64,000 nucleotides of DNA from Leadbetterella sp. (GTDB lineage: Bacteria > Bacteroidota > Bacteroidia > Cytophagales > Spirosomataceae). Of the stretch, positions 1-64,000 are shown one piece after another. The position numbers and the translations under genes are program-made. Within the stretch, counting starts at the first letter, position 1; each line of letters starts with the position of its first letter. The stretch covers positions 62,001 to 126,000 of the forward strand of contig JAHBUH010000011.1 in the NCBI GenBank assembly GCA_019638185.1, given 5' to 3'. A model generated the notes under the pieces. That model searched no databases and was not told the origin of the DNA. It saw only the letters and a program-made list of their open reading frames with translations.

Positions 1-1207
1 GCCGGTGGTGCGACAGCCGGAACGCCGTATAGCCGGAGCTCGTAATGCCCACTATGGCTTTTACCCTCAGGTCACGGGCCAGGCGGCAGCCCATCATGAT
101 CACATTATCGTTATCTTTTTCTTTGGACACATAATCTGGGGCCGTCACGCGCGTATGGTGACGGAAATACAGCACGCCGGGATCAGCGAACTCCTCAATA
201 TGCTGAATGGTGCGGGTCATGGTCTGCACAGCCAGTAAAGGGTACTTGCCGGACGCACTCTCGGCGCTCAGCATCACGGCATCGGCACCGTCCAGAACGG
301 CATTGGCCACGTCACCCACTTCCGCCCGGGTAGGCGTAGGGCTGTCTATCATGCTCTCCAGCATCTGGGTGGCCACTATCACCGGTTTCACGGCCAGGTG
401 GCATTTCCGCACCAGCTCTTTCTGGATAATCGGCACTTCCTCGGAAGGCATCTCCACACCCAGGTCGCCGCGGGCCACCATCACGGCATCCGTAGCTTCT
501 ATGATCTCATCCATGTTCTGAATGGCCTCCGGCTTCTCCATTTTGGCAATCACCTTGGCGCCGGAGCCTTTTGACCGGATATATTCTTTAATGGCATAAA
601 TCTCTTTGGCGGAGCGCACAAAAGACAGCGCTATCCAGTCCACGTCATTCGCCAGCCCGAAATCCAGGTCTTCGTAATCTTTTTTCGTCACGGAAGGCTG
701 GGAGATATTCGTATTGGGCAGGTTTACCCCTTTCTTTTGCTTCAGAAGACCACCGTAGACCACTTCGGTGATCACCTCGTGGGCTTCGCTGTCTATGTCT
801 ATCACCTTTACTTCCAGCTTACCATCGTCCATCAGGATACGGTCACCGATCTTTACGTCAAGGTACATACCGTCATACGGGGTGCTGGCCCGCTCCGAAT
901 TACCCACTATATCTTCATTAGTAAACACAAAACGGCTGCCCGATTCCAGCGGTACACCGGCGTTACCGCCCTCCATCAGACCCACCCGGATCTTCGGTCC
1001 CTGGAGATCCTGAAGAATGGCACAGTTAAAGCCATGTTCACGGTTGATCTTCTTGATGCGGTCAATCCTCATCTTGTGGTCTTCATGCGTACCGTGCGAA
1101 AAATTCAGCCGGAATACATTTACTCCTGCCCGCGCTAACGCAATCAGCATTTCTTCACTTTCTGAGGCCGGACCCACAGTGGCAACTATCTTGGTCTTCT
1201 TTGTCAT
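1..1207 (-). CDS. pyk: Pyruvate kinase, C-terminus cut by window edge
   Basis: Catalyses the last step of glycolysis, phosphoenolpyruvate plus ADP to pyruvate plus ATP, in the cytosol. About 402 residues are present from an ATG at 1205-1207 and the frame is open to base 1, so roughly the last 70-80 residues (part of the C-terminal domain) lie outside. Family motifs read in order: MTKKTKIVATVGPAS at the N-terminus, the RLNFSHG segment, AKMEKPEAI with the catalytic lysine, VARGDLGVE, ATQMLESM and the ADAVMLSAESA stretch. The gene is divergent from leuA across a 237-nt gap. Identification is secure; regulation cannot be judged without the C-terminus. Confidence 0.97.
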   Translation of the reverse strand, partial: MTKKTKIVATVGPASESEEMLIALARAGVNVFRLNFSHGTHEDHKMRIDRIKKINREHGFNCAILQDLQGPKIRVGLMEGGNAGVPLESGSRFVFTNEDIVGNSERASTPYDGMYLDVKIGDRILMDDGKLEVKVIDIDSEAHEVITEVVYGGLLKQKKGVNLPNTNISQPSVTKKDYEDLDFGLANDVDWIALSFVRSAKEIYAIKEYIRSKGSGAKVIAKMEKPEAIQNMDEIIEATDAVMVARGDLGVEMPSEEVPIIQKELVRKCHLAVKPVIVATQMLESMIDSPTPTRAEVGDVANAVLDGADAVMLSAESASGKYPLLAVQTMTRTIQHIEEFADPGVLYFRHHTRVTAPDYVSKEKDNDNVIMMGCRLARDLRVKAIVGITSSGYTAFRLSHHR

Positions 1208-1417
1208 TACTAAATATACGGTTTTATACCTTCAAACAGGCCTTTTCGTGCTCTAGAGAGACTTTTGTTCCTGCAAAATAAAAAATACGGCTGTAAAATT
1301 AGACATATTCATTCATAGTAACAGAATAAAATATCAGATACTTTCTAAATGATTGGCATATTATTCTTAATTCGGCCACTTCGGTACCGTTTCCTTTCCA
1401 TCCCGTCCGGAATTTCC

Positions 1418-1425
1418 TATTTTTG
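1418..1425 (+). promoter_or_regulatory. Candidate -7 element of leuA (TATTTTTG)
   Basis: An exact match to the Bacteroidota -7 consensus TAnnTTTG, 19 nt before the leuA ATG, which would give a very short leader. A TTG at the -33 position is not present; TTTC lies near it. Confidence 0.45.
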
Positions 1426-1444
1426 TACATCATTTAAGAATAAT

Positions 1445-2599
1445 ATGAGCGACAAAATTTATGTTTTTGACACCACGCTGCGCGATGGTGAGCAGGTGCC
1501 GGGATGCCAGTTGAATATCAACGAAAAGATCATGATAGCCCAGCAGCTCGATAAGCTGGGTGTAGACATAATAGAAGCCGGTTTTCCGGTGTCCAGTCCG
1601 GGCGACTTCAAAGCCGTGGAGGCCATCTCCCGGGCGGTGGAAAACGCTACGGTTTGCGGACTTACCCGCGCCGTTAAAAATGATATACAGGTGGCAGCTG
1701 ATGCACTGAAGCATGCCCGCAGACCCCGTATTCATACAGGCATCGGGGCATCAGACACCCATATAAAATATAAATTTAACAGCACCCGTGAAGACATCCT
1801 CCAGCGGGCTGTAGACGCTGTAAAATATGCGCGCACTTTTGTGGAAGACGTAGAATTCTACGCAGAAGACGCCGGCCGGGCCGACATCGAATTCCTGGCC
1901 CGCCTCACCGAGGCCGTCATCAGCGCCGGTGCCACCGTGGTAAACCTGCCGGATACCACCGGCTACCTGCTGCCTAACCAGACTTTTGACCGCATCTCCT
2001 ACCTGATGAATAACGTGCCCAATGTAGACAAGGCCGTCCTCTCCATGCATAACCATAATGACCTGGGACTGGCCACCGCCAATACCATCGCCGGGGTTAC
2101 TGCCGGGGCACGGCAGGTGGAGGTTACCATTAACGGCATCGGTGAAAGGGCCGGAAATACCTCCCTGGAAGAAGTGGCCATGATCCTGAAGATCCATAAG
2201 CACCTGGGCCTCCATACTGACATCCGCTCGGAAATGCTAGCCCCGCTGAGCCAGCTGGTTTCCAAAACCATGCGCATGCCCGTGCAGGCCAATAAGGCCA
2301 TTGTGGGCCGCAATGCGTTTGCGCACTCCTCCGGTATCCACCAGGACGGCTTCCTGAAGCACGCCGAAACCTATGAGATCATGACCCCGCAGGAAGTGGG
2401 TGTGGATAAATCAGACATCATCCTCACCGCCCGGAGCGGCCGCCATGCCCTGAAGCACCGGCTTGAGCTTTTAGGCTATGAAATTGAAAAAGAGGATCTT
2501 AATGACATTTACGACCGGTTCCTGGAGCTGGCGGATGAGATCAAAGAAGTAAATGACGGTAACCTGGTGAAGCTCATGAAGGAGCTGCAAAACATTTAG
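1445..2599 (+). CDS. leuA: 2-isopropylmalate synthase, short form
   Basis: First committed step of leucine synthesis: condenses acetyl-CoA with 2-oxoisovalerate. The start is the ATG at 1445, where the family signature begins ([20 protein letters not shown]); the open frame extends upstream to 1349 but that part overlaps the likely promoter. Visible motifs: DTTLRDGEQ near residue 10, the metal-binding [10 protein letters not shown] near residue 200, a [11 protein letters not shown] signature, and SGIHQDG in the subdomain after the barrel. At 384 residues it ends about where the C-terminal leucine-binding regulatory domain of the ~520-residue enzymes would begin. Homocitrate or citramalate synthase are alternatives from the same family, but the sequence reads most like Bacteroidota LeuA. 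No other leu genes are adjacent. Confidence 0.9.
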
Positions 2600-2611
2600 G
2601 ATTTCTTTTTG

Positions 2612-2619
2612 TAGCTTTG
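2612..2619 (+). promoter_or_regulatory. Candidate -7 element of plsY (TAGCTTTG)
   Basis: Matches TAnnTTTG exactly, just after the leuA stop and 19 nt before the plsY start. It suggests plsY has its own promoter; no TTG is seen at the -33 position. Confidence 0.4.
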
Positions 2620-2638
2620 CCGAAACTTCAGATCAGCT

Positions 2639-3238
2639 ATGGTATATTTAGAATATGCACTCGCATTTCTAATCGGTTCGGTTCCCACCGCCTATTGGTA
2701 CGCTAAATACGTTCATCACCTCGATATCCGGCAGCACGGCAGCGGGAATATCGGGGCTACCAATTCCCTGCGGGTGCTGGGGAAAAAGGCCGGTATAATT
2801 GTACTCTTCATTGATATGCTGAAAGGGCTTATCCCGGTGCTGGTGGCCCGGGAACTGGGCTTCACGCCTGAAGGTACCCTCCTGGCCGGCATCATGGCCG
2901 TGCTGGGCCACCTGTTCTCCCCCTTTGTGGGCTTTAAAGGCGGCAAGGGCATCGCCACGGGTTTCGGGGTGATCCTGGCCTTTTCCCCCCTGGCGGCCTT
3001 AGCCAGTATACTGGTTTTCGGTATTGTGCTGTACTTCTCCCGCTATGTGTCGCTGGGTTCGGTCTGTGGCGTGCTGGCCTTCTGGGTCTATACCTTCTTC
3101 CAGCCGGACAGCTCGCCGGAGATCCTCTTCCTGGCTTCCGTACTGGCCGCCCTGCTGATCATTTCCCACCGGAAAAACCTGGGCCGCCTGTGGAACGGCA
3201 CCGAAAGCCGGATAGGGAGTTCCGGGAAAACCAGCTAA
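2639..3238 (+). CDS. plsY: Glycerol-3-phosphate acyltransferase PlsY
   Basis: Inner-membrane enzyme that transfers an acyl group from acyl-phosphate to glycerol-3-phosphate, starting phospholipid synthesis. At 199 residues it has the usual family length. The family loop motifs are present: HGSGNIGATNSLRVLG near residues 32-47 and GHLFSPFVGFKGGKGIATG near residues 93-111, separated by hydrophobic segments (about five membrane spans). Starts at ATG 2639, 39 nt after leuA. The gpsA gene making its substrate lies at 21.1 kb in the same window. Confidence 0.95.
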   Translation: MVYLEYALAFLIGSVPTAYWYAKYVHHLDIRQHGSGNIGATNSLRVLGKKAGIIVLFIDMLKGLIPVLVARELGFTPEGTLLAGIMAVLGHLFSPFVGFKGGKGIATGFGVILAFSPLAALASILVFGIVLYFSRYVSLGSVCGVLAFWVYTFFQPDSSPEILFLASVLAALLIISHRKNLGRLWNGTESRIGSSGKTS

Positions 3239-3368
3239 CTCTTCCCGAAACGGTTTACTCAGCCGACCCTCCGGGGTCAGCAGCACCTTTGGGAGCCCGC
3301 CGGTGAATGCCGGGTCAAAGAACTCTCTGCTTCCCCCGGACAGCACATCTCCGCGATAGCAAACTCCT

Positions 3369-4052
3369 CTACTCCAGCACCTCCTTCAGCACCTGAACGG
3401 ACCGCGCGCCTGTAAAACTGTCGAGGTTCACCCGGTAAAAATCAATCAGGAGATCCAGAGCCCGCATACGTTCGGCCTTGCCTATGTTCAGTGGCCCCCC
3501 AAAAGGCGCGGTAAGTATTTTCTGCAATACCTTCTCCTCTGCCGCATTCACTGCCAGGCTGTGTTCCTGCAGCTGCATGCGGATATCACGGGCCGTTTCC
3601 GGGCCGAAGCCCAGGTACGCACTCAGGCTCATCAGGAAAAACAGGTGAAAATTTTCTACCTGCTCTTCCTGCTCCTCCAGGAACACCAGGGCGCCCTGAA
3701 GGAAATCAAAAAGCAGGGAGTTTCCTGTATGTTCACGCAGGGTCAGCACCAGGATCTCCGTAACGAAGATCCCCAGCGTCATCTTCTTAATATCAGTGGG
3801 AATGCGGTAAAACGGGTGCCCGCAGCGGATCTCCGAGATCCGCTGGATGTCTGCACCGGGCTTAAAATACACCACCAGGTCTACCAGGGTAAGGGGTTGA
3901 AAAAGGGCGATCTTCCCCTTGCTGCGCGCACTTCGCACCCCGTTTTCCACATAGGTCTGCAGCCCGAACTCCTCCGTATAAATCTTGACGATAATAGACG
4001 TTTCGCGGTAACGGATATAATTTAAGACGATCCCCCTGGTTTTATGCAGCAT
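3369..4052 (-). CDS. recO: DNA repair protein RecO
   Basis: Recombination mediator that helps RecR load RecA on SSB-coated single strands in the RecF pathway. The 227-residue protein begins with the typical OB-fold start (MLHKTRGIVLNYIRYRETS, then VENGVRSARSKGK) and continues into the helical region. Its start overlaps the stop of the upstream membrane-protein gene by 11 nt, so the two are translated from one message. recF is also in this window (40.3 kb), but not linked. Confidence 0.93.
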   Translation of the reverse strand: MLHKTRGIVLNYIRYRETSIIVKIYTEEFGLQTYVENGVRSARSKGKIALFQPLTLVDLVVYFKPGADIQRISEIRCGHPFYRIPTDIKKMTLGIFVTEILVLTLREHTGNSLLFDFLQGALVFLEEQEEQVENFHLFFLMSLSAYLGFGPETARDIRMQLQEHSLAVNAAEEKVLQKILTAPFGGPLNIGKAERMRALDLLIDFYRVNLDSFTGARSVQVLKEVLE

Positions 4053-4626
4053 AGCCCCCGATAAAAAAAATGACCGCTGCCCACAGTACCGTCACAAAAC
4101 CCATGTACCGCAGCAGCAGCTTCATGTTCAGGATATTAGGCGGATTCATACTAAAAATAAACGACTCCACATATTCCTGCCGCCGGTAAACCTGGGCCAC
4201 CCACACCCCCGTAGCCACCACCCCGGCCAGTGCAAACAGCAAGTGCACCGCACTGAGAAAAGCCAGGAAATAATAGCCCTGCTGCACAGGGTCAGCCGCC
4301 GCCCGCTGCACCGGCAGGCTCATCACCTGCAATACCACAAAAAGCACCCCGCCGCCAAATGAAGCCGCCAGGCACGCCCGGAAGGCCGGAAACTGCTGAT
4401 GCCGGAAAAACCGCGAAGCCAGGGCCAGGGAAATAAAAGTCAGCACCAGAACGGCCAGCCCGGTGTAAACCAGCGGCCCCGGCGCCGGGGCTGAAATCAC
4501 CCCTGCCCGTAGATTCTGCCTGAACTTAAACAGGGCATACAGCATCACACCCAGCAGGGCTAACAGGCCCGTTACCAGGAGAAAACCGTACGGTTCGTAT
4601 CTTTTTATCCCCTTTTCATCGCTCAT
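4042..4626 (-). CDS. Cytochrome oxidase subunit III-like membrane protein
   Basis: A 194-residue integral membrane protein. Hydrophobic stretches predict about five spans, with the last near the C-terminus in a segment ending FVTVLWAAVIFFIGG. The pattern of spans and the short loop before the last one (NPPNILNMKLLLRYMG) resemble the short, subunit-III-like proteins of haem-copper oxidases in Bacteroidota, but no diagnostic motif is clear, so this is a tentative fold assignment. The ATG at 4626 (MSDEKG) is chosen over the longer frame to 4692 because a good -7 box lies at 4653-4660 and the divergent gene starts there. recO follows with an 11-nt overlap. Confidence 0.6.
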   Translation of the reverse strand: MSDEKGIKRYEPYGFLLVTGLLALLGVMLYALFKFRQNLRAGVISAPAPGPLVYTGLAVLVLTFISLALASRFFRHQQFPAFRACLAASFGGGVLFVVLQVMSLPVQRAAADPVQQGYYFLAFLSAVHLLFALAGVVATGVWVAQVYRRQEYVESFIFSMNPPNILNMKLLLRYMGFVTVLWAAVIFFIGGYAA

Positions 4627-4652
4627 TCCTAAAGAATCTGCTATATTTAGCT

Positions 4653-4660
4653 CAAAAATA
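4653..4660 (-). promoter_or_regulatory. Candidate -7 element for membrane protein-recO operon
   Basis: Reads TATTTTTG on the minus strand, an exact TAnnTTTG match, 26 nt upstream of the ATG at 4626. It supports the shorter start of the downstream gene. Confidence 0.45.
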
Positions 4661-4699
4661 GTGGCAAAACCAATACCAACTTTAAAAAACAAAAAATAC

Positions 4700-6727
4700 G
4701 TGAAAGCCTGTTACCGGATTGTTTTTCTGTTCTTGCACTTATGCCCCCTCTTCACGCTGTCGGCCCAAAGCATCTGTGCCCCCGGCGGACCTTACCGGGA
4801 GGGCGGGTTCTCCCTGAGCAGCACCGATATCTGCCATGACGAAACCGTGACCATCACGAACACCGCCGCAGTGGAAAACCCCGTGTACTACTATAACTAC
4901 CGCGGGGAATCGTATGAGGAAGTGCTGGCCCTGGGCGGTGCCACGCTCGACTTCAGCAAAGTCACCAAACCCGGCATTTACCAGGTGATCCAGGTAGGAA
5001 AAAAAGACGGGAAAGAAACCGTTAAATGCCAGGAAGTAAAAGTGCGGAACTCCACCACCGCCGTATTCAGCTATAACTTCTGTACCGGCCCAAACCGCAT
5101 AGAGGTCATCATTCCCACCCATCCATTAAATGACTATACCGGCTACCAGATAGACCTGAACGGAACCGTTTACCTGGATCGGGTTAAAGACTTTGTCTAC
5201 TCTTTTCCCGTTCAGAATGTGCAGAATACGCTGAAAGTAACCGGCACCGGCGGAAGCAAAACCTGCACTTCAGCGCCTTCAGCCACGATCATTCCGCCCT
5301 TTAATAATAACGGCCGGGATTACGAATACTACCCGGAGATCAAAGAACTGAAGATGCTGGAAAACAAGAGCATCCGTATAGACTTCCAGGGTCAGTACGA
5401 ACAAACCTATAATTTTTACCGGTATCCGAACCTCGGGATCCCTTCGCCTCCCCCCGGGCTAACCCCCATTCGGTCGGCAAAACCCGGTACGCTGGTGATT
5501 GATACCCCACCGGATACCACCCAGGTGTACTGCTATTATATTCAGCCCAATACCCCCGCTAACTGCGGTGCCTTCAGTAACCTGCGCTCTGCTTACATCT
5601 GCTCCGTACCGCTGAAGTCGCCCCTTCCGTCCACTTCCCGGACAAACTACCTGGAGTGGAAGGCCTATACCGCCTCTGCTACCGATCCCATCCGTTTCAA
5701 AAGCATGGAAGTGATCCGGGTCAGTGAGGGCGGGTCGGAAATCCTGGCCTCTGTAGATAAAGACAAAAGAACCTACCAGGATGACCACAAGGACTGCTCC
5801 AAAAAATACTGTTACCGGATCCGGGTTAACTATGCCGGTGTGAATAACGGGGCTAATTACTCCGGTACCAGTCTTTCCAACCAACTTTGTTTTGATCACC
5901 GTTTAGAACTGACGGACTACCCTCTGAACGCTTTTGTCACTACAAAAGAGCAGAAAAACCTGGTCAGCTTTGAAGGGAGCAAAGACAGCCCTTTCCCCCT
6001 GGACCGCTGGGAGCTTCACAAATGGAGCGGATCTGAATATACCCTTCTGAAAACCCTGAACGCAGGTGCTTCCCCCCTGGTCATGGAAGATGAAAAACCC
6101 GCCCCCCAAAGCGAAAAATACAAGGTACGCTACGCAGATGAATGCGAAAACCTCTCTGCTTTCTCACCCGAGATCAGCTCGGTTTTCCTGGATGAGGACG
6201 GTGATAATATCCTGGACTGGACCGGTGGAAACCCCTTTGCCGGGGGAAATATAGCGAAATACGAGGTGATCTACTATGAAGGCGACAACACCACTAACCC
6301 GCTGACCACCCGCCCGGAAAGCGCCACCACCTACTCACATACCATCAGTTCCTCCTCCTTTACAAACATGGGGACATTTGTGGTAAAAGCCGTCAGCACC
6401 GATGGCCGGGAATCTTTTTCCAATCCCCTCACCTTTGCCATCAAGGGATCCCTCTACCTGCCTACGGCCTTCACTCCTAACGGTGATCCGTTTAATGATA
6501 CCTTTGCGGTGAAAGGCAGCCTGGGAAGCATAAAAACCTTCCACATGGAGATCTACAGCCCCTCCGGCCAGAAGATAGCAGACATCACAGACCCCGTGAA
6601 AGGCTGGGATGGTAAGCTGCCTAACGGAGATCGCGCCATCTTCGGCAGCTACCTGTATATCCTCAAAGCGGAAATGGCAAACGGCCAGATGCTGAATAAA
6701 AACGGTAGCTTTGTGCTCTTATACTAA
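4700..6727 (+). CDS. Secreted protein with type B T9SS C-terminal domain (gliding-motility-associated CTD)
   Basis: A large secreted protein of about 675 residues. The last ~85 residues form the type B (CHU_C, gliding-motility-associated) sorting domain: LPTAFTPNGDPFNDTF, a central ...MEIYSPSGQKI segment, and a terminal GSYLYILKAEM...GSFVLLY. This domain directs export through the type IX secretion system. The middle contains repeated beta-rich, fibronectin-like modules with paired cysteines and no catalytic motif I recognise. Two GTG starts are possible: 4661 and 4700. I prefer 4700 because it gives a compact signal peptide (KACYRIVFLFLHLCPLFTLSA, cleavage before QS). Likely surface exposed or released; function unknown. 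Confidence 0.85.
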   Translation: MKACYRIVFLFLHLCPLFTLSAQSICAPGGPYREGGFSLSSTDICHDETVTITNTAAVENPVYYYNYRGESYEEVLALGGATLDFSKVTKPGIYQVIQVGKKDGKETVKCQEVKVRNSTTAVFSYNFCTGPNRIEVIIPTHPLNDYTGYQIDLNGTVYLDRVKDFVYSFPVQNVQNTLKVTGTGGSKTCTSAPSATIIPPFNNNGRDYEYYPEIKELKMLENKSIRIDFQGQYEQTYNFYRYPNLGIPSPPPGLTPIRSAKPGTLVIDTPPDTTQVYCYYIQPNTPANCGAFSNLRSAYICSVPLKSPLPSTSRTNYLEWKAYTASATDPIRFKSMEVIRVSEGGSEILASVDKDKRTYQDDHKDCSKKYCYRIRVNYAGVNNGANYSGTSLSNQLCFDHRLELTDYPLNAFVTTKEQKNLVSFEGSKDSPFPLDRWELHKWSGSEYTLLKTLNAGASPLVMEDEKPAPQSEKYKVRYADECENLSAFSPEISSVFLDEDGDNILDWTGGNPFAGGNIAKYEVIYYEGDNTTNPLTTRPESATTYSHTISSSSFTNMGTFVVKAVSTDGRESFSNPLTFAIKGSLYLPTAFTPNGDPFNDTFAVKGSLGSIKTFHMEIYSPSGQKIADITDPVKGWDGKLPNGDRAIFGSYLYILKAEMANGQMLNKNGSFVLLY

Positions 6728-6741
6728 TTATACCAGCGCCT

Positions 6742-6780
6742 TATCTTTTCCCTTTTCACTTTTATCTTTTCACTTTTTCC
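6742..6780 (+). repeat. Pyrimidine-rich repeat (CTTTTCACTTTTATCTTT type)
   Basis: Short tandem-like units of CTTTTCACTTTT and TTATCTTTTC fill the gap before rimO. An 18-nt match occurs in reverse orientation at about 44467-44490 upstream of yebC. Confidence 0.5.
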
Positions 6781-6810
6781 CCGACCTTTGCACCCCAAAA
6801 CGGGCAGTAG

Positions 6811-8121
6811 ATGAAAACAAAAGGGAATAAAAAGGCAAAAATCAATATCGTAACCCTGGGATGCTCCAAAAACCTGGTGGATTCTGAGCTGCTGTACACC
6901 CAACTGCGCGGAAACGGTATGAACGTCAGCCACGAATCCGCTAAAGATGACTCGCAGATTGTGGTTATCAACACCTGCGGCTTTATTGATAACGCCAAAC
7001 AGGAGAGCATTGACACCATCCTGCGCTACGTAGACGCCAAAGAAGCCGGGCAGGTGGAAAAGGTATTTGTTACAGGCTGCCTGTCGCACCGCTACCGCCA
7101 CGAGCTGGAAACGGAGATTCCCCAGGTAGACTCCTGGTTTGGGACAAACGAGCTGCCCCGCCTACTGAAAACACTGAAAGCCGACTACAAGCACGAGCTC
7201 ATCGGTGAGCGCCTCCTAACTACTCCCGCCCACTACGCCTACATGAAGATCGCAGAAGGCTGTGACCGGCCCTGCAGTTTCTGTGCCATCCCGCTGATGA
7301 GGGGAAAGCACGAGTCGCGCCCCATGGAAGAGCTGCTCCTTTCAGCCAGGAATATGGTGGCCAAAGGCACCAAAGAAATCATCCTCATTGCCCAGGACCT
7401 CACCTACTACGGCCTGGACATCTATAAAAAAAGAAACCTGTCGGAACTGCTGGCCCGGCTGTCGGACATCGACGGCCTGGAGTGGATACGGCTCCAATAC
7501 GCCTACCCTGCCGGCTTCCCCATGGACATACTGGACATAATGGCTGAACGCCCTAACATCTGTAATTACCTGGACATGCCCCTGCAGCACGGCTCCAGTG
7601 AAATGCTGAAAAAAATGCGGCGGGGAATAGACCGGCCTAAAACCGAGCGACTCCTGGACAGCATCCGCGAGAAAATCCCGGATATCCACCTGCGCACCAC
7701 GCTGATTGTGGGGCACCCCGGTGAAACCGATGAAATGTTTGAGGAAATGTACCGTTTCGTGGAATCCCAGCGCTTTGAGCGCCTGGGCGTCTTCCAGTAC
7801 TCCCACGAAGAGCAGACCCACTCCTACTCCTTTGAAGATGATGTTACGCCTGAAATTAAGCAGGAACGTACAGACCTTATCATGGAGCTCCAGCAGGGCA
7901 TCTCCGAAGAAAAAAACAAAGCCAAAATAGGGCAGGAATTTAAGGTGCTGATCGACAAGAAGGAAAGCGGGCACTTTGTGGGCAGAACGGAATTTGACTC
8001 GCCCGAAGTAGATAATGAAGTACTCATCCCGGCGGAACACTACGTGCGTACCGGCGACTTCACCCGGGTAAAAATTACCTCCGCTACGGAATTTGACCTC
8101 TACGGCGTACCGGTTAGCTGA
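6811..8121 (+). CDS. rimO: Ribosomal protein S12 methylthiotransferase RimO
   Basis: Radical-SAM enzyme that adds a methylthio group to an aspartate of ribosomal protein S12. The N-terminal domain carries three cluster cysteines (GCSKN at C18, NTCGF at C56, VTGCLS at C90), followed by the radical-SAM CxxxCxxC motif (CDRPCSFC, C151/C155/C158) and a C-terminal TRAM-like domain ending in LYGVPV. The 436-residue length is normal. The opening INIVTLGCSKNLVDSE distinguishes RimO from the tRNA-modifying MiaB. Starts at ATG 6811. Confidence 0.97.
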   Translation: MKTKGNKKAKINIVTLGCSKNLVDSELLYTQLRGNGMNVSHESAKDDSQIVVINTCGFIDNAKQESIDTILRYVDAKEAGQVEKVFVTGCLSHRYRHELETEIPQVDSWFGTNELPRLLKTLKADYKHELIGERLLTTPAHYAYMKIAEGCDRPCSFCAIPLMRGKHESRPMEELLLSARNMVAKGTKEIILIAQDLTYYGLDIYKKRNLSELLARLSDIDGLEWIRLQYAYPAGFPMDILDIMAERPNICNYLDMPLQHGSSEMLKKMRRGIDRPKTERLLDSIREKIPDIHLRTTLIVGHPGETDEMFEEMYRFVESQRFERLGVFQYSHEEQTHSYSFEDDVTPEIKQERTDLIMELQQGISEEKNKAKIGQEFKVLIDKKESGHFVGRTEFDSPEVDNEVLIPAEHYVRTGDFTRVKITSATEFDLYGVPVS

Positions 8122-8230
8122 AGCGCCTGACCATGCCCGGCATTAAAATACCGGCCGGTTATCTGAAGTAGTGTGAAAATCGCGTAAACCGGGCTACTGC
8201 CTTAAACCGGAATCGCGGGCCGGAACAATG

Positions 8231-9655
8231 TTACCGGAGATACCTCGGGAATCGCGTAAACCGGAGCCCTACCGCAAAATCCAGTCGGTTCAGCAGGATA
8301 GGCAGCTTATGCCAGCCGTTTGTCTCCGGGCTGAGGCTTTTCAGTTGCCCGTAATTATAGCCGCACTCAAAACTCACGATCACATCGCGGCCCGTTTCAT
8401 TGTTCCCGATCAGGAAATCGATGCCCAGTGTGGCTGCTCCGCCCCAGGCACCGCCCTTATACTCATAATTCATCTGGTTAACAATGCCCTTATCGCTGTA
8501 GAAATAATATCCCGGGCTCACCGTGGCCACTATAAACGTTTTATAATCCATGCCGATCCGGCCCAGCAGGGTGGGGCCCACAAACTTATGGTTCACCTTA
8601 CTTTCCAGTGACCGGATCATAAACTCCTCTCCGGAGCCCATAACGATGGCAGAGTTCAGGTTCGCGTTTTTATTCTGCGACTGGAAGCTCTGGTACGTTA
8701 TCCCTATCCCGAAATGGTCATTCAGGAAAACCGCGGCGTCTACGCCATACACCCAGCCTCTTCTCAGTTTCTCGTTATACAGGCCAAACGGAGATTTATC
8801 GGTGTTATCGTCAATAATATTTCCCAGGCCTCCTTTGAAACCGATGCGGTATTTGAGGTAATTGGTAAATTCAGTTTTGCCTTTCAGCGGCGATACGTAC
8901 TCGCTGCCCTCCTCACCGGCCAGGCGGGTGCTGTCACCCGTGCCCGCCACCACTTCAGCGCCGGAAGGTTTTTTAGCAGTATTCCCGGCCCCCGTTTTGC
9001 TGTCCGCCACTTTATCCGGAGCCGGTCCTTCCGGTTTTAAAGTCACCGGCAGGTGCGCCTCGCCCGAAGAATTCTTTGCTACCTTTCCCGGGTTACCTGC
9101 CTCTTGCGCCGGTTTATCTTTCTTTTCATTACCCGGAGTACTGTTAACTGCTTTCTCCGCGGTAGCAGCCCCTTGTACAGGTTTGTCTTTCTTTTCACTG
9201 CCCGTAGAATTGCTAACCACCTTCTCCACAGTAGCCGTCCCCTGTACCCGTTTATCTTTCTTTTCATTACCCGCAGAACCGCTAACCACCTTTTCCCGGT
9301 CACCGGTCATCGCAGCTTCCTTATCTCCCGGATTCTTACTCGCCCCCACTGCCTCTTTCTTACCCTCGGGCGGAGAATTTTTCACCACACTCGCATTGAC
9401 GGGCGGCATCTTTTTAGCCGCAGGGAGATCCCCCGGGAAATAATTATACTTAAAAGAAGAAATAAGCGTCTTGAAGATCTCGGTTTTCACCGGCTTCCCT
9501 TTCTCATTAACATACACGTAGCTGAAGCGCATAGACGATTCATCCACGATACGGCAACGGATCTGCTCCCCCGCCTGTGTGATGATCAGGTCCCTCTGGG
9601 CGGTGGCTTTAAAAGCAATAAGTAGTAATAATATGGTAAATATCCTTGAAAACAT
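8231..9655 (-). CDS. Outer-membrane beta-barrel protein with internal repeats
   Basis: A 474-residue predicted outer-membrane protein. Begins at ATG 9655 (a GTG two codons earlier is less likely) with a signal peptide FSRIFTILLLLIAFKATA cut before QRD. A small N-terminal globular part (to about residue 80) is followed by a charged, low-complexity linker of some 130 residues that contains three 23-residue repeats, then a C-terminal region of alternating hydrophobic strands ending RFTRFPRYLR, typical of small Bacteroidota barrels. No enzyme motif is visible. The stretch after the stop codon repeats the last strand (see findings). Convergent with rimO. Confidence 0.75.
   Translation of the reverse strand: MFSRIFTILLLLIAFKATAQRDLIITQAGEQIRCRIVDESSMRFSYVYVNEKGKPVKTEIFKTLISSFKYNYFPGDLPAAKKMPPVNASVVKNSPPEGKKEAVGASKNPGDKEAAMTGDREKVVSGSAGNEKKDKRVQGTATVEKVVSNSTGSEKKDKPVQGAATAEKAVNSTPGNEKKDKPAQEAGNPGKVAKNSSGEAHLPVTLKPEGPAPDKVADSKTGAGNTAKKPSGAEVVAGTGDSTRLAGEEGSEYVSPLKGKTEFTNYLKYRIGFKGGLGNIIDDNTDKSPFGLYNEKLRRGWVYGVDAAVFLNDHFGIGITYQSFQSQNKNANLNSAIVMGSGEEFMIRSLESKVNHKFVGPTLLGRIGMDYKTFIVATVSPGYYFYSDKGIVNQMNYEYKGGAWGGAATLGIDFLIGNNETGRDVIVSFECGYNYGQLKSLSPETNGWHKLPILLNRLDFAVGLRFTRFPRYLR
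9089..9295 (-). repeat. Three 69-nt tandem repeats coding 23 residues each
   Basis: Each unit encodes a variant of EKVVSxSxGxEKKDKPVQG plus four residues (protein residues 123-191 of the frame opened at 9661). The copies differ at several positions, so this is not a recent expansion. Confidence 0.8.
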
Positions 9656-9963
9656 ATACACTTTCTCACATTTAGCGCACCATTGTAAACTAAAACGCAG
9701 AACCGGTTGATTTCAGTGCTCAGAAGTAAACGCCAAAAATCATACCAGTTCTCTTATTTTGAAAAAAAGTGATTTTACGGCATAAAATTTGTGCTAAAAT
9801 TTGCAAAAGTCTTAAATAGTTTAGATTTTTGAAGCAAAACTGCGGCAGCACCTGCTTTCCTTATAGAAAAACCACGTTCTGCCCTGTAAACAATTATTTA
9901 TCACCTTAACACTTATCGGTACAATATGGTATAAAACTCTACGTTAACTAATGTGAAAATATA
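9656..9963. other. AT-rich gap of about 300 nt without a gene
   Basis: Separates the divergent barrel gene and sigma factor gene. No open frame of note. TTTG at 9800-9803 followed 18 nt later by TAGATTTT is a weak promoter-like pair for the sigma gene, with a leader of about 130 nt. No tRNA-like structure was seen. Confidence 0.4.
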
Positions 9964-10569
9964 ATGGACAAAAACAAAGTTAACGAAAGTGAGCTTATAT
10001 CAGCTTATATCAGAGGTGATGAGAATGCTTTCACAATCCTTGTTAATCGTTACAAGTCTAAGGTTTATACTACCATCTATCTTGTGGTAAAAGACAGCTA
10101 TGTAGCTGAAGATCTTACCCAGGACACCTTCATAAAGGCCATTAAAACCCTGAAAGAAGGACGGTACAATGAAGAAGGTAAGTTTTTACCGTGGATCCTT
10201 AGGATAGCTCATAACCTTGCCATTGACTATTTTCGAAGAGCAAAGCGTTATCCGAACGTAGTGTTTGAGGATGGGAGTAGTGTATTTAACTCTCTGAATT
10301 TTGCCGAAGATTCCATTGAGTCTGCTCAGATCAAAAAGGAATCTCACGAGCATCTGAGGAGCCTCATCAAGAAGCTTCCGCAGCAGCAAAGAGAGGTATT
10401 GGTCATGAGGCATTATGAAGACCTGAGTTTCCAGGAAATTGCCGAGGCCACCGGGGTGAGTATCAATACTGCATTAGGACGTATGCGTTATGCTCTTATC
10501 AATCTGCGAAAATTGATGAGTAAAACAAAATATGCCTATGACACAAACCTTTACATCGACTCAGAATGA
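9964..10569 (+). CDS. ECF-type RNA polymerase sigma factor
   Basis: A 201-residue sigma-70 family (group 4) factor. Region 2 is clear (VAEDLTQDTFIKAIKTL, then FLPWILRIAHNLAIDYFRR), as is region 4 with its helix-turn-helix (LPQQQREVLVMRHYEDLSF, QEIAEATGVSINTALGRMR). Starts at ATG 9964. The last 38 nt overlap an 80-residue gene that looks like its anti-sigma partner, and a strong terminator follows, so the two form a closed unit. Its targets cannot be read from the window. Confidence 0.92.
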   Translation: MDKNKVNESELISAYIRGDENAFTILVNRYKSKVYTTIYLVVKDSYVAEDLTQDTFIKAIKTLKEGRYNEEGKFLPWILRIAHNLAIDYFRRAKRYPNVVFEDGSSVFNSLNFAEDSIESAQIKKESHEHLRSLIKKLPQQQREVLVMRHYEDLSFQEIAEATGVSINTALGRMRYALINLRKLMSKTKYAYDTNLYIDSE

Positions 10570-10774
10570 GATAATACGTTATGTTTACAACGAGACCTCA
10601 CCTTCTGAAAACCGTCTGATCGAAGAATGGATAACCGGTGACACCGAGAATCTTGACTTTTACCTGGACTGCCTCCAGCTGAAAGAAGAAATGGATCAGA
10701 TCGTGCTTGTCCCGAAAGACATCACATTAGAGCGAATATTTGATTATTCGAAAAATTACAAGCCTGCTTACTGA
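10532..10774 (+). CDS. Small anti-sigma-like protein without zinc motif
   Basis: An 80-residue cytosolic protein that starts inside the sigma factor gene (ATG 10532, or 10538) and overlaps it by 38 nt. The N-terminal half (NEIIRYVYNETSPSENRLIEEW) reads like the helical core of anti-sigma factors but lacks the HxxxCxxC zinc residues; the end (DITLERIFDYSKN) resembles the helix that follows that core. Similar short proteins after ECF genes are, from memory, found in other Bacteroidota. Role as sigma partner is inference. Its TGA stop sits in the loop of the following terminator. Confidence 0.7.
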   Translation: MPMTQTFTSTQNEIIRYVYNETSPSENRLIEEWITGDTENLDFYLDCLQLKEEMDQIVLVPKDITLERIFDYSKNYKPAY

Positions 10775-10789
10775 GCAGGCTTGTTTTTT
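10758..10789 (+). terminator. Bidirectional intrinsic terminator
   Basis: An 11-bp perfect stem ACAAGCCTGCT / AGCAGGCTTGT with a 5-nt loop (10758-10768, 10774-10784), then a T-run on the plus strand and, for the other direction, a T-run from the A tract at 10751-10755. It serves both the sigma unit and the convergent SCP2 gene. Confidence 0.9.
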
Positions 10790-11096
10790 ACATTAAGCCC
10801 AGGATCTTCGCATACTTCATCATCGCGCCGGGATTGGAAATCTTCAGCTTGCCCATCATCATGGCCATCATGGGATTCGTCTTGCCCTGTATGATAGACA
10901 GCAGGTCATCCTCCTTCACCGTAATGTTCACCTCCGCGTCATCGGCCGTTCCCTCAGCCGCCTCTATCTTCTGATCCTTTACGGTAACATACATATTCCT
11001 CCCTTTCAGGTCAAAATTAATGCGGGTATCAATCCCCTCCAGGTCTTCCGGCTTTACTTTCCGGGTAAGTGAATCAAAATAGTCCTCCAGTGTCAT
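10788..11096 (-). CDS. SCP2 sterol-carrier-fold protein
   Basis: A 102-residue protein covering a single SCP2 domain, a small alpha/beta fold with a hydrophobic lipid-binding tunnel. Visible: the opening MTLEDYFDSLTRKV, the strand pattern INFDLKGRNMYVTVKDQKI, and the closing ...SIIQGKTNPMMAMMMGKLKISNPGAMMKYAKILGLM (a typical G-K-x-K-x-x-G end). Stand-alone SCP2 proteins are thought to carry lipids or acyl-CoA, but the ligand here is unknown. Its promoter carries part of the palindrome seen at the marR promoter, suggesting MarR-type control. Divergent from the second sigma gene. Confidence 0.88.
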   Translation of the reverse strand: MTLEDYFDSLTRKVKPEDLEGIDTRINFDLKGRNMYVTVKDQKIEAAEGTADDAEVNITVKEDDLLSIIQGKTNPMMAMMMGKLKISNPGAMMKYAKILGLM

Positions 11097-11122
11097 CTGT
11101 CCTGTTTTTTTAAAATATTATG

Positions 11123-11154
11123 CAAGCATACCGTTTTTTCTTTATTTCCGCAAA
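11123..11154 (-). promoter_or_regulatory. Predicted SCP2 promoter with MarR-like half operator
   Basis: On the minus strand: TTTG, 20 nt, then TATGCTTG (one mismatch to TAnnTTTG). The -7 box is part of GGTATGCTTGCATA, a 14-mer also present, in the same orientation, at the marR promoter. Confidence 0.5.
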
Positions 11155-11212
11155 TAATCTTTTCCGCATACCCTTCTAAATAGGAGCAGAAATGCGTAAA
11201 AATAGCCCGTTA

Positions 11213-11246
11213 TTTGTCCTGAATAATAAAAAATAACCTACTTTTG
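11213..11246 (+). promoter_or_regulatory. Predicted promoter of the sigma-channel operon
   Basis: TTTG at 11213-11216, a 22-nt spacer, and TACTTTTG at 11239-11246, an exact -7 match. The spacer is a little long. It gives a leader of about 65 nt before the TTG start. Confidence 0.5.
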
Positions 11247-11317
11247 CAGCAAACTTAAACCGTTTTTAAAGAAAAAATTACCCTGTTTTGTTACTTTTTC
11301 CCTAAACGTCGTCAAAA

Positions 11318-11917
11318 TTGAAATTCTCAAAATATAGTACCCATAAAGATGAGGAGCTGGTGGCTCTTTATATCACCAGCCAGAGAAATGAGTATTTTGA
11401 AGAAATTTACGAAAGATACGTCAATAAAGTTTACCGTAAATGTTACTCCTTTGTTTACAACCAGGAAAAAGCGGAAGATCTCACCCATGACATTTTCCTG
11501 AAGCTTATCGTAAAAATCGGTAGCTTTAAGGAAACGTCAAAATTTTCCACCTGGCTGTACTCCATTACCTATAATTACTGCATGGATCAGATAAGGACAG
11601 GTAAAAAGCGAACTGAAGTGGCATTGCATGACGATGTGGAGGTCAGCGACGAGGATGATCGCGGGGTTCTTGATTTTCAGAGCAATGAGTTATCGAAAAG
11701 CATGAGGCAGATGGCCGCAGATGAAAGGGCCATCCTGCAAATGAAATACCAGGAAGACTTCAGCATAAAAGAAATTGCAGATACGCTGAACATCACCGAA
11801 AGCGCCGTTAAAATGCGGCTCATGCGGAGCAAAGAAAAACTGAAGAAGATTTACCTGGAAAATATAGCGGTCTTTGTACTGATCATAATGAAGATACTAA
11901 GTCTCTTTGAAAAATGA
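11318..11917 (+). CDS. ECF sigma factor with hydrophobic C-terminal tail, TTG start
   Basis: A 199-residue group 4 sigma factor. Region 2: KAEDLTHDIFLKLIVKIGSF and FSTWLYSITYNYCMDQIR; region 4: MAADERAILQMKYQEDFSI, KEIADTLNITESAVKMRLMRSKEKLK. The only plausible start is TTG at 11318, since an in-frame stop lies at 11303-11305 and no ATG occurs before region 2. After region 4 the protein ends in a hydrophobic stretch (IAVFVLIIMKILSLF), unusual for a soluble sigma factor and possibly a membrane-contact tail. Its stop overlaps the next gene (ATGA), and it heads a run ending in mscL. Confidence 0.88.
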   Translation: MKFSKYSTHKDEELVALYITSQRNEYFEEIYERYVNKVYRKCYSFVYNQEKAEDLTHDIFLKLIVKIGSFKETSKFSTWLYSITYNYCMDQIRTGKKRTEVALHDDVEVSDEDDRGVLDFQSNELSKSMRQMAADERAILQMKYQEDFSIKEIADTLNITESAVKMRLMRSKEKLKKIYLENIAVFVLIIMKILSLFEK

Positions 11918-12102
11918 TAGATGATGAAGAGGAATTAGAAGTTTCGCCCAATCTTAAAAACCTGCTACTGTCGGAAGTAGACCTCATCCGCGATGCCCTC
12001 TCTATCCTGGGGGTATTCACCGAAGGAAGTGTTCAAACCGGCCTGAAGTTCCTGGAAGACCTTAACAACAACAACAATACCCCCTCTGAAAAAGATGAAT
12101 GA
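11914..12102 (+). CDS. Small acidic protein between sigma factor and channel
   Basis: A 62-residue protein with no family I recognise. It is acidic at both ends (MIDDEEELE..., ...PSEKDE) around an amphipathic stretch (LKNLLLSEVDLIRDALSILGVF), with a run of five asparagines near the C-terminus. It is tied to both neighbours: ATGA overlap with the sigma gene upstream and an 8-nt overlap with the channel gene downstream. Position suggests a regulator of the sigma factor or a channel partner, but nothing in the sequence proves either. Confidence 0.7.
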   Translation: MIDDEEELEVSPNLKNLLLSEVDLIRDALSILGVFTEGSVQTGLKFLEDLNNNNNTPSEKDE

Positions 12103-12931
12103 GTTCCCAGACATTAAACAGATCCTGATCAATACCTTCTCCAAACTGATTGAGCAGTCCAGCACCTTCATCTCTAACCTGATCAGTGCCGTCCTTATCC
12201 TGGGCATTGGCTGGGGAGTGGCCCGGATCGCCGCTTTTCTCTTCCGGTCTTTCTTCTCCAAAGTAGGCGTGGATAAGCTGGGAGAAAAAATCCAGAACAT
12301 GGAGATGCTCAAAAAATACGAACTGGATTTCAGCCTCAGCCGGGTTCTTTCCCAGATCGTATTTATCCTCATCATGCTCTTCCTGTCCGTTTCCGCCGCA
12401 GATACCCTGGGCGTACCGGCCATTTCCAATATGTTCATGATGCTGGTAGACTTCATCCCTAAGCTGGGAGTGGCCATTATGATGACCCTGCTGGGGCTTT
12501 TCGTATCAGACCTGGCCCGGAAATTTGTGGAAACCCTCTGCAAATCCTTCCATATTGCTTCCGGGAAGCTCATCAGCATGGGCGTTTTCTTCTTCCTGAG
12601 CTTTATTTCCGTGATCCTGGCCCTGGGTCAGGCCGGTATTAATACCAAGCTGCTCGAAAGCAGCTTCAATATCCTGGTAGCGGGCCTGGTACTGGCTTTT
12701 TCCATTGGCTACGGTATTGCTTCCAAAGAAATCATGCTCAATATCCTCAGCTCCATCTACTCCCGGAAAAAATTCAGGGAGGGAGACCTGGTAGAGATTC
12801 TCGGCGTGAAAGGCACCATCATCCGGATGGATAATACCACCCTGGTGCTGAGTGCCGATGGCAAAGAAATATCCTTCCCCCTGCGGGTTTTACAAACTGA
12901 AAAAATTACGCTGTTTCACCAAAACCAATAG
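12095..12931 (+). CDS. MscS/CmpX-like small-conductance channel protein
   Basis: A 278-residue inner-membrane protein with about five predicted spans. The membrane part contains TM-helix repeats of the CmpX type (AVLILGIGWGVARIAAFLFR; an AIMMTLLGLFVSDLARK stretch). The last ~60 residues resemble the MscS beta domain: FREGDLVEILGVKGTIIRMD, TTLVLSADGKEISFP and a final strand. Such proteins are linked to osmotic release or cell-envelope homeostasis; gating is not shown here. It overlaps the small acidic gene and is 4 nt from the next gene. Confidence 0.85.
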   Translation: MNEFPDIKQILINTFSKLIEQSSTFISNLISAVLILGIGWGVARIAAFLFRSFFSKVGVDKLGEKIQNMEMLKKYELDFSLSRVLSQIVFILIMLFLSVSAADTLGVPAISNMFMMLVDFIPKLGVAIMMTLLGLFVSDLARKFVETLCKSFHIASGKLISMGVFFFLSFISVILALGQAGINTKLLESSFNILVAGLVLAFSIGYGIASKEIMLNILSSIYSRKKFREGDLVEILGVKGTIIRMDNTTLVLSADGKEISFPLRVLQTEKITLFHQNQ

Positions 12932-12935
12932 ATTC

Positions 12936-13952
12936 ATGAAAAAAATAACATGTATTGCACTCCTTTCCGCCCTTTCGCTGACCGGTGCATTCGCACAAAG
13001 CGCCGGCGATGCGCAAAAAAAGGTGGGTGACGCCATGTCTACCAAAGACCTGAAAGGTGAATTTAAAGAAGGATGGAATAAAGCATCCAGCTTTGGTGCC
13101 ACGCTGAACGTAACCGGTTTCAGCGACAGCTGGAAACAGGTCAATACCGGTGTGGTGGGAAATACAAACCTCCACTTCATCCTTAAGCACCAGAATGCCC
13201 TGGTAAAAGGTAAAAACATCTGGATCAATGATTTTGAAGGACAGCTGGGTTTCCAGAGCTCCGGTAAAAACGCTACCACAAACAAGCGGGAATTTAACCG
13301 GAACATCGATAAGCTATTCCTGAACTCCCAATACGGCCGAAAAGTATCGGATAAGCTCTCCGTCTTTGCCGAAGGTAACTTCATCTCCCAGTTCCTGGCC
13401 GTGAAAGACAGCGAAAGTGACACCAAACGGAACATCGCCTCCGCTTTCATGACCCCCGGCTACCTGACCGTCTCTACGGGTATTGAGTACCGTCCGGTAG
13501 ATTACTTCACCGTAAAACTGGCGCCCCTGGCTAATAAATGGACTTTTGTGAGTCACAAAAACGTGGTCTACGATACCGAAACCGGCTATGCCTACGGGGT
13601 AAACGTGGGTGAAGGGAAGAAATCACTCTCGGAATTCGGTTCCCAGCTGACCCTGGGCTTTAACAAAGAAGTGATGAAAAACGTGAACCTGGGCTTCCGG
13701 TATAACTTCTTCAAAGCGTGGAAAGATACCGAAGGAAATAAAAACAAGCCCCTGGATCACCGCTTAGACCTCCTGGCCACGGCTAAGATAAACAAATACC
13801 TGAATGTAAACTTCACCTACATCGGTATCCTGGACAAAGACGTATTTGATCATAAAGCTTTTAATAACTCTACTCCGAAGCCTATTGACCCTGTGCGGTC
13901 CAGCTGGCAAAGCGCCAGTGGTTTCGGAATAGGCTTCCTGGCTTCTTTTTAA
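12936..13952 (+). CDS. DUF3078-type outer-membrane beta-barrel protein
   Basis: A 338-residue protein starting at ATG 12936 with signal peptide MKKITCIALLSALSLTGAFA (before QSAG). After a short charged segment it has the DUF3078 pattern: FSDSWKQVNTG, a long series of amphipathic strands, EYRPVDYFTVKLAPLANKWTFV, and a C-terminal strand ending in F. Predicted barrel in the outer membrane with unknown substrate. The longer frame from 12852 overlaps the channel gene and has no signal sequence. Lying between an inner-membrane channel and mscL, it may belong to the same envelope response. Confidence 0.85.
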   Translation: MKKITCIALLSALSLTGAFAQSAGDAQKKVGDAMSTKDLKGEFKEGWNKASSFGATLNVTGFSDSWKQVNTGVVGNTNLHFILKHQNALVKGKNIWINDFEGQLGFQSSGKNATTNKREFNRNIDKLFLNSQYGRKVSDKLSVFAEGNFISQFLAVKDSESDTKRNIASAFMTPGYLTVSTGIEYRPVDYFTVKLAPLANKWTFVSHKNVVYDTETGYAYGVNVGEGKKSLSEFGSQLTLGFNKEVMKNVNLGFRYNFFKAWKDTEGNKNKPLDHRLDLLATAKINKYLNVNFTYIGILDKDVFDHKAFNNSTPKPIDPVRSSWQSASGFGIGFLASF

Positions 13953-13970
13953 CCTTAATTTTTGAAAACT

Positions 13971-14369
13971 ATGTTAAAGGAATTTAAAGCATTTATTATG
14001 ACCGGCAACGTCATCGACCTTGCCATTGCTGTGATCCTGGGTGCCGCCACCGGCGGAGTAGTGAACGGTTTTGTGGAAGACATCGCCATGCCCATCGTGG
14101 GCTATTTTTCGGGGGGTGCCGACTTCTCTAATTTTAAGTATGTACTGACTCCGGCTTCGGTAGGCGCTGATGGCGTGGCCATTCCGGAAAATGCCATCCG
14201 TTACGGTGCATGGATAAACACCATCATTAACCTGCTGGTGGTGGGCTTCGTGCTCTTCCTCATTGTAAGAGCTTATAACCGCGTGAGAAAACCTGCCGCT
14301 CCGGAAGCTCCTGCCGGCCCTACGGAAGTAGAGCTGCTGACCGAGATCCGGGATGCACTGAAAAAGTAG
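13971..14369 (+). CDS. mscL: Large-conductance mechanosensitive channel MscL
   Basis: Inner-membrane safety valve that opens at high membrane tension after osmotic downshock. The 132-residue protein begins MLKEFKAFIMTGNVIDLAIAV, the conserved first helix with the pore-forming G/A-rich segment (AVILGAATGGVVN), has a periplasmic loop, a second span (INTIINLLVVGFVLFLIV) and the C-terminal helix ending ELLTEIRDALKK. ATG 13971 is chosen over a TTG at 13962 because MLKEF is the canonical start. Last gene of the sigma-channel run. Confidence 0.96.
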   Translation: MLKEFKAFIMTGNVIDLAIAVILGAATGGVVNGFVEDIAMPIVGYFSGGADFSNFKYVLTPASVGADGVAIPENAIRYGAWINTIINLLVVGFVLFLIVRAYNRVRKPAAPEAPAGPTEVELLTEIRDALKK

Positions 14370-14398
14370 GTATTGGCGAACAGCTGACAGCTAAAAAC

Positions 14399-14426
14399 GG
14401 GGAAAGTCGGACGATTTTCCCCTTTT
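14399..14426 (+). terminator. Intrinsic terminator after mscL
   Basis: Stem GGGGAAA (14399-14405) with TTTCCCC (14416-14422), then a T-rich tail. It closes the operon that begins with the sigma factor. Confidence 0.8.
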
Positions 14427-14484
14427 CTTATTTTGGAAGCAAATATTAATTCCCGGTTTGTTTTTTATCTGCCTCCAAAAATTA

Positions 14485-14492
14485 TAAATTTG
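14485..14492 (+). promoter_or_regulatory. Candidate -7 element of the ftsW cluster (TAAATTTG)
   Basis: Exact TAnnTTTG match 49 nt before the ftsW ATG. A TTTG lies 24 nt upstream, somewhat far for a -33 element. This would be the start of the division-gene transcript here, independent of the mscL run. Confidence 0.4.
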
Positions 14493-14541
14493 TTCAGCAA
14501 TCATACGGGCTGATTGCAGCTTTCCTAAACGATCCGTATCT

Positions 14542-15714
14542 ATGACTGAAAAACTAAAAAACCATCTGCAGGGTGACAAGCAGATCTGGTGGATTTTAGG
14601 CCTGCTCTCGCTGATCAGCGTGGTCACGGTCTACAGTAGCATCAGCAGCCTTGCTTACCGTCAGGCCGGCGGCAATACGGAAGCCGTCATCCTGAGACAC
14701 GTACTCTTCCTGGTGATCGGCATAGTGGTCACTTACTTCGTGCATAAAATAGATATTTCGCGTTATGCGCACATCGCCAAGATACTGCTCTACGTTTCCC
14801 CGTTTCTCCTGCTCTACACCCTCATGTTCGGGGTGAGCATCGGTCATGCGCGGCGGTGGATCACCGTCATGGGGCTTTCGTTCCAGACCGCTGACTTTGT
14901 AAAGCTGGTACTGATCGTGAACCTGGCCGCCATGCTGGCCAGTAAGATCCATATTGAATACAAACGCAAAGACCTGCTGGAGATCATTGCCTGGTGCGGG
15001 CTCATTGTTTTCCTCATCTCGCTTTCCAGCTTCTCCTCCGCCATCATCCTGGGCTTTACCTGCTTTACCATCATGTGGATAGGCAAGGTACCCCGGCGCT
15101 ACCTGCGCGCGCTCACCTTCGTTATTTTAGGGGTGGTTTCCTTTGCCCTGCTCACCGGCTACCTGATCAAGGTCACCACCGGTAAAGAAATAGGCCGGGT
15201 CTCTACCGTGATAGACCGGACCGAAGCCTTTATTAACCGGGACCTGGACCGGGACGGCTACGTAGGGGGCTACCTGGGCGGAAAAAGCAGCCAGAAAAAC
15301 TTTGCCCACGTGGCCATCGCCAAAGGCGGCCTGGTGGGCGTGGGCCCCGGAAACAGCAGCCAGAAAAATGTGCTGCCCGAAGCCTATTCCGACTACATCT
15401 ATTCCATCGTCATTGAAGAATACGGCCTTATAGGCGGTATGGTGGTGCTGGCGCTGTACCTGTGGCTACTGGCGCGCGGCATCTCGAACATCGACTACAC
15501 CGAGCGGGCGTTCGGCGGCCTCCTCTGCGTGGGCCTGACCCTGCTCCTGGTTTTCCAGGCATTTGCGCACATGGCCATTAACGTAGGCCTGGGCCCCGTG
15601 ACCGGGCAGACCCTCCCGCTGATCAGCCGGGGCGGTACTTCCGCCCTGTTCTCCTTCATTGCCATCGGTATCGTATTAAGTGTCAGTAAATATTCCAAAC
15701 CCCAGAGCGCATGA
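14542..15714 (+). CDS. ftsW: Septal peptidoglycan polymerase FtsW
   Basis: SEDS-family glycosyltransferase that polymerises lipid II at the division site with its partner transpeptidase. The 390-residue protein has about ten membrane spans and the signature near the C-terminus, GPVTGQTLPLISRGGTS. Conserved RRW in FGVSIGHARRWITVMG and the Glu-rich IVIEEYGLIGG motif are also visible. The position directly before murG favours FtsW over RodA. It overlaps murG by ATGA. An unusual GGYLGGKSSQKNF loop precedes the conserved GLVGVGPGNSSQKN segment. Confidence 0.95.
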   Translation: MTEKLKNHLQGDKQIWWILGLLSLISVVTVYSSISSLAYRQAGGNTEAVILRHVLFLVIGIVVTYFVHKIDISRYAHIAKILLYVSPFLLLYTLMFGVSIGHARRWITVMGLSFQTADFVKLVLIVNLAAMLASKIHIEYKRKDLLEIIAWCGLIVFLISLSSFSSAIILGFTCFTIMWIGKVPRRYLRALTFVILGVVSFALLTGYLIKVTTGKEIGRVSTVIDRTEAFINRDLDRDGYVGGYLGGKSSQKNFAHVAIAKGGLVGVGPGNSSQKNVLPEAYSDYIYSIVIEEYGLIGGMVVLALYLWLLARGISNIDYTERAFGGLLCVGLTLLLVFQAFAHMAINVGLGPVTGQTLPLISRGGTSALFSFIAIGIVLSVSKYSKPQSA

Positions 15715-16799
15715 AAGTCATCATATCCGGAGGCGGAACCGGCGGACACATCTACCCGGCAGTGGCCATTGCCAATGAGCTGAAACGGCAGCGCCCGGAC
15801 GCCGGTATCCTCTTTGTAGGGGCGCTCGGGAAAATGGAAATGGAAAAAGTGCCCCGCGAAGGCTACACCATTGTGGGGCTGCCCGTGGCCGGCTTTAACC
15901 GCTCTAACCTCCTGGCTAACCTCACTTTCCCCTTTAAGCTCATCGGCAGTATGCTGAAAGGCTACCGGGTGGTGAAATCCTTTCAGCCGGATATCGCCGT
16001 GGGTGTGGGGGGCTTTGCCAGCGGCCCTACCCTGCGCATCGCCAGCTTCCTGGGCGTGAAAACGCTCATCCAGGAGCAGAACTCCTACGCCGGCGTGACA
16101 AACAAGATCCTGGCCCGCAAGGCCTCCAAAGTCTGCGTGGCCTACCCGGATATGGACCAGTTCTTTGACCGGGACAAGATCGTGTTTACCGGTAACCCGG
16201 TGCGGAATGACATGCTGCTTTCCGGGGTCAGCCGCGAAGACGCCAAAGCCCACTTCGGGCTGGACGCCACCCGGCCCGCCCTGCTGATCATTGGCGGCAG
16301 CCTGGGCGCACTCAGCATTAACCGGGCCATAGCCACGGGTTTAGACACCCTTCTTTCCTCCGGCCTCCAGCTCATCTGGCAAACCGGCAAAAGCTTCATC
16401 GGGGAAGCCCGAGAGCTTGTCAAAGACAAAAAAGGGGTATTTGTATCTGATTTTATCTATGAGATGGACAAAGCCTACGCCGCCGCTGACCTCGTGGTCT
16501 CCCGCGCGGGCGCCCTGGCCGTGTCTGAGCTTTCGCTGGTAGGAAAAGCGGCCATCCTGGTTCCTTTTCCCTATGCCGCGGAAGATCACCAAACCAAAAA
16601 CGCCGAAAGCCTCAGCCGGCAGGAAGCCGCCATCCTTATTCCTGACGTTCAGGTGAATGAAGCGCTCATCCCGGCGGTGACCGCCCTGGCCGCAGATCCG
16701 GGCCGGATCGCAGCCATGGAAAACGCCATACGGGCCTTTGCCCGGCCTAAAGCGGCAGAAGACATTGTCAAAGAAATCCTTAAACTGACGGAGAAATGA
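15711..16799 (+). CDS. murG: MurG, lipid II synthase
   Basis: Adds N-acetylglucosamine from UDP-GlcNAc to lipid I, giving lipid II, on the inner face of the membrane. Motifs: GGGTGGHIYPAVAIANEL at the N-terminus (first G-loop), GVGGFASGPTLRIAS, IQEQNSYAGVTNKI, GGSLGALSINRAI (second G-loop) and SRAGALAVSEL. The 362-residue length is normal. It shares ATGA overlaps with ftsW before it and with the ATE-like gene after it. Confidence 0.97.
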   Translation: MKVIISGGGTGGHIYPAVAIANELKRQRPDAGILFVGALGKMEMEKVPREGYTIVGLPVAGFNRSNLLANLTFPFKLIGSMLKGYRVVKSFQPDIAVGVGGFASGPTLRIASFLGVKTLIQEQNSYAGVTNKILARKASKVCVAYPDMDQFFDRDKIVFTGNPVRNDMLLSGVSREDAKAHFGLDATRPALLIIGGSLGALSINRAIATGLDTLLSSGLQLIWQTGKSFIGEARELVKDKKGVFVSDFIYEMDKAYAAADLVVSRAGALAVSELSLVGKAAILVPFPYAAEDHQTKNAESLSRQEAAILIPDVQVNEALIPAVTALAADPGRIAAMENAIRAFARPKAAEDIVKEILKLTEK

Positions 16800-17572
16800 A
16801 AATATTTTTATCGGAAAACACGGTAGACTATACCACTTATACCTTTAACTACGCCCTCTACGCCCTGAAAGAGTCACAGGATGAGCTGAGCGAGCTGTAT
16901 AACCGGGGCTTCCTGCCCTACACCGGGCACCTGGGCCTGAACCGGGAAGTCTACTATTTCGGGCGGAGCCTGAGGGTAAACCTGGAGAAATTTGACGATA
17001 CCTCCGAAAACCGCCGCGTAAACCGCCTGGTGGAGCCGCTGGAGATCACCATGAACCTGATCCCCAAGCAGGAGTTTGACACCCGTAACCCCGAGTTTAT
17101 GGCCTTCTGTGAAGGGTACATAAACGAGCGGATCGGTGAAGATAACATGAGCATGGAGCGCTGGAACTACATCCTGGCCCAGGAAACCGGCACTCACCTG
17201 TTCGAGTTCCGCAAGGCCGACAGGGTCATGGGTTACGTGCTGGCCGCGGTCAATGAAGACATGGTACACTACTGGTTTGCGTTCTTTGATACCGAATACA
17301 TGCGGACCCACTCGCTCGGGAAATGGATGATGTGGAAAGTGATCCGCTGGGCCAAAGAAAACGGCCGCCGCCATGCCTACCTGGGTACTGCCTACAAGCC
17401 GGCCGCCCTCTACAAGATCCGGGACCACAAAGGCCTGGAATTCTGGGACGGAACCGGCTGGAATGAGGACGTGAAGATTCTGAAAGAATGGTGCCAGACC
17501 GACCTGGAGCCGAAAACGGCCGACCGGTTCAAAACCATGGATAAACCAAACGAATACCTGGATGCGTTATGA
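16796..17572 (+). CDS. ATE/Bpt-like aminoacyl-tRNA-protein transferase homologue
   Basis: A 258-residue protein that I read as a divergent member of the arginyl/leucyl-tRNA-protein transferase family (ATE/Bpt; GNAT-like fold). The segment SELYNRGFLPYTG...VYYFGRSLRVNLEKF...SENRRVNRL aligns by eye with the Bpt N-terminal pattern (DRGWRRSG, ..VRIPVDRF, SQRR..R), and SLGKWMMWKVIRWAKENGRRHAYLGT...YKPAALYKIRDHKGLEFWDG matches the C-terminal acyltransferase part. The cysteines that normally cluster in the N-terminal region are absent; only two cysteines occur in the whole protein. It overlaps murG and ftsQ by 4 nt each and sits where murC usually lies. Whether it modifies proteins is unknown. Confidence 0.65.
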   Translation: MKIFLSENTVDYTTYTFNYALYALKESQDELSELYNRGFLPYTGHLGLNREVYYFGRSLRVNLEKFDDTSENRRVNRLVEPLEITMNLIPKQEFDTRNPEFMAFCEGYINERIGEDNMSMERWNYILAQETGTHLFEFRKADRVMGYVLAAVNEDMVHYWFAFFDTEYMRTHSLGKWMMWKVIRWAKENGRRHAYLGTAYKPAALYKIRDHKGLEFWDGTGWNEDVKILKEWCQTDLEPKTADRFKTMDKPNEYLDAL

Positions 17573-18333
17573 AAAAGCTGAACGTCAAAACGGTGTTTAA
17601 TACCGTGGGAGGTTTGGGACTGGCCGCGCTGGCCCTTTTCCTGATCTTCTCCTCGGCGAAAAGCGATGCGGTGCGGCGCTGCGAAAAGGTGATTGTCCGG
17701 ATAGAAGACGATGACCGCCAGCTGCTGGTGAAAAAAGACGACGTGGAGAAATGGGTCACCCGGCAGGGGAGCGATCCGCTGGTAGGCAAGACCCTAGAGT
17801 CTATAGACCTCAAAAAACTGGAAAAACGGGTGGAAAACAGCGGGATCATCCGGGATTGCCAGGCATACCTGGACCTGAAAGGGAACCTGATTCTGGATGT
17901 GGAAGTCTATAAGCCGGTAGCGCGTATCCTGGCTAACAGCCGTTTCCCGGACCGCTACATGGATGAAAAGGGACACTTTTTCCCGGTTTCCAAAAACTTC
18001 ACCCCCACAGTGCTGCTTCTGAGCGGCGAGTTCTTCCGGGATAAGAAGGGACTGGAATCCCCGAAAAACAAGGACCTCCTAGATATGATCAATACCATCA
18101 CCGCCGATGAATTCTGGAAAGCCCAGATCACACGGATGGACATAGACCGCCACAAAGAGATCCTGATGGAGCCTCTGCTGGGCGAAAATATCATTGAATT
18201 CGGCAAGCCGGAGAAGGTTCAGGCCCGCCTGGAAAAGCTCATGGTCTTCTATAAAAAGATACTTCCACAGGACCCATGGAGCAACTTTAAATACGTCAGC
18301 GTAAAATATGACGGGCAGATTGTGTGTAAGTAA
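17569..18333 (+). CDS. ftsQ: Cell division protein FtsQ (DivIB)
   Basis: Bitopic divisome protein. A single N-terminal membrane span (about residues 14-28, GGLGLAALALFLIFSSA) is followed by a POTRA-like region (KVIVRIEDDDRQLLVKKDDVEKWV) and the FtsQ beta domain. The length, 254 residues, is normal. Identity rests mainly on this architecture and its location directly before ftsA and ftsZ. The start ATG overlaps the ATE-like gene (ATGA). Confidence 0.88.
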   Translation: MKKLNVKTVFNTVGGLGLAALALFLIFSSAKSDAVRRCEKVIVRIEDDDRQLLVKKDDVEKWVTRQGSDPLVGKTLESIDLKKLEKRVENSGIIRDCQAYLDLKGNLILDVEVYKPVARILANSRFPDRYMDEKGHFFPVSKNFTPTVLLLSGEFFRDKKGLESPKNKDLLDMINTITADEFWKAQITRMDIDRHKEILMEPLLGENIIEFGKPEKVQARLEKLMVFYKKILPQDPWSNFKYVSVKYDGQIVCK

Positions 18334-18382
18334 TTAATTTTAAGTAAGTTTACAATAAATATTCCATCTAAACAACATCACT

Positions 18383-19786
18383 ATGGAGGAAGGCAAGGGT
18401 TTCATAGGGCTTGAAATAGGAAGTTCGAAAATTGCGGCTGTGGTGGGGCTCCAGCAGCAAAGGAAGATCAAAGTAATCGGCTTCAGTGAGCGTCAGATCT
18501 CACCCACTGACGAGGTACTGAGATTCGGAAATGTGGAGAATGCCCAGATCACCAGCGAGTTCATCGGCGAAGTGCTGGATGAGCTGGCCGGAGAATTTGA
18601 AAGATCGGACTATGAATTTCAGCTGAATACGGTGAACATAAACATCGCTAACCTGTCTGTGAGCAGCCACTCCAAAAGCACAAAAGTGGTCACTTCCGGC
18701 AGCATGAACCGGATCCAGCAGGAAGACGTGAACCGGCTTACCGATGACGCTAACCGCTCCTTCCGGGTGCCGGCAGGTCATACGGTCATTCACAGCCTGC
18801 CCAAAGACTTCTACGTGGGCGATGAAAAAGCGTCCGGTCCGGTGGTAGGAAAAATCGGAAACATGCTGAGCGGTGATTTTAACTTCATCACTACGAAATC
18901 CGACAGCCTCCATTACCTCCTGGAATGCGTAAACCAGGTTCCGGCTAAAGGAACCACCTCCGGCTTCCTCAATGTGGAAAATGTGATCCTGAATGTCATA
19001 GCCGACAGCTGTGCCCTGCTGAACAATTCTTCGGAAGAGCCGGAAACCAAGCGCGAAGGCGTGGCTATTGTCAATATCGGCGCCGAAATGACCCAGGTGT
19101 GCGTATACCACGGAAACAGCCTGCGCTACCAGGCCGTGATCCCCATTGCCGGAAACAGCATTAACTCTGACCTGGAAAAGGCCTTCGGCATTACCTTCCA
19201 GGAAGCGGAGCTCCTGAAGAAAGTGTGCGGCAGCATAGCCCTTACCGAAGAATCGCCCGTCATCGTGATCGAGCGCAAATTCGGGATGCCGGCAAAAGAA
19301 GTTTACCTCAAAAACGCCATGATCGTGGCTGAAATGAGACTGCGGGAGATCGCCGCGCTGGTCAGCGCCGAGCTCACCCGCTCAGGTTACAAAGCCCACC
19401 TCAGGAACGGTATCATCCTGACCGGCGGCACGGCACTCTACGGAAACATTTCCGGCATCTTCTCGGAAGTCTGTAAAGGCGTGATCTTACGCCCTACCCT
19501 CTTCAATTCCGCCATTGATTTCACCGGTTTTGAACACTTACGGAGCCCCCGGTACTCTACCCTGCTGGGCCTGGTCACGGCACCGGCGTTTCCCTTTGAC
19601 CGGCGGGTAGATAATAACCGCATCCTTACGCCGCGGCCTATTGAGAACATGTATCCCCAACCCGAAAAAGACACCCCAGCTCCCGAAAAAGAAAAGAAAG
19701 GGGGCTGGCTGGGCGGCCTGGGAAGCATATTCGGGAAACCTACCAATGATCTGAATGATGTATATAACGTGCAAAATGTAAAATGA
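18383..19786 (+). CDS. ftsA: Cell division protein FtsA
   Basis: Actin-like membrane anchor of FtsZ. The 467-residue protein opens with the first phosphate motif (GLEIGSSKIAAVVG), carries an SHS2-like inserted domain, a second phosphate motif (AIVNIGAEMTQVCVY) and an adenosine motif (GIILTGGTALYG). Near the C-terminus GGWLGGLGSIFGKP could be the amphipathic membrane-targeting helix, although another ~12 residues follow. It is 49 nt from ftsQ and overlaps ftsZ by ATGA. Confidence 0.95.
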   Translation: MEEGKGFIGLEIGSSKIAAVVGLQQQRKIKVIGFSERQISPTDEVLRFGNVENAQITSEFIGEVLDELAGEFERSDYEFQLNTVNINIANLSVSSHSKSTKVVTSGSMNRIQQEDVNRLTDDANRSFRVPAGHTVIHSLPKDFYVGDEKASGPVVGKIGNMLSGDFNFITTKSDSLHYLLECVNQVPAKGTTSGFLNVENVILNVIADSCALLNNSSEEPETKREGVAIVNIGAEMTQVCVYHGNSLRYQAVIPIAGNSINSDLEKAFGITFQEAELLKKVCGSIALTEESPVIVIERKFGMPAKEVYLKNAMIVAEMRLREIAALVSAELTRSGYKAHLRNGIILTGGTALYGNISGIFSEVCKGVILRPTLFNSAIDFTGFEHLRSPRYSTLLGLVTAPAFPFDRRVDNNRILTPRPIENMYPQPEKDTPAPEKEKKGGWLGGLGSIFGKPTNDLNDVYNVQNVK

Positions 19787-21105
19787 TATTCGAACCTAAC
19801 TACGAGATAGAGCTGAAGTCAGGCCTGGATAAAATTATCAAGGTCATCGGCGTGGGCGGTGCGGGAGGCAACGCCATGCTAACCATGTATAACCAGGGCA
19901 TGCGCGATGTGGACTTCGTGGCCTGCAATACCGATTTGCAGGTACTGAACCAGTTCCCGGAGGATATAGTGAAAATCCAGCTAGGGCCGAAGATTTCGGG
20001 AGGTCTGGGCGCAGGAACCGACCCGGAAGTGGGCCGTTTAGCTGCCCTGGAAAGTGAAGAAGCCATCCGGGAGATCATGAAAGGCTCCACTAAAATGGTT
20101 TTTATTACCGCAGGGATGGGTGGAGGTACCGGTACGGGTGCAGCCCCCGAAATAGCCCGTATAGCTCGTGAGTTAGAGCTTCTGACCATCGGTGTGGTCA
20201 CTGACCCCTTCCGGCACGAAGGCACGGATAAACTGACACAAGCCCAGATAGGCATTGAAAAGCTGAAACAATTCTGTGATACGGTACTGGTCATCAAAAA
20301 TGACCGGCTGGCCAGTATGTATGCCGACATGAAAATAGGATCGGCCTACAAGAAGGCCGATGACGTGCTGGCGGGCGGGGTAAGGAGCATTGCCGAACTG
20401 ATCACCCTGCCGGGCATTATTAACCTGGACTTTGCTGATGTGAAGACCGTATTAGGCGAGGCCGGCCACGCCGTTATGGGCACCGCGGAAGCCTCCGGTC
20501 CGGAAAGAGCCTTCCAGGCCATTGAGGAAGCCCTGAGTTCCCCCCTGCTGGAAAATAATAATATCCGCGGGGCTAAGCGTATCCTGGTCTCCATAGCCTA
20601 TTCGGACGAGCTGGAAGAATATGAGATCAAAATGTCTGACCAGACCAAGATCATGGATTTCGTGGAAACCCAGATCAAATCCCAGGCCCAGATCTTCAAA
20701 AACGGTTACGCCATAGACCGCAGCCTGAAAGACAAGATCCGGGTGACCATCGTAGCAGCGAAATTTGATACCAATACCCCGGCACCGCCGGTGACTGTTC
20801 CGCCAAAAGCGCAGGTGGGCGGCGGCCTGGATACCCTCATCCCGGGTACCCCCAAGCCCCACAAAGCCCCCAAACCGGTGGCTCCGAACCAGACCTCGCT
20901 CTTCGCCGCTGACAGTAAGCTGATACACCTGTACGAGGAGTTTGTGAAAGAAGTACCGGATTACGACATCATCCGGGAGAACCCCTCCTACCAGCGCCTG
21001 CAGGCCACTTTACTGGACGATAACGAGGTGGAAGCCCGGACACCCGATAAGGTGAAGCTGAAAGACCTGTACGATAACCTGGCGAGTCAGAACCTGATTA
21101 ACTAA
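19783..21105 (+). CDS. ftsZ: Cell division GTPase FtsZ
   Basis: Tubulin homologue that forms the division ring. Motifs: GVGGAGGNAM near residues 23-32, the tubulin signature GGGTGTG at residues 113-119, and the T7-loop NLDFADV. After the core comes a Pro/Lys-rich linker (residues ~325-370). The 440-residue protein ends in DLYDNLASQNLIN, and I do not see the usual conserved C-terminal peptide (a D/E-I-P-x-F-L-R type sequence). The stop overlaps the stop of convergent gpsA by 4 nt. FtsA is translated just before it. Confidence 0.97.
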   Translation: MIFEPNYEIELKSGLDKIIKVIGVGGAGGNAMLTMYNQGMRDVDFVACNTDLQVLNQFPEDIVKIQLGPKISGGLGAGTDPEVGRLAALESEEAIREIMKGSTKMVFITAGMGGGTGTGAAPEIARIARELELLTIGVVTDPFRHEGTDKLTQAQIGIEKLKQFCDTVLVIKNDRLASMYADMKIGSAYKKADDVLAGGVRSIAELITLPGIINLDFADVKTVLGEAGHAVMGTAEASGPERAFQAIEEALSSPLLENNNIRGAKRILVSIAYSDELEEYEIKMSDQTKIMDFVETQIKSQAQIFKNGYAIDRSLKDKIRVTIVAAKFDTNTPAPPVTVPPKAQVGGGLDTLIPGTPKPHKAPKPVAPNQTSLFAADSKLIHLYEEFVKEVPDYDIIRENPSYQRLQATLLDDNEVEARTPDKVKLKDLYDNLASQNLIN

Positions 21106-22100
21106 ACAAACTTCCCCTTAAGCGCCTCAAAAGCCTTAAGGGGTTTTTCATTTTTATACAGCACGTCATAGGCAAACTTCACAATAGGCAGGTCTACCCT
21201 GTGGGCCTGGTTAATGCGTTCAATACACTCCGTGGCATAATAGCCTTCCGCTATCATCTTTAACTCTATCTGAGCCGCTTTTACGGAATAGCCCCGGCCT
21301 ATCATATTGCCGAAGGTACGGTTACGGCTGAACTGGCTGTAGCACGTCACCAGGAGGTCACCCAGGTAGGCGGATACGTTTACGTTTCTCTGCAGGGGGC
21401 TCACCGTATCCAGGAAGCGCTGGATCTCGATGATGGCATTAGACACCATCACCGCCTGGAAGTTATCACCCGCTCCTACGCCATGGGCTATCCCGCATGA
21501 CATGGCCACAATATTCTTCATCACCGCGGCGTACTCCACCCCGTGGAGATCCGTCAGAAAAGACGTCTTCACAAAACGGCAGGCCAGCAGGCGGGCAAAA
21601 TGCTCCGCCGTTTCCGTGCCCGAAGACGCGATAGTAATGTAAGAGTACTTCTCCAGCGCGATCTCCTCGGCATGGCAGGGCCCGGCAATGGCCCCGATAT
21701 TTTCCGGTAAAACCCCGAAATTCTCCGAAAACCAGTCGGTCACCAGTTGGCTGGTGCTGGAAACGATCCCCTTCACGCCGGAGATCACCTTCTTCCCGCT
21801 AAACCAGGCCGGGTCAGCGTCTTTCAGCGCCTCTTCAATAAAAGCCGAAGGCACCGCCAGGATCACCCACTCCACGCCCTTTAATGCGTCTTTCAGGTTA
21901 GTATAAGGTTTTACCTTGGAAGGGTGAAGCTCCACACTGCTGAGGTAATGCAGATTATGGTGGTATTTCCGGATATGCGCCACTGCATCCGTATCCCGCA
22001 TCCACCACTTCACTTTGACGTTATTTTCCGTCAATATTTTAATAAGGGCGGTGGCCCAGCTTCCGCCCCCGATCACCGCTACCTGCTTTGAAAATATCAT
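21102..22100 (-). CDS. gpsA: Glycerol-3-phosphate dehydrogenase [NAD(P)+]
   Basis: Reduces dihydroxyacetone phosphate to sn-glycerol-3-phosphate for phospholipid synthesis; the product feeds PlsY (2.6 kb). The 332-residue protein starts with a Rossmann motif (VAVIGGGSWATALIKIL), has WVILAVPSAF and KGIVSS, the catalytic lysine segment GVEYAAVMKNIVAM, and RTFGNMIGRGYSV before the C-terminal helices. It has its own promoter (22119-22149) and overlaps the end of ftsZ by 4 nt on the opposite strand. Confidence 0.95.
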   Translation of the reverse strand: MIFSKQVAVIGGGSWATALIKILTENNVKVKWWMRDTDAVAHIRKYHHNLHYLSSVELHPSKVKPYTNLKDALKGVEWVILAVPSAFIEEALKDADPAWFSGKKVISGVKGIVSSTSQLVTDWFSENFGVLPENIGAIAGPCHAEEIALEKYSYITIASSGTETAEHFARLLACRFVKTSFLTDLHGVEYAAVMKNIVAMSCGIAHGVGAGDNFQAVMVSNAIIEIQRFLDTVSPLQRNVNVSAYLGDLLVTCYSQFSRNRTFGNMIGRGYSVKAAQIELKMIAEGYYATECIERINQAHRVDLPIVKFAYDVLYKNEKPLKAFEALKGKFV

Positions 22101-22118
22101 AATCTGCTGTTATTACGC

Positions 22119-22149
22119 CAAAACTACGCTATTAACACTTTGTTAGCAA
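22119..22149 (-). promoter_or_regulatory. Predicted gpsA promoter
   Basis: On the minus strand TTG, a 20-nt spacer, then TAGTTTTG: exact matches to the Bacteroidota -33 and -7 elements, with a leader of roughly 10-15 nt. Confidence 0.65.
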
Positions 22150-22201
22150 AACCTTTTGGCCTATTCTCCATCTAAGATACAAAACCTAAACAATTACGGC
22201 A

Positions 22202-23290
22202 ATGAAAAAGTGGATAGCCTTTGTGATCATATTCTTCGCTGCCCTTTCGGTGAAAGCGCAGTACATGGACGGACCGGACAGGTACTTCTATGAGGAAGAC
22301 TTCGACTGGCGCTGGGACGTACGGGTCAGGATCTCGGATGGTGTCCGTTCAGGATACCTCACTAACCGCGAGGCTAACCGGCTCTACAGACGCCTGGAAG
22401 ATATAGAACGTAAAGAATGGGCCTTCCAATCGGACGGCTACTACAGCACTTGGGAACAGGATGAGATCTGGATGGACGTGGTAGACCTGAACCGGGCCAT
22501 CGGCCTGGAGCTGTCTGACTGGGACAGGAGATACTACGGTTATACCGGCATGGTGCTCACCGGCCCCCTGCACTGGTATTTCGGACCCTCTTATGACTTC
22601 TACCGTTTTGACAGAAGAGGTTACGGAACCATTCGTCTGGGTTACGCACCCCGAAACTACTACCCGGTAAAGCACGTGTACTATACCCACCGGAACAATT
22701 ACTCCACCCACTGGGGTAACCGCCCCGAAAGGATCGCTGTACCCTCCAGGAGCAGCGCCGGTAACCGGGATTATCCGGCCCGCAGAGTGGAGTCATCCCG
22801 TTCCATGAACCCCGACAGGGAATCCACCTCAGGGAGATCGTCACGCTCGACTAACTCCGACAGGTACGGTTCTTATGAAAGGAGAATGGAATCTTCGCGG
22901 GCTAACACTCCCGAAAGGGGTGCCGCCTCAGGCAGGGAAATGGAATCATCCCGCTCCTCTGCGCCTAACCGGAGCATGGAGTCAGGCCGGCTTGAATCCT
23001 CCCGGATGGAGGCGCCCCGCGTGGAATCGCCCCGGATGGAATCGCCCCGCGTAGAGGCGCCCCGCAGAGAGTCAGGCATGGAAAGCCGTTCCTCCGGCCG
23101 CACCTCCCCTGGCAGCAGCGTAGAGCGTTCCGGCAGCCGGTCAGGTTCTGCCGACCGGCCCTCGGGCTCCGTAGAAAGCAGAGGCAGCTCCAGAAGCTCC
23201 GGCGTATCGCCTTCTGACCGCTCCTCGCGTTCCGAAGGCAGCTCTTCCGCCCGAAGCTCTTCTTCGAGGGGAAGCCGGAGCAGGGATTAA
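22202..23290 (+). CDS. Secreted protein with long Ser/Arg-rich tail
   Basis: A 362-residue protein with signal peptide KKWIAFVIIFFAALSVKA (cut before QYMD). Residues ~20-170 form a folded, aromatic-rich part (many Trp, Tyr, Asp and Arg; LTNREANRLYRRLEDIE). Residues ~180-362 are almost entirely Ser, Arg, Glu, Gly and Pro, with runs of RSS, SRS and a short tandem repeat of the form M/V-E-A/S-P-R around residues 262-285. The tail is strongly basic and surely disordered. No sorting domain or lipobox is present, so it is probably periplasmic. Function unknown. Followed by a terminator. Confidence 0.8.
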   Translation: MKKWIAFVIIFFAALSVKAQYMDGPDRYFYEEDFDWRWDVRVRISDGVRSGYLTNREANRLYRRLEDIERKEWAFQSDGYYSTWEQDEIWMDVVDLNRAIGLELSDWDRRYYGYTGMVLTGPLHWYFGPSYDFYRFDRRGYGTIRLGYAPRNYYPVKHVYYTHRNNYSTHWGNRPERIAVPSRSSAGNRDYPARRVESSRSMNPDRESTSGRSSRSTNSDRYGSYERRMESSRANTPERGAASGREMESSRSSAPNRSMESGRLESSRMEAPRVESPRMESPRVEAPRRESGMESRSSGRTSPGSSVERSGSRSGSADRPSGSVESRGSSRSSGVSPSDRSSRSEGSSSARSSSSRGSRSRD

Positions 23291-23310
23291 AACAAAGTCA
23301 AATGAATAAG

Positions 23311-23338
23311 CTGCCTCCCAAACGGGGGGCAGTTTTTA
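23311..23338 (+). terminator. Intrinsic terminator after the Ser/Arg-rich gene
   Basis: Stem CTGCCTCCC / GGGGGGCAG (one G-T pair), 4-nt loop, then TTTTTATTTT. Confidence 0.85.
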
Positions 23339-23429
23339 TTTTGCCGGGAAAAAATCAGGCAGATCCTGTTTCAAAATAAACGTGTCCGGTCATAATCCTC
23401 CGGTCTTTCTAATCTCTACCTGAAAGAAC

Positions 23430-23849
23430 TTAATACCGCGGCTGCTCAATCACCCCCAGAAACACCGGCGCAGTTTCATCTGTCAGGAATTTACCCACCT
23501 GGGGATAGAGCGTATAGTGGTCCAGCTCCTTAAGCGGGAGCCAGGCTACTTCTTCGGCTTTGGTTTCGGCGGGATTGATTCGGGGCTCGCAGCTGATATC
23601 CCCGCATTTGAAAATAAAATGGATGGTATTTTCTCCCTGGTACAGAACTTCGGCTATGTGGAGGATATCACCCGGCGGGCAGGATATGCCCAGTTCCTCT
23701 TCCAGTTCCCGGTTAAGGGCCGAGTGGAGCTCTTCTCCGAACTCCAGGTTACCGCCCGGCAGGGAATAGATCACTCCGCCGGGATAGGTGTATTTTAAGG
23801 TAAGGAGCCGCTGGTCACGAATTATACAGGCACCCGGTCTTACTTTCAT
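23430..23849 (-). CDS. NUDIX hydrolase
   Basis: A 139-residue pyrophosphohydrolase of nucleoside-diphosphate-linked compounds. The Nudix box is complete: GGNLEFGEELHSALNRELEE followed by ELGI (G-x5-E-x7-R-E-L-x-E-E-x-G). Substrate cannot be told from sequence. The ATG at 23849 is chosen over a GTG at 23855 because it gives the usual MKVRPG start and a 4-nt ATGA overlap with the barrel gene upstream. Third gene of the marR-barrel-nudix group. Confidence 0.92.
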   Translation of the reverse strand: MKVRPGACIIRDQRLLTLKYTYPGGVIYSLPGGNLEFGEELHSALNRELEEELGISCPPGDILHIAEVLYQGENTIHFIFKCGDISCEPRINPAETKAEEVAWLPLKELDHYTLYPQVGKFLTDETAPVFLGVIEQPRY

Positions 23850-24322
23850 TTCCACTGGTTAAAGTTATACCCTATGCCCAGCATGGTTCTGAAAAGGCCG
23901 GCGTCCATACTTCTTACCGCATAGGGTGAGATCTCAAACGCAATATGCAGTTTCTTAAATTTATCAAAAGGCCGTACTTTAACGCCGGCATTCATGAAAT
24001 AACCTTCTACCGGGTTATAATTGTTAAACATATTGTAGAAGTTCAGCTTAACACCCGCCCCGGTATAGTACTCGGCCCGCTGCGTGCTGTACACGGTAAA
24101 CTGCGGGGAAATCTCTCCCGTGACCGAGGTAAAGTACGAATTGGTAAAGAGCCGGAAATCAGCCCAAAAAAAATTATTGGGGTTAGAGCTTATTCCCAAC
24201 ACGGAATTAAAAGGATAATAAACTACGCTCTGGGCAGACGCCGTACCCGAAATAAGCAGGATAAAACCTGCGATAAAAGCCCGGAACGGCTTATTGAAAG
24301 TTTGTAGCGGAGATCGGCTCAT
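23846..24322 (-). CDS. Small outer-membrane beta-barrel protein
   Basis: A 158-residue protein with a signal peptide (NKPFRAFIAGFILLISGTASA, before QSVV) and amphipathic strands up to a final MLGIGYNFNQWK. It looks like a short Bacteroidota barrel of 6-8 strands with a motif FFWADFRLFTNSYF; no known name. Its start lies 32 nt inside the marR gene, and its stop overlaps the nudix start (ATGA), so all three are likely co-transcribed under MarR control. Confidence 0.72.
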   Translation of the reverse strand: MSRSPLQTFNKPFRAFIAGFILLISGTASAQSVVYYPFNSVLGISSNPNNFFWADFRLFTNSYFTSVTGEISPQFTVYSTQRAEYYTGAGVKLNFYNMFNNYNPVEGYFMNAGVKVRPFDKFKKLHIAFEISPYAVRSMDAGLFRTMLGIGYNFNQWK

Positions 24323-24752
24323 GTGTTTCTGAATCGATGATGGTATTTATTTTTTCAATTACGCTGAGGAAAGTATCCAGCTCTTCTTTGGTAACGGTCT
24401 TCATAACCCGGTCATTGAACTCCAATACTCCTGCACGGGCAAAATTACGCTTTTCTTTTCCAATATCCGTCAAAAAAACGTTTACAAACCGTTTATCGTT
24501 CGGATCGGTTTCCCGGTAGATCCAGCCTTTTTCTTCCAGCGACTTCAGCATGCGGGTCAGGCTGCGGGCCTCCATGCCGATCTGCGGGCCGATTTTAGTG
24601 GCTGGCGTACCTTTTTCGATATCAATATTCAGCAGCACATAGCCTATAGACATAGTCATATCTTCTGCTGCCGCATAAATATTGTACATCCGAGAGATGG
24701 CGTGCCACACCCATTTAATATGAAAATCCAGTGTTTTGTCTTTCTTCATCAT
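24291..24752 (-). CDS. MarR-family transcriptional regulator
   Basis: A 153-residue winged-helix regulator. The DNA-binding part reads SIGYVLLNIDIEKGTPATKIG, MEARSLTRMLKSLEEKGWIYRE, followed by the wing DPNDKRFVNVFLTDIGKE, which carries the conserved D-x-R/K-R of MarR proteins. The ATG pair at 24752/24749 is preferred to the longer frame at 24803, which would start inside the predicted operator. The 16-bp palindrome covering its -33 element indicates autoregulation. Ligand unknown; a lipid or aromatic compound is only a guess from the SCP2 link. Confidence 0.9.
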   Translation of the reverse strand: MMKKDKTLDFHIKWVWHAISRMYNIYAAAEDMTMSIGYVLLNIDIEKGTPATKIGPQIGMEARSLTRMLKSLEEKGWIYRETDPNDKRFVNVFLTDIGKEKRNFARAGVLEFNDRVMKTVTKEELDTFLSVIEKINTIIDSETHEPISATNFQ

Positions 24753-24764
24753 GGTAATATTCCC

Positions 24765-24794
24765 CAAAACTAAGTATAATACCAGGGTATGCAA
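24765..24794 (-). promoter_or_regulatory. Predicted marR promoter
   Basis: On the minus strand TTG, 19 nt, then TAGTTTTG, exact -33 and -7 matches. The TTG is at the centre of the palindrome at 24786-24801. Confidence 0.65.
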
Positions 24795-24801
24795 GCATAC
24801 C
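24786..24801. promoter_or_regulatory. Predicted MarR operator
   Basis: Perfect 7-2-7 inverted repeat GGTATGC-AA-GCATACC over the -33 element of the marR promoter. Fourteen of its bases recur at the SCP2 promoter. Confidence 0.55.
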
Positions 24802-24825
24802 ACCGGAAATTGTTCTTACCATAAA

Positions 24826-26154
24826 TCAGAATAACTTTATGGTGTCATTAAAAAGCACATAGATCATCAGGGCCAGCAGGATGAATGTACCGATCTGCTG
24901 GGTCCTTTCCATGAATTTTTCTGACGGCGCCTTTCCTGCAATCATCTCGTACAGGAGCATGATCACGTGGCCACCATCAAGAGCCGGGATAGGCAGCGCA
25001 TTCATAAAAGCCAGCGCCATGGAAAGCATACCCGTCAGTATCCAGAATTTCTCCCAGTCCCAGGCCGGTGAAAACATCTGGGCCAGTCCCACAGGGCCGG
25101 TGAGGGCATTCTGAGGGGAGATATGTCCCTTAAAGATCCGGGCAAAGCCGTTAATCTGCTGGGGAATAATATTCAGGGCTTCCGATGAGCCGGCCAGGAT
25201 GGCCTCGCCCAGCGTGAACTTCGACTGTGTAACGTTTAAGAGCGGGTTCATGGTAAAACCTATGGTGGAGTCCGCATTCACCGTAGGATTAATGGTCAGC
25301 GGGGTTCCGTTACGAAGGATGCCCAGCTCCACTTTTTTCCCGGCATTGGCTTTCAGCTTCGGGGTAAACAGCTGGTAGTATTTCACCGGCTCGCCGTTCA
25401 GGCTCACGATCCGGTCACCTACCCGTAGGCCGGACTTCTCCGCCGGACTGCCCTTGCTCACCGCATATATATCAAATTCAAAGAGAGGCGTGATAAACAT
25501 CTTTTTCTTTGCCACGTCATTGATGAGCTCGTTAGGCACAAAAATATCCAGGGTCTGGGAGTCGCGCTGAACCGTGAACGTGGTGTTTTCATTGACAATG
25601 GCCGCGGTGATATCGCTGTAGTTCTTATAATCACGGCCGTTTATTTTAATGATCTTATCACCGGTTCTCAGCCCTATTTTTTCGGCCATCGGGTAGGCGT
25701 AAATGCCCGCCTTGTTCAGCTCGGTTTTAGCATAGTCCGTATCTCCCCACACGTATTTCACCCCGGAGTAGATCATCATCCCCAGGATCACATTCACGAT
25801 GATCCCGCCCAGCATCACAAAAAGCCGCTGCCAGGCCGGCTTGGAGCGGAATTCCCAGGGCTGGGCTTCTGCTGAAAGCTGGGAGGCGTCTTTGGTTTCA
25901 TCTACCATACCGGCTATATCCACATAGCCGCCCAGCGGAAACCAGCCCAGGCCATATTCGGTATCCCCTACTTTCTTTTTCCAGAGTGAAAAATTAAGCA
26001 CATTGGGAAGCGGGAAAAGGAAATCGAAAAAAATGTAAAATTTATTGACCCTGATCTTAAAGATCCTTGCAAAAAGGAAATGTCCGAACTCGTGAAGACC
26101 TACCAGAATAGTCAGCGCCAGCAAAAGCTGGGCCGCCATAATTAATCCATTCAT
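24826..26154 (-). CDS. rseP: RIP site-2 metalloprotease RseP
   Basis: Inner-membrane zinc protease that cleaves substrates within the membrane (anti-sigma factors, signal-peptide remnants). The 442-residue protein has the HEFGH zinc motif in the first span (LHEFGHFLFARIF), two PDZ-like domains in the periplasmic part (PMAEKIGLRTGDKIIKING; GSPAEKSGLRVGDRIVSLNG), and the second active-site motif NALPIPALDGGH near the C-terminus. No anti-sigma gene of the membrane type is next to it. Confidence 0.95.
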   Translation of the reverse strand: MNGLIMAAQLLLALTILVGLHEFGHFLFARIFKIRVNKFYIFFDFLFPLPNVLNFSLWKKKVGDTEYGLGWFPLGGYVDIAGMVDETKDASQLSAEAQPWEFRSKPAWQRLFVMLGGIIVNVILGMMIYSGVKYVWGDTDYAKTELNKAGIYAYPMAEKIGLRTGDKIIKINGRDYKNYSDITAAIVNENTTFTVQRDSQTLDIFVPNELINDVAKKKMFITPLFEFDIYAVSKGSPAEKSGLRVGDRIVSLNGEPVKYYQLFTPKLKANAGKKVELGILRNGTPLTINPTVNADSTIGFTMNPLLNVTQSKFTLGEAILAGSSEALNIIPQQINGFARIFKGHISPQNALTGPVGLAQMFSPAWDWEKFWILTGMLSMALAFMNALPIPALDGGHVIMLLYEMIAGKAPSEKFMERTQQIGTFILLALMIYVLFNDTIKLF

Positions 26155-26216
26155 ATCATTTAAATATACGCTACAAGAAACGTAACGCGGTTTCTTTTAA
26201 TATAATTCACAAAACC

Positions 26217-26250
26217 AAAAAACACCCATTTTACGAACGGGTGTTTTTTT
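26217..26250 (-). terminator. Terminator after sdhB (bidirectional)
   Basis: Stem AACACCCATT / AACGGGTGTT with flanking A- and T-runs on both sides, between the sdhB stop and the rseP start. Confidence 0.8.
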
Positions 26251-26272
26251 AGGTTCCACAAAAATAAGCAAA

Positions 26273-27037
26273 TTATTCGGGTTTTGATAAACTGGCGCCC
26301 AGAAACTCCCTGTTCAGGCGGGCAATGTTATCCAGTGAGATCTCTTTGGGGCACTCGGCGGAGCAGGCGCCGGTATTGGTACATGAACCAAAACCTTCGG
26401 CATCCATCTGGGCCACCATACTGAGGGCGCGGCTTTGTCTTTCCGGTTCTCCCTGTGGCAGCAGCGCCAGCTGGGACACTTTAGCCGATACAAACAGCAT
26501 GGCCGAAGCATTTTTACAGGCAGCCACACAGGCCCCGCAGCCAATGCACGCGGCGGCGGCAAAGGCCAGGTCAGCCCTTTCTTTTCCTATGGGCAGGTTA
26601 TTGGCATCCTGGGCGTTACCCGTATTTATCGAAACGTACCCGCCGGAAGCAATGATCCGGTCAAAAGCCGTACGGTCTACCACCAGGTCTTTGATCACCG
26701 GGAAAGCAGCAGCACGCCAGGGCTCCACCACAATGGTATCCCCGTCTTTAAAGCTCCGCATGTGAAGCTGGCAGGTGGTTACACCTTCCAGCGGGCCGTG
26801 CGGGCGGCCATTAATATACATTGAGCACATCCCACAGATTCCCTCGCGGCAGTCGTGGTCAAAGGCTATAGGTTCTTTATTTTCATGGATCAGCTCCTCA
26901 TTCAGCACGTCAAACATCTCCAGGAAAGACATATCCGGCGACACATTGTTTACGGTGTAGTCTTCCAGGTGCCCTTTAGATCCGGTATTTTTTTGTTTCC
27001 AAACCTTCAGATGTATTGTCATATTCTCGTTACTCAT
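26273..27037 (-). CDS. sdhB: Succinate dehydrogenase iron-sulfur subunit
   Basis: Carries electrons from SdhA to the quinone site. The 254-residue protein has the plant-type [2Fe-2S] motif ([10 protein letters not shown], with a fourth Cys in GVTTC), and two further motifs for the [4Fe-4S] and [3Fe-4S] centres ([11 protein letters not shown] and [14 protein letters not shown]). Final gene of sdhC-sdhA-sdhB, 19 nt after sdhA. Confidence 0.96.
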
Positions 27038-27056
27038 TATACTACGATAGTTTAGA

Positions 27057-29045
27057 TTATTTATAATTACGCTGGGCTATCTTGATGTTTTCGTATTCGA
27101 GAACTTCCTTATGGAGGGTCCAGTCGCTTTCTTTATTATACTCCCATGCCGAAACAAACATGAAGTTTTCATCATCCCGTTTCGCCTCGCCGCCGTCTTC
27201 CTGGTATTCCTCCCGGAAGTGTCCGCCGCACGACTCCCTCCGCTCCAGGGCGTCAATGCACATGAGCTCACCCAGCTCCAGGAAGTCAGCTACGCGTCCG
27301 GCCTTATCCAGTTCCGGGTTAAATTCATCGATATCCCCGGTCACCCGCAGGTCTTTCCAGAATTCTTTGCGGAGCTCCCGGATCTCACCGATGGCTTCGG
27401 TCAGGCCTTTCTCATTCCGGGCCATACCGCATTTTTCCCACATGATGTGGCCCAGGCGCTTATGGAACGATTCCGGGCTCTGGGTTCCCTTAATGTTTTT
27501 CAGCGTCTCCAGGCGCTCTTTTACCTGCTTTTCCACCGCCACAAAGGCCTCATGGTCCGTAGGAATGGCTTTGGTCCGGATTTCGCTGGAAAGATAGGCC
27601 CCAATGGTGATGGGGATCACAAAATACCCGTCTGAAAGCCCCTGCATCAGCGCTGAAGCGCCAAGGCGGTTAGCTCCGTGATCCGAGAAGTTAGCCTCAC
27701 CCAGCGCGTACATGCCGGGCACGGTGGTCATCAGGTTATAATCTACCCACAGCCCGCCCATGGTATAATGCACGGCAGGGTAAATCTTCATGGGTACTTC
27801 GTAAGGATCTTCACCGGTGATCTGCTTGTACATATCAAACAGGTTACCGTATTCTTCCTTCACCACTTCCTTACCCAGTCTTACCAGGGTGTCCAGGTCG
27901 GGGTTTTCAATGTTCAGGCGGGAAGCTTCCGCCCTTCCGTATTTATTGATGAGGTTAAACCGGAAATCCAGGTAAACCGCCTGTTTGGTCAGTCCTACTC
28001 CGTAGCCGGCGTCACACCGCTCCTTAGCCGCCCGGGAAGCAATATCCCGGGGCACCAGGTTACCGAAAGCCGGGTATCTTCTTTCCAGGTAATAGTCACG
28101 TTCTTCTTCCGGGATATCATTTGCGGCCCGGGTTTCGTCTTTTTTCTTGGGTACCCAGATCCGGCCGTCGTTCCGCAGCGATTCCGACATCAGCGTCAGC
28201 TTGGACTGGTGGTCACCTGACACCGGGATACAGGTAGGGTGAATCTGCGTAAAGCAGGGATTACCGAAGTATGCGCCTCTTTTGTGGGCTTTCCAGGCAG
28301 CGGTCACGTTACTGCCCATGGCATTGGTAGAGAGGTAAAATACGTTTCCGTACCCGCCCGAACACAGCAGCACGGCATGGCCGAAATAACGCTCCAGCTT
28401 ACCGGTGGTGAGGTTACGGGCAATAATCCCGCGGGCCTTGCCGTCTATGATCACCACATCCAGCATTTCATGACGCGAATACATTTTTACGGCACCCAGG
28501 CCCACCTGGCGCTCCAGGGCCGAGTAAGCCCCCAGCAGCAGCTGCTGGCCGGTTTGCCCGGCGGCATAAAAGGTTCTTTTTACCTGTGTACCCCCGAACG
28601 ACCGGTTTTTCAGCATCCCGCCGTAATCCCGTGCAAAAGGCACACCTTGGGCCACGCACTGGTCGATGATATTCGCCGAAACCTCCGCCAGGCGGTGCAC
28701 GTTAGCTTCCCTGGAGCGGTAGTCGCCCCCTTTAACCGTATCGTAAAACAAACGGTACACCGAGTCACCGTCATTCTGGTAATTTTTGGCTGCGTTAATC
28801 CCGCCCTGGGCCGCAATGGAGTGAGCCCGGCGCGGAGAGTCCTGAAAACAGAAAGCTTTTACCTGGTAGCCCATTTCGGCCAGTGAGGCGGCTGCAGAAG
28901 CGCCGGCAAGTCCCGTACCCACCACAATGATCTCCAGGTTTCTTTTGTTAGCCGGGTTAACCAGGGAAATGGTGGACTTGTATTTGGTCCATTTCTCGCC
29001 TATCGGTCCCTGAGGTACTTTTGCATCCAGTTTTGAAGATGTCAT
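27057..29045 (-). CDS. sdhA: Succinate dehydrogenase flavoprotein subunit
   Basis: Oxidises succinate to fumarate with covalently bound FAD. In the 662-residue protein: dinucleotide motif [20 protein letters not shown], the FAD-attachment region [14 protein letters not shown], substrate-binding [11 protein letters not shown] and the catalytic arginine region [16 protein letters not shown], followed by [13 protein letters not shown]. The length and insertions fit the type B enzymes of Bacteroidota and Epsilonproteobacteria, which can work as succinate dehydrogenase or fumarate reductase. It is 15 nt after sdhC. Confidence 0.97.
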
Positions 29046-29060
29046 ATCTGAAACGAATGA

Positions 29061-29840
29061 TTATTTAAAGAAATAAAAATAAAGCGGCATGGCTGCGTAC
29101 CCTATGGGGATCAGTATACCGAAAACCCACACGCTGATCCCTTTGATCAGGGGCGTGTATTTGGAATGTCTCAGGCCCAGCGACTGGAAGGCACTCTGGA
29201 AACCGTGAACCAGGTGGAAAGCCAGTGCAAACATGGCCAGCACATAAAACAGCACCAGGCCGATGTTCTGGAAGGCGTAAGAAACCACCTTGTAAAGGTC
29301 TTTCACCACTACGATACGCGTACCGGCGGCTTCATTAAAGGTTTCCAGCTTCTTCACGTCCTGCGTATACCCCTCATCCATGGCGGCGTGGGTGATCTGG
29401 CCCGTGTTCAGCTGCTCGGTGTACTGTACATACGGCAGGTGCTCGTAATGGAATTTGTACCAGAAGTCGCTCATGTGTACCACAATATACACCAGGAGGA
29501 TGGTGCCGAGAATGGCCATGTTCCTGCTGTAGGGCGACGACTGATTTTTAGTCACCGCATAGCCCACGGGTCTCGCCTGCTTATTTTTATAGGTAATGTA
29601 CAATCCCCAGAAAGCGTGAAACAGGATAAAGAAGTAGTTTCCGTAGGAAATGACCTTGATCACGGGAAACGTGGTCATAAAAACAGCATAGGTGTTAAAA
29701 GCATAACCGCCGTCATTTTTAAACAGCTGAAAGTTACCGGAAAGGTGTACCACAAGGAATGTACACAAAAATAAACCTGTAAGTGCCATCAGTACTTTTT
29801 TACCGATAGAACTTGTAAGGGTTTTGGTTAACCAGGACAT
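29061..29840 (-). CDS. sdhC: Succinate dehydrogenase cytochrome b subunit (type B)
   Basis: Single membrane anchor with five predicted spans, expected to bind two haems b, as in b558-type enzymes. The 259-residue protein begins SIGKKVLMALTGLFLCTFLVVHLSGN, with further candidate haem histidines in FHAFWG, VVHMSDFWYKFHYEHL and AFHLVHGFQSAFQSLG. About 40 residues between the third and fourth spans make a longer loop than in the ~225-residue homologues. First gene of the sdhCAB operon; no SdhD, as expected for type B. Confidence 0.93.
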   Translation of the reverse strand: MSWLTKTLTSSIGKKVLMALTGLFLCTFLVVHLSGNFQLFKNDGGYAFNTYAVFMTTFPVIKVISYGNYFFILFHAFWGLYITYKNKQARPVGYAVTKNQSSPYSRNMAILGTILLVYIVVHMSDFWYKFHYEHLPYVQYTEQLNTGQITHAAMDEGYTQDVKKLETFNEAAGTRIVVVKDLYKVVSYAFQNIGLVLFYVLAMFALAFHLVHGFQSAFQSLGLRHSKYTPLIKGISVWVFGILIPIGYAAMPLYFYFFK

Positions 29841-30105
29841 AATGAATGTTTTAAAGTAGAGCTAAAATACTTAGAATAATCCAATTAGTTACAGAGCCTC
29901 AAAGCTAGCGCATTATTGTTTTAGAATCAATCTAAATTCGGGTAGAAATCAGAGATTCCCGAAGGGAAAGAAAGCGCTAAACCCCGGCGCTCCATTAAAT
30001 CTACCTTAAAATGCAAAAGTACCCCAGGGAAATATATAAATTACCAGTACTTTTAAATGGTCCTGCCGGAATAAACCTTCGGTTCTCCGGGGAGTCCAAT
30101 CCGAT

Positions 30106-31710
30106 ATGAGTAACATGGCAACATCTTCACTTCTGAAAACGTATGCGGCCGGCCTGGCTAAAGCTGACCTGGTCCATCTGCTGAAACGTACCCTTTACGG
30201 GGCTACTCCGGCGGATATAGCTTATTTTGAAAAAAAGGAGCTGGACAGCATCATCAGCGAGCTGGTCTCTGCGCCGGCGGGTGAAACTCCCCCGCCCCTG
30301 AATTACTACAACAGCGCTACATACACGGATCCTCAAGGGATAGAAGCCGGTAAAACGTGGGTAAATGCGGCCTACGGTGACGGCACGGTGAACGGCTACC
30401 GGGCTAACAGCCTCCGCCGCTGGTGGATACAGCGCCTCCTGCTGCAGGGGCGCAGTATCCGGGAGAAGCTTATGGTGTTCTGGCACAATCATTTTGTGAC
30501 CGAGATCCGCGAGACCGGGGATGCCCGCTATTCTTACCGCTATGTGGAACTGCTGAGAAAACATGCCCTGGGTAATTTCAAGGTGTTTGTGAAGGAGATG
30601 ACCCTGAATCCGGCCATGCTGATCTACCTGAACGGGGATAAAAATACCAAAGCCGCGCCGGATGAAAACTATGGCCGCGAACTGCAGGAACTGTTCTGTA
30701 TAGGGAAAGGGCCCGGCTCGGGCTATACGGAAGATGACGTAAAGGCCGCCGCCCGGGTGCTTACGGGTTTCAGGGCCAGCAGAACGGATATAGCCGGGTA
30801 TTTTGTGGCATCGCGCCACGATACCGCCGATAAGACCTTCTCTTCTTTCTATAAAAATACCGTGATCAAGGGGAAAACCGGTGATGCCGGCGCCAAAGAG
30901 CTGGATGAGCTGCTGGAAATGCTGTTTTCCACGGAAGAACTGAGCCGGTTTATCATCCGGCGGCTATGCGTTTTCTTTGTGCACCACGATATAAACGAGC
31001 AGGTGGAAAAAGAGGTGATCGGGCCGCTGGCGCGCCTCTTTCGTGAAAGTAACTACGAGATAAAACCAGTGCTCCAGGCGCTGTTTAAGAGTGCGTATTT
31101 CTTTGACAAAACGTATTACGGAGCCCAGATAAAAAGCCCCCTGGATATTGTAGTGGGAACCCTGCGGGAGTTTGATGTGGTATTTCCGCCGGAAACCACC
31201 CACCTGGTGCCGCTGTATAACCTGCTGAATGATCTATATAATGTATGTAACTCCGCCCAGCAGGCCATAGGTGACCCGCCCGACGTGGCCGGCTGGAAGG
31301 CCTTTTACCAGGCCCCCGGCTTTTACCAGAACTGGGTCACCTCTGACACCTACCCCAAACGAAACTCCTTTTTAGATACCCTCTTAAACAAAGGGTATAC
31401 CCGGAATCAAACCCGAATCGGCGTGGATTTCCCGGCTTTTGCACGCCAGCTGGCCCATCCCGGAGACCCAAACCTGCTCATTACGGAGTCACTGGAATTG
31501 CTGTACTGCGTGGCCCTGTCTGCAGAACAAAAAACACAGATCAAAACAGATATCCTGCTTTCCGGGCAAACCTCCGATCATTACTGGACCGACCTCTGGA
31601 ACCGGTATATCCTTAATCCGGCTGATGCCGAAGCGCAAAAGATGGTGACGGATAAGCTCAGGAGCTTGTACAGGCATCTCTTATCCTTACCCGAATTTCA
31701 ATTAATGTAG
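30106..31710 (+). CDS. DUF1800 family protein, pair 1
   Basis: A 534-residue member of the DUF1800 family, proteins of unknown function usually next to DUF1501 genes. Family features: HLLKRTLYGATPADI near the start, REKLMVFWHNHFVTE, AMLIYLNGDKN, NYGRELQELFCIGKG, AARVLTGFR, and GDPPDVAGWKAFY. No clear export signal is seen at the N-terminus (MSNMATSSLLKTYAAGL), unlike its paralogue at 46.1 kb. The DUF1501 gene follows after 2 nt, so the two are co-translated. Confidence 0.88.
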   Translation: MSNMATSSLLKTYAAGLAKADLVHLLKRTLYGATPADIAYFEKKELDSIISELVSAPAGETPPPLNYYNSATYTDPQGIEAGKTWVNAAYGDGTVNGYRANSLRRWWIQRLLLQGRSIREKLMVFWHNHFVTEIRETGDARYSYRYVELLRKHALGNFKVFVKEMTLNPAMLIYLNGDKNTKAAPDENYGRELQELFCIGKGPGSGYTEDDVKAAARVLTGFRASRTDIAGYFVASRHDTADKTFSSFYKNTVIKGKTGDAGAKELDELLEMLFSTEELSRFIIRRLCVFFVHHDINEQVEKEVIGPLARLFRESNYEIKPVLQALFKSAYFFDKTYYGAQIKSPLDIVVGTLREFDVVFPPETTHLVPLYNLLNDLYNVCNSAQQAIGDPPDVAGWKAFYQAPGFYQNWVTSDTYPKRNSFLDTLLNKGYTRNQTRIGVDFPAFARQLAHPGDPNLLITESLELLYCVALSAEQKTQIKTDILLSGQTSDHYWTDLWNRYILNPADAEAQKMVTDKLRSLYRHLLSLPEFQLM

Positions 31711-31712
31711 TC

Positions 31713-33254
31713 ATGAAGAGGAGAGATTTTGTACGAAATTCACTGGCCGGGGTTTTATTACCGGCCCTGATTAACGGGCTTCCCTTCCGGGCGTTCGGCA
31801 GGGTAACGGGGGAAGACGATGAACATATCCTGGTCATCATCCAGCTGAACGGAGGAAATGACGGCCTGAATACGGTCATTCCCCTGGATCAGTACAGTAA
31901 ATATATGACGGCCCGGGGAAACATAACCATTCCCGAGAATAAGCTGCTGAAGATATTGGGTAACGATACCGTGGGCTTACATCCGGCCATGACGGGCCTC
32001 CAGTCCCTTTTCCAGGAGGGGAAAGCCGCCCTGATCCAGGGGGTGGGATATCCCAATCCCAATTTTTCCCACTTCCGGGCTACAGACATCTGGAATACCG
32101 CCTCTGACGCCACCGAGGTCATCAATTCCGGCTGGATGGGACGCTACCTGGCCTGGCAGCACCCTAATTATCCTAATGATCCCGAGGTGAAAGACCCGCT
32201 GGCCATCCAGATCGGCTCGGTAGTATCAAACACCCTGCAGGGCCCTTTACAGAGTATGGGTGTGGCCATTACGAACCCGTCTAATTTCTATAACCTGGTC
32301 TCCGGAAACACAGGCCCGGCCCCGGATACCTGGGCGGGGAAGGAACTGGATTTTCTCCGGAAACTGGCAGACAGTACCAATCTCTACGCCGCTTCCATCC
32401 GGGCGGCGGCCTCCGCGGTAAGCCAGCAGGCCGAATATCCGGCCGGTAATGCCCTGGCCGATCAACTGAAAATAGTGGCGCAACTGGTGGCGGGCGGCCT
32501 CAAAACCCGGATCTACATGGTGAGCCTGGGGGGCTTTGATACGCACTCTAACCAGGTCACTACGGATATCACCACCGGTACCCACGCCACCCTGCTGGGA
32601 AAAGTATCGAATGCCATCCGGGCTTTCACGGAAGACCTGAAGTTTTTAGGAATTTCCAAAAAGGTACTGGGTTTTACCTATTCGGAGTTTGGCCGGCGGG
32701 TGAAGGCAAACGCCAGCCTGGGTACGGACCACGGCACGGCCGCCCCGATGTTTGTGTTTGGTGACGCCGTGATACCCCAGGTGCTGGGAAAAAGTCCGGA
32801 ACTGCCTTCTAACCCTGTTAATTCGGATAACCTGCCCATGCAGTACGACTTCCGGTCGGTGTACGCCTCCGTTCTTCAGCGCTGGTTTTGTATGGACGCC
32901 TCCTACCTGGACCAGGTGATGCTGAAAGATTTCCAGCAGCTATCCATCATCAAAGGCGAGGCCTGTACTACGGTCACTGCCAATGAACCCGCGCAAAACG
33001 CGCTGTTTTCCATGTATCCCAACCCCTGTGAGCATTATTTTACGGTGGAATTCCCGGTACCGGAGCCCGGCGCCCATGTTCTGATGCAGGTATTTGATAA
33101 CCAGGGCTGCCTGACAGACGTACCCATCCGGAATAACTATACCTCCGGCTATCATAAGCTCATGGTCCATGCCGGGGGGTACTTCCCCGGCGTATATTAC
33201 GTGCGCCTGCAGGTGAATGAGCGCCAGGAGGTGAAGAAGCTGGTAAAAAGGTAG
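31713..33254 (+). CDS. DUF1501 protein with T9SS type A sorting domain, pair 1
   Basis: A 513-residue exported protein. The N-terminus MKRRDFVRNSLAGVLLPALI is a twin-arginine-type signal. The DUF1501 core (a sulfatase/phosphatase-like fold, function untested) shows QLNGGNDGLNTVIP, NPNFSHFRATDIW, MVSLGGFDTHSNQ, GFTYSEFGRRVKANAS and GTDHGTAAPMFVFG. The last ~80 residues form a type A T9SS sorting domain (FSMYPNPCEHYFTVEF ... GVYYVRLQVN ... VKKLVKR). Combination of a Tat-like signal with a T9SS tail suggests export folded to the periplasm, then to the cell surface. Confidence 0.9.
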   Translation: MKRRDFVRNSLAGVLLPALINGLPFRAFGRVTGEDDEHILVIIQLNGGNDGLNTVIPLDQYSKYMTARGNITIPENKLLKILGNDTVGLHPAMTGLQSLFQEGKAALIQGVGYPNPNFSHFRATDIWNTASDATEVINSGWMGRYLAWQHPNYPNDPEVKDPLAIQIGSVVSNTLQGPLQSMGVAITNPSNFYNLVSGNTGPAPDTWAGKELDFLRKLADSTNLYAASIRAAASAVSQQAEYPAGNALADQLKIVAQLVAGGLKTRIYMVSLGGFDTHSNQVTTDITTGTHATLLGKVSNAIRAFTEDLKFLGISKKVLGFTYSEFGRRVKANASLGTDHGTAAPMFVFGDAVIPQVLGKSPELPSNPVNSDNLPMQYDFRSVYASVLQRWFCMDASYLDQVMLKDFQQLSIIKGEACTTVTANEPAQNALFSMYPNPCEHYFTVEFPVPEPGAHVLMQVFDNQGCLTDVPIRNNYTSGYHKLMVHAGGYFPGVYYVRLQVNERQEVKKLVKR

Positions 33255-33512
33255 AGCTAATTTATCAAAGAATACTAGTCAAACACAGAATATGATGGAA
33301 GCCCATGCTTAGGTATAGGAACGGCTTTACTTAACTAGAAAATCTATTTCTACATTGGTAATATTTTTTGCTCTTCTAAAAAAAATACCATTTTTTCCTG
33401 GATATGTGAATTCTTTTTTCATGGTTTGTTTCGAAAATTGATGGTAGGAGAAGCTCAGACAGCTACCTTAAATTCTGTATTGAGTAATTTCACCTTACAA
33501 TTTTTGCCAAAA

Positions 33513-33860
33513 ATGAAAAAATCACTCTTCTTATTATCTCTAATTTGCCTTAGCTTTAATTCATTTGCAAATGGAGAGGACGGTAGCAATCTTGATCAAA
33601 CACTTCTAACAGCAGAGGATTCTAACAACATCTTGTCTTTCGATGAGGTATTTATTCCTTCTTTTGTACCAGTTAGATACTGTTATTGGTCTACTGGTAC
33701 TGTGTATTGTCGCGATGGAAGTTCTGACAACGTTTGGACCTCTTTTTATGATGATCCAAATGATGCCGTAACTGCCTTAATGAATAATGCTAATAATTTT
33801 TGTAATGGTGGGGACTATTTTATTGATAATGGATCTTTGAATTCTACTTATTGTCCTTAA
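33513..33860 (+). CDS. Small secreted Cys-containing protein
   Basis: A 115-residue protein with a clear signal peptide (MKKSLFLLSLICLSFNSFA, before NGED). The mature part has four cysteines, two in YCYWSTGTVYC and two nearer the C-terminus (NNFCNGG, STYCP), rich in Asn, Asp, Ser and aromatic residues. No family recognised. The frame is open upstream to 33426 but the ATG at 33513 begins the signal peptide. Codon use is AT-rich, like the GLPGLI gene downstream. Confidence 0.7.
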   Translation: MKKSLFLLSLICLSFNSFANGEDGSNLDQTLLTAEDSNNILSFDEVFIPSFVPVRYCYWSTGTVYCRDGSSDNVWTSFYDDPNDAVTALMNNANNFCNGGDYFIDNGSLNSTYCP

Positions 33861-33935
33861 TGAGCTTTCCATAGGACAATCTAAACTAGTTGGTGTCTCA
33901 TTAGCATCTTTACCTAAATAATTCTAAAATAAAAT

Positions 33936-33976
33936 AGGACTTGCATTTGATTTAACAGCAAGTCTTATCTTGTTTT
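33936..33976 (+). terminator. Weak terminator-like hairpin
   Basis: Stem AGGACTTGC / GCAAGTCTT with a 13-nt loop, then ATCTTGTTTT. Lies between the small secreted protein and the GLPGLI gene. Confidence 0.4.
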
Positions 33977-34079
33977 AAAAATTAATTATAAGCATAGTCT
34001 AAATAGGGCTTATTTCTACGAATCTCGACTTTATATTTCAAATATTTATTAGTAGCATTTTAGCAAAACAATCTTTGCG

Positions 34080-34889
34080 ATGAAAATCTTAATAACTGCT
34101 ATCCTTCTCCAAATATCATTTCAACTTAATAGTTTAAGTGATTCTCTTGAAAGAGACAATATTATTGTTACTTATATTACGACTTTTAAAAAGTACAAAA
34201 GTCGCCCAAATCTTACAGAAACATTGATGAAGTTGTATATTACAGATACTACTTCTATTTTTATTGATAGTGATTTAGAAAATATTTTCAAACTAGATGC
34301 TTCGGATATAGACGATTTGACAGGATCACAAATTAAAAAAGCTAAGGATCGAATTTCATCTATCAAGTACTTTATCCAAAAATTTCACAATAAAGAATAT
34401 ATGACACTAAGTCAAGAGGTTAGCAGAAAACAATTTGCTGGATATAGGCAAGAAATGATGCTTCCGGATATTTGGCACATTCGTCGTGATACTGCAACAA
34501 TAGCTGGGCTTAAATCTCTTAAAGCAGAGTGCAAATATGGAGGACGAGAATGGACGGCCTGGTTTTCTCCTGAAGTTCCAATCTCAGACGGACCATCCAA
34601 GTTTAGCGGATTACCTGGACTGATAGTTAAGCTAGAATCTGCCGATGGAGATTACCAGTTTATACTAAACGGGTTAGAAAGGTTAAAAAATAGGGCGCCA
34701 AAACTACCTGATACTCAGATTGTTGAAAGAGACAAATTTAAAAATTTGAGACTCGCGTATTATGAAAATCTCATTCCCCCAAACTCTAAAGTTAATCTCA
34801 CTATCGAAGGAAAATTATATAATAGGGAGGAAACGATTGAATATCTAAAGAGAGGAGAATTGGATAATAATCTTCTGGAATTAGAGTAA
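34080..34889 (+). CDS. GLPGLI family protein
   Basis: A 269-residue protein with the family-defining motif in KFSGLPGLIVKLES (about residues 176-189) and the typical preceding AWFSPEVPISDGP. GLPGLI proteins are a Bacteroidota family of unknown function, often next to genes for TonB-dependent-type outer-membrane proteins. The N-terminus (KILITAILLQISFQLNS) is a likely signal peptide. The TAA stop is immediately followed by the ATG of the truncated receptor-like gene, which fits this pairing. Confidence 0.88.
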   Translation: MKILITAILLQISFQLNSLSDSLERDNIIVTYITTFKKYKSRPNLTETLMKLYITDTTSIFIDSDLENIFKLDASDIDDLTGSQIKKAKDRISSIKYFIQKFHNKEYMTLSQEVSRKQFAGYRQEMMLPDIWHIRRDTATIAGLKSLKAECKYGGREWTAWFSPEVPISDGPSKFSGLPGLIVKLESADGDYQFILNGLERLKNRAPKLPDTQIVERDKFKNLRLAYYENLIPPNSKVNLTIEGKLYNREETIEYLKRGELDNNLLELE

Positions 34890-35087
34890 ATGTATTTTAG
34901 AACATCTGTTTTAAGTTTCATTTTATTATTATCATCGTTTAAATCCTATACACAGATTAATATTGAAGGGAGGATTCAGAACGAAGATGGGATTGCTTTG
35001 TTTTCTACAAATATCACCATAAAAAGTACTTGAGAAATTAATAGGATTTTAGGATTTTCCATTAGTAAGGCTGTATGTAGCTCCTAA
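34890..35087 (+). pseudogene. Truncated receptor-type gene (carboxypeptidase-regulatory-like N-terminus)
   Basis: Starts at the base after the GLPGLI stop. The first 47 codons give a signal peptide (YFRTSVLSFILLLSSFKSYT) and the opening of a carboxypeptidase-regulatory-like domain (QINIEGRIQNEDGIALFSTN). A TGA at 35031-35033 interrupts it. The same frame continues with RILGFSIS, which is what that domain should contain next, until TAA at 35085. The rest, normally a barrel of 600-800 residues, is missing before the serS terminator. I therefore read it as a decayed partner of the GLPGLI gene. Confidence 0.65.
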
Positions 35088-35115
35088 AAAAATCCGGCCA
35101 ACAACGGACCGGATT
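35086..35115 (-). terminator. Intrinsic terminator of serS
   Basis: Stem AATCCGG / CCGGATT (extended by CC/GG around a bulge) with a T-run on the minus strand. Confidence 0.8.
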
Positions 35116-35157
35116 CATCGAATATCGTAATTCTTTTAAGCAATTTTCAAGAGATTC

Positions 35158-36429
35158 CTACGCGATCATCTCAAAACCGCAGTAGGGCCGTAATACTTCC
35201 GGAATAAGAATTCCCTCCGGCGTCTGGTTATTTTCCAGGATGGCCGCCAGGATCCGGGGCAGGGCCAGGGCTGAGCCGTTCAGGGTATGCAGCAGCTGGG
35301 ATTTGCCATCGGTTTTATAGCGAAGCTTCAGGCGGTTCGCCTGGTAGGTCTCAAAGTTAGAGACGGAGCTCACTTCCAGCCAGCGTTCCTGGGCGGCAGA
35401 AAACACCTCAAAGTCATACGTAAGGGCGGAAGTAAAGCTCATGTCGCCCCCGCACAGGCGTAGGATCCGGTAAGGCAGGTTCAGCTTTTCCAGCAGGCCG
35501 CGCACGTGGCCCAGCATTTCTTCCAGGGCCGCGTAGGAGTTTTCCGGCGTGGTGATCTGCACGATCTCCACCTTGTCAAACTGGTGCAGGCGGTTCAGTC
35601 CGCGTACGTGTGCCCCCCAGCTTCCGGCCTCTCTCCGGAAACAGGGCGTATAGCCGGCATGTTTTACGGGGAGGTCGTTCTCGGAAAGGATGACGTCACG
35701 GTACATATTGGTAATGGGCACTTCAGCCGTAGGGATCAGGTAGAGGTCATCTGCCGTGGCGTGATACATCTGGCCTTCTTTATCCGGCAGCTGGCCGGTA
35801 CCAAAACCGGAGGCGGCATTGATCACCACCGGCGGCTGCACTTCCAGGTAGCCGGCCTTATCGGCCTCGTTCAGGAAGAAGTTAATCAGCGCCCGTTGGA
35901 TCTTGGCCCCCTTGCCTTTGTAAAAAGGAAAGCCGGCGCCGGTCACCTTATTGCCCAGATCAAAGTCGATGATGTCGTATTTCTTAATGAGTTCCCAGTG
36001 CGGCAGGGCTCCCTCGCCCAGGGCGGGGATGGTACCGCCCTTTTCCACTTCTTCATTCTCTTCCGGCGTTCTGCCTTCGGGTACCGACTCATGCGGCAGG
36101 TTAGGGAGAGTCACCAGGACATCCTGGAGGGTTTCTTCCACCTTTTTCAGGGTAGTTTCCAGCTCTTTAGACAGCTCTTTCAGTTCAGCGGTCTGCGATT
36201 TCAGCTTTTCAGCTTCTTCCCGCTTTCCTTCTTTCATCAGGCTGCCGATCTCCCGCGCCAGGCCATTGGCCTGCGCCAGGGTGTTATCCAGCCTCACCTG
36301 CACTTCTTTCCGCTGGTTATCCAGATCAATGGCCTGGTTAATGGCCACAGACGCATCTTTAAAATGCTTTTTTTCCAGGCCGGCAATGGCCTGCGCCTTA
36401 TTTTCCCGGATATAGTTTAATTGTAACAT
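35158..36429 (-). CDS. serS: Seryl-tRNA synthetase
   Basis: Charges tRNA-Ser (and tRNA-Sec where present). The 423-residue class II enzyme has the long N-terminal coiled-coil arm (roughly residues 25-105, Glu/Lys/Leu-rich), motif 2 FRREAGSWGAHVRGLNRLHQF and motif 3 TLNGSALALPRILAAILEN. Ends at its own terminator. lysC lies 2 nt upstream on the same strand, so the two may be co-transcribed. Confidence 0.97.
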   Translation of the reverse strand: MLQLNYIRENKAQAIAGLEKKHFKDASVAINQAIDLDNQRKEVQVRLDNTLAQANGLAREIGSLMKEGKREEAEKLKSQTAELKELSKELETTLKKVEETLQDVLVTLPNLPHESVPEGRTPEENEEVEKGGTIPALGEGALPHWELIKKYDIIDFDLGNKVTGAGFPFYKGKGAKIQRALINFFLNEADKAGYLEVQPPVVINAASGFGTGQLPDKEGQMYHATADDLYLIPTAEVPITNMYRDVILSENDLPVKHAGYTPCFRREAGSWGAHVRGLNRLHQFDKVEIVQITTPENSYAALEEMLGHVRGLLEKLNLPYRILRLCGGDMSFTSALTYDFEVFSAAQERWLEVSSVSNFETYQANRLKLRYKTDGKSQLLHTLNGSALALPRILAAILENNQTPEGILIPEVLRPYCGFEMIA

Positions 36430-36431
36430 GA

Positions 36432-37769
36432 TTACTGGTTTTCAAAAGTGAAAAGGTTCTCATTCAGTATCTCCAGGGCCTGGTTTTTGTCTTTGGTGTC
36501 TACCAGGATGGATACGTTATGCTCTGAAGCACCGTAGGAGATCATCCGCACGGGGATATCGCGCAGGGCTTCCAGGATACGAAAGGCCACGCCTGACTTA
36601 TCCGCAAAGAACTGGCCCACCACACAGATGATGGTCTGGTTCCGGTCATGTTCTTCCAGGTCAGCAAACTGGCTGAGCTCTTCGGTAATGGCCTCCAGGT
36701 GCTCTGAATTATCAATGGTCACCGCCACGGAAACTTCGGAGGTGGTGATCATATCCACCGGTGTTTTGTATTTGTCAAAGATATCAAACACCCTTTTCAC
36801 AAATCCGTAGGCGTTCAGCATACGGGTAGAGTGAATGTAGATGGCGGTGATGTTATCTTTCGCCGCTATGGCCGTGATCTCTGCCCCTGCCGAGGTATTG
36901 GCCGAGATGAGCGTGCCCGGTGCCTCCGGCTCCATGGTATTTTTCAGCCTTACCGGCACTCCGCGCAGCTTAGCCGGGGTAATGGTGCTGGGGTGAAGGA
37001 TTTTGGCCCCGAAGTAAGCCAGTTCAGCCGCTTCTTCAAAGGTCAGGTAGCGCACGGGGAAAGTGCGTTTTACTACCCGGGGGTCATTATTATGCATGCC
37101 GTCAATGTCGGTCCAGATCTGGATCTCCTCTGCCGTAAGCGCCCCACCGATGAGCGAAGCCGTATAATCCGAGCCGCCCCGTTTGAGGTTATCGATGTTC
37201 CCTTCGGGGTTCCGGCAGATAAAGCCCTGGGTAACCACGATCTGGTAGTTTTCCCGGCCTTCGAGGATCGATTTCAAGTCGGTTTCGATCTCGTTAAAAA
37301 GCGGTTCGGCATCTGCATCTATCTTCATAAAGTCCAGGGCATGGATGAGCGTAACGCTATCGCCCCTCTCCATTAAATACGCCGTAAACAACTGGGTGGA
37401 AAGGATTTCACCTTCCGCCACCAGTTCTTTGTCCTGCTTGGCAGTAAACGGCTGATAGGTAGCCAGGTTAGCTATAACGTTAAATTCCGAGCTGATGATC
37501 TGCCGGCCGTGATCCAGCCCTTCGGGCGTTTCAAAAAGCTCTTCATTAAAGGCATGATAATGTGCCCTCAGCTCATCAATGAGGCCGTTAGCCCGGGTAT
37601 GGTCTTTTGCCTTCAGGGCTTCGCCGATCTCCAGGAGGGCATTGGTGCTGCCGGAAAGTGCGGAAAGCACCACCAGCTTACGGCCGGGATCCGCGGTTAC
37701 CAGGTCCCTGATTGATTTCATGCGCTCCGGCTTACCCACCGAAGTGCCGCCAAACTTCCAAACTTGCAT
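36432..37769 (-). CDS. lysC: Aspartokinase, monofunctional
   Basis: Phosphorylates aspartate, the first step toward lysine, threonine and methionine. The 445-residue protein begins VWKFGGTSVGKPERMKSI, has KRGGSDYTASLIGGAL and TDIDGMHNNDPRVV in the kinase domain, and ends in two ACT domains (about residues 295-440), expected to bind a feedback amino acid. No homoserine dehydrogenase domain follows. 2 nt from serS; ribH lies 7 nt upstream on the same strand. Confidence 0.93.
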   Translation of the reverse strand: MQVWKFGGTSVGKPERMKSIRDLVTADPGRKLVVLSALSGSTNALLEIGEALKAKDHTRANGLIDELRAHYHAFNEELFETPEGLDHGRQIISSEFNVIANLATYQPFTAKQDKELVAEGEILSTQLFTAYLMERGDSVTLIHALDFMKIDADAEPLFNEIETDLKSILEGRENYQIVVTQGFICRNPEGNIDNLKRGGSDYTASLIGGALTAEEIQIWTDIDGMHNNDPRVVKRTFPVRYLTFEEAAELAYFGAKILHPSTITPAKLRGVPVRLKNTMEPEAPGTLISANTSAGAEITAIAAKDNITAIYIHSTRMLNAYGFVKRVFDIFDKYKTPVDMITTSEVSVAVTIDNSEHLEAITEELSQFADLEEHDRNQTIICVVGQFFADKSGVAFRILEALRDIPVRMISYGASEHNVSILVDTKDKNQALEILNENLFTFENQ

Positions 37770-37776
37770 ATTTCTT

Positions 37777-38256
37777 TTAATTTAAACCTAACATTTTAAT
37801 AGCGGTGATAGCCGCCTCATCGCCTTTATTGCCGTGAATGCCCCCGGCCCGGTCCAGGGCCTGCTGGTGGGTATTGGGCGTTAATACCCCAAAGATTACC
37901 GGCTTATTATATTTCAGGGCTACCTGGGTGAGGCCCTGGGCCACGGCATTGTTAATGTAGTCGTTATGCCGGGTTTCGCCCTGGATAACGCAGCCAATGG
38001 CAATGACAGCGTCAATGTCCTCCCTTTGGGCCATTACCTGGGCGCCAAAGCTCAGCTCGTAGCTACCCGGAACGTACTTTTTCACGATGTTTTCTTCGGA
38101 AACACCGTATTTCAGCAAGGTGGCTATAGCCCCGCCGGCCAGAGCTTCCGTGATCTCTTCATTCCATTCGGCTACCAGCACGGCAAATCGCTTCTGCGAT
38201 ACGTCAGGCAGGTGGCCGGTAGAAAAAACGCTTAAATTTTTATCCGCTGATGACAT
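37777..38256 (-). CDS. ribH: 6,7-dimethyl-8-ribityllumazine synthase
   Basis: Penultimate step of riboflavin synthesis. The 159-residue protein shows the family pattern FAVLVAEWNEEITEAL, VPGSYELSFGAQ, AVIAIGCVIQGETRHNDYI (with the active-site histidine) and FGVLTPNTHQQALDRAGG. The ATG at 38256 is used; a longer frame to 38286 would start within the upstream terminator. Starts a ribH-lysC-serS run with gaps of 2-7 nt. No other rib genes are present. Confidence 0.96.
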   Translation of the reverse strand: MSSADKNLSVFSTGHLPDVSQKRFAVLVAEWNEEITEALAGGAIATLLKYGVSEENIVKKYVPGSYELSFGAQVMAQREDIDAVIAIGCVIQGETRHNDYINNAVAQGLTQVALKYNKPVIFGVLTPNTHQQALDRAGGIHGNKGDEAAITAIKMLGLN

Positions 38257-38269
38257 GGTATGGGTGAAT

Positions 38270-38300
38270 AAAAAAGGGATAAACACATGGCTTATCCCTT
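38270..38300 (-). terminator. Intrinsic terminator after the TPR gene
   Basis: Stem AAGGGATAA / TTATCCCTT (38274-38282, 38292-38300) with a T-run on the minus strand. It separates the TPR gene from ribH. Confidence 0.85.
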
Positions 38301-38322
38301 CGATTTTATCTTAATTTCAATC

Positions 38323-39021
38323 TTAGTTTCCGCCAAGTTCCGCTTCCAGCTTCGATTTATATTTCTTAGCCAGCACCGACTCAATGGCCGAAGGGTATTT
38401 ATCGATCACAGAGGCATATACTTTTACCGCCTCGCTGTTATTCTTCGCCTCCTGGTAAGCAATACCCAGCTTCATCATGTAACCGGGTGTAGCAAATTTA
38501 TTTGGCTTATAGTCTACCGCTTTTTTATAGTATTTGATGGCGTCATCGGCTTTGCCCAGCTCCAGGTAGCTGTCACCGATCAGGGTGTAGGCACGGGGCT
38601 GCAGCACGTCGTCATTGGCTGAAAATTTCTCCAGCCGGCCGATCGCCTCATTAAATTTACCTTCTTTCATGAATGCGATACCGGCGTACATATTGGCCAG
38701 GTTACCGCCTTTGGTACTGCTGTAATTATCAGCTACCGATTCCAGGCCTTCATTACCTCCCTGCCCTTTGAGGGCCTGGCTGGTAGAGTCGGCTTCAAAG
38801 GAGTTTACGGCATCAAACATAGCCACCTGCGCCTCTTTCTCCTGGCCTTTGTTCCAGTAATTGTATCCGAAAGCTCCGGCTACCAGCGCAAGAATCACTA
38901 CTACTACTCCCAGCACGGCCTTTTGATTTCTTTCAAAAAAACCTTCTACTTTAAATACTTCTTTCCTCAGCGCTTCGGAATTCTCTATGATTTCAATACC
39001 TGACTTCTCTTTTTTTGCCAT
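38323..39021 (-). CDS. Membrane-anchored TPR protein
   Basis: A 232-residue protein with an N-terminal cytosolic part, one membrane span (AVLGVVVVILALVAGAFGY, about residues 35-53) and three to four tetratricopeptide repeats (ANMYAGIAFMKEGKFNEAIG; AYTLIGDSYLELGKADDAIK; PGYMMKLGIAYQEAKNNSEA). The layout, N-terminal anchor then TPR, resembles YfgM, a chaperone-like partner of the Sec machinery, but identity with YfgM is not established. A -7 box TAAATTTG lies at 39050-39057. Confidence 0.82.
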   Translation of the reverse strand: MAKKEKSGIEIIENSEALRKEVFKVEGFFERNQKAVLGVVVVILALVAGAFGYNYWNKGQEKEAQVAMFDAVNSFEADSTSQALKGQGGNEGLESVADNYSSTKGGNLANMYAGIAFMKEGKFNEAIGRLEKFSANDDVLQPRAYTLIGDSYLELGKADDAIKYYKKAVDYKPNKFATPGYMMKLGIAYQEAKNNSEAVKVYASVIDKYPSAIESVLAKKYKSKLEAELGGN

Positions 39022-39049
39022 TTTAATTGGTTGTCAAAATTTTGGAGTG

Positions 39050-39057
39050 CAAATTTA
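39050..39057 (-). promoter_or_regulatory. Candidate -7 element of the TPR gene (TAAATTTG)
   Basis: Exact TAnnTTTG match on the minus strand, 28 nt before the ATG. No TTG at -33. An inverted repeat TATGCA/TGCATA with a 13-nt spacer lies upstream at 39081-39105. Confidence 0.4.
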
Positions 39058-39113
39058 TGAAATATATTTAGATTTTTGTGTATGCAGAGGGCAATATTTT
39101 GCATAGCGGCAGA

Positions 39114-39147
39114 CACAAAAAAAGCCGGACCCTTTCCGGATCCGGCT
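39114..39147 (-). terminator. Intrinsic terminator of pdhA
   Basis: Stem AGCCGGA / TCCGGCT with loop, T-run of seven on the minus strand, just past the pdhA stop. Confidence 0.85.
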
Positions 39148-39156
39148 CTTCCCGTA

Positions 39157-40173
39157 TTATTCTCTCACAAACGGATAATCCGCCTGTACATAAATATCTT
39201 CAAAAGCCTCTTCCGGCTTAGGCCAGGGGGATTCTTCCGCAAATTTCACGGCCTCATCTACCTGCTTTTTCACCCGCTCATCTATGGCATCCAGTTCTTC
39301 CTGGGTAGCGATCTTACCCGTGAGGATCCGGTCTTTGATCAGCTCGATCGGGTCTCTCATCTTCCATTCGGCCACTTCTTCCTTGGTACGGTATTTCTGG
39401 GGATCCGACATCGAGTGGCCCCGGTAACGGTAAGTTTTAAATTCCAGGAAGGTAGGCCCTTCTCCTTTCCGGGCTCTTTCTGCTGCCCGGGAAACCGCCT
39501 CGTGCACGATCTCCACATCCATGGCGTCTACGGCTTCCGAAGGGATATCGAAGGCCTCGCCCAGGGTGTAGAGCTCTCTTACGTTAGAGGTACGGGCTAC
39601 CGATGTACCCATGGCATAGCCGTTATTTTCCACCACAAAGATAACCGGGATCTTCCAGGTCATGGCCATGTTCAGGGCCTCGTGGAAGGCTCCCTGGCGA
39701 ATGGCCCCGTCACCGAAGTAACAGATGCAAAGGTTATCCGTTCCTTTATATTTTTCAGCAAAGCCGAGACCGGCACCCAGGGGGATCTGCGCCCCTACAA
39801 TGCCGTGACCGCCCACAAAACCCACCTCTTTGTCAAAGATGTGCATGGAACCGCCTTTTCCTTTCGTTGTACCGGTGACTTTCCCGTAAAGTTCGGCCAT
39901 AATTTTAGAAGGATCCGTACCCAGGGCCAGCGGATGGCCGTGATCGCGGTAGGCGGTAATGTATTTATCTCCTTTTTTCAGGGCAGATACGGAGCCGGAA
40001 GAACAGGCCTCCTGACCGATATATAAGTGGCAGAAACCCCGGATTTTCTGCTGGCCGTATAACTGACCTGCTTTTTCTTCAAACTTGCGCTGAAGTACCA
40101 TGGAGTCGTACCAGTAGATGTATTGCTCTTTGGAATATTTAACTTTTGCTGCTTCCTTGCTCTTTGCTGCCAT
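39157..40173 (-). CDS. pdhA: Pyruvate dehydrogenase E1 component, alpha subunit
   Basis: Thiamine-diphosphate subunit of the pyruvate dehydrogenase complex, converting pyruvate to acetyl-CoA. The 338-residue protein contains the ThDP motif GDGAIRQGAF...VVENNGYAMGT, the phosphorylation-loop-like YRGHSMSDPQKYRT, and YRDHGHPLALG near the substrate site. Length is normal for two-subunit E1 enzymes. The beta subunit and E2 genes are not adjacent. Single gene with its own promoter and terminator. Confidence 0.95.
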   Translation of the reverse strand: MAAKSKEAAKVKYSKEQYIYWYDSMVLQRKFEEKAGQLYGQQKIRGFCHLYIGQEACSSGSVSALKKGDKYITAYRDHGHPLALGTDPSKIMAELYGKVTGTTKGKGGSMHIFDKEVGFVGGHGIVGAQIPLGAGLGFAEKYKGTDNLCICYFGDGAIRQGAFHEALNMAMTWKIPVIFVVENNGYAMGTSVARTSNVRELYTLGEAFDIPSEAVDAMDVEIVHEAVSRAAERARKGEGPTFLEFKTYRYRGHSMSDPQKYRTKEEVAEWKMRDPIELIKDRILTGKIATQEELDAIDERVKKQVDEAVKFAEESPWPKPEEAFEDIYVQADYPFVRE

Positions 40174-40203
40174 AAAAGTAGTTCACTTAAAATATTTGAG
40201 GTA

Positions 40204-40233
40204 CAAAAATAGCGATTCGTGCTTATATTTCAA
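40204..40233 (-). promoter_or_regulatory. Predicted pdhA promoter
   Basis: Minus strand TTG, 19-nt spacer, TATTTTTG: full match to the Bacteroidota consensus, about 30 nt before the ATG. Confidence 0.65.
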
Positions 40234-40319
40234 TAAAATAAACCGCATAGATTTTTGAAAAGCGGAAGCCGGCGCCCGGGACTTGAAGTTACCAGTTTAA
40301 ATTCCGAATTTTGCGCATC

Positions 40320-41387
40320 ATGTACCTTCAAAATCTCCGCTTATACCATTTCAGGAACTACGAAGACCGCTTTTTTACGTTTTCGGAGGGATTGAATTGT
40401 ATTGTGGGGAAGAACGGTAGCGGGAAGACTAACCTCCTGGATGCCGTATATTTCCTGGCGCTTTCCAAAAGCTCCATCCACAGCCAGGACCAGCTCAGCA
40501 TCCGGTTTGAGGAGGATTTCTGCGTGGTAGAGGGGTCTTTCCGTACGGATCACGACGAGGTGGTGGCCTGCCATCTGCAGCGGCAGGGGAAAAAGACGGT
40601 GAGTGCTGACCGCAAGGTGTATGAGAAACTTTCGGAGCATATCGGGAAATACCCGGTGGTGCTGATTGCGCCGAATGACACCGACCTGATCCGTGACGGC
40701 GCCGAAACCCGCCGTAAGCTGTTTGACGGCATCCTCTCACAGCTCTACCCGGATTACCTGCAAACCTACCTCCGGTATAACAAAGCCCTGGATCAGCGAA
40801 ACAGCCTGCTGAAGCAGTTTGCCGAGCAGCAGTTTTTTGACCCGGACCTGCTGAAAATCTATTCGGAGCAGCTCATCAGCCTGGGTCAGAAGATCTTTGA
40901 GGCCCGGAAGCAGTTCATAGAAGCGTTTACGCCGCTGTTTAATGCCCATTACTCCACGCTGTCCGAAGACCGGGAGGAAGTGACCCTGAATTATGTCTCC
41001 GACGCTGCCCGTGATGATTTCGAGCGCAGCTTTTACGCCAATACGGACCGGGATCTGGCCGCCCAGCGCACCACTCTGGGTGTGCATAAGGACGACTACG
41101 AATTTCTCATGAGCGGCATGCCGGTGAAGAAGTTCGGGTCACAGGGACAGAGAAAGAGCTACATTATGGCCCTGAAGCTGGCGCAGTTCGACAGCATCCA
41201 CCGCGAAAAGGGCCGGAAGCCCATCCTGCTCCTGGATGATATTTTTGATAAACTGGACGACCGCCGCATAGAGCGCCTCATCGGGATGATCCGCGAAGGT
41301 GCTTTCGGGCAGGTGTTTATTACGGATGCCCGCCCGGCCAGGACGGAGGAGATGCTGGGGGTGGGCGTGAATTTTGTAAAACTTTAA
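40320..41387 (+). CDS. recF: DNA replication and repair protein RecF
   Basis: SMC-like ATPase that loads RecA at gaps together with RecO and RecR. The 355-residue protein has Walker A (CIVGKNGSGKTNLLDA), the ABC signature-like GSQGQRKSYIMALKLAQ and Walker B (PILLLDDIFDKLDDRR). The ATG at 40320 fits the family start (MYLQNLRLYHFRNYE); a TTG at 40311 is an alternative. It is not linked with dnaA or dnaN here, unlike in many bacteria. Ends 1 nt from the convergent SDR gene. Confidence 0.96.
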   Translation: MYLQNLRLYHFRNYEDRFFTFSEGLNCIVGKNGSGKTNLLDAVYFLALSKSSIHSQDQLSIRFEEDFCVVEGSFRTDHDEVVACHLQRQGKKTVSADRKVYEKLSEHIGKYPVVLIAPNDTDLIRDGAETRRKLFDGILSQLYPDYLQTYLRYNKALDQRNSLLKQFAEQQFFDPDLLKIYSEQLISLGQKIFEARKQFIEAFTPLFNAHYSTLSEDREEVTLNYVSDAARDDFERSFYANTDRDLAAQRTTLGVHKDDYEFLMSGMPVKKFGSQGQRKSYIMALKLAQFDSIHREKGRKPILLLDDIFDKLDDRRIERLIGMIREGAFGQVFITDARPARTEEMLGVGVNFVKL

Positions 41388-41388
41388 T

Positions 41389-42171
41389 TTATATCAGCGC
41401 CCTGTCCAGGTGCACGTACCCTCCATCCACATGAATCAGCTGGCCTGTGGTATGGCTGGACCGCGAGGAGAGCAGAAATACCGCCATGTCAGCAATCTCC
41501 TGAATGGTGGTCATGCGTTTACCCAGGGGGATCTTACTTTCTATGGATTTCAGGGTGCCTTCCGGATCCGGGAGGGTCTTTATCCATTTATCATACAGGG
41601 GGGTGTAGCATTCTGCCACCACGATACCGTTTACCCGGATGCCGTATTTCAGAAGTTCCACGGCCCACTCGCGGGTGAGGGCGTTCCGCGCGCCGTTAGC
41701 GGCGGCATAGCCGGAGGTACCTCCCTGGCCGGTCTCGCCGGTTTTAGAGGTGATATTGAGGATCGGGCCTTGGGTCTGCTTCAGGGAAGGCAGGGCATGG
41801 TGGGCCAGGAGATAATAATGAACCATATTTTTATGAAGCGATTCCATGAAGGCCGCGTAGTTACCGGATTCCAGCCCCACGCCGTCATTAGCACCGGCGT
41901 TATTCACCAGGCCGTCTATCCGGCCAAAGCGCTCCAGGGTCAGGCGCACGGCTTTCTCGCATTCTTCAGGTTGGGAGAGCTCGGCCTCTACCGTAAAGCC
42001 GAAACCGCCGGCCGCCACGATTTTCTCCAGGGCCAGCTCATTATCTTTCCGGTTCCGCCCTATAATCACCGGGAAGGCCCCTTCTATACTTAGCTGGTTA
42101 GCAATCCCCTCTCCTATTCCTTTGGCTCCGCCGGAGACCATGATCACTTTTTCGTTCAGTTTTAAATTCAT
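41389..42171 (-). CDS. Short-chain dehydrogenase with YxxxN active site
   Basis: A 260-residue classical-length SDR. NAD(P)-binding motif GGAKGIGEG near residue 15, NNAG near residue 90 and catalytic Ser/Tyr in NITSKTGETG...SGYAAANGARNALTREWA. The lysine of the usual YxxxK is asparagine here (YAAAN). Similar enzymes in Bacteroidota are often named L-fucose dehydrogenase-like, and the C-terminal VDGGYVHLDRAL fits a sugar-active SDR, but the substrate is not proven. Own promoter at 42195-42224. Confidence 0.8.
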   Translation of the reverse strand: MNLKLNEKVIMVSGGAKGIGEGIANQLSIEGAFPVIIGRNRKDNELALEKIVAAGGFGFTVEAELSQPEECEKAVRLTLERFGRIDGLVNNAGANDGVGLESGNYAAFMESLHKNMVHYYLLAHHALPSLKQTQGPILNITSKTGETGQGGTSGYAAANGARNALTREWAVELLKYGIRVNGIVVAECYTPLYDKWIKTLPDPEGTLKSIESKIPLGKRMTTIQEIADMAVFLLSSRSSHTTGQLIHVDGGYVHLDRALI

Positions 42172-42194
42172 AATGGGCCCATTCTTTATCCAAA

Positions 42195-42224
42195 CAAAAA
42201 TAGAATAATTCCCTAACTTCGCAA
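42195..42224 (-). promoter_or_regulatory. Predicted SDR gene promoter
   Basis: Minus strand TTG, 19-nt spacer, TATTTTTG, a full consensus match; the ATG is 24 nt downstream of the -7 box. Confidence 0.65.
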
Positions 42225-42273
42225 CGGAATAGGCGGTTAATTCCTAAAAAACAGCCGCTAAAAATTTATACTG

Positions 42274-42603
42274 ATGAAGAAAAGCGCTCTCCTGGCCCTG
42301 TTATTTCTAAATCTGGCCTGTGCGGACAAAAGGCCGGAAGCCCGGTGTACCGGCGCGGGGCCATTCGTGATGACCTTAAAAAATGAGCCGGGGCGGATCA
42401 TTCCTGACAGCAGCTCCGGGAAATATTACCTTCACCTCAGCCCGGACGGCCGCATGATCTATAATATCCGGGCTTACCCCTGTAATCTTTCCCCGAATTT
42501 TCAGGCAGACGTGAATGTATTTTTTGACGGTGATTTTTATAAGCCCGGAAAAGACAGTACCGCTGATTTTATAGTGTACATCCGGGACATGGAGTACCGG
42601 TAA
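42274..42603 (+). CDS. Small lipoprotein
   Basis: A 109-residue predicted lipoprotein: signal SALLALLFLNLAC with lipid-attached Cys at about residue 16, followed by ADKRPEARC. The mature part has two more cysteines (ARCTGAG, AYPCNLS) that could pair and a beta-rich pattern (KYYLHLSPDGRMIYNIRAY). No family recognised. Ends in a terminator. Confidence 0.72.
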   Translation: MKKSALLALLFLNLACADKRPEARCTGAGPFVMTLKNEPGRIIPDSSSGKYYLHLSPDGRMIYNIRAYPCNLSPNFQADVNVFFDGDFYKPGKDSTADFIVYIRDMEYR

Positions 42604-42605
42604 AA

Positions 42606-42637
42606 AAAAACAGCATTCAAAATGATGCTGTTTTTAA
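42606..42637 (+). terminator. Intrinsic terminator after the lipoprotein gene
   Basis: Stem AAACAGCAT / ATGCTGTTT around an 8-nt loop, with A- and T-runs on either side, so it may act in both directions. Confidence 0.85.
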
Positions 42638-42877
42638 AAATCTATTCAACCTTAAATAAAAAACATATTCACAAAACTATGATTCTCTCTTCTTCTGCGT
42701 TTCGTCTTCTCTGAATCACATTGCAAAACTAAGGCCATTTTTTTGTTGCCCAGGGTATTCGTGCATACTATTTTGCGAAATTCTTGGAAAAATACAATTT
42801 TTAAATTACTGGTTACCAAAATTTTAACGGGTAGCGTTGCATTTTTTCTTTACGGGGTATCCGGGAGATAAAAATAT
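42638..42877. other. AT-rich gap, no gene seen
   Basis: Part of a 343-nt gap between the lipoprotein gene and the tpiA stop. No open frame with coding character, no tRNA-like fold. It ends at a long hairpin (42878-42927). Confidence 0.4.
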
Positions 42878-42927
42878 AAACACGCAGACCTGCCGGCAAG
42901 TCATCTTCCCGGCAGGTCTGCGTGTTT
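42878..42927 (-). terminator. Perfect 19-bp hairpin after tpiA
   Basis: Arms 42878-42896 and 42909-42927 are exact inverse complements (AAACACGCAGACCTGCCGG), with a 12-nt loop. On the minus strand it is followed by TATATTTTTATC. Probably the tpiA terminator, but the stem is unusually long. Confidence 0.65.
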
Positions 42928-42946
42928 GTGCTGTAAGTATCCTTAT

Positions 42947-43714
42947 TTATTCCGGAAACGACTTGCTGATGTCCGTAAAGTCTCTTGACTTCAGGGAGGC
43001 GCCGCCTACCAGTCCGCCGTCTACATCCGGCTGGCTGAACAGTTCCTGTGCGTTAGCCGCTCCCACGCTTCCGCCGTAAAGGATGGAAATTTCTTCGGCG
43101 GTTTCAGCGCCGTATTGCGTGGCCAGGTGATCGCGCAGCACTTTGTGCATTTCCTGGGCCTGGGCCGAAGTGGCGGTTACACCCGTACCGATGGCCCAGA
43201 TGGGTTCATAAGCGATCACCACCTTTTTCAGCGTGTCCGCATCCAGGTGGAAGAGGCTGTTAGTGATCTGGCCTTTGACAAAATCAAAATGAATACCGGC
43301 TTCTCTCTGGGCCAGGGTTTCGCCGCAGCAGAAAATGGGGGTCAGCCCCTCTGCCAGGATAGCATCCGTTTTTTCCGCAATGAAGGCATCGGTTTCACCG
43401 AAGTACTCTCTTCTTTCCGAGTGGCCGATGATCACGTATTTCACCCCTACGGATTTCAGCATGGGTACGGATACTTCACCGGTATAGGCACCGGATGCTT
43501 TGGGGTAGCAGTTTTGTGCACCCAGGGCTACCTTCGGGGTGTCTATCAGCTTGGAAAAGGTGCTCAGGTAAGGGAAGGGCACACCCAGCACCACCTGTAC
43601 GTTAGGATGAGTCAGCTCATCTTTTACCATATTCACTACTTCTGATAGAAGGATCTGGCCTTCTTCAAAAGTCTTGTTCATTTTCCAGTTTCCGGCGGCG
43701 TATTTTTTTCTCAT
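42947..43714 (-). CDS. tpiA: Triosephosphate isomerase
   Basis: Interconverts dihydroxyacetone phosphate and glyceraldehyde-3-phosphate. The 255-residue protein has all catalytic residues in context: Lys in AAGNWKMNK, His in IIGHSERREYFGE, Glu in VVIAYEPIWAIGTG, and the phosphate-binding ILYGGSVGAANA and GLVGGASL. Overlaps the upstream yebC gene by ATGA. Confidence 0.97.
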   Translation of the reverse strand: MRKKYAAGNWKMNKTFEEGQILLSEVVNMVKDELTHPNVQVVLGVPFPYLSTFSKLIDTPKVALGAQNCYPKASGAYTGEVSVPMLKSVGVKYVIIGHSERREYFGETDAFIAEKTDAILAEGLTPIFCCGETLAQREAGIHFDFVKGQITNSLFHLDADTLKKVVIAYEPIWAIGTGVTATSAQAQEMHKVLRDHLATQYGAETAEEISILYGGSVGAANAQELFSQPDVDGGLVGGASLKSRDFTDISKSFPE

Positions 43715-44439
43715 TCTTCTATAATTACCATGTTATGATATACATTCTGAACATCGTCATCTTCTTCCAGCTTTTCCAGCAGCTTATCAATATCCGCGGA
43801 TTCCGCCTCTGTTAATTTCTTGGTATCGGTAGGGATGCGCTCGAAGTCGGCGTGCAGCAGTTCATACCCTTTCTCTTCCAGGTGTTTCTGCACGGCGCCG
43901 TAGGCAGTAAATTCCCCGTAAATATTGATCTGGTGGGTTTCTTCATCCAGGAAGACGTCATCTACCCCGAAATCAATGAGGTCCAGCTCCAGTTCTTCCA
44001 GGTCAATATGATCTGCGGCCGCGATTTTGAAGACACATTTTCTTTCGAAGATGAAGTCCAGCATACCGTTTGTGCCCAGGCTGCCACCGGTTTTGGTGAA
44101 ATAGCTTCTTACGTTAGCCACGGTGCGGTTATTGTTATCGGTGGTGCATTCTACCAGCACCGCCACACCGTGCAGCCCGTAGCCTTCCAGTACGATCTCC
44201 TTATAGTCTTCCTGGTCTTTGGAAGATGCCCTTTTGATGGCGTTATCCACATTGGTTTTGGGCATGTTAGCCGCCTTGGCATTCTGGATCACAGCGCGCA
44301 GGCGGGAGTTAGTGGAGGGATCGGGCCCGCCGGATTTCACCGCCATTACAATGTCTTTACCTATGCGGGTGAAGGTCTTTGCCATAGAGCTCCACCGCTT
44401 CATTTTTCGCGCTTTTCTGAATTCAAACGCCCTTCCCAT
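43711..44439 (-). CDS. YebC/PmpR family protein
   Basis: A 242-residue member of the YebC/TACO1 family, described as transcription regulators and, in mitochondria and recent bacterial work, as helpers of translation at difficult sequences. Motifs: MGRAFEFRKARKMKRWSSMAKTF start, DPSTNSRLRAVIQNAKAANMPK, YEGYGLHG-type segment (VLEGYGLHGVAVLVECTTDN) and RTVANVRSYFTKTGGSLG. tpiA follows with a 4-nt overlap. Confidence 0.93.
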   Translation of the reverse strand: MGRAFEFRKARKMKRWSSMAKTFTRIGKDIVMAVKSGGPDPSTNSRLRAVIQNAKAANMPKTNVDNAIKRASSKDQEDYKEIVLEGYGLHGVAVLVECTTDNNNRTVANVRSYFTKTGGSLGTNGMLDFIFERKCVFKIAAADHIDLEELELDLIDFGVDDVFLDEETHQINIYGEFTAYGAVQKHLEEKGYELLHADFERIPTDTKKLTEAESADIDKLLEKLEEDDDVQNVYHNMVIIEE

Positions 44440-44466
44440 ATCAGTTATATTAATTGAAGGCGTAAA

Positions 44467-44492
44467 ATTAAAGATAAAAGTGAAAAGTGAAA
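44467..44492 (-). repeat. Polypurine/polypyrimidine repeat, second copy
   Basis: On the minus strand it contains CTTTTCACTTTTATCTTT, the same 18 nt as the repeat before rimO at 6742-6780. Lies between yebC and the DUF1501 gene of pair 2. Confidence 0.5.
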
Positions 44493-44494
44493 AA

Positions 44495-46123
44495 CTATAA
44501 CTTCACGCATTTCACCCCATAGGTCACTTTTCCTACCTTTATTCTTACGAGGTAGGTGCCGGGGGGCACTTTGAGGTTAATGATGACATCATGCTGGGCC
44601 GGGCGGTACTCGCCTTCCATGAGTTTTCCAACCTCCCGGCCGTCCAGGGTAACCAGGGTGACCACCACCCTGGCCTGATAGTACAGGTTCATGCGCAGGT
44701 AGGCCCAGTCATCAGTTACCGGGTTAGGAAAAATGGAAAAGCGGTCCTGCTCCAGGCTGGGCTTCTCCCCTACCATGGGCTGGCCGGTATCCGGATCTAT
44801 GGTCACCACCGGCGGATCCGGCGGCTTAGGCAGCGTGGGATCCTTTTTGGTACTTTTCAGGAAGCCCGTTTCATTGATATAGCTGAGCTTTTCCCCGAGG
44901 ATAGCGGCGCCAAATTCAGTGGATTTCCCAAACCAGCTGGTCACCAGCTCAAAATAAATGCTCCGGAAATCCGTGGCATAGGAGTGGTTAAAGCCGTCTA
45001 TGAGGGGAAAATACCCGAAGTATTCACCGATCACCTCGCCGCGCACGGCGGTTCCGAAGCTGAACATGACGCTGGAAGTACCGTGGTCTGTTCCGGCGCT
45101 GCCGTTTTCATAGGGGCGCCGGCCAAATTCCGAAGCGGTGATGCCCACCACTTTTTTATCGTGTCCCAGCTGTTCAATATCCGACTGGAAAGCGCTGATG
45201 GCTTCTGAAAGCTCTTTGAGCAGCTTGGAGTGGGTGCCGTCCAGCCCGCCCTGGTTAGCGTGGGTGTCATAGCCGGTCTGCTCCACAAAGTAAACCTTGG
45301 TTTTCAGCCCGCCGTCTATCAGCCGCGCCACCAGCTTCAGCTGCTGGGAGAGGGTGGCACTGGTATAGCTTTCGATATTCTTTCCGGAGTCAAATGCCTT
45401 CTTGATCACCCGGGAATATTCCTGTACCTCCACGCCCACGTTATTGACGTAGTCAAACTCGCTTTTGTAGTATTCACTGGCCTCTATGGCTATCCGGTTT
45501 CCTTCTACCTGCTGGCCCTGGTAGTACATATCTTCTGCGCTTTCCAGCACAATGGACTTCTCACCGGTTTCGCCCAGGAACATGAGCGAAGGGGTCTTCC
45601 CGACCTGGATACAGTAAGGGCTCTCCGGCTTGGGTTCTCCTGAAAAGGTATCAAAATAGCGGCCCAGCCAGCCGGTAGGCAGGGGCTGGGAGGTGCTGGA
45701 CGGAACAATGCCGCTCAGCCAGATATCCGTAGACCGGAAGTGCGAAAAGTCGGGATTGTTATACCCCAATCCGCTCAGAACGCCCAGTTTCCCCTCTTTA
45801 AAGAGGCCCAGCATTCCGCCCTTCACCCCCTGCGAGAGGCTGGGGTGCATGGCCATGCCTTTTTCCTTACTAATAGGCGTAACGGTGTTCCGGGGAATAT
45901 GAAGTGTGGGCCTGAACTGTTTATAGTACATGTCCCATTCGTAGGGCGTGATGGTGTTCATCCCGTCATTTCCTCCGAAAAGCTGTACCACCACTACGAT
46001 ATTGTCATTTTCATTCTGGTAAGAGGCCGGCTGAAAAGCGCTGAGTTCCATCTGATCCAGTTTCAGGGTAGACACTAACCCCAAACCCATGGTGGAATTT
46101 TTAATAAAGCTTCTTCTTCTCAT
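44495..46123 (-). CDS. DUF1501 protein with T9SS type A sorting domain, pair 2
   Basis: A 542-residue paralogue of the protein at 31.7 kb. Twin-arginine-type start (MRRRSFIKNSTMGLGLVSTL), DUF1501 core (VVQLFGGNDGMNTITPY, NPDFSHFRSTDIW, FVEQTGYDTHANQG, GITASEFGRRPYENGS, GTDHGTSSVMFSFG) and a C-terminal type A sorting domain (FSIFPNPVTDDWAYL ... GTYLVRIKVG ... GVKCVKL). A Pro-rich hinge (PTLPKPPDPPVVTIDPDTG) joins core and tail. It follows its DUF1800 partner after 11 nt. Confidence 0.9.
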   Translation of the reverse strand: MRRRSFIKNSTMGLGLVSTLKLDQMELSAFQPASYQNENDNIVVVVQLFGGNDGMNTITPYEWDMYYKQFRPTLHIPRNTVTPISKEKGMAMHPSLSQGVKGGMLGLFKEGKLGVLSGLGYNNPDFSHFRSTDIWLSGIVPSSTSQPLPTGWLGRYFDTFSGEPKPESPYCIQVGKTPSLMFLGETGEKSIVLESAEDMYYQGQQVEGNRIAIEASEYYKSEFDYVNNVGVEVQEYSRVIKKAFDSGKNIESYTSATLSQQLKLVARLIDGGLKTKVYFVEQTGYDTHANQGGLDGTHSKLLKELSEAISAFQSDIEQLGHDKKVVGITASEFGRRPYENGSAGTDHGTSSVMFSFGTAVRGEVIGEYFGYFPLIDGFNHSYATDFRSIYFELVTSWFGKSTEFGAAILGEKLSYINETGFLKSTKKDPTLPKPPDPPVVTIDPDTGQPMVGEKPSLEQDRFSIFPNPVTDDWAYLRMNLYYQARVVVTLVTLDGREVGKLMEGEYRPAQHDVIINLKVPPGTYLVRIKVGKVTYGVKCVKL

Positions 46124-46134
46124 ATCTTCTGCAC

Positions 46135-47679
46135 TTATGATAGGTAAAACTCCGGTGCTTTAATGACGTTTTCCATCAGTTTTTTCACCCTTTGCCCCGC
46201 CGCATTTTTATCCCCTCTGACGGAGCTCCATTCAGCCGGAGACGCCGCCAGCAGGGCCGTATAGGCTTTGAAGCGCCCGGCGCTGACCGCCCGTCCGAAG
46301 AAGGTTTCCAGGATGCGGGAGGTGAGCCGGTTCAGATCGCCCGAATTATCTATTCCTTCCGCCCAGTTAGCAAAGTCCGTGTTAGTATTATACGTAAATA
46401 TCTCATGAATATAGTAAATGGTGGTGGGCAGGCTCTTGGTAGAGACCCAGCTGCGGTAGCCTTTCCAGCCGCTCACATTGGGCGGGTTAAAAAGCTCCAG
46501 GCCCAGTTCAGACATCACGTTCCGGGCGTATTTATCCACATATTTAAAGTGGCTGACCATATTTACGATGGTATCCGCCGGCGACTTCATCTGGATCCCG
46601 ATATTTTTCTCATCAAAGAAGTGCTTACTTTTCAGCAGTGTTTTTAATACCGGCATAAATTCAAATTTAGCGACTACCAGCCTGGAAGACAGGTCATTGA
46701 TAAGGGTTTCGTCGGTTTTATTGGGATTGGAATACACAAAATACCGGTAGAGCTTGGTCATCATAAACTTAGCGGCCACATTCCCTTTTTTAGTCAGGAT
46801 CACGTTAATGAGCTTCCTTACCGAGTTATTGTATACGTTTTCCTGGGTGATCTCGTAGTTAACGCTAAAGGTTTCGTCAAAGAAGCGCTTGCTGTTTTTG
46901 TCAAAATCATTGGGATTAAAATACCCCCGGTTAGGCGTCATGCTTTCATCGGCAAAGTATTTCACTTTCCAGCCCGTCAGGATCTTGGCGGCCGCTTTAA
47001 TGTCAGCTTCCGTGTAATTCCCCACCCCCAGGGAGAAAAGTTCCAGCAGCTCCCGGCCATAGTTTTCGTTCGGGGCTTCGCTGATGTTATCATTGCCGTT
47101 CAGGTAGATCAGCATGGCGCCGTCTATGGTGATCTTTTCCAGGAGGGTATAAAAATTCCCTGCAAAATTCTTCCGGAAGAGGTCGTTCTGAAGGTACATG
47201 GGAATCACGGGAATGTTCACACAGTTAGAATACTGGGTGGTCAGGTGCCCGTGCCAGAAGAACACCATTTTTTCCAGGATACTCTCCCGGTCCGTTTTCA
47301 TCTGGGTCACCCACCATCCGCCAAGGTCCCAGTTGTAGTCGCCGGAATGGAGGCCAAATTTCCGGCTTTCCTCGTCTCTCCGGTTTCCTGAAAGTTTATC
47401 CGGATTATTGATCACGTCATTGACAAAAGCAGGGGGAGTGGGACTGTTTCTGGCCTGCGCGTTATTAAAAAGTGTATCCACTACTTCCCCGGCCGTTTTC
47501 CCTACATATTTATCAATTACAGCGGGAGAAAGCGCGAAGGTACATCGTTGCAGCAGATGCCTGACCTCCTCACGGGAGAGAGGTGCTGTATGTTCTTCCA
47601 ACCCTGCCTGTACCTCGCCACGCTCTGTAACCGAGCCCAATAATCCCCCAAGAAAATCTCTTCTTGATACTACAGACAT
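46135..47679 (-). CDS. DUF1800 family protein, pair 2
   Basis: A 514-residue DUF1800 protein. The ATG at 47679 gives SVVSRRDFLGGLLGSV, a twin-arginine-like start; the longer frame to 47748 adds 23 residues with no export signal. Family motifs: VRHLLQRCTFALSPAV, LEKMVFFWHGHLTTQ, AMLIYLNGNDNISEAPNENYGRELLELFSLGVG, AAKILTGWK and FNPPNVSGWKGYR. Clearly related to the protein at 30.1 kb, and in the same order relative to DUF1501. Confidence 0.88.
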   Translation of the reverse strand: MSVVSRRDFLGGLLGSVTERGEVQAGLEEHTAPLSREEVRHLLQRCTFALSPAVIDKYVGKTAGEVVDTLFNNAQARNSPTPPAFVNDVINNPDKLSGNRRDEESRKFGLHSGDYNWDLGGWWVTQMKTDRESILEKMVFFWHGHLTTQYSNCVNIPVIPMYLQNDLFRKNFAGNFYTLLEKITIDGAMLIYLNGNDNISEAPNENYGRELLELFSLGVGNYTEADIKAAAKILTGWKVKYFADESMTPNRGYFNPNDFDKNSKRFFDETFSVNYEITQENVYNNSVRKLINVILTKKGNVAAKFMMTKLYRYFVYSNPNKTDETLINDLSSRLVVAKFEFMPVLKTLLKSKHFFDEKNIGIQMKSPADTIVNMVSHFKYVDKYARNVMSELGLELFNPPNVSGWKGYRSWVSTKSLPTTIYYIHEIFTYNTNTDFANWAEGIDNSGDLNRLTSRILETFFGRAVSAGRFKAYTALLAASPAEWSSVRGDKNAAGQRVKKLMENVIKAPEFYLS

Positions 47680-47772
47680 TTCCAACACTTTAAGGTTATC
47701 AGTACAAAATAGGGCAATTTTATCAAGAAAGCCAAGAGCTCCCCCCAATGTTAATGAATTTTTAAGATGCGG

Positions 47773-48231
47773 TCAGTCCGGCAGGCGAAGTGTATCGCTG
47801 ATGAGTTCCGGCTCATAACCTTTCATGAGCAGATAGGTGGTGATCTTCTTCCGGAGCACAAAAGGGTCTTTTTCCGGGTGCAGGTCTGCGGCTTTTTTTT
47901 CTGCCAGTGCGTGCAGGGTCTGGCGGTAATCTTCTTCCGGGATTTCACTCAAGGCATCCCGGATACAAGGGGCGGAGATGCCTTTGGCTTTGAGCTCAAA
48001 GAGGATCCTGCGCCTACCCCATTTTTTTACCCGGAATTTCCCTCCTGCAAACTGCCGGGCGTAGCGGCCCTCGTTCAGGAAGTTCTCTGTGATTAACCAG
48101 GCGATAACCTCTTCGGAATGGTCCCGGCTCAACCCCCAGCTCTTCAGCTTTTCCCGAACCTCGGCCTGGGTTCTTTCCTGGTAGATGCAGTAGGAACAGG
48201 CTTTTTTCAGTATGTCGGTTGGTTCTTTCAT
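47773..48231 (-). CDS. recX: RecX regulatory protein
   Basis: Inhibitor/modulator of RecA filament growth. The 152-residue protein has the three-helix repeats of RecX: YCIYQERTQAEVREKLKSWG, LITENFLNEGRYARQFAGGKFRVKKWGRRRI, LKAKGISAPCIRDAL, and a final LLMKGYEPELISDTL. recA is not in the window. 22 nt from the terC gene upstream on the same strand. Confidence 0.93.
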   Translation of the reverse strand: MKEPTDILKKACSYCIYQERTQAEVREKLKSWGLSRDHSEEVIAWLITENFLNEGRYARQFAGGKFRVKKWGRRRILFELKAKGISAPCIRDALSEIPEEDYRQTLHALAEKKAADLHPEKDPFVLRKKITTYLLMKGYEPELISDTLRLPD

Positions 48232-48253
48232 GGGTAGCGTTCAGCTATTCCCC

Positions 48254-49321
48254 TTAAGCGGCCTCCTCTTTCTTCGGCGGAAACAGCAGTGACGCCACTA
48301 TACTCACGGCCAGGATACCTACGATCACCAGCAGGGAGTGCACATTGGTAAAGCCGATGTCATGCAGCCAGCTGTGGGCCAGCATCTTCACACCTATGAA
48401 GGTCAGCAATACTCCTAAACCGTACTTCAGGTAGGCAAACATATCAATGATGTTCACCAGGAAGAAGAACATAGACCGCAGCCCCATGATGGCAAACACG
48501 TTAGAGAAGAAAACGATGTAAGGGTCTTTGGTAATGGAGAAAATGGCCGGGATGGAGTCTACGGCAAAGATCACGTCCGTAAAGGCGATCACCAGGATCA
48601 CCATGAACAGGGGCGTCACATACAGTTTATTCTTATCGTATTTATGACGGAAGAAGAAGCGATCCGCCACAAACCGCTCGTATACATTAAAGAAGCGGCC
48701 GGTGATTTTAACGGCCGGGTGATTTTTGGTATCAATATTCTCTTCTTCCTCTTTCCGGAACAGGATGCCCAGGCCGGTGTAGACCAGGAAGGCCCCGAAT
48801 ACCAGCAGGATCCAGTCGAACTTCTGAATCAGCGCCGCCCCCAGGAAGATAAACACAAAACGCAGGATGATGGAACCCAGGATACCCCACACCAGTACTT
48901 TTTTATAGTGCTTGGGCCGGATACCGAAGGAGTTGAATATCAGGATGAAAACAAAAATATTATCTACAGACAGGGAGTATTCCACCAGGTAACCGGTGAT
49001 GTATTCCAGGGCCATGTTATTCTGGAAGACCTGCAGGTCCCGGGTATAATCTCCTTTCAGGTCAACGGCCGGGTAATACTGGTCTTTAATGTGGTGCAGG
49101 TGGGTGATGTCACTGACATCGTGCACCAGGTAACCGTAATGCCGCAGGAAAAAGTAGAAGGCCACGGCCAGGGAAACCCACACCGCGCTCCAGAAAGCCG
49201 CCTCCTTAAATTTCACCACATGCTCTTTCTGTTTACTGAATGCGCCCAGATCCAGCAGCATCACAAAGATGGTAAACAGGGTAAAGCCACCGAAAAATAT
49301 AACCTCGTTAGATAAGTTCAT
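48254..49321 (-). CDS. TerC/Alx family membrane protein
   Basis: A 355-residue inner-membrane protein with about nine spans. TerC-family motifs: VEYSLSVDNIFVFILIF with the conserved acidic pair, and FTDVIFAVDSIPAIFSITKDPYIVFFSNVFAIMGLRS. Length and layout match Alx-type proteins, which export manganese or calcium in studied bacteria. A soluble insert of ~40 residues (HHLHHIKDQYYPAVD region) is histidine-rich. Metal specificity is inferred only from family. Confidence 0.9.
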   Translation of the reverse strand: MNLSNEVIFFGGFTLFTIFVMLLDLGAFSKQKEHVVKFKEAAFWSAVWVSLAVAFYFFLRHYGYLVHDVSDITHLHHIKDQYYPAVDLKGDYTRDLQVFQNNMALEYITGYLVEYSLSVDNIFVFILIFNSFGIRPKHYKKVLVWGILGSIILRFVFIFLGAALIQKFDWILLVFGAFLVYTGLGILFRKEEEENIDTKNHPAVKITGRFFNVYERFVADRFFFRHKYDKNKLYVTPLFMVILVIAFTDVIFAVDSIPAIFSITKDPYIVFFSNVFAIMGLRSMFFFLVNIIDMFAYLKYGLGVLLTFIGVKMLAHSWLHDIGFTNVHSLLVIVGILAVSIVASLLFPPKKEEAA

Positions 49322-49338
49322 TGGTTTGAAATAAAACG

Positions 49339-49346
49339 CAAAGATA
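49339..49346 (-). promoter_or_regulatory. Candidate -7 element of the terC gene (TATCTTTG)
   Basis: Exact TAnnTTTG on the minus strand, 17 nt before the ATG; no TTG at -33 because that stretch is the GGTTAAT repeat. Confidence 0.4.
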
Positions 49347-49352
49347 AGGGAT

Positions 49353-49396
49353 ATCGGTTAATGGTTAATGGTTAATTGATGAATGGTTAATGGTTG
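49353..49396. repeat. GGTTAAT short tandem repeat
   Basis: Four to five copies of TGGTTAA, mostly 7 nt apart, in the gap between terC and dnaG. Confidence 0.7.
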
Positions 49397-49422
49397 AGAA
49401 GAAATCATTCCTTAAAATCGGC

Positions 49423-51318
49423 TTATAAAACGGAGCCCAGGAATTCTGCTATTTCTTTCTTTTCCCTGTTTTTTTTATCCAAAGCCTCCTGCAGGATGAT
49501 CTCCCGGTCTTCATCTTCGGTATCCAGCTGCTCAATGATCTCCAGGATTTCTTTCCTTACCCGGATCAGGGCAATCCTGAAGTTGATCCGGGTGATGATC
49601 TCTGCCAGGAAGTCCTGGTAATCCGGCACAAAGATCTCATACTTTTTCCAATGCCTGCTGAGGGTATGTTTAGGTGACTCCCAGTCGATAACCACCTCCT
49701 GGATCCGGGGATCGGGATGAGAAACAAAGTAGCGGTCCGGCGGGGCTTCGCCCCGGGACCAAAACTCCCGGTATTGTTTATAAATGGCCTGAAGTACCGG
49801 GTCAGCGATCATTTCCGGGCCGGTTTCGTTAAAAATATAATTGGCCAGCGGGTAATCCTCCCCTATTTGCGTCTGCCCGAAGAGCACCAGGTCTTTCACC
49901 AGCGCCTCCTCCTGGGGGGTATCCGCTTTAGACAGCACCTCCATCTCCAGGTTACGCTGCGGCGGGAGAGGTGTGACCTTTCCACCGTCATTCTTCTGTA
50001 CGGTACTGCGGGCCTGCACGCCCAGGAGCTTATTGCCCTCGGTAATGAGGATGTGCTCATCCATATTCAGCAGGCGGCCCACTTCCTGGTAGAAGATCTG
50101 CCTTTTTACGGGATTGGGCACCTTGGTGATGGAGAGCACCAGGCTCTCGATCAGCTCAGCTTTTTTAACGGCATCATTGCCGATGTCTGCCAGGGAGATC
50201 TCCGTTTTGAAGCTGATAAAGTCTTTCTGGCTCTGCTCCACGTAGCGGGAGAAGGCCTCGCCGCCCACCTTACGGATAAAGCTGTCGGGGTCATCGCCCT
50301 GGGGAAAAACCACCGCTTTTACGTTCAGGCCTTCTTCCAGGATGAGGTCAATGCCCCGCAGGGAGGCCTTGATGCCGGCGGTGTCACCGTCATAGAGTAC
50401 GGTAATGTTATCGGTAAACCGCCCGATGAGGCGGATCTGCTCCACGGTCAGGGAGGTGCCGGAGGAGGCCACCACGTTTTCAATCCCCGCCTGGTGCAGG
50501 GAGATGACATCGGTATAACCTTCCACCAGGAAACAGTTTTCTTTCTGGCGGATGGCGTTCTTGGCCTGATAGATGCCGTAAACGATGTGGCTCTTGTGGT
50601 AGATATCGGTCTCCGGCGAATTGACGTATTTGGGTGCCCGGGCATCGGTTTTGAGGATCCGTGCCCCAAAGGCGATGGGCTTACCGGCCACATTATGAAT
50701 GGGGAAGATCACCCGTCCACGGAAGCGGTCCAGGAACACCTGGTTATCTTTTACGGAAATGAGCCCGGCTTTGTCCAGTACTTCGGCTGAAAACCCGGCC
50801 CCGGTAGCGGCCCGGTAGAAGTCGTCCCGGCCGTCAGGGGCATAGCCCAGGTGGAAGCGTTCCAGCATGGGTTGGGAAAATCCCCGCTCCCGGAAGTAGC
50901 TCCCGCCTATACTTTGGCCTTCTTCGGTATTCAGCAGGATATCGCGGAAGTATTTTTCGGCAAATTCCGATACGATGAAGAGGCTTTCCCGTTCGTTCTG
51001 GGCGGCCAGCTCAGTATCGGTAAATTCTTTTTCCTTAACTTCGATATTGTATTTTTTGGCCAGCCATTTCAGGGCATCCGGGTAGGAAAAGCCCTCCAGG
51101 TCCATGATAAAACGAACCGAATCGCCGCCCTTACCGCAGCCGAAGCACTTGTAGATGCCCTTAGCCGGTGATACGGAAAAAGAGGGGGTTTTTTCATTAT
51201 GAAACGGGCAACACGCAATCAGGTTTGCCCCCCTTTTCTTCAGGTTGACAAACTCGCCCACCACTTCACTGATCTCGGCGGCCTGGAGGATCTGATTTAC
51301 GGTATCCTGGGGAATCAT
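49423..51318 (-). CDS. dnaG: DNA primase
   Basis: Makes RNA primers at the replication fork. The 631-residue protein has the CHC2 zinc finger (CPFHNEKTPSFSVSPAKG then YKCFGCGKGGD, residues ~37-65), the RNA-polymerase/TOPRIM core (VEGYTDVISLHQAGI, VASSGTSLT, and TVLYDGDTAGIKA) and a helical C-terminal DnaB-binding part. Divergent from parA across 58 nt; head of no obvious operon (usually with rpsU-rpoD elsewhere). Confidence 0.96.
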   Translation of the reverse strand: MIPQDTVNQILQAAEISEVVGEFVNLKKRGANLIACCPFHNEKTPSFSVSPAKGIYKCFGCGKGGDSVRFIMDLEGFSYPDALKWLAKKYNIEVKEKEFTDTELAAQNERESLFIVSEFAEKYFRDILLNTEEGQSIGGSYFRERGFSQPMLERFHLGYAPDGRDDFYRAATGAGFSAEVLDKAGLISVKDNQVFLDRFRGRVIFPIHNVAGKPIAFGARILKTDARAPKYVNSPETDIYHKSHIVYGIYQAKNAIRQKENCFLVEGYTDVISLHQAGIENVVASSGTSLTVEQIRLIGRFTDNITVLYDGDTAGIKASLRGIDLILEEGLNVKAVVFPQGDDPDSFIRKVGGEAFSRYVEQSQKDFISFKTEISLADIGNDAVKKAELIESLVLSITKVPNPVKRQIFYQEVGRLLNMDEHILITEGNKLLGVQARSTVQKNDGGKVTPLPPQRNLEMEVLSKADTPQEEALVKDLVLFGQTQIGEDYPLANYIFNETGPEMIADPVLQAIYKQYREFWSRGEAPPDRYFVSHPDPRIQEVVIDWESPKHTLSRHWKKYEIFVPDYQDFLAEIITRINFRIALIRVRKEILEIIEQLDTEDEDREIILQEALDKKNREKKEIAEFLGSVL

Positions 51319-51341
51319 TCCGTAAAGTTACATCTTTTGTT

Positions 51342-51349
51342 TATCTTTG
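51342..51349 (+). promoter_or_regulatory. Candidate -7 element of parAB (TATCTTTG)
   Basis: Exact TAnnTTTG 28 nt before the parA ATG, in the parA-dnaG gap. No TTG at -33. Confidence 0.4.
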
Positions 51350-51376
51350 TCTTCCTTTTTAAAACATACAGTCCCC

Positions 51377-52195
51377 ATGGGTAAAATTATTTCTATTGTA
51401 AACCAGAAAGGCGGGGTGGGAAAAACCACTACAGCTATCAATCTGTCGGCCAGCCTGGCGGTTTTGGATTATAAAATCCTGCTAATCGACACCGACCCTC
51501 AGGCCAATGCCGGCTCTGGTATCGGCGTGGACAGTAAGGAGCAGCAGCACAATATTTATACGGCGCTGATCGGCCAGTCGGATATCAAAGACTGTATCGT
51601 AAAAACCCAGATCCCTAACCTGGACCTGATCTCCAGCCACATTGACCTGGCGGGTTTTGAGCTGGAAATTGTTAACCAGGTGGCCCGGGAGTATATCCTG
51701 AAAGAAATCATCGGCGGGGTGAAGGAAGAGTATGATTTTATTTTTATTGACTGCTCGCCTTCGCTGGGGCTGATGGTCATTAACTCTATCGTGGCGTCTG
51801 ATGCCGTGCTTATTCCTGTGCAATGCGAGTATTTCGCCCTGGAAGGGATAGCTAAGCTACAGAATACCATTGAGATCATTAAAAAACGACTGAACCCGGA
51901 ACTGATCATGGAAGGCTATGTGCTGACCATGTACGATGGCCGGACCAACCTCTCCAAGATGGTGGTAGACGATGTGCGCCAGCATTTCGGCACCCTCTGT
52001 TTCCAGACGCTGGTGCCCCGCAATGTGAAGCTGGCGGAAGCCCCCAGCTACGGCGTGCCGGCCCTGCTGATGTTTTCCGAAGACGGGGAGTTTGATATCT
52101 CCTACCTGGAAAATAAAGGCGCGAAAAGTTATGTGGACCTGGCTAAAGAGCTGTTAAAGAGAAATAACCTTCCGGAAATAAAAGATGGAAAATAA
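51377..52195 (+). CDS. parA: Chromosome partitioning ATPase ParA (Soj)
   Basis: Deviant-Walker ATPase that moves ParB-bound origins. The 272-residue protein starts at ATG 51377 (MGKIISIVNQKGGVGKTTTA, with the KGGVGKTT Walker A), has LLIDTDPQANAG and DFIFIDCSPSLGLMVINSI. A longer frame to 51347 adds ten residues of no family character. Its end overlaps parB by 11 nt. The chromosomal type (no N-terminal HTH) is clear. Confidence 0.95.
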   Translation: MGKIISIVNQKGGVGKTTTAINLSASLAVLDYKILLIDTDPQANAGSGIGVDSKEQQHNIYTALIGQSDIKDCIVKTQIPNLDLISSHIDLAGFELEIVNQVAREYILKEIIGGVKEEYDFIFIDCSPSLGLMVINSIVASDAVLIPVQCEYFALEGIAKLQNTIEIIKKRLNPELIMEGYVLTMYDGRTNLSKMVVDDVRQHFGTLCFQTLVPRNVKLAEAPSYGVPALLMFSEDGEFDISYLENKGAKSYVDLAKELLKRNNLPEIKDGK

Positions 52196-53039
52196 AGGAA
52201 AAGGGTTGAACTCCCTTTTAGGAGACTCTGACCTGGTGGTAAAACGCAAGGTGGCGGCTTTTGTGGGGGTGAAGGAAATTGAAACCGACAGGATCACAGC
52301 CGGTGGCTCCCAGCCCCGGAAGGCCTTTGATGAGACGGCTCTGAATGAGCTGGCCGACTCTATCCGCCTGCAGGGGCTGATCCAGCCCATTACGGTGCGG
52401 GAAAATACGGAAGGCAAGTTCGAGATCATTTCCGGGGAGAGGCGTTTCCGGGCCGCCAAACTGGCCGGGCTTTCCCGTATACCGGCTTATATCCGGGAGG
52501 TAGACGACCAGCGCTCACTGGAAATGGCCCTGATCGAAAACATCCAGCGGGAGAACCTGAACCCGGTGGAAATAGCGCTGTCTTATCGCCGGATGATCGA
52601 GGAGCTGGGTTTCCGCCAGGAAGACCTGGGGAACCGCATCGGTAAGAGCCGTTCCAATGTGACCAATTACCTGCGTCTTCTGAACCTGCCCACCGACATC
52701 CAGACGGGGCTGGTGCTGGGTGTGGTGACCGTGGGCCAGGTGCGCCCGCTCATTCCGGTGAATGACCCCGCCCTGCAGATGGACATTTACCACAAGATCC
52801 TGGAAGATAACCTCAGCGCCCGCGAGGTGGAGGCCCTGGTGAAGAAGGGAAATGCCTTTGAAGCGGAGGCCAATGACCTGGAAATACACCGCGAGGATAT
52901 CCGCATTGAAGAGATGACCCTGAAGGGCAAAACCCGGGTGCCGGTGAAGATCAAGGTGCAGGATATCAACAAAGGACAGGTGACCATTAAGTTTTCAGGC
53001 AGCGAAGAGCTGGAGGCCATCCTGGAAAAACTGAAATAG
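52185..53039 (+). CDS. parB: Chromosome partitioning protein ParB (Spo0J)
   Basis: CTP-dependent clamp that loads at parS and spreads. The 284-residue protein has the N-terminal motif EIETDRITAGGSQPRKAFDE, the CTP-binding region (PITVRENTEGKFEIISGERR, FRAAKLAGL, ALIENIQRENLNPVEIA), the helix-turn-helix RQEDLGNRIGKSRSNVTNYLRLL and a C-terminal dimerisation strand. I saw no parS-like GTTTCACGTGAAAC sequence in the window. Overlaps parA by 11 nt. Confidence 0.95.
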   Translation: MENKGKGLNSLLGDSDLVVKRKVAAFVGVKEIETDRITAGGSQPRKAFDETALNELADSIRLQGLIQPITVRENTEGKFEIISGERRFRAAKLAGLSRIPAYIREVDDQRSLEMALIENIQRENLNPVEIALSYRRMIEELGFRQEDLGNRIGKSRSNVTNYLRLLNLPTDIQTGLVLGVVTVGQVRPLIPVNDPALQMDIYHKILEDNLSAREVEALVKKGNAFEAEANDLEIHREDIRIEEMTLKGKTRVPVKIKVQDINKGQVTIKFSGSEELEAILEKLK

Positions 53040-55190
<2,151 letters not shown>

Positions 55191-55227
55191 GGCCTGAATA
55201 CGGCTGATTTTTAATAAGAAATTTTAT

Positions 55228-55263
55228 TCGGTTGTCGAAAATTTTTCGGCAACCGATTTTGTT
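55228..55263 (+). terminator. Intrinsic terminator of gyrB
   Basis: Near-perfect inverted repeat TCGGTTGTCGAAAA / TTTTCGGCAACCGA followed by TTTTGTTTTC. Confidence 0.85.
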
Positions 55264-55542
55264 TTCAGAATGGGGCATTCCCAGCACTCTTCCGGCTTAA
55301 AAAAAGAATATGCTTACATTTTTTGTAAACTTTTTCAAATTCTTAAATTTATAGTTAACTTATTATAAATATGTTATAATCAAATCTCTGCAAACTTTTT
55401 TAAATTTTTATTTTTTAGAATCTTTCTATATAGTATATTTGTTTCCAGATAAGGGCGCTTTCTCTAAATCGGAGAATACGAAAAAATATCCGTTCAATAC
55501 CGATTCCCCGCAATAACACGTATCTGTAAATTTCATAATCAC
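55264..55542. promoter_or_regulatory. AT-rich leader region of nrdBA
   Basis: The gap between gyrB and nrdB is 352 nt. After the terminator it is strongly AT-rich, with TATATTTG at 55434-55441 as an exact -7 candidate and two TTATAA units near 55365-55380. I see no convincing NrdR box pair. Confidence 0.4.
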
Positions 55543-56517
55543 ATGAGCATCTTTGACAAAAGAGTTAATTACAAGCCGTTCGAATACCCGGAAATACTGA
55601 AATTCACCGAAGCCATTAATAAGGCGTACTGGGTGCACAGCGAGGTAGATTTCACGGGGGATATCCAGGATTTTCATTCTAACCTGAGCCCGGCTGAAAG
55701 GACGGCCATTAAAAACAGCCTCCTGGCCATTGCTCAGATCGAAGTGGCCGTAAAAACCTTCTGGGGTAATCTTTACCAGAATTTCCCCAAACCGGAGTTT
55801 AACGGCCTGGGCAGCACGTTTGCCGAATGCGAGTTCCGCCACTCGGAGGCTTACTCCCGGCTGCTGGAAGTGCTGGGTTATACTAATGAGTTCCAGAAAC
55901 TGATGGAGATCCCGGTGATCCGCGAGCGGGTGGAATACCTCTCTGGGGTGCTGGCCCATACCCGGTCCAATGACCGCCAGCAATACGTGGTTTCCCTGAT
56001 CCTGTTCACCATCCTGATTGAAAACGTTTCGCTTTTCAGCCAGTTTGCCATTATCCTTTCGTTTACCCGGTTCAAGGGCTACATGAAAAATGTCAGCAAC
56101 ATCATAGCCTGGACTTCCGTAGACGAGCAGATCCACGCTAACGGCGGCATTTATATCATCAATACCATCCGGAAAGAGTTTCCTGATTTTTTTGATGAAG
56201 AGACCACTGAACTTATTCTTCGCACGGTGCGTGAGTCTATCGAAGTGGAAAGCCGGATCCTGGACTGGATTTTCTCGGAGGGTGACCTGGACATTATCCG
56301 GAAGCAGGACCTGCTTAATTTTATGAAGTTCCGGATCGATGAAAGCATGAAGCAGATCGGTTTCAGGGCGCTGTTTAACGTAAGCCAGGCCGAGTACCAG
56401 CCGATCAGCTGGTTTGAGGAAGAGGTATTCGCGAACAGCATGGACGATTTCTTTGCCAAACGACCGGTAGATTATACCAAACACGATAAAAGCATTACCG
56501 CAGACGATTTATTTTAA
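55543..56517 (+). CDS. nrdB: Class Ia-type ribonucleotide reductase small subunit
   Basis: Supplies the radical for ribonucleotide reduction. The 324-residue ferritin-like protein has metal ligands in the order: Glu in AQIEVAVKTFW (usually Asp in class Ia), Glu and His in CEFRHSEAY, Glu in LIENVSLFSQFA, and Glu-His in VDEQIH. The tyrosine of HSEAY occupies the radical position. There is no N-terminal ATP-cone. The C-terminus ITADDLF is the tail that docks on NrdA. nrdA follows after 6 nt. Confidence 0.93.
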   Translation: MSIFDKRVNYKPFEYPEILKFTEAINKAYWVHSEVDFTGDIQDFHSNLSPAERTAIKNSLLAIAQIEVAVKTFWGNLYQNFPKPEFNGLGSTFAECEFRHSEAYSRLLEVLGYTNEFQKLMEIPVIRERVEYLSGVLAHTRSNDRQQYVVSLILFTILIENVSLFSQFAIILSFTRFKGYMKNVSNIIAWTSVDEQIHANGGIYIINTIRKEFPDFFDEETTELILRTVRESIEVESRILDWIFSEGDLDIIRKQDLLNFMKFRIDESMKQIGFRALFNVSQAEYQPISWFEEEVFANSMDDFFAKRPVDYTKHDKSITADDLF

Positions 56518-56523
56518 AAAACA

Positions 56524-58212
56524 ATGGAATTATTTGTAACAGAAGCCCCCGAAACCAAAGAAGAAGCCGGCCGGCTATGGTGGAAAAACTCGGAAAGTGA
56601 ACAGATCCTGAATCGCGGATACCTCCTGAACGGGGAAACGGTGGAAGGTGCCATCAGCCGGATCTGTACGGCCGCGGCCAAAAGATTATATAAACCTGAG
56701 CTCAAAGAAGCGTTCCAGGAGATGATAGAGCGGGGCTGGATGAGCCTGAGTTCGCCCATCTGGGCCAATATGGGCACGGAGCGCGGGCTGCCCATCTCCT
56801 GCTTTAACGTACATATCCCTGACAGCATAGAGTCTATCACCCACAAGCTGGGCGAGGTGATCATGCAGACCAAAACCGGCGGGGGCACTTCGGGATATTT
56901 CGGCGACCTTCGCGGCCGGGGAAGCGCGGTGACGGATAACGGGAAAAGCAGCGGGGCAGTAAGCTTCATGAAGCTGTTTGACACCGCCATGGACACCATT
57001 TCACAGGGCGGCGTAAGAAGGGGGGCTTTTGCGGCCTACCTGGATATTGACCACCCCGACTGCGAGGAGTTCCTCCAGATCAAGAACATCGGTAACCCTA
57101 TCCAGAACTTGTTTTTTGCCGTTTGTATCCCGGATTACTGGATGCAGGAGATGATTGACGGTGACATGGAGAAGAGAAACCTGTGGGCCCGGGTGCTGGA
57201 AAGCCGCCAGCAGAAGGGGCTGCCCTATATCTTCTTTTCGGATAACGTGAACCGGAATAAACCTCAGGTATATAAGGACCATAACATGCGGATAAACGGC
57301 AGTAACCTCTGCTCAGAGATCATGCTGCCGTCCAGTGAAGACGAATCCTTTATCTGCTGCCTGTCTTCCATGAACCTGGAGCTATACGACGAATGGAAGG
57401 ACACCAAGGCCGTTAAACTGGCCACGTTTTTCCTGGACGGCGTTCTCCAGGAGTTTATTGCCAAAACGGAAAATAACCATTACATGGCGGCCGCTAACCG
57501 TTTTGCACGGCGTCACCGGGCATTGGGCCTGGGCGTACTGGGCTGGCATTCCCTGCTCCAGAAGCGCATGCTTCCTTTTGAGGGGCTGGAAGCCAAACAG
57601 CTGACGAACGAGATCTTCCTCCACATCAGCAGCGAAGCCGATAAGGCCACAGAAGAACTGGCCCTTATTTATGGGGAACCGGAGGTTTTAAAAGGCTACG
57701 GCCGGCGAAACACCACCACCATGGCCATAGCGCCTACTACGTCTTCTTCGGCTATCCTGGGACAGACCTCACCGGGCATAGAGCCTTTTAGCAGCAATTA
57801 CTTTAAGGCGGGGCTGTCAAAGGGCAATTTCATGCGTAAGAATAAGTACCTCAAAGAGCTGCTGGAGGAGAAAGGCATGGATAACGAAGAGGTGTGGCGG
57901 AGCATTATGCTGAATAACGGCAGCGTACAGCACCTGGAGGAGCTTTCTGCCCATGAAAAGGCCGTATTTAAGACCTTCAAGGAAATCAGCCAGCTGGAAA
58001 TCATTCAGCAGGCGTCTATCCGCCAGCGCTACGTGGACCAATCCCAGAGCCTGAACCTGAACATCCCGGCAGAACTGCCGGTAAAAGACGTGAACCGCCT
58101 CATTATTGAAGCCTGGAAACTGGGCATCAAGACCCTCTATTACCAGCGGAGCCAGAGTGTATCCAAGGAGCTGGTTACCCAGCTGGTGAGCTGTAGCAGT
58201 TGCGAGTCGTAA
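56524..58212 (+). CDS. nrdA: Ribonucleotide reductase large subunit without ATP-cone
   Basis: Catalytic subunit, reduces ribonucleoside diphosphates. At 562 residues it starts directly in the catalytic region; the ~100-residue N-terminal ATP-cone of standard NrdA is absent. Catalytic features: LPISCFN (first redox Cys), NLCSEIMLPSSEDESFICCLSSMNL (radical Cys plus Asn/Glu and second redox Cys; read in two parts), the tyrosine pair in TLYYQRS, and a C-terminal CSSCES for re-reduction. Co-transcribed with nrdB, and ends in a hairpin shared with the convergent gene. Confidence 0.94.
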   Translation: MELFVTEAPETKEEAGRLWWKNSESEQILNRGYLLNGETVEGAISRICTAAAKRLYKPELKEAFQEMIERGWMSLSSPIWANMGTERGLPISCFNVHIPDSIESITHKLGEVIMQTKTGGGTSGYFGDLRGRGSAVTDNGKSSGAVSFMKLFDTAMDTISQGGVRRGAFAAYLDIDHPDCEEFLQIKNIGNPIQNLFFAVCIPDYWMQEMIDGDMEKRNLWARVLESRQQKGLPYIFFSDNVNRNKPQVYKDHNMRINGSNLCSEIMLPSSEDESFICCLSSMNLELYDEWKDTKAVKLATFFLDGVLQEFIAKTENNHYMAAANRFARRHRALGLGVLGWHSLLQKRMLPFEGLEAKQLTNEIFLHISSEADKATEELALIYGEPEVLKGYGRRNTTTMAIAPTTSSSAILGQTSPGIEPFSSNYFKAGLSKGNFMRKNKYLKELLEEKGMDNEEVWRSIMLNNGSVQHLEELSAHEKAVFKTFKEISQLEIIQQASIRQRYVDQSQSLNLNIPAELPVKDVNRLIIEAWKLGIKTLYYQRSQSVSKELVTQLVSCSSCES

Positions 58213-58213
58213 G

Positions 58214-58266
58214 AAAAGTATTGAACCGGAGCCCTCAGTTTTTCAGGGTTTTGTTCAATACTTTTT
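58214..58266. terminator. Long inverted repeat at the nrdA/NPP convergence
   Basis: Arms AAAAGTATTGAAC (58214-58226) and GTTCAATACTTTT (58253-58265), with a T-run after the right arm and a matching one for the other direction. The right arm lies within the last codons of the convergent gene. Confidence 0.75.
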
Positions 58267-59500
58267 CTTTCCCGTCAATGGCGTGTTCCACGGGCAGGCC
58301 CAGCAGCTTAGCCACCAGGGGGTATACGTGCACATTCTCAAACGTACCGATGGTCAGCCCTGTTTTAAATGCCGGCCCCCAGGCCATGAACGTGGCTTGC
58401 ATATCGGGTACTTTTTTAGGATCATAGCCGTGTGCGCCCGGGTATTTCCGTTTGGACGGCGGGTTAGCGGCAAACACCTTGGGGGCACGGGGTACTAAGA
58501 GGATATCCCCCAGCCTGTCGTGCTCATTGGTTCTGAAATGCAGCCTTTTCGGGAAGCGCCGTGTCAGGTAAACTTTGTAATCTTTACTCCTCTCCTTTTT
58601 AAGCTGCCGGTAGGTAGACTTTACCTGGTCCGGGTTCAGGGCGTGGATCCGTACCAGCGAGAAGCTGTTAATGACCACAAACTTCCGGTTATTGACCAGC
58701 TCCGGGATCTTAATGGGGTTATCCACGTCACAGCGGATCATGCCGTGATCCGACACAAACACGTAGTTTACATTGGTCAGTCCCAGTGCGGAAACCTCTT
58801 CCACCAGTTTCCCTACGGCCTGGTCTACCTGGTGTACCGCCGCTTCGGTTTCTTTGGAATCCGGCCCGTAGTAATGCCCCTGGCTGTCGGTTTCCGGGAA
58901 ATAGAGGGTGATCAGGTGCGGGCGGATGTCTTCCGGCAGTTGCAGCCATTCTTTGATGATGCCGATCTTCCGGTCGTTGGAAAATTCACTGTGGTATTTG
59001 TAGTAATAAGACGGAGGAAGGCCTGCCACCCGGCTTTCCGAAGACACCCAGAACAGGCTGGCGGAAACCAGGCCGTTTTTTTCGGCCAGTCCCCAGAGGG
59101 GCAGCCCGCCGTACCAGCTGCTGTCGGCCACCATAGCCTTATTTCCCATGTTATAGGTCTCATCGCGATGGGGGTCATAGAAGCTGTTATCGATCAGCCC
59201 GTGGGTGGAAGGATACATGCCGGTCACCAGCGTATAATGATTGGGGAAGGTGTTACTGGGGTAAGACGGGATCATGCCCTTAGCCGTTACGCCGCCCTCC
59301 GCCAACTTCAGCAGGTGGGTGGCATTGTATTTCCGGGCGTAGTCAAACCGGAAGCCATCCGCAGAGATCAGGATCACATAGGGGCGGTTATAATTCTCCG
59401 GTGCATTTTTTCTTCCGGGCGTACGGTACTGGGTGGTATCTGCCTGGCCCAAAACGGAATAGCCGTAAAGCAGGAGTATAATGCTGAGTAATTTCCTCAT
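58235..59500 (-). CDS. NPP-type alkaline phosphatase family protein
   Basis: A 421-residue exported phosphodiesterase/pyrophosphatase of the nucleotide pyrophosphatase-phosphodiesterase (NPP) family. Signal peptide RKLLSIILLLYGYSVLG (before QADT). Metal and catalytic residues: LISADGFRFD, the nucleophile Thr in YPSNTFPNHYTLVTG, FPETDSQGHYYGP, VSDHGM and GAHGYDP. These match the two-zinc NPP site. The substrate (nucleotides or phosphodiesters) is not known. Confidence 0.9.
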   Translation of the reverse strand: MRKLLSIILLLYGYSVLGQADTTQYRTPGRKNAPENYNRPYVILISADGFRFDYARKYNATHLLKLAEGGVTAKGMIPSYPSNTFPNHYTLVTGMYPSTHGLIDNSFYDPHRDETYNMGNKAMVADSSWYGGLPLWGLAEKNGLVSASLFWVSSESRVAGLPPSYYYKYHSEFSNDRKIGIIKEWLQLPEDIRPHLITLYFPETDSQGHYYGPDSKETEAAVHQVDQAVGKLVEEVSALGLTNVNYVFVSDHGMIRCDVDNPIKIPELVNNRKFVVINSFSLVRIHALNPDQVKSTYRQLKKERSKDYKVYLTRRFPKRLHFRTNEHDRLGDILLVPRAPKVFAANPPSKRKYPGAHGYDPKKVPDMQATFMAWGPAFKTGLTIGTFENVHVYPLVAKLLGLPVEHAIDGKEKVLNKTLKN

Positions 59501-59630
59501 AAGTTTCTGTCTATATGGGGTGCAATATACATTTCTTTTATCTTCCGCCGGGAAAGGGAATGTTAAATTCCCGGAGAATCCGAAATAAACCGGGCCGGGT
59601 TTGAATTTTCCCCTATGTTGTTTTGTTCCT

Positions 59631-59662
59631 TATACGTATATTTACAAAAAAAATACGTATAC
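59631..59662. promoter_or_regulatory. Tandem palindromes before the antitoxin gene
   Basis: TATACGTATA (59631-59640) and ATACGTAT (59653-59660), with centres 21 bp apart, two helix turns. Likely binding sites of the ribbon-helix-helix antitoxin. Confidence 0.55.
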
Positions 59663-59664
59663 CG

Positions 59665-59907
59665 ATGGCCGCCAAACTGACACTTGCTGTAGACAAAAAC
59701 GTCATTGAAATGGCGAAATCTTATGCAAAAAACACCAACAGAAGCCTGTCTGAACTGGTAGAGAAATACCTGGAATCCTTAATAAAAGAGGACCCGGCCC
59801 GGAAACTTTCCCCGAAGCTCTCCAGAATAGTAGGTGCTGTTACACTACCGGAAGATTTTGACGAAAAAAAGGAGCTGGAGCAGTATTATGAAAGTAAGCA
59901 TTTATGA
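59665..59907 (+). CDS. DUF6364-type antitoxin
   Basis: An 80-residue protein: N-terminal ribbon-helix-helix (KLTLAVDKNVIEMAKSYAKN, then SLSELVEKYLESL) and a C-terminal acidic tail (LPEDFDEKKELEQYYESKHL) suited to binding the toxin. The ATG at 59665 follows the two palindromes; a longer frame from 59623 runs through them. The PIN toxin gene follows with an ATGA overlap, the standard antitoxin-toxin order. Confidence 0.85.
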   Translation: MAAKLTLAVDKNVIEMAKSYAKNTNRSLSELVEKYLESLIKEDPARKLSPKLSRIVGAVTLPEDFDEKKELEQYYESKHL

Positions 59908-60320
59908 AGAAGGTATTTGTAGATACCCATATACTGGTAGACCTGATCGCAGACCGTCACCCTTTCAGTAAGTATGCCATTGAGCTTTTCCGTTATGCAG
60001 AAGAAAACAAAGTTCAGCTGTATGCCTCCTCTCATTCCATTGCTACCACGCATTATATCTTACGGAAATATCTTGACGAAAAAAGCCTTAGAGAGGTGCT
60101 CCTGAACCTTTTGGATCTTATACAGGTGATTTCCATTGACCAGGATACATTGAGCAGAGGACTGCGTTCAGCCCACCCCGATTTTGAAGATGCTTTACAG
60201 ATATTTTGTGCTACATCCGTGAAGGGTATGAATTTTATCGTAACCCGTAATCTCAAAGACTTCAGGGACTCGCCCATAAGGGCTATGGCACCTGAAGAAG
60301 CCCTTACCGCGCTACCATAA
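59904..60320 (+). CDS. PIN-domain toxin (VapC-like ribonuclease)
   Basis: A 138-residue PIN-fold protein. The acidic site is visible: Asp in VFVDTHILVDLI, an Asp/Glu pair in PDFEDALQI, and Asp in FIVTRNLKDFRDS. Such toxins cleave RNA, often tRNA, until inhibited by the antitoxin; the target here is not known. Its end overlaps the convergent GH92 gene by 17 nt. Confidence 0.88.
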   Translation: MKKVFVDTHILVDLIADRHPFSKYAIELFRYAEENKVQLYASSHSIATTHYILRKYLDEKSLREVLLNLLDLIQVISIDQDTLSRGLRSAHPDFEDALQIFCATSVKGMNFIVTRNLKDFRDSPIRAMAPEEALTALP

Positions 60321-62574
60321 AGAACTGGATCTTCCCTCCCTTCACGATATCTTCGTGCTTCAGGCGGTAGCCGTTCAGCAGTTTTCCGTTCAGCAGTATC
60401 TTCTGAACGTAGACGTTTTTGGGGCCGGGGTTAATGCTTTCCACGGTAAAGGTTTTGCCGTTTTCGAGGTTCAGGACGGCTTCGTGCACCAGCGGGCTGC
60501 CGATCCAGTATTCATCGGAGCCCGGCGCTACGGGGTAAAACCCGAGGCTGCTGAAGAGATACCAGGCGCTCATCTGGCCGCAGTCGTCGTTTCCACGCAG
60601 CCCGTCTGAGCCGTTATCATACTGGTGGCTCAGGATCATCCGGATCCGCTCCTGGGCTTTGCGGGGCTGACCCACCAGGTTATACAGGTAGGCCACGTGG
60701 TGTGCCGGCTCATTTCCGTGTACGTAGTTTCCGATGATGCCTTCACGGGTGATGTCTTCGGTATGGGCAAAGAACTCGTCAGGTAGGTGCATGGTAAACA
60801 GGGAATCCAGGTAGCGGATGAGGCGCTTTTCTCCGCCCATCACCTCTTTTAAGCCTTCCGGGTTATGGGGTACATACAGGGAGTAGTTCCAGGTATTTCC
60901 TTCAATAAAGCCCTGGCCGTGTGTATCCAGCACATCAAACTTCTGCCGGAAGGTGCCGTCTTTCAGGCGCGGGCGCATAAACCCGATGCGCGTGTCGTAC
61001 ACATTGCGCCAGTTTTCCGAACGTTTCAGGAACTCGCGGTACAGCTCTTCTTTTCCCAGGCGGCGGGCCAGCATGGCTATACACCAGTCGTCATAGGCAT
61101 ATTCCAGGGTATTTGAAACCGAAGTGCCGTTTAGCTCATCCGACACATAGCCTTTGTCCATATACTCGCCTATTCCCTCGTATCTCCGCTGGCGGGCGGT
61201 GGCCACGCAGGCCTCCAGGGCCTCGTCGGCATTGCCTTTGTACACGCCTTTCAGGATGGCGTCAGCGATGACCGAAACGCTGTGGTAGCCACTCATGCAC
61301 CAGTTGTCATTAGCATAGTGCGACCACACCGACAGCATCTTCAGGGTACTTTGCCGGTAATGTTCCATCATACTTTGCACCATATCGGCATTCCGCGAAG
61401 GGTTCACCAGGTTCAGGTAAGGGTGAAAGGCCCGGAAGGTGTCCCAGAGTGAAAACGAAGTGTAATTCGTGAAGCCTTTGGCCTGGTGCACCTCGTAGTC
61501 CAGGCCCCGGTATTTCCCGTCAGCATCCATATAAACGGTAGGCATCAGGGCGGCGTGGTACATGGCCGTATAGAAGTTTACGTAGTCTTTTTCCGAAGGA
61601 AGTTTCACCCGGATTTTGGCCAGTTCCTCTTCCCAGAGCTGCTGTCCTTCGGCTTTGGTTTTGTCAAAATCCCAGTGCGGAATTTCGGTTTCGCGGTTAG
61701 CCGTAGCCCCTGACATGCTCACGGGAGAAAGGGCCAGCTTCACCATCACCTGCTCGCCGGCCTCCACGTCAAAATCAAAATGCATGCGCAGCTGCCTTCC
61801 GGCCAGGTCAGGGAAGTTAGTGGTCTGATCAAATTTCCGCCAGAATCCGCGGTAGACCTGGCCCTTCTCATAATTCCTGCTTCCGTAAGATTTGAAGGGC
61901 TTGGAGAAGGTCATGGAAAAATATACGGTGCGGGTGCGGGCCCAGCCGTTGGTCTGGCGGTAGCCCGTCAGGGTGCTGTCGTTCAGTACCCGTACCACCG
62001 TCCACACGTTTTTAGCTTCGTAGTTATAAATGCCCGAGGTCAGGTCCAGGATAATATGCGCTTCCTCTTTCTTCGGGAAGGTATAGCGGTGAAAGCCGGT
62101 GCGCAGGCTGGTGGTGAGCTCGGCTTTTATGCCGTGATCTTCCAGCAGCACGCTGTAGTAATTGGGCTCCGCGTGTTCCCGGCTATGGCTGAAACGGGAA
62201 CGGAAGCCGGTTTCCGGTTGAGCTGCCGTTCCGGGGTTCAGCTGCAGCTTCCCGGTGGTGGGCATGACCAGGAAATCGCCCAGGTCAGAATGCCCCGTTC
62301 CGCTGAAATGCGTATGGCTGAAGCCAGTGATGGTGGGGTCCTGGTAACGGTACCCGGCACAAAAGGTATAGACTTCGGGGTTATATTTCCCGTTCAGCTC
62401 ATAGGAAACGGTATCGGTATCCGGGCTGAGCTGCACGGCTCCGAAAGGCACGGTGGCGCCCGGGTAGGTATGCCCCATTTTAGCCGTACCGATGAGGGGA
62501 TCTACGTACCGGATCAGTTTTTGAGCATGGGAAATACCGGGGATAAGTAAGAGTAAGCAGATGAATCTATGCAT
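60304..62574 (-). CDS. GH92 family alpha-mannosidase
   Basis: A 756-residue exported glycoside hydrolase of family 92, calcium-dependent exo-alpha-mannosidases acting on N-glycans and fungal mannans. Signal peptide HRFICLLLLIPGISHA (before QKLI). Family motifs: VDPLIGTAKMGHTYPGATVPFGAVQLSPDT at the start (read as several short motifs), FSHTHFSGTGHSDLGD, SLWDTFRAFHP, GNEPAHHVAYLYN and GNDDCGQMSAWYLFSSLGFYP with the catalytic acids. No SusCD pair is adjacent, so it is not in an evident polysaccharide locus. The DinB gene overlaps its start by 8 nt. Confidence 0.93.
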   Translation of the reverse strand: MHRFICLLLLIPGISHAQKLIRYVDPLIGTAKMGHTYPGATVPFGAVQLSPDTDTVSYELNGKYNPEVYTFCAGYRYQDPTITGFSHTHFSGTGHSDLGDFLVMPTTGKLQLNPGTAAQPETGFRSRFSHSREHAEPNYYSVLLEDHGIKAELTTSLRTGFHRYTFPKKEEAHIILDLTSGIYNYEAKNVWTVVRVLNDSTLTGYRQTNGWARTRTVYFSMTFSKPFKSYGSRNYEKGQVYRGFWRKFDQTTNFPDLAGRQLRMHFDFDVEAGEQVMVKLALSPVSMSGATANRETEIPHWDFDKTKAEGQQLWEEELAKIRVKLPSEKDYVNFYTAMYHAALMPTVYMDADGKYRGLDYEVHQAKGFTNYTSFSLWDTFRAFHPYLNLVNPSRNADMVQSMMEHYRQSTLKMLSVWSHYANDNWCMSGYHSVSVIADAILKGVYKGNADEALEACVATARQRRYEGIGEYMDKGYVSDELNGTSVSNTLEYAYDDWCIAMLARRLGKEELYREFLKRSENWRNVYDTRIGFMRPRLKDGTFRQKFDVLDTHGQGFIEGNTWNYSLYVPHNPEGLKEVMGGEKRLIRYLDSLFTMHLPDEFFAHTEDITREGIIGNYVHGNEPAHHVAYLYNLVGQPRKAQERIRMILSHQYDNGSDGLRGNDDCGQMSAWYLFSSLGFYPVAPGSDEYWIGSPLVHEAVLNLENGKTFTVESINPGPKNVYVQKILLNGKLLNGYRLKHEDIVKGGKIQFFMVAR

Positions 62575-63127
62575 TCCTGTTTTTTTGGTTCTGTAAAGTT
62601 AAACCATTTTTGTTTAAAAAATGGTCCGGGTTAACCATCCGGGCGGTCACCTTCATTTGCCCCAGGTGCCGCATGCCATGTTCTGCACTGTGAAAAAGCA
62701 GGCCTGTCAGGGTGACCGGGATTTTCTTGCGTCCCAGGAACCGGGTTTCGGTCAGGCGGTTTTCATCCGTGGCTCCGAGGCGGCGGATGGCCTCATCAAT
62801 GGTCAGGTTCAGGGCGTCAAGGAGATCAGACACTTTCCCGTTTTCTTCCTCTGCGCTCTCTGCCTTCAGTCGGGCAAACTGCTCTTCACTAAGCGGTTTT
62901 TCTTCCGCATAGGTAAACATCCGGTCAATCACCCCCGCCATGTGTTTCAGGTGAAATCCCACCGAGGCCACACCTTTGGGCCGTACCCAAAGGTTTTCGT
63001 CATTAAAACCCTGCAGTATTTCATGTGTTTCTCTTTTCATCTGGAGCAGGGCGTGAGCTACGGGCTGCAGCAAAGGCGGGATACCCTCCACCGGGCCCCG
63101 CATCCAAAATTCCGGTTCGTCTGTCAT
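62567..63127 (-). CDS. DinB-fold protein
   Basis: A 186-residue four-helix protein of the DinB/YfiT superfamily of metal-dependent enzymes. The three metal-binding histidines appear in context: VGFHLKHMAGVIDRM, LLFHSAEHGMRHLGQ. Members include thiol S-transferases and damage-inducible proteins with unknown substrates. It starts upstream of and overlaps the GH92 gene by 8 nt, so they are likely co-transcribed, though a shared job is not apparent. Confidence 0.85.
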   Translation of the reverse strand: MTDEPEFWMRGPVEGIPPLLQPVAHALLQMKRETHEILQGFNDENLWVRPKGVASVGFHLKHMAGVIDRMFTYAEEKPLSEEQFARLKAESAEEENGKVSDLLDALNLTIDEAIRRLGATDENRLTETRFLGRKKIPVTLTGLLFHSAEHGMRHLGQMKVTARMVNPDHFLNKNGLTLQNQKNRNA

Positions 63128-63241
63128 ATCTTTGTTATTCCATATGTATACGTTTCAGCTGTCAGCCGCGCCGTGAACTGCTTATGCATGGGCCGGAGAC
63201 GCGTACCTTGTAGTCTGTCAAATTTCTGAAAGCGGATATAG

Positions 63242-63871
63242 TTAAGAACCACAGGACCACGCCAGCAAAAAAATCGTCAGAAAGCCTGCGACTGAGAAAC
63301 CGGACAAAGTCCCCAGCCAGGCCCAGCCTCTCCCTTTAAATTGCTTCTTTTTGGGGCGTGTTCTTATCAAACTTATAATCCCCAAAACTACAGCCACGTA
63401 GGAGAATATCATAAGCACAGAAATGCTCCTTCCCCCTATTGCATCTAACAGGCCTACACCTACCCAGAACCCTAAAGCTGCCGCCAGCCCGAAAACGGTT
63501 GAGATTACTCCGAAAGGATCTGTTTTAAGCGGTACATCCTTGTCCCTTTGAGCCATACGGTTTTGCATAAGGCCTGGGCGGTCTGCGAGGGAGTCCGAGG
63601 CGGCCGGGGACCTGTATTTCGGGACTTTAACCCTGTGGGATTTGCCGGGAATACGGTTTTCTTTGACCGCTTCCGTTTTCTCCGGGTTCTGAACGGGTAC
63701 TTCCTGAATTATCTTTTGTTCCGAAGAAGAAGCAGAATTTGTGTTCGCCGGAAGTTCCGCCCGCTGCTCTTTCGAAAAGCCTTCATACGATGCAGGCATA
63801 AAACCGGCGTATTTTACCTTGCAGGCTGACAGCAGAAGCAGCATCAGGATAAGTTTATAATGGTTTTTCAT
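63242..63871 (-). CDS. Lipoprotein with C-terminal membrane segments
   Basis: A 209-residue protein. It starts with a lipobox (LILMLLLLSACK, Cys about residue 17), then a charged linker of ~100 residues, followed by three hydrophobic segments (TVFGLAAALGFWVGVGLL, SVLMIFSYVAVVLGIISLI, TLSGFSVAGFLTIFLLAWS). The C-terminal part resembles the DUF4190-like small membrane modules found in Bacteroidota. Function unknown. A -7 box TATCTTTG lies at 63901-63908 on the minus strand. Confidence 0.75.
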   Translation of the reverse strand: MKNHYKLILMLLLLSACKVKYAGFMPASYEGFSKEQRAELPANTNSASSSEQKIIQEVPVQNPEKTEAVKENRIPGKSHRVKVPKYRSPAASDSLADRPGLMQNRMAQRDKDVPLKTDPFGVISTVFGLAAALGFWVGVGLLDAIGGRSISVLMIFSYVAVVLGIISLIRTRPKKKQFKGRGWAWLGTLSGFSVAGFLTIFLLAWSCGS

Positions 63872-63900
63872 ATTAGGGCAGGTTTAGAAGATATTCTTAT

Positions 63901-63908
63901 CAAAGATA
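63901..63908 (-). promoter_or_regulatory. Candidate -7 element of the last lipoprotein gene
   Basis: Reads TATCTTTG on the minus strand, 29 nt before the ATG; TTG at -33 is absent. The remaining ~90 nt to the window edge show no gene. Confidence 0.4.
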
Positions 63909-64000
63909 CGCTAAGTTATTGATTAATAAAACATAACCGTTGTTTTTTCCCCCTGCTCTGCTATATGCTCCTGAGAATAGCTTACAGATGTAACCAAAAA

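Follow-up and report, generated by a model that had tools for sequence, protein, structure and literature searches.

Textbooks list the peptidoglycan ligases MurC and MurD as indispensable, and both are targets of antibiotics. The nearest known bypass is that of MurD2/MurL in Xanthomonas, where UDP-MurNAc-L-Ala is, according to excerpts of two reports, the substrate of a MurD-like ATP ligase (PMC8788868, PMC5808125); the D-Glu auxotroph WM335 was employed in the work on MurD2/MurL (PMC5808125). The Mpl ligase of Psychrobacter joins L-Ala-D-Glu slowly, its k being 1.4 per min where the tripeptide gives 260 per min (PMC3060825, in part). Among aminoacyl-tRNA-dependent transferases, ATE1 has N-terminal Asp/Glu as its acceptors (excerpts of PMC10115844), and the natural-product GNAT-fold enzymes PacB, VlmA, DhpH-C and Orf11 use aminoacyl-tRNA on small amines (excerpts of PMC12945691). 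Here we describe a gene for a cysteine-poor ATE-like transferase that takes the place of murC in genomes in which neither MurC nor MurD was detected, and that probably encodes a putative aminoacyl-tRNA-dependent Ala-Glu dipeptide synthase of ATE/Bpt fold starting the stem peptide.

The gene lies at 16796..17572 on the forward strand of the window, a 64,000-nucleotide stretch from Leadbetterella sp., and is hereafter called X, with genomes that carry or lack it written X+ and X-. Its 258-aa open frame, first listed in a preliminary description of the window, is real, and it is no chance frame because 21 relatives align at 41–80% identity to the window protein (mean column identity, 69%). As that description also had it, X overlaps both neighbours by 4 nt (ATGA), murG at 16796-16799 and an ftsQ-like gene at 17569-17572. 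The protein had been read there as a divergent ATE/Bpt-type fold lacking the N-terminal cysteine cluster, a reading that the present analysis bears out: X has only two cysteines (C105 and C233), passes the cut-off of the C-terminal ATE_C profile (PF04377; 36.3 versus 25 bits) and shows an ATE1 fold. The N-terminal profile, ATE_N (PF04376), gave no Pfam match at E≤10. The place of the SQRR-type motif, which we take to be an ATE/Bpt feature, reads SENRR in X (S70, E71, N72 and R74 invariant, R73 variable, among 23 aligned sequences).

Profile searches gave three Pfam matches in all at E≤10, namely Acetyltransf_6 (49.5 bits, the top match), ATE_C and Acetyltransf_1 (24.4 bits), so that of the ATE_N, ATE_C and FemAB families that the preliminary description had singled out, only ATE_C was recovered. 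The NCBIfam arginyltransferase models reached at most 41.4 bits, within residues 57-223, and all missed their cut-offs (170–358). Because Acetyltransf_6 is the best Pfam match, placement by Pfam and NCBIfam alone is insufficient for the function of X. The two acetyltransferase scores are what would favour a CoA-dependent GNAT acyltransferase, an enzyme type that we regard as very improbable; an ordinary GNAT placement had been named at the outset as contrary evidence. In the structure comparison, all 50 Foldseek matches listed were ATE1, MprF and related aminoacyl-phosphatidylglycerol synthases, FemX, Sba18 or Aat; these are aminoacyl-tRNA-dependent types, and they were therefore counted in favour of a tRNA-dependent X. 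By VIA-align, ATE1 was the leading fold match. The link to ATE1 came from this fold search and not from sequence searches against the PDB, where phmmer returned no match to X and hmmsearch with a profile of X returned four (two weak GNATs and two chance-like).

Other ATE_C proteins are common among the relatives, 116 of the 222 genomes of the window's family having a match over cut-off, X included. X aligned to a profile of six cysteine-poor members with an hhalign probability of 97.2 over 169 columns; such proteins were considered as X orthologues and set aside, since X- genomes that have MurC contain them as well. One further ATE_C protein is found in the window's own genome (G000:C10:30310-30564, locus L079, within a 369-aa open frame). 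The ATE-like proteins of many relatives (loci L049-L078) have open frames of about 220–260 and 350–400 aa, and those that were read carry, by eye, FRM and WLR motifs but lack a cysteine cluster. This reading covered the forward strand of 12 loci, of which four (L049, L054, L071 and L074) are encoded on the opposite strand and yielded no usable protein. The longest open frame among the ATE_C matches, 734 aa, contains a match of 26.2 bits at G434:C18:103416-103715.

We compared the gene order around X with that of an X- relative (G476), which reads mscS-like, DUF3078-like, mscL, murD, ftsW, murG, murC, ftsQ, ftsA, ftsZ (murC and murD named by model, the others by eye and by their matches to the window). 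The window reads mscL-ftsW-murG-X-ftsQ-ftsA-ftsZ, and the shared neighbours are collinear, each with a tblastn E<1e-27. All on the forward strand, these are an mscL-like gene that serves as the common upstream anchor (13962..14369; E 1e-28, named by eye); an ftsW-type gene (14542..15714; 44% identical to that of G476, with TIGR02614 as best model at 238.4 bits, below the cut-off of 337.5); murG (15711..16799; TIGR01133, 290.4 bits, over the cut-off of 250.25); the ftsQ-like gene after X (17569..18333; E 2.7e-55 to the gene after murC in G476, no NCBIfam match); an ftsA-like gene (18383..19786; E 3e-52 to the ftsA-position gene, named by eye); and an ftsZ-like gene (19783..21105; E 6e-91 to the ftsZ-position gene, named by eye). 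The murD place of G476 corresponds to a gap of 172 nt (14370..14541) with no murD match. By tblastn, murD of G476 found nothing better than E 5.7 in window positions 11901-21200, and its murC nothing better than E 1.3. X occupies the murC slot, and the 172-nt gap lies at the place of murD.

A survey of the interval between murG and ftsQ, proposed in the preliminary description, showed the same arrangement elsewhere. In the window's family, a 248–255-aa ORF, read as ftsQ, follows within 198 nt in all 29 genomes with X, and murG lies directly 5′ of X in 27 of them, at a distance of -4 to 83 nt; in the remaining two, X is near a contig end. In two genomes of another family (f53), X again stands between murG and an ftsQ-like gene, one side with a small inserted ORF. 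Small extra ORFs inside the f53 division cluster lie at 9386-9784 and 12912-13316 of locus L171 (G560) and at 2719-3105 of locus L106; two of them resemble, by eye, 23S-intervening-sequence four-helix proteins. In two further X+ genomes, G521 (f57) and G162 (f8, same class), X is located elsewhere, and the mraZ-to-ftsZ cluster is without murD and murC (models identify mraY and ftsW of G521; the other names were given by eye); because the whole cluster lies on a single contig in each, this loss is no assembly gap.

Full-length X was found in 29 of the 222 genomes of the window's family, 11 more having weak matches only (20–29 bits, to other proteins). A phylum sample of 296 genomes contained it twice, in the window's own genome and in G162, with three further weak matches. 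A profile search across the order recovered X in 21 of 390 genomes, of which 10 lie outside the family and six of these in f57 (G521, G563, G575, G586, G598 and G652; 1.1–1.6 Mb). In G598 (79% complete), X is in two pieces within a stretch with ambiguous bases. The carriers include culturable type strains, namely Leadbetterella byssophila (G437, of the same genus group, g1, as the window's genome, its X 80% identical to that of the window), Arcticibacterium luteifluviistationis (G342) and Emticicia genomes, in which the later pathway steps are kept without MurC and MurD.

The absence of MurC and MurD, stated here at the sensitivity of the profile models used, follows X closely. MurC was scored with TIGR01082 (match at E≤1e-70; curated cut-off, 335.1 bits) and MurD with TIGR01087 (cut-off, 211.95 bits). 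In the window's family, none of the 29 X+ genomes has a MurC match at E≤1e-70, whereas 186 of the 193 X- genomes do; 181 of these pass the curated cut-off, and E-values for the remaining five range from 1e-86 to 1e-98. The X- genomes without such a match number seven and are fragmented assemblies (72–91% complete, 220–560 contigs). Thirty-six family genomes lack a match in all, and 16 of the 29 X+ genomes were scored by their absence from the match list. Outside the family, MurC passes its cut-off in 0 of 11 X+ versus 10 of 10 X- genomes; one of the former (G519) has a TIGR01082 match at 3.9e-71 (239.7 of 335.1 bits), which we read as its Mpl-type ligase. Summed over both samples, MurC is present in 0 of 40 X+ versus 196 of 203 X- genomes. 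None of 15 X+ genomes reaches the MurD cut-off (best, 84.8 bits), which 11 of 11 X- genomes pass, and a weaker MurD-type match (109–145 bits) outside the family occurs in 10 of 10 X- genomes and is missing from all 11 X+. Five single-contig X+ genomes (G437, G342, G398, G425 and G510) are likewise without MurC and MurD. These counts are not independent because X changes state few times: in an Mpl-type ligase tree with 20 X+ and 16 X- rows, 3–4 changes suffice and one is forced by strongly supported (starred) branches. That MurC and MurD are lost and that X stands in the place of murC are solid observations.

These results bear on the functions originally suggested for X. A tie to cell division as such is unsupported, and so is a protein-modifying role. 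The preliminary description had not noticed that X stands at the place of murC, or that neither murC nor murD is found in the genome. X might be an ordinary N-degron (Bpt-like) or other protein-modifying enzyme that lies beside murG by chance, with MurC and MurD replaced by another factor, and ATE1 is indeed its closest fold and ATE_C is over cut-off; however, such an enzyme would account neither for the contrast in MurC between X+ and X- genomes nor for the place that X takes in families f1 and f53, flanked by murG and ftsQ; moreover, two indispensable enzymes cannot be lost without a substitute, and X is the only candidate among the genes looked at. We consider this explanation unlikely. The other role once offered for X, in making peptidoglycan precursors, is now the best supported, the acceptor proposed here being free glutamate instead of a finished precursor.

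MurE and MurF are both retained in the genome of the window, at 622.8 bits (cut-off, 373) and 368.1 bits (cut-off, 288.6), so UDP-MurNAc-Ala-Glu is still needed, and because MurE requires it while MurC and MurD are missing, it must be supplied in another way. As a dipeptide synthase, X would move L-Ala from Ala-tRNA onto the alpha-amine of free glutamate to give Ala-Glu, forming the bond otherwise made by MurD. Where L-Glu is used, an enolase-superfamily L-Ala-D/L-Glu epimerase would convert the product to L-Ala-D-Glu. A MurC/Mpl-type ligase would then couple the dipeptide amine to UDP-MurNAc, which is the bond of MurC, and MurE, MurF, MraY and MurG would proceed as usual, so that MurC and MurD would be dispensable. 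Ala-tRNA is taken as the donor because Ala is the usual first stem residue, and free Glu as the acceptor because the transfer needs a free amine, of which UDP-MurNAc and UDP-MurNAc-Ala offer none suitable; free Glu would also be a small step for X, since ATE1 transfers to N-terminal Asp/Glu. The donor, acceptor, stereochemistry and coupling step are what we infer; the fold and family relation, the gene position, the absence of MurC and MurD within the reach of the models and the presence of the Mpl-type ligase, MurE and MurF are direct observations.

The ligase assigned to the coupling step is widespread in X+ genomes. The copy in the window's genome falls under both relevant cut-offs (murC, 206.6 of 335.1 bits; mpl, TIGR01081, 158.6 of 388.7 bits), and 26 of the 27 X+ genomes inspected have a MurC/Mpl-type ligase, two of these showing it as pieces only. 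The slow joining of L-Ala-D-Glu by Psychrobacter Mpl counts in favour of the proposed coupling. The search did not find it in the incomplete G598, and it is present in the other five of the six small f57 genomes. This near-constant presence, together with the slight activity of Psychrobacter Mpl with L-Ala (PMC3060825, in part), could suggest that the ligase alone does the jobs of both MurC and MurD, or that recycled or imported stem peptides suffice, X being unrelated. We hold this to be highly unlikely: the same ligase clade coexists with MurC and MurD in X- genomes, X in the murC slot would be left unexplained, and net growth is impossible on recycling. A changed DAP motif in the ligase was considered as a sign of dipeptide use and dropped, as ELHT-SSL is found in X+ and X- genomes alike; the f57 ligases read ELHSSSS at this place, and no X+-specific motif change was seen in the part of the alignment examined. 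ELHT-SSL, which is carried by L136:9608-10981 and the aligned Bacteroidota MurC/Mpl-type ligases, also where MurC coexists, would be equivalent to Glu402-Thr407 of Psychrobacter Mpl, a protein outside this alignment.

With X as a dipeptide synthase, two routes to L-Ala-D-Glu are open, through L-Glu and later epimerisation or directly through D-Glu. MurI (TIGR00067) passes its cut-off in 22 of 40 X+ versus 27 of 36 X- genomes (Fisher p 0.09, with genomes treated as independent despite their kinship), and in 1 of 11 X+ versus 5 of 10 X- genomes outside the window's family; MurI loss is therefore weakly associated with X. We dropped it as decisive support, because the contrast of a first sample (absent from 5 of 15 X+ versus 0 of 11 X-) weakened in the larger one. 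The 18 X+ genomes in which MurI is not over cut-off include that of the window, L. byssophila, G162 and the six of f57, the last without any MurI match; the window's genome and G162 likewise yielded no MurI. MurI is also under cut-off in 9 of 36 X- genomes that keep MurC (G076, G111, G194, G273, G037, G418, G446, G467 and G469).

All 26 genomes tested, X+ and X- alike, have epimerase-like genes (fragments only in G420), and the epimerase was accordingly dropped as a marker of X. The window genome's copy is below the NCBIfam cut-offs (141.3 of 500 and 131.8 of 343 bits). In the distant genome G162, and only there in scans of the stretches fetched around X, such a gene adjoins X, starting 5 nt 3′ of it; it too is below the NCBIfam epimerase cut-off (117.0 of 343 bits), and its best match in a PDB search is 3iji, followed by dipeptide and L-Ala-D/L-Glu epimerases. 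The deposition label of 3iji is muconate cycloisomerase; we take it to be a Bacteroides dipeptide epimerase. X could instead put L-Ala directly on free D-Glu, supplied by MurI or a D-amino-acid transaminase, with the epimerase serving recycling only. The MurI genes kept by 22 X+ genomes and the epimerase-like genes of X- genomes agree with this, while the 18 X+ genomes with MurI under cut-off and the epimerase-like gene beside X in G162 speak against it, which leaves the direct use of D-Glu possible but doubtful.

If X replaces MurC and MurD by making the dipeptide, these bacteria build part of their cell-wall peptide from charged tRNA. It seems fairly likely to us that this is a third start of peptidoglycan, in which the first stem bond is formed on free glutamate from an aminoacyl-tRNA, off the nucleotide, and UDP-MurNAc receives the dipeptide afterwards. 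The cell could then do without MurC and MurD and, in some species, without MurI. The first amino acid would link cell-wall synthesis to tRNA charging, a recycling-type ligase would have turned biosynthetic, and the ATE fold would gain a small-molecule role, in a peptide synthase that depends on tRNA, has a free amino acid as its acceptor and belongs to indispensable primary metabolism. Titles and abstract starts of the open-licence literature, a scope outside which subscription papers and preprints fall, revealed no report of MurC/MurD loss in these bacteria or of a tRNA-dependent Ala-Glu synthase, and in a paper on pseudomurein (PMC11915815) the words "GNAT" and "tRNA" are not in the main text.

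X differs from each of its closest counterparts. In contrast to ATE1/Bpt (PF04376/PF04377), it has neither the cysteine cluster nor ATE_N, falls far under the NCBIfam cut-offs and resides in a cell-wall cluster, with free glutamate as the proposed acceptor and Ala-tRNA as the proposed donor. The FemABX/MurM enzymes branch the finished precursor, whereas X, for which Pfam gave no FemAB match at E≤10, would begin the stem. PacB, VlmA, DhpH-C, Orf11 and Sba18 are FemX-like and belong to secondary metabolism; X would serve an indispensable primary pathway. The proposed coupling resembles recycling by Mpl in that a MurC/Mpl-type ligase joins a ready peptide to UDP-MurNAc (PMC3060825, in part), but the ligase of X+ genomes would be biosynthetic and dipeptide-using, and the window genome's copy misses the TIGR01081 cut-off. 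Finally, in MurD2/MurL, as excerpts of the sources describe it, glutamate likewise enters as L-Glu and is epimerised later, so that MurI can be lost (PMC8788868, PMC5808125); X+ genomes differ in having no detected MurD (0 of 15 over cut-off), and in them the dipeptide would come first.
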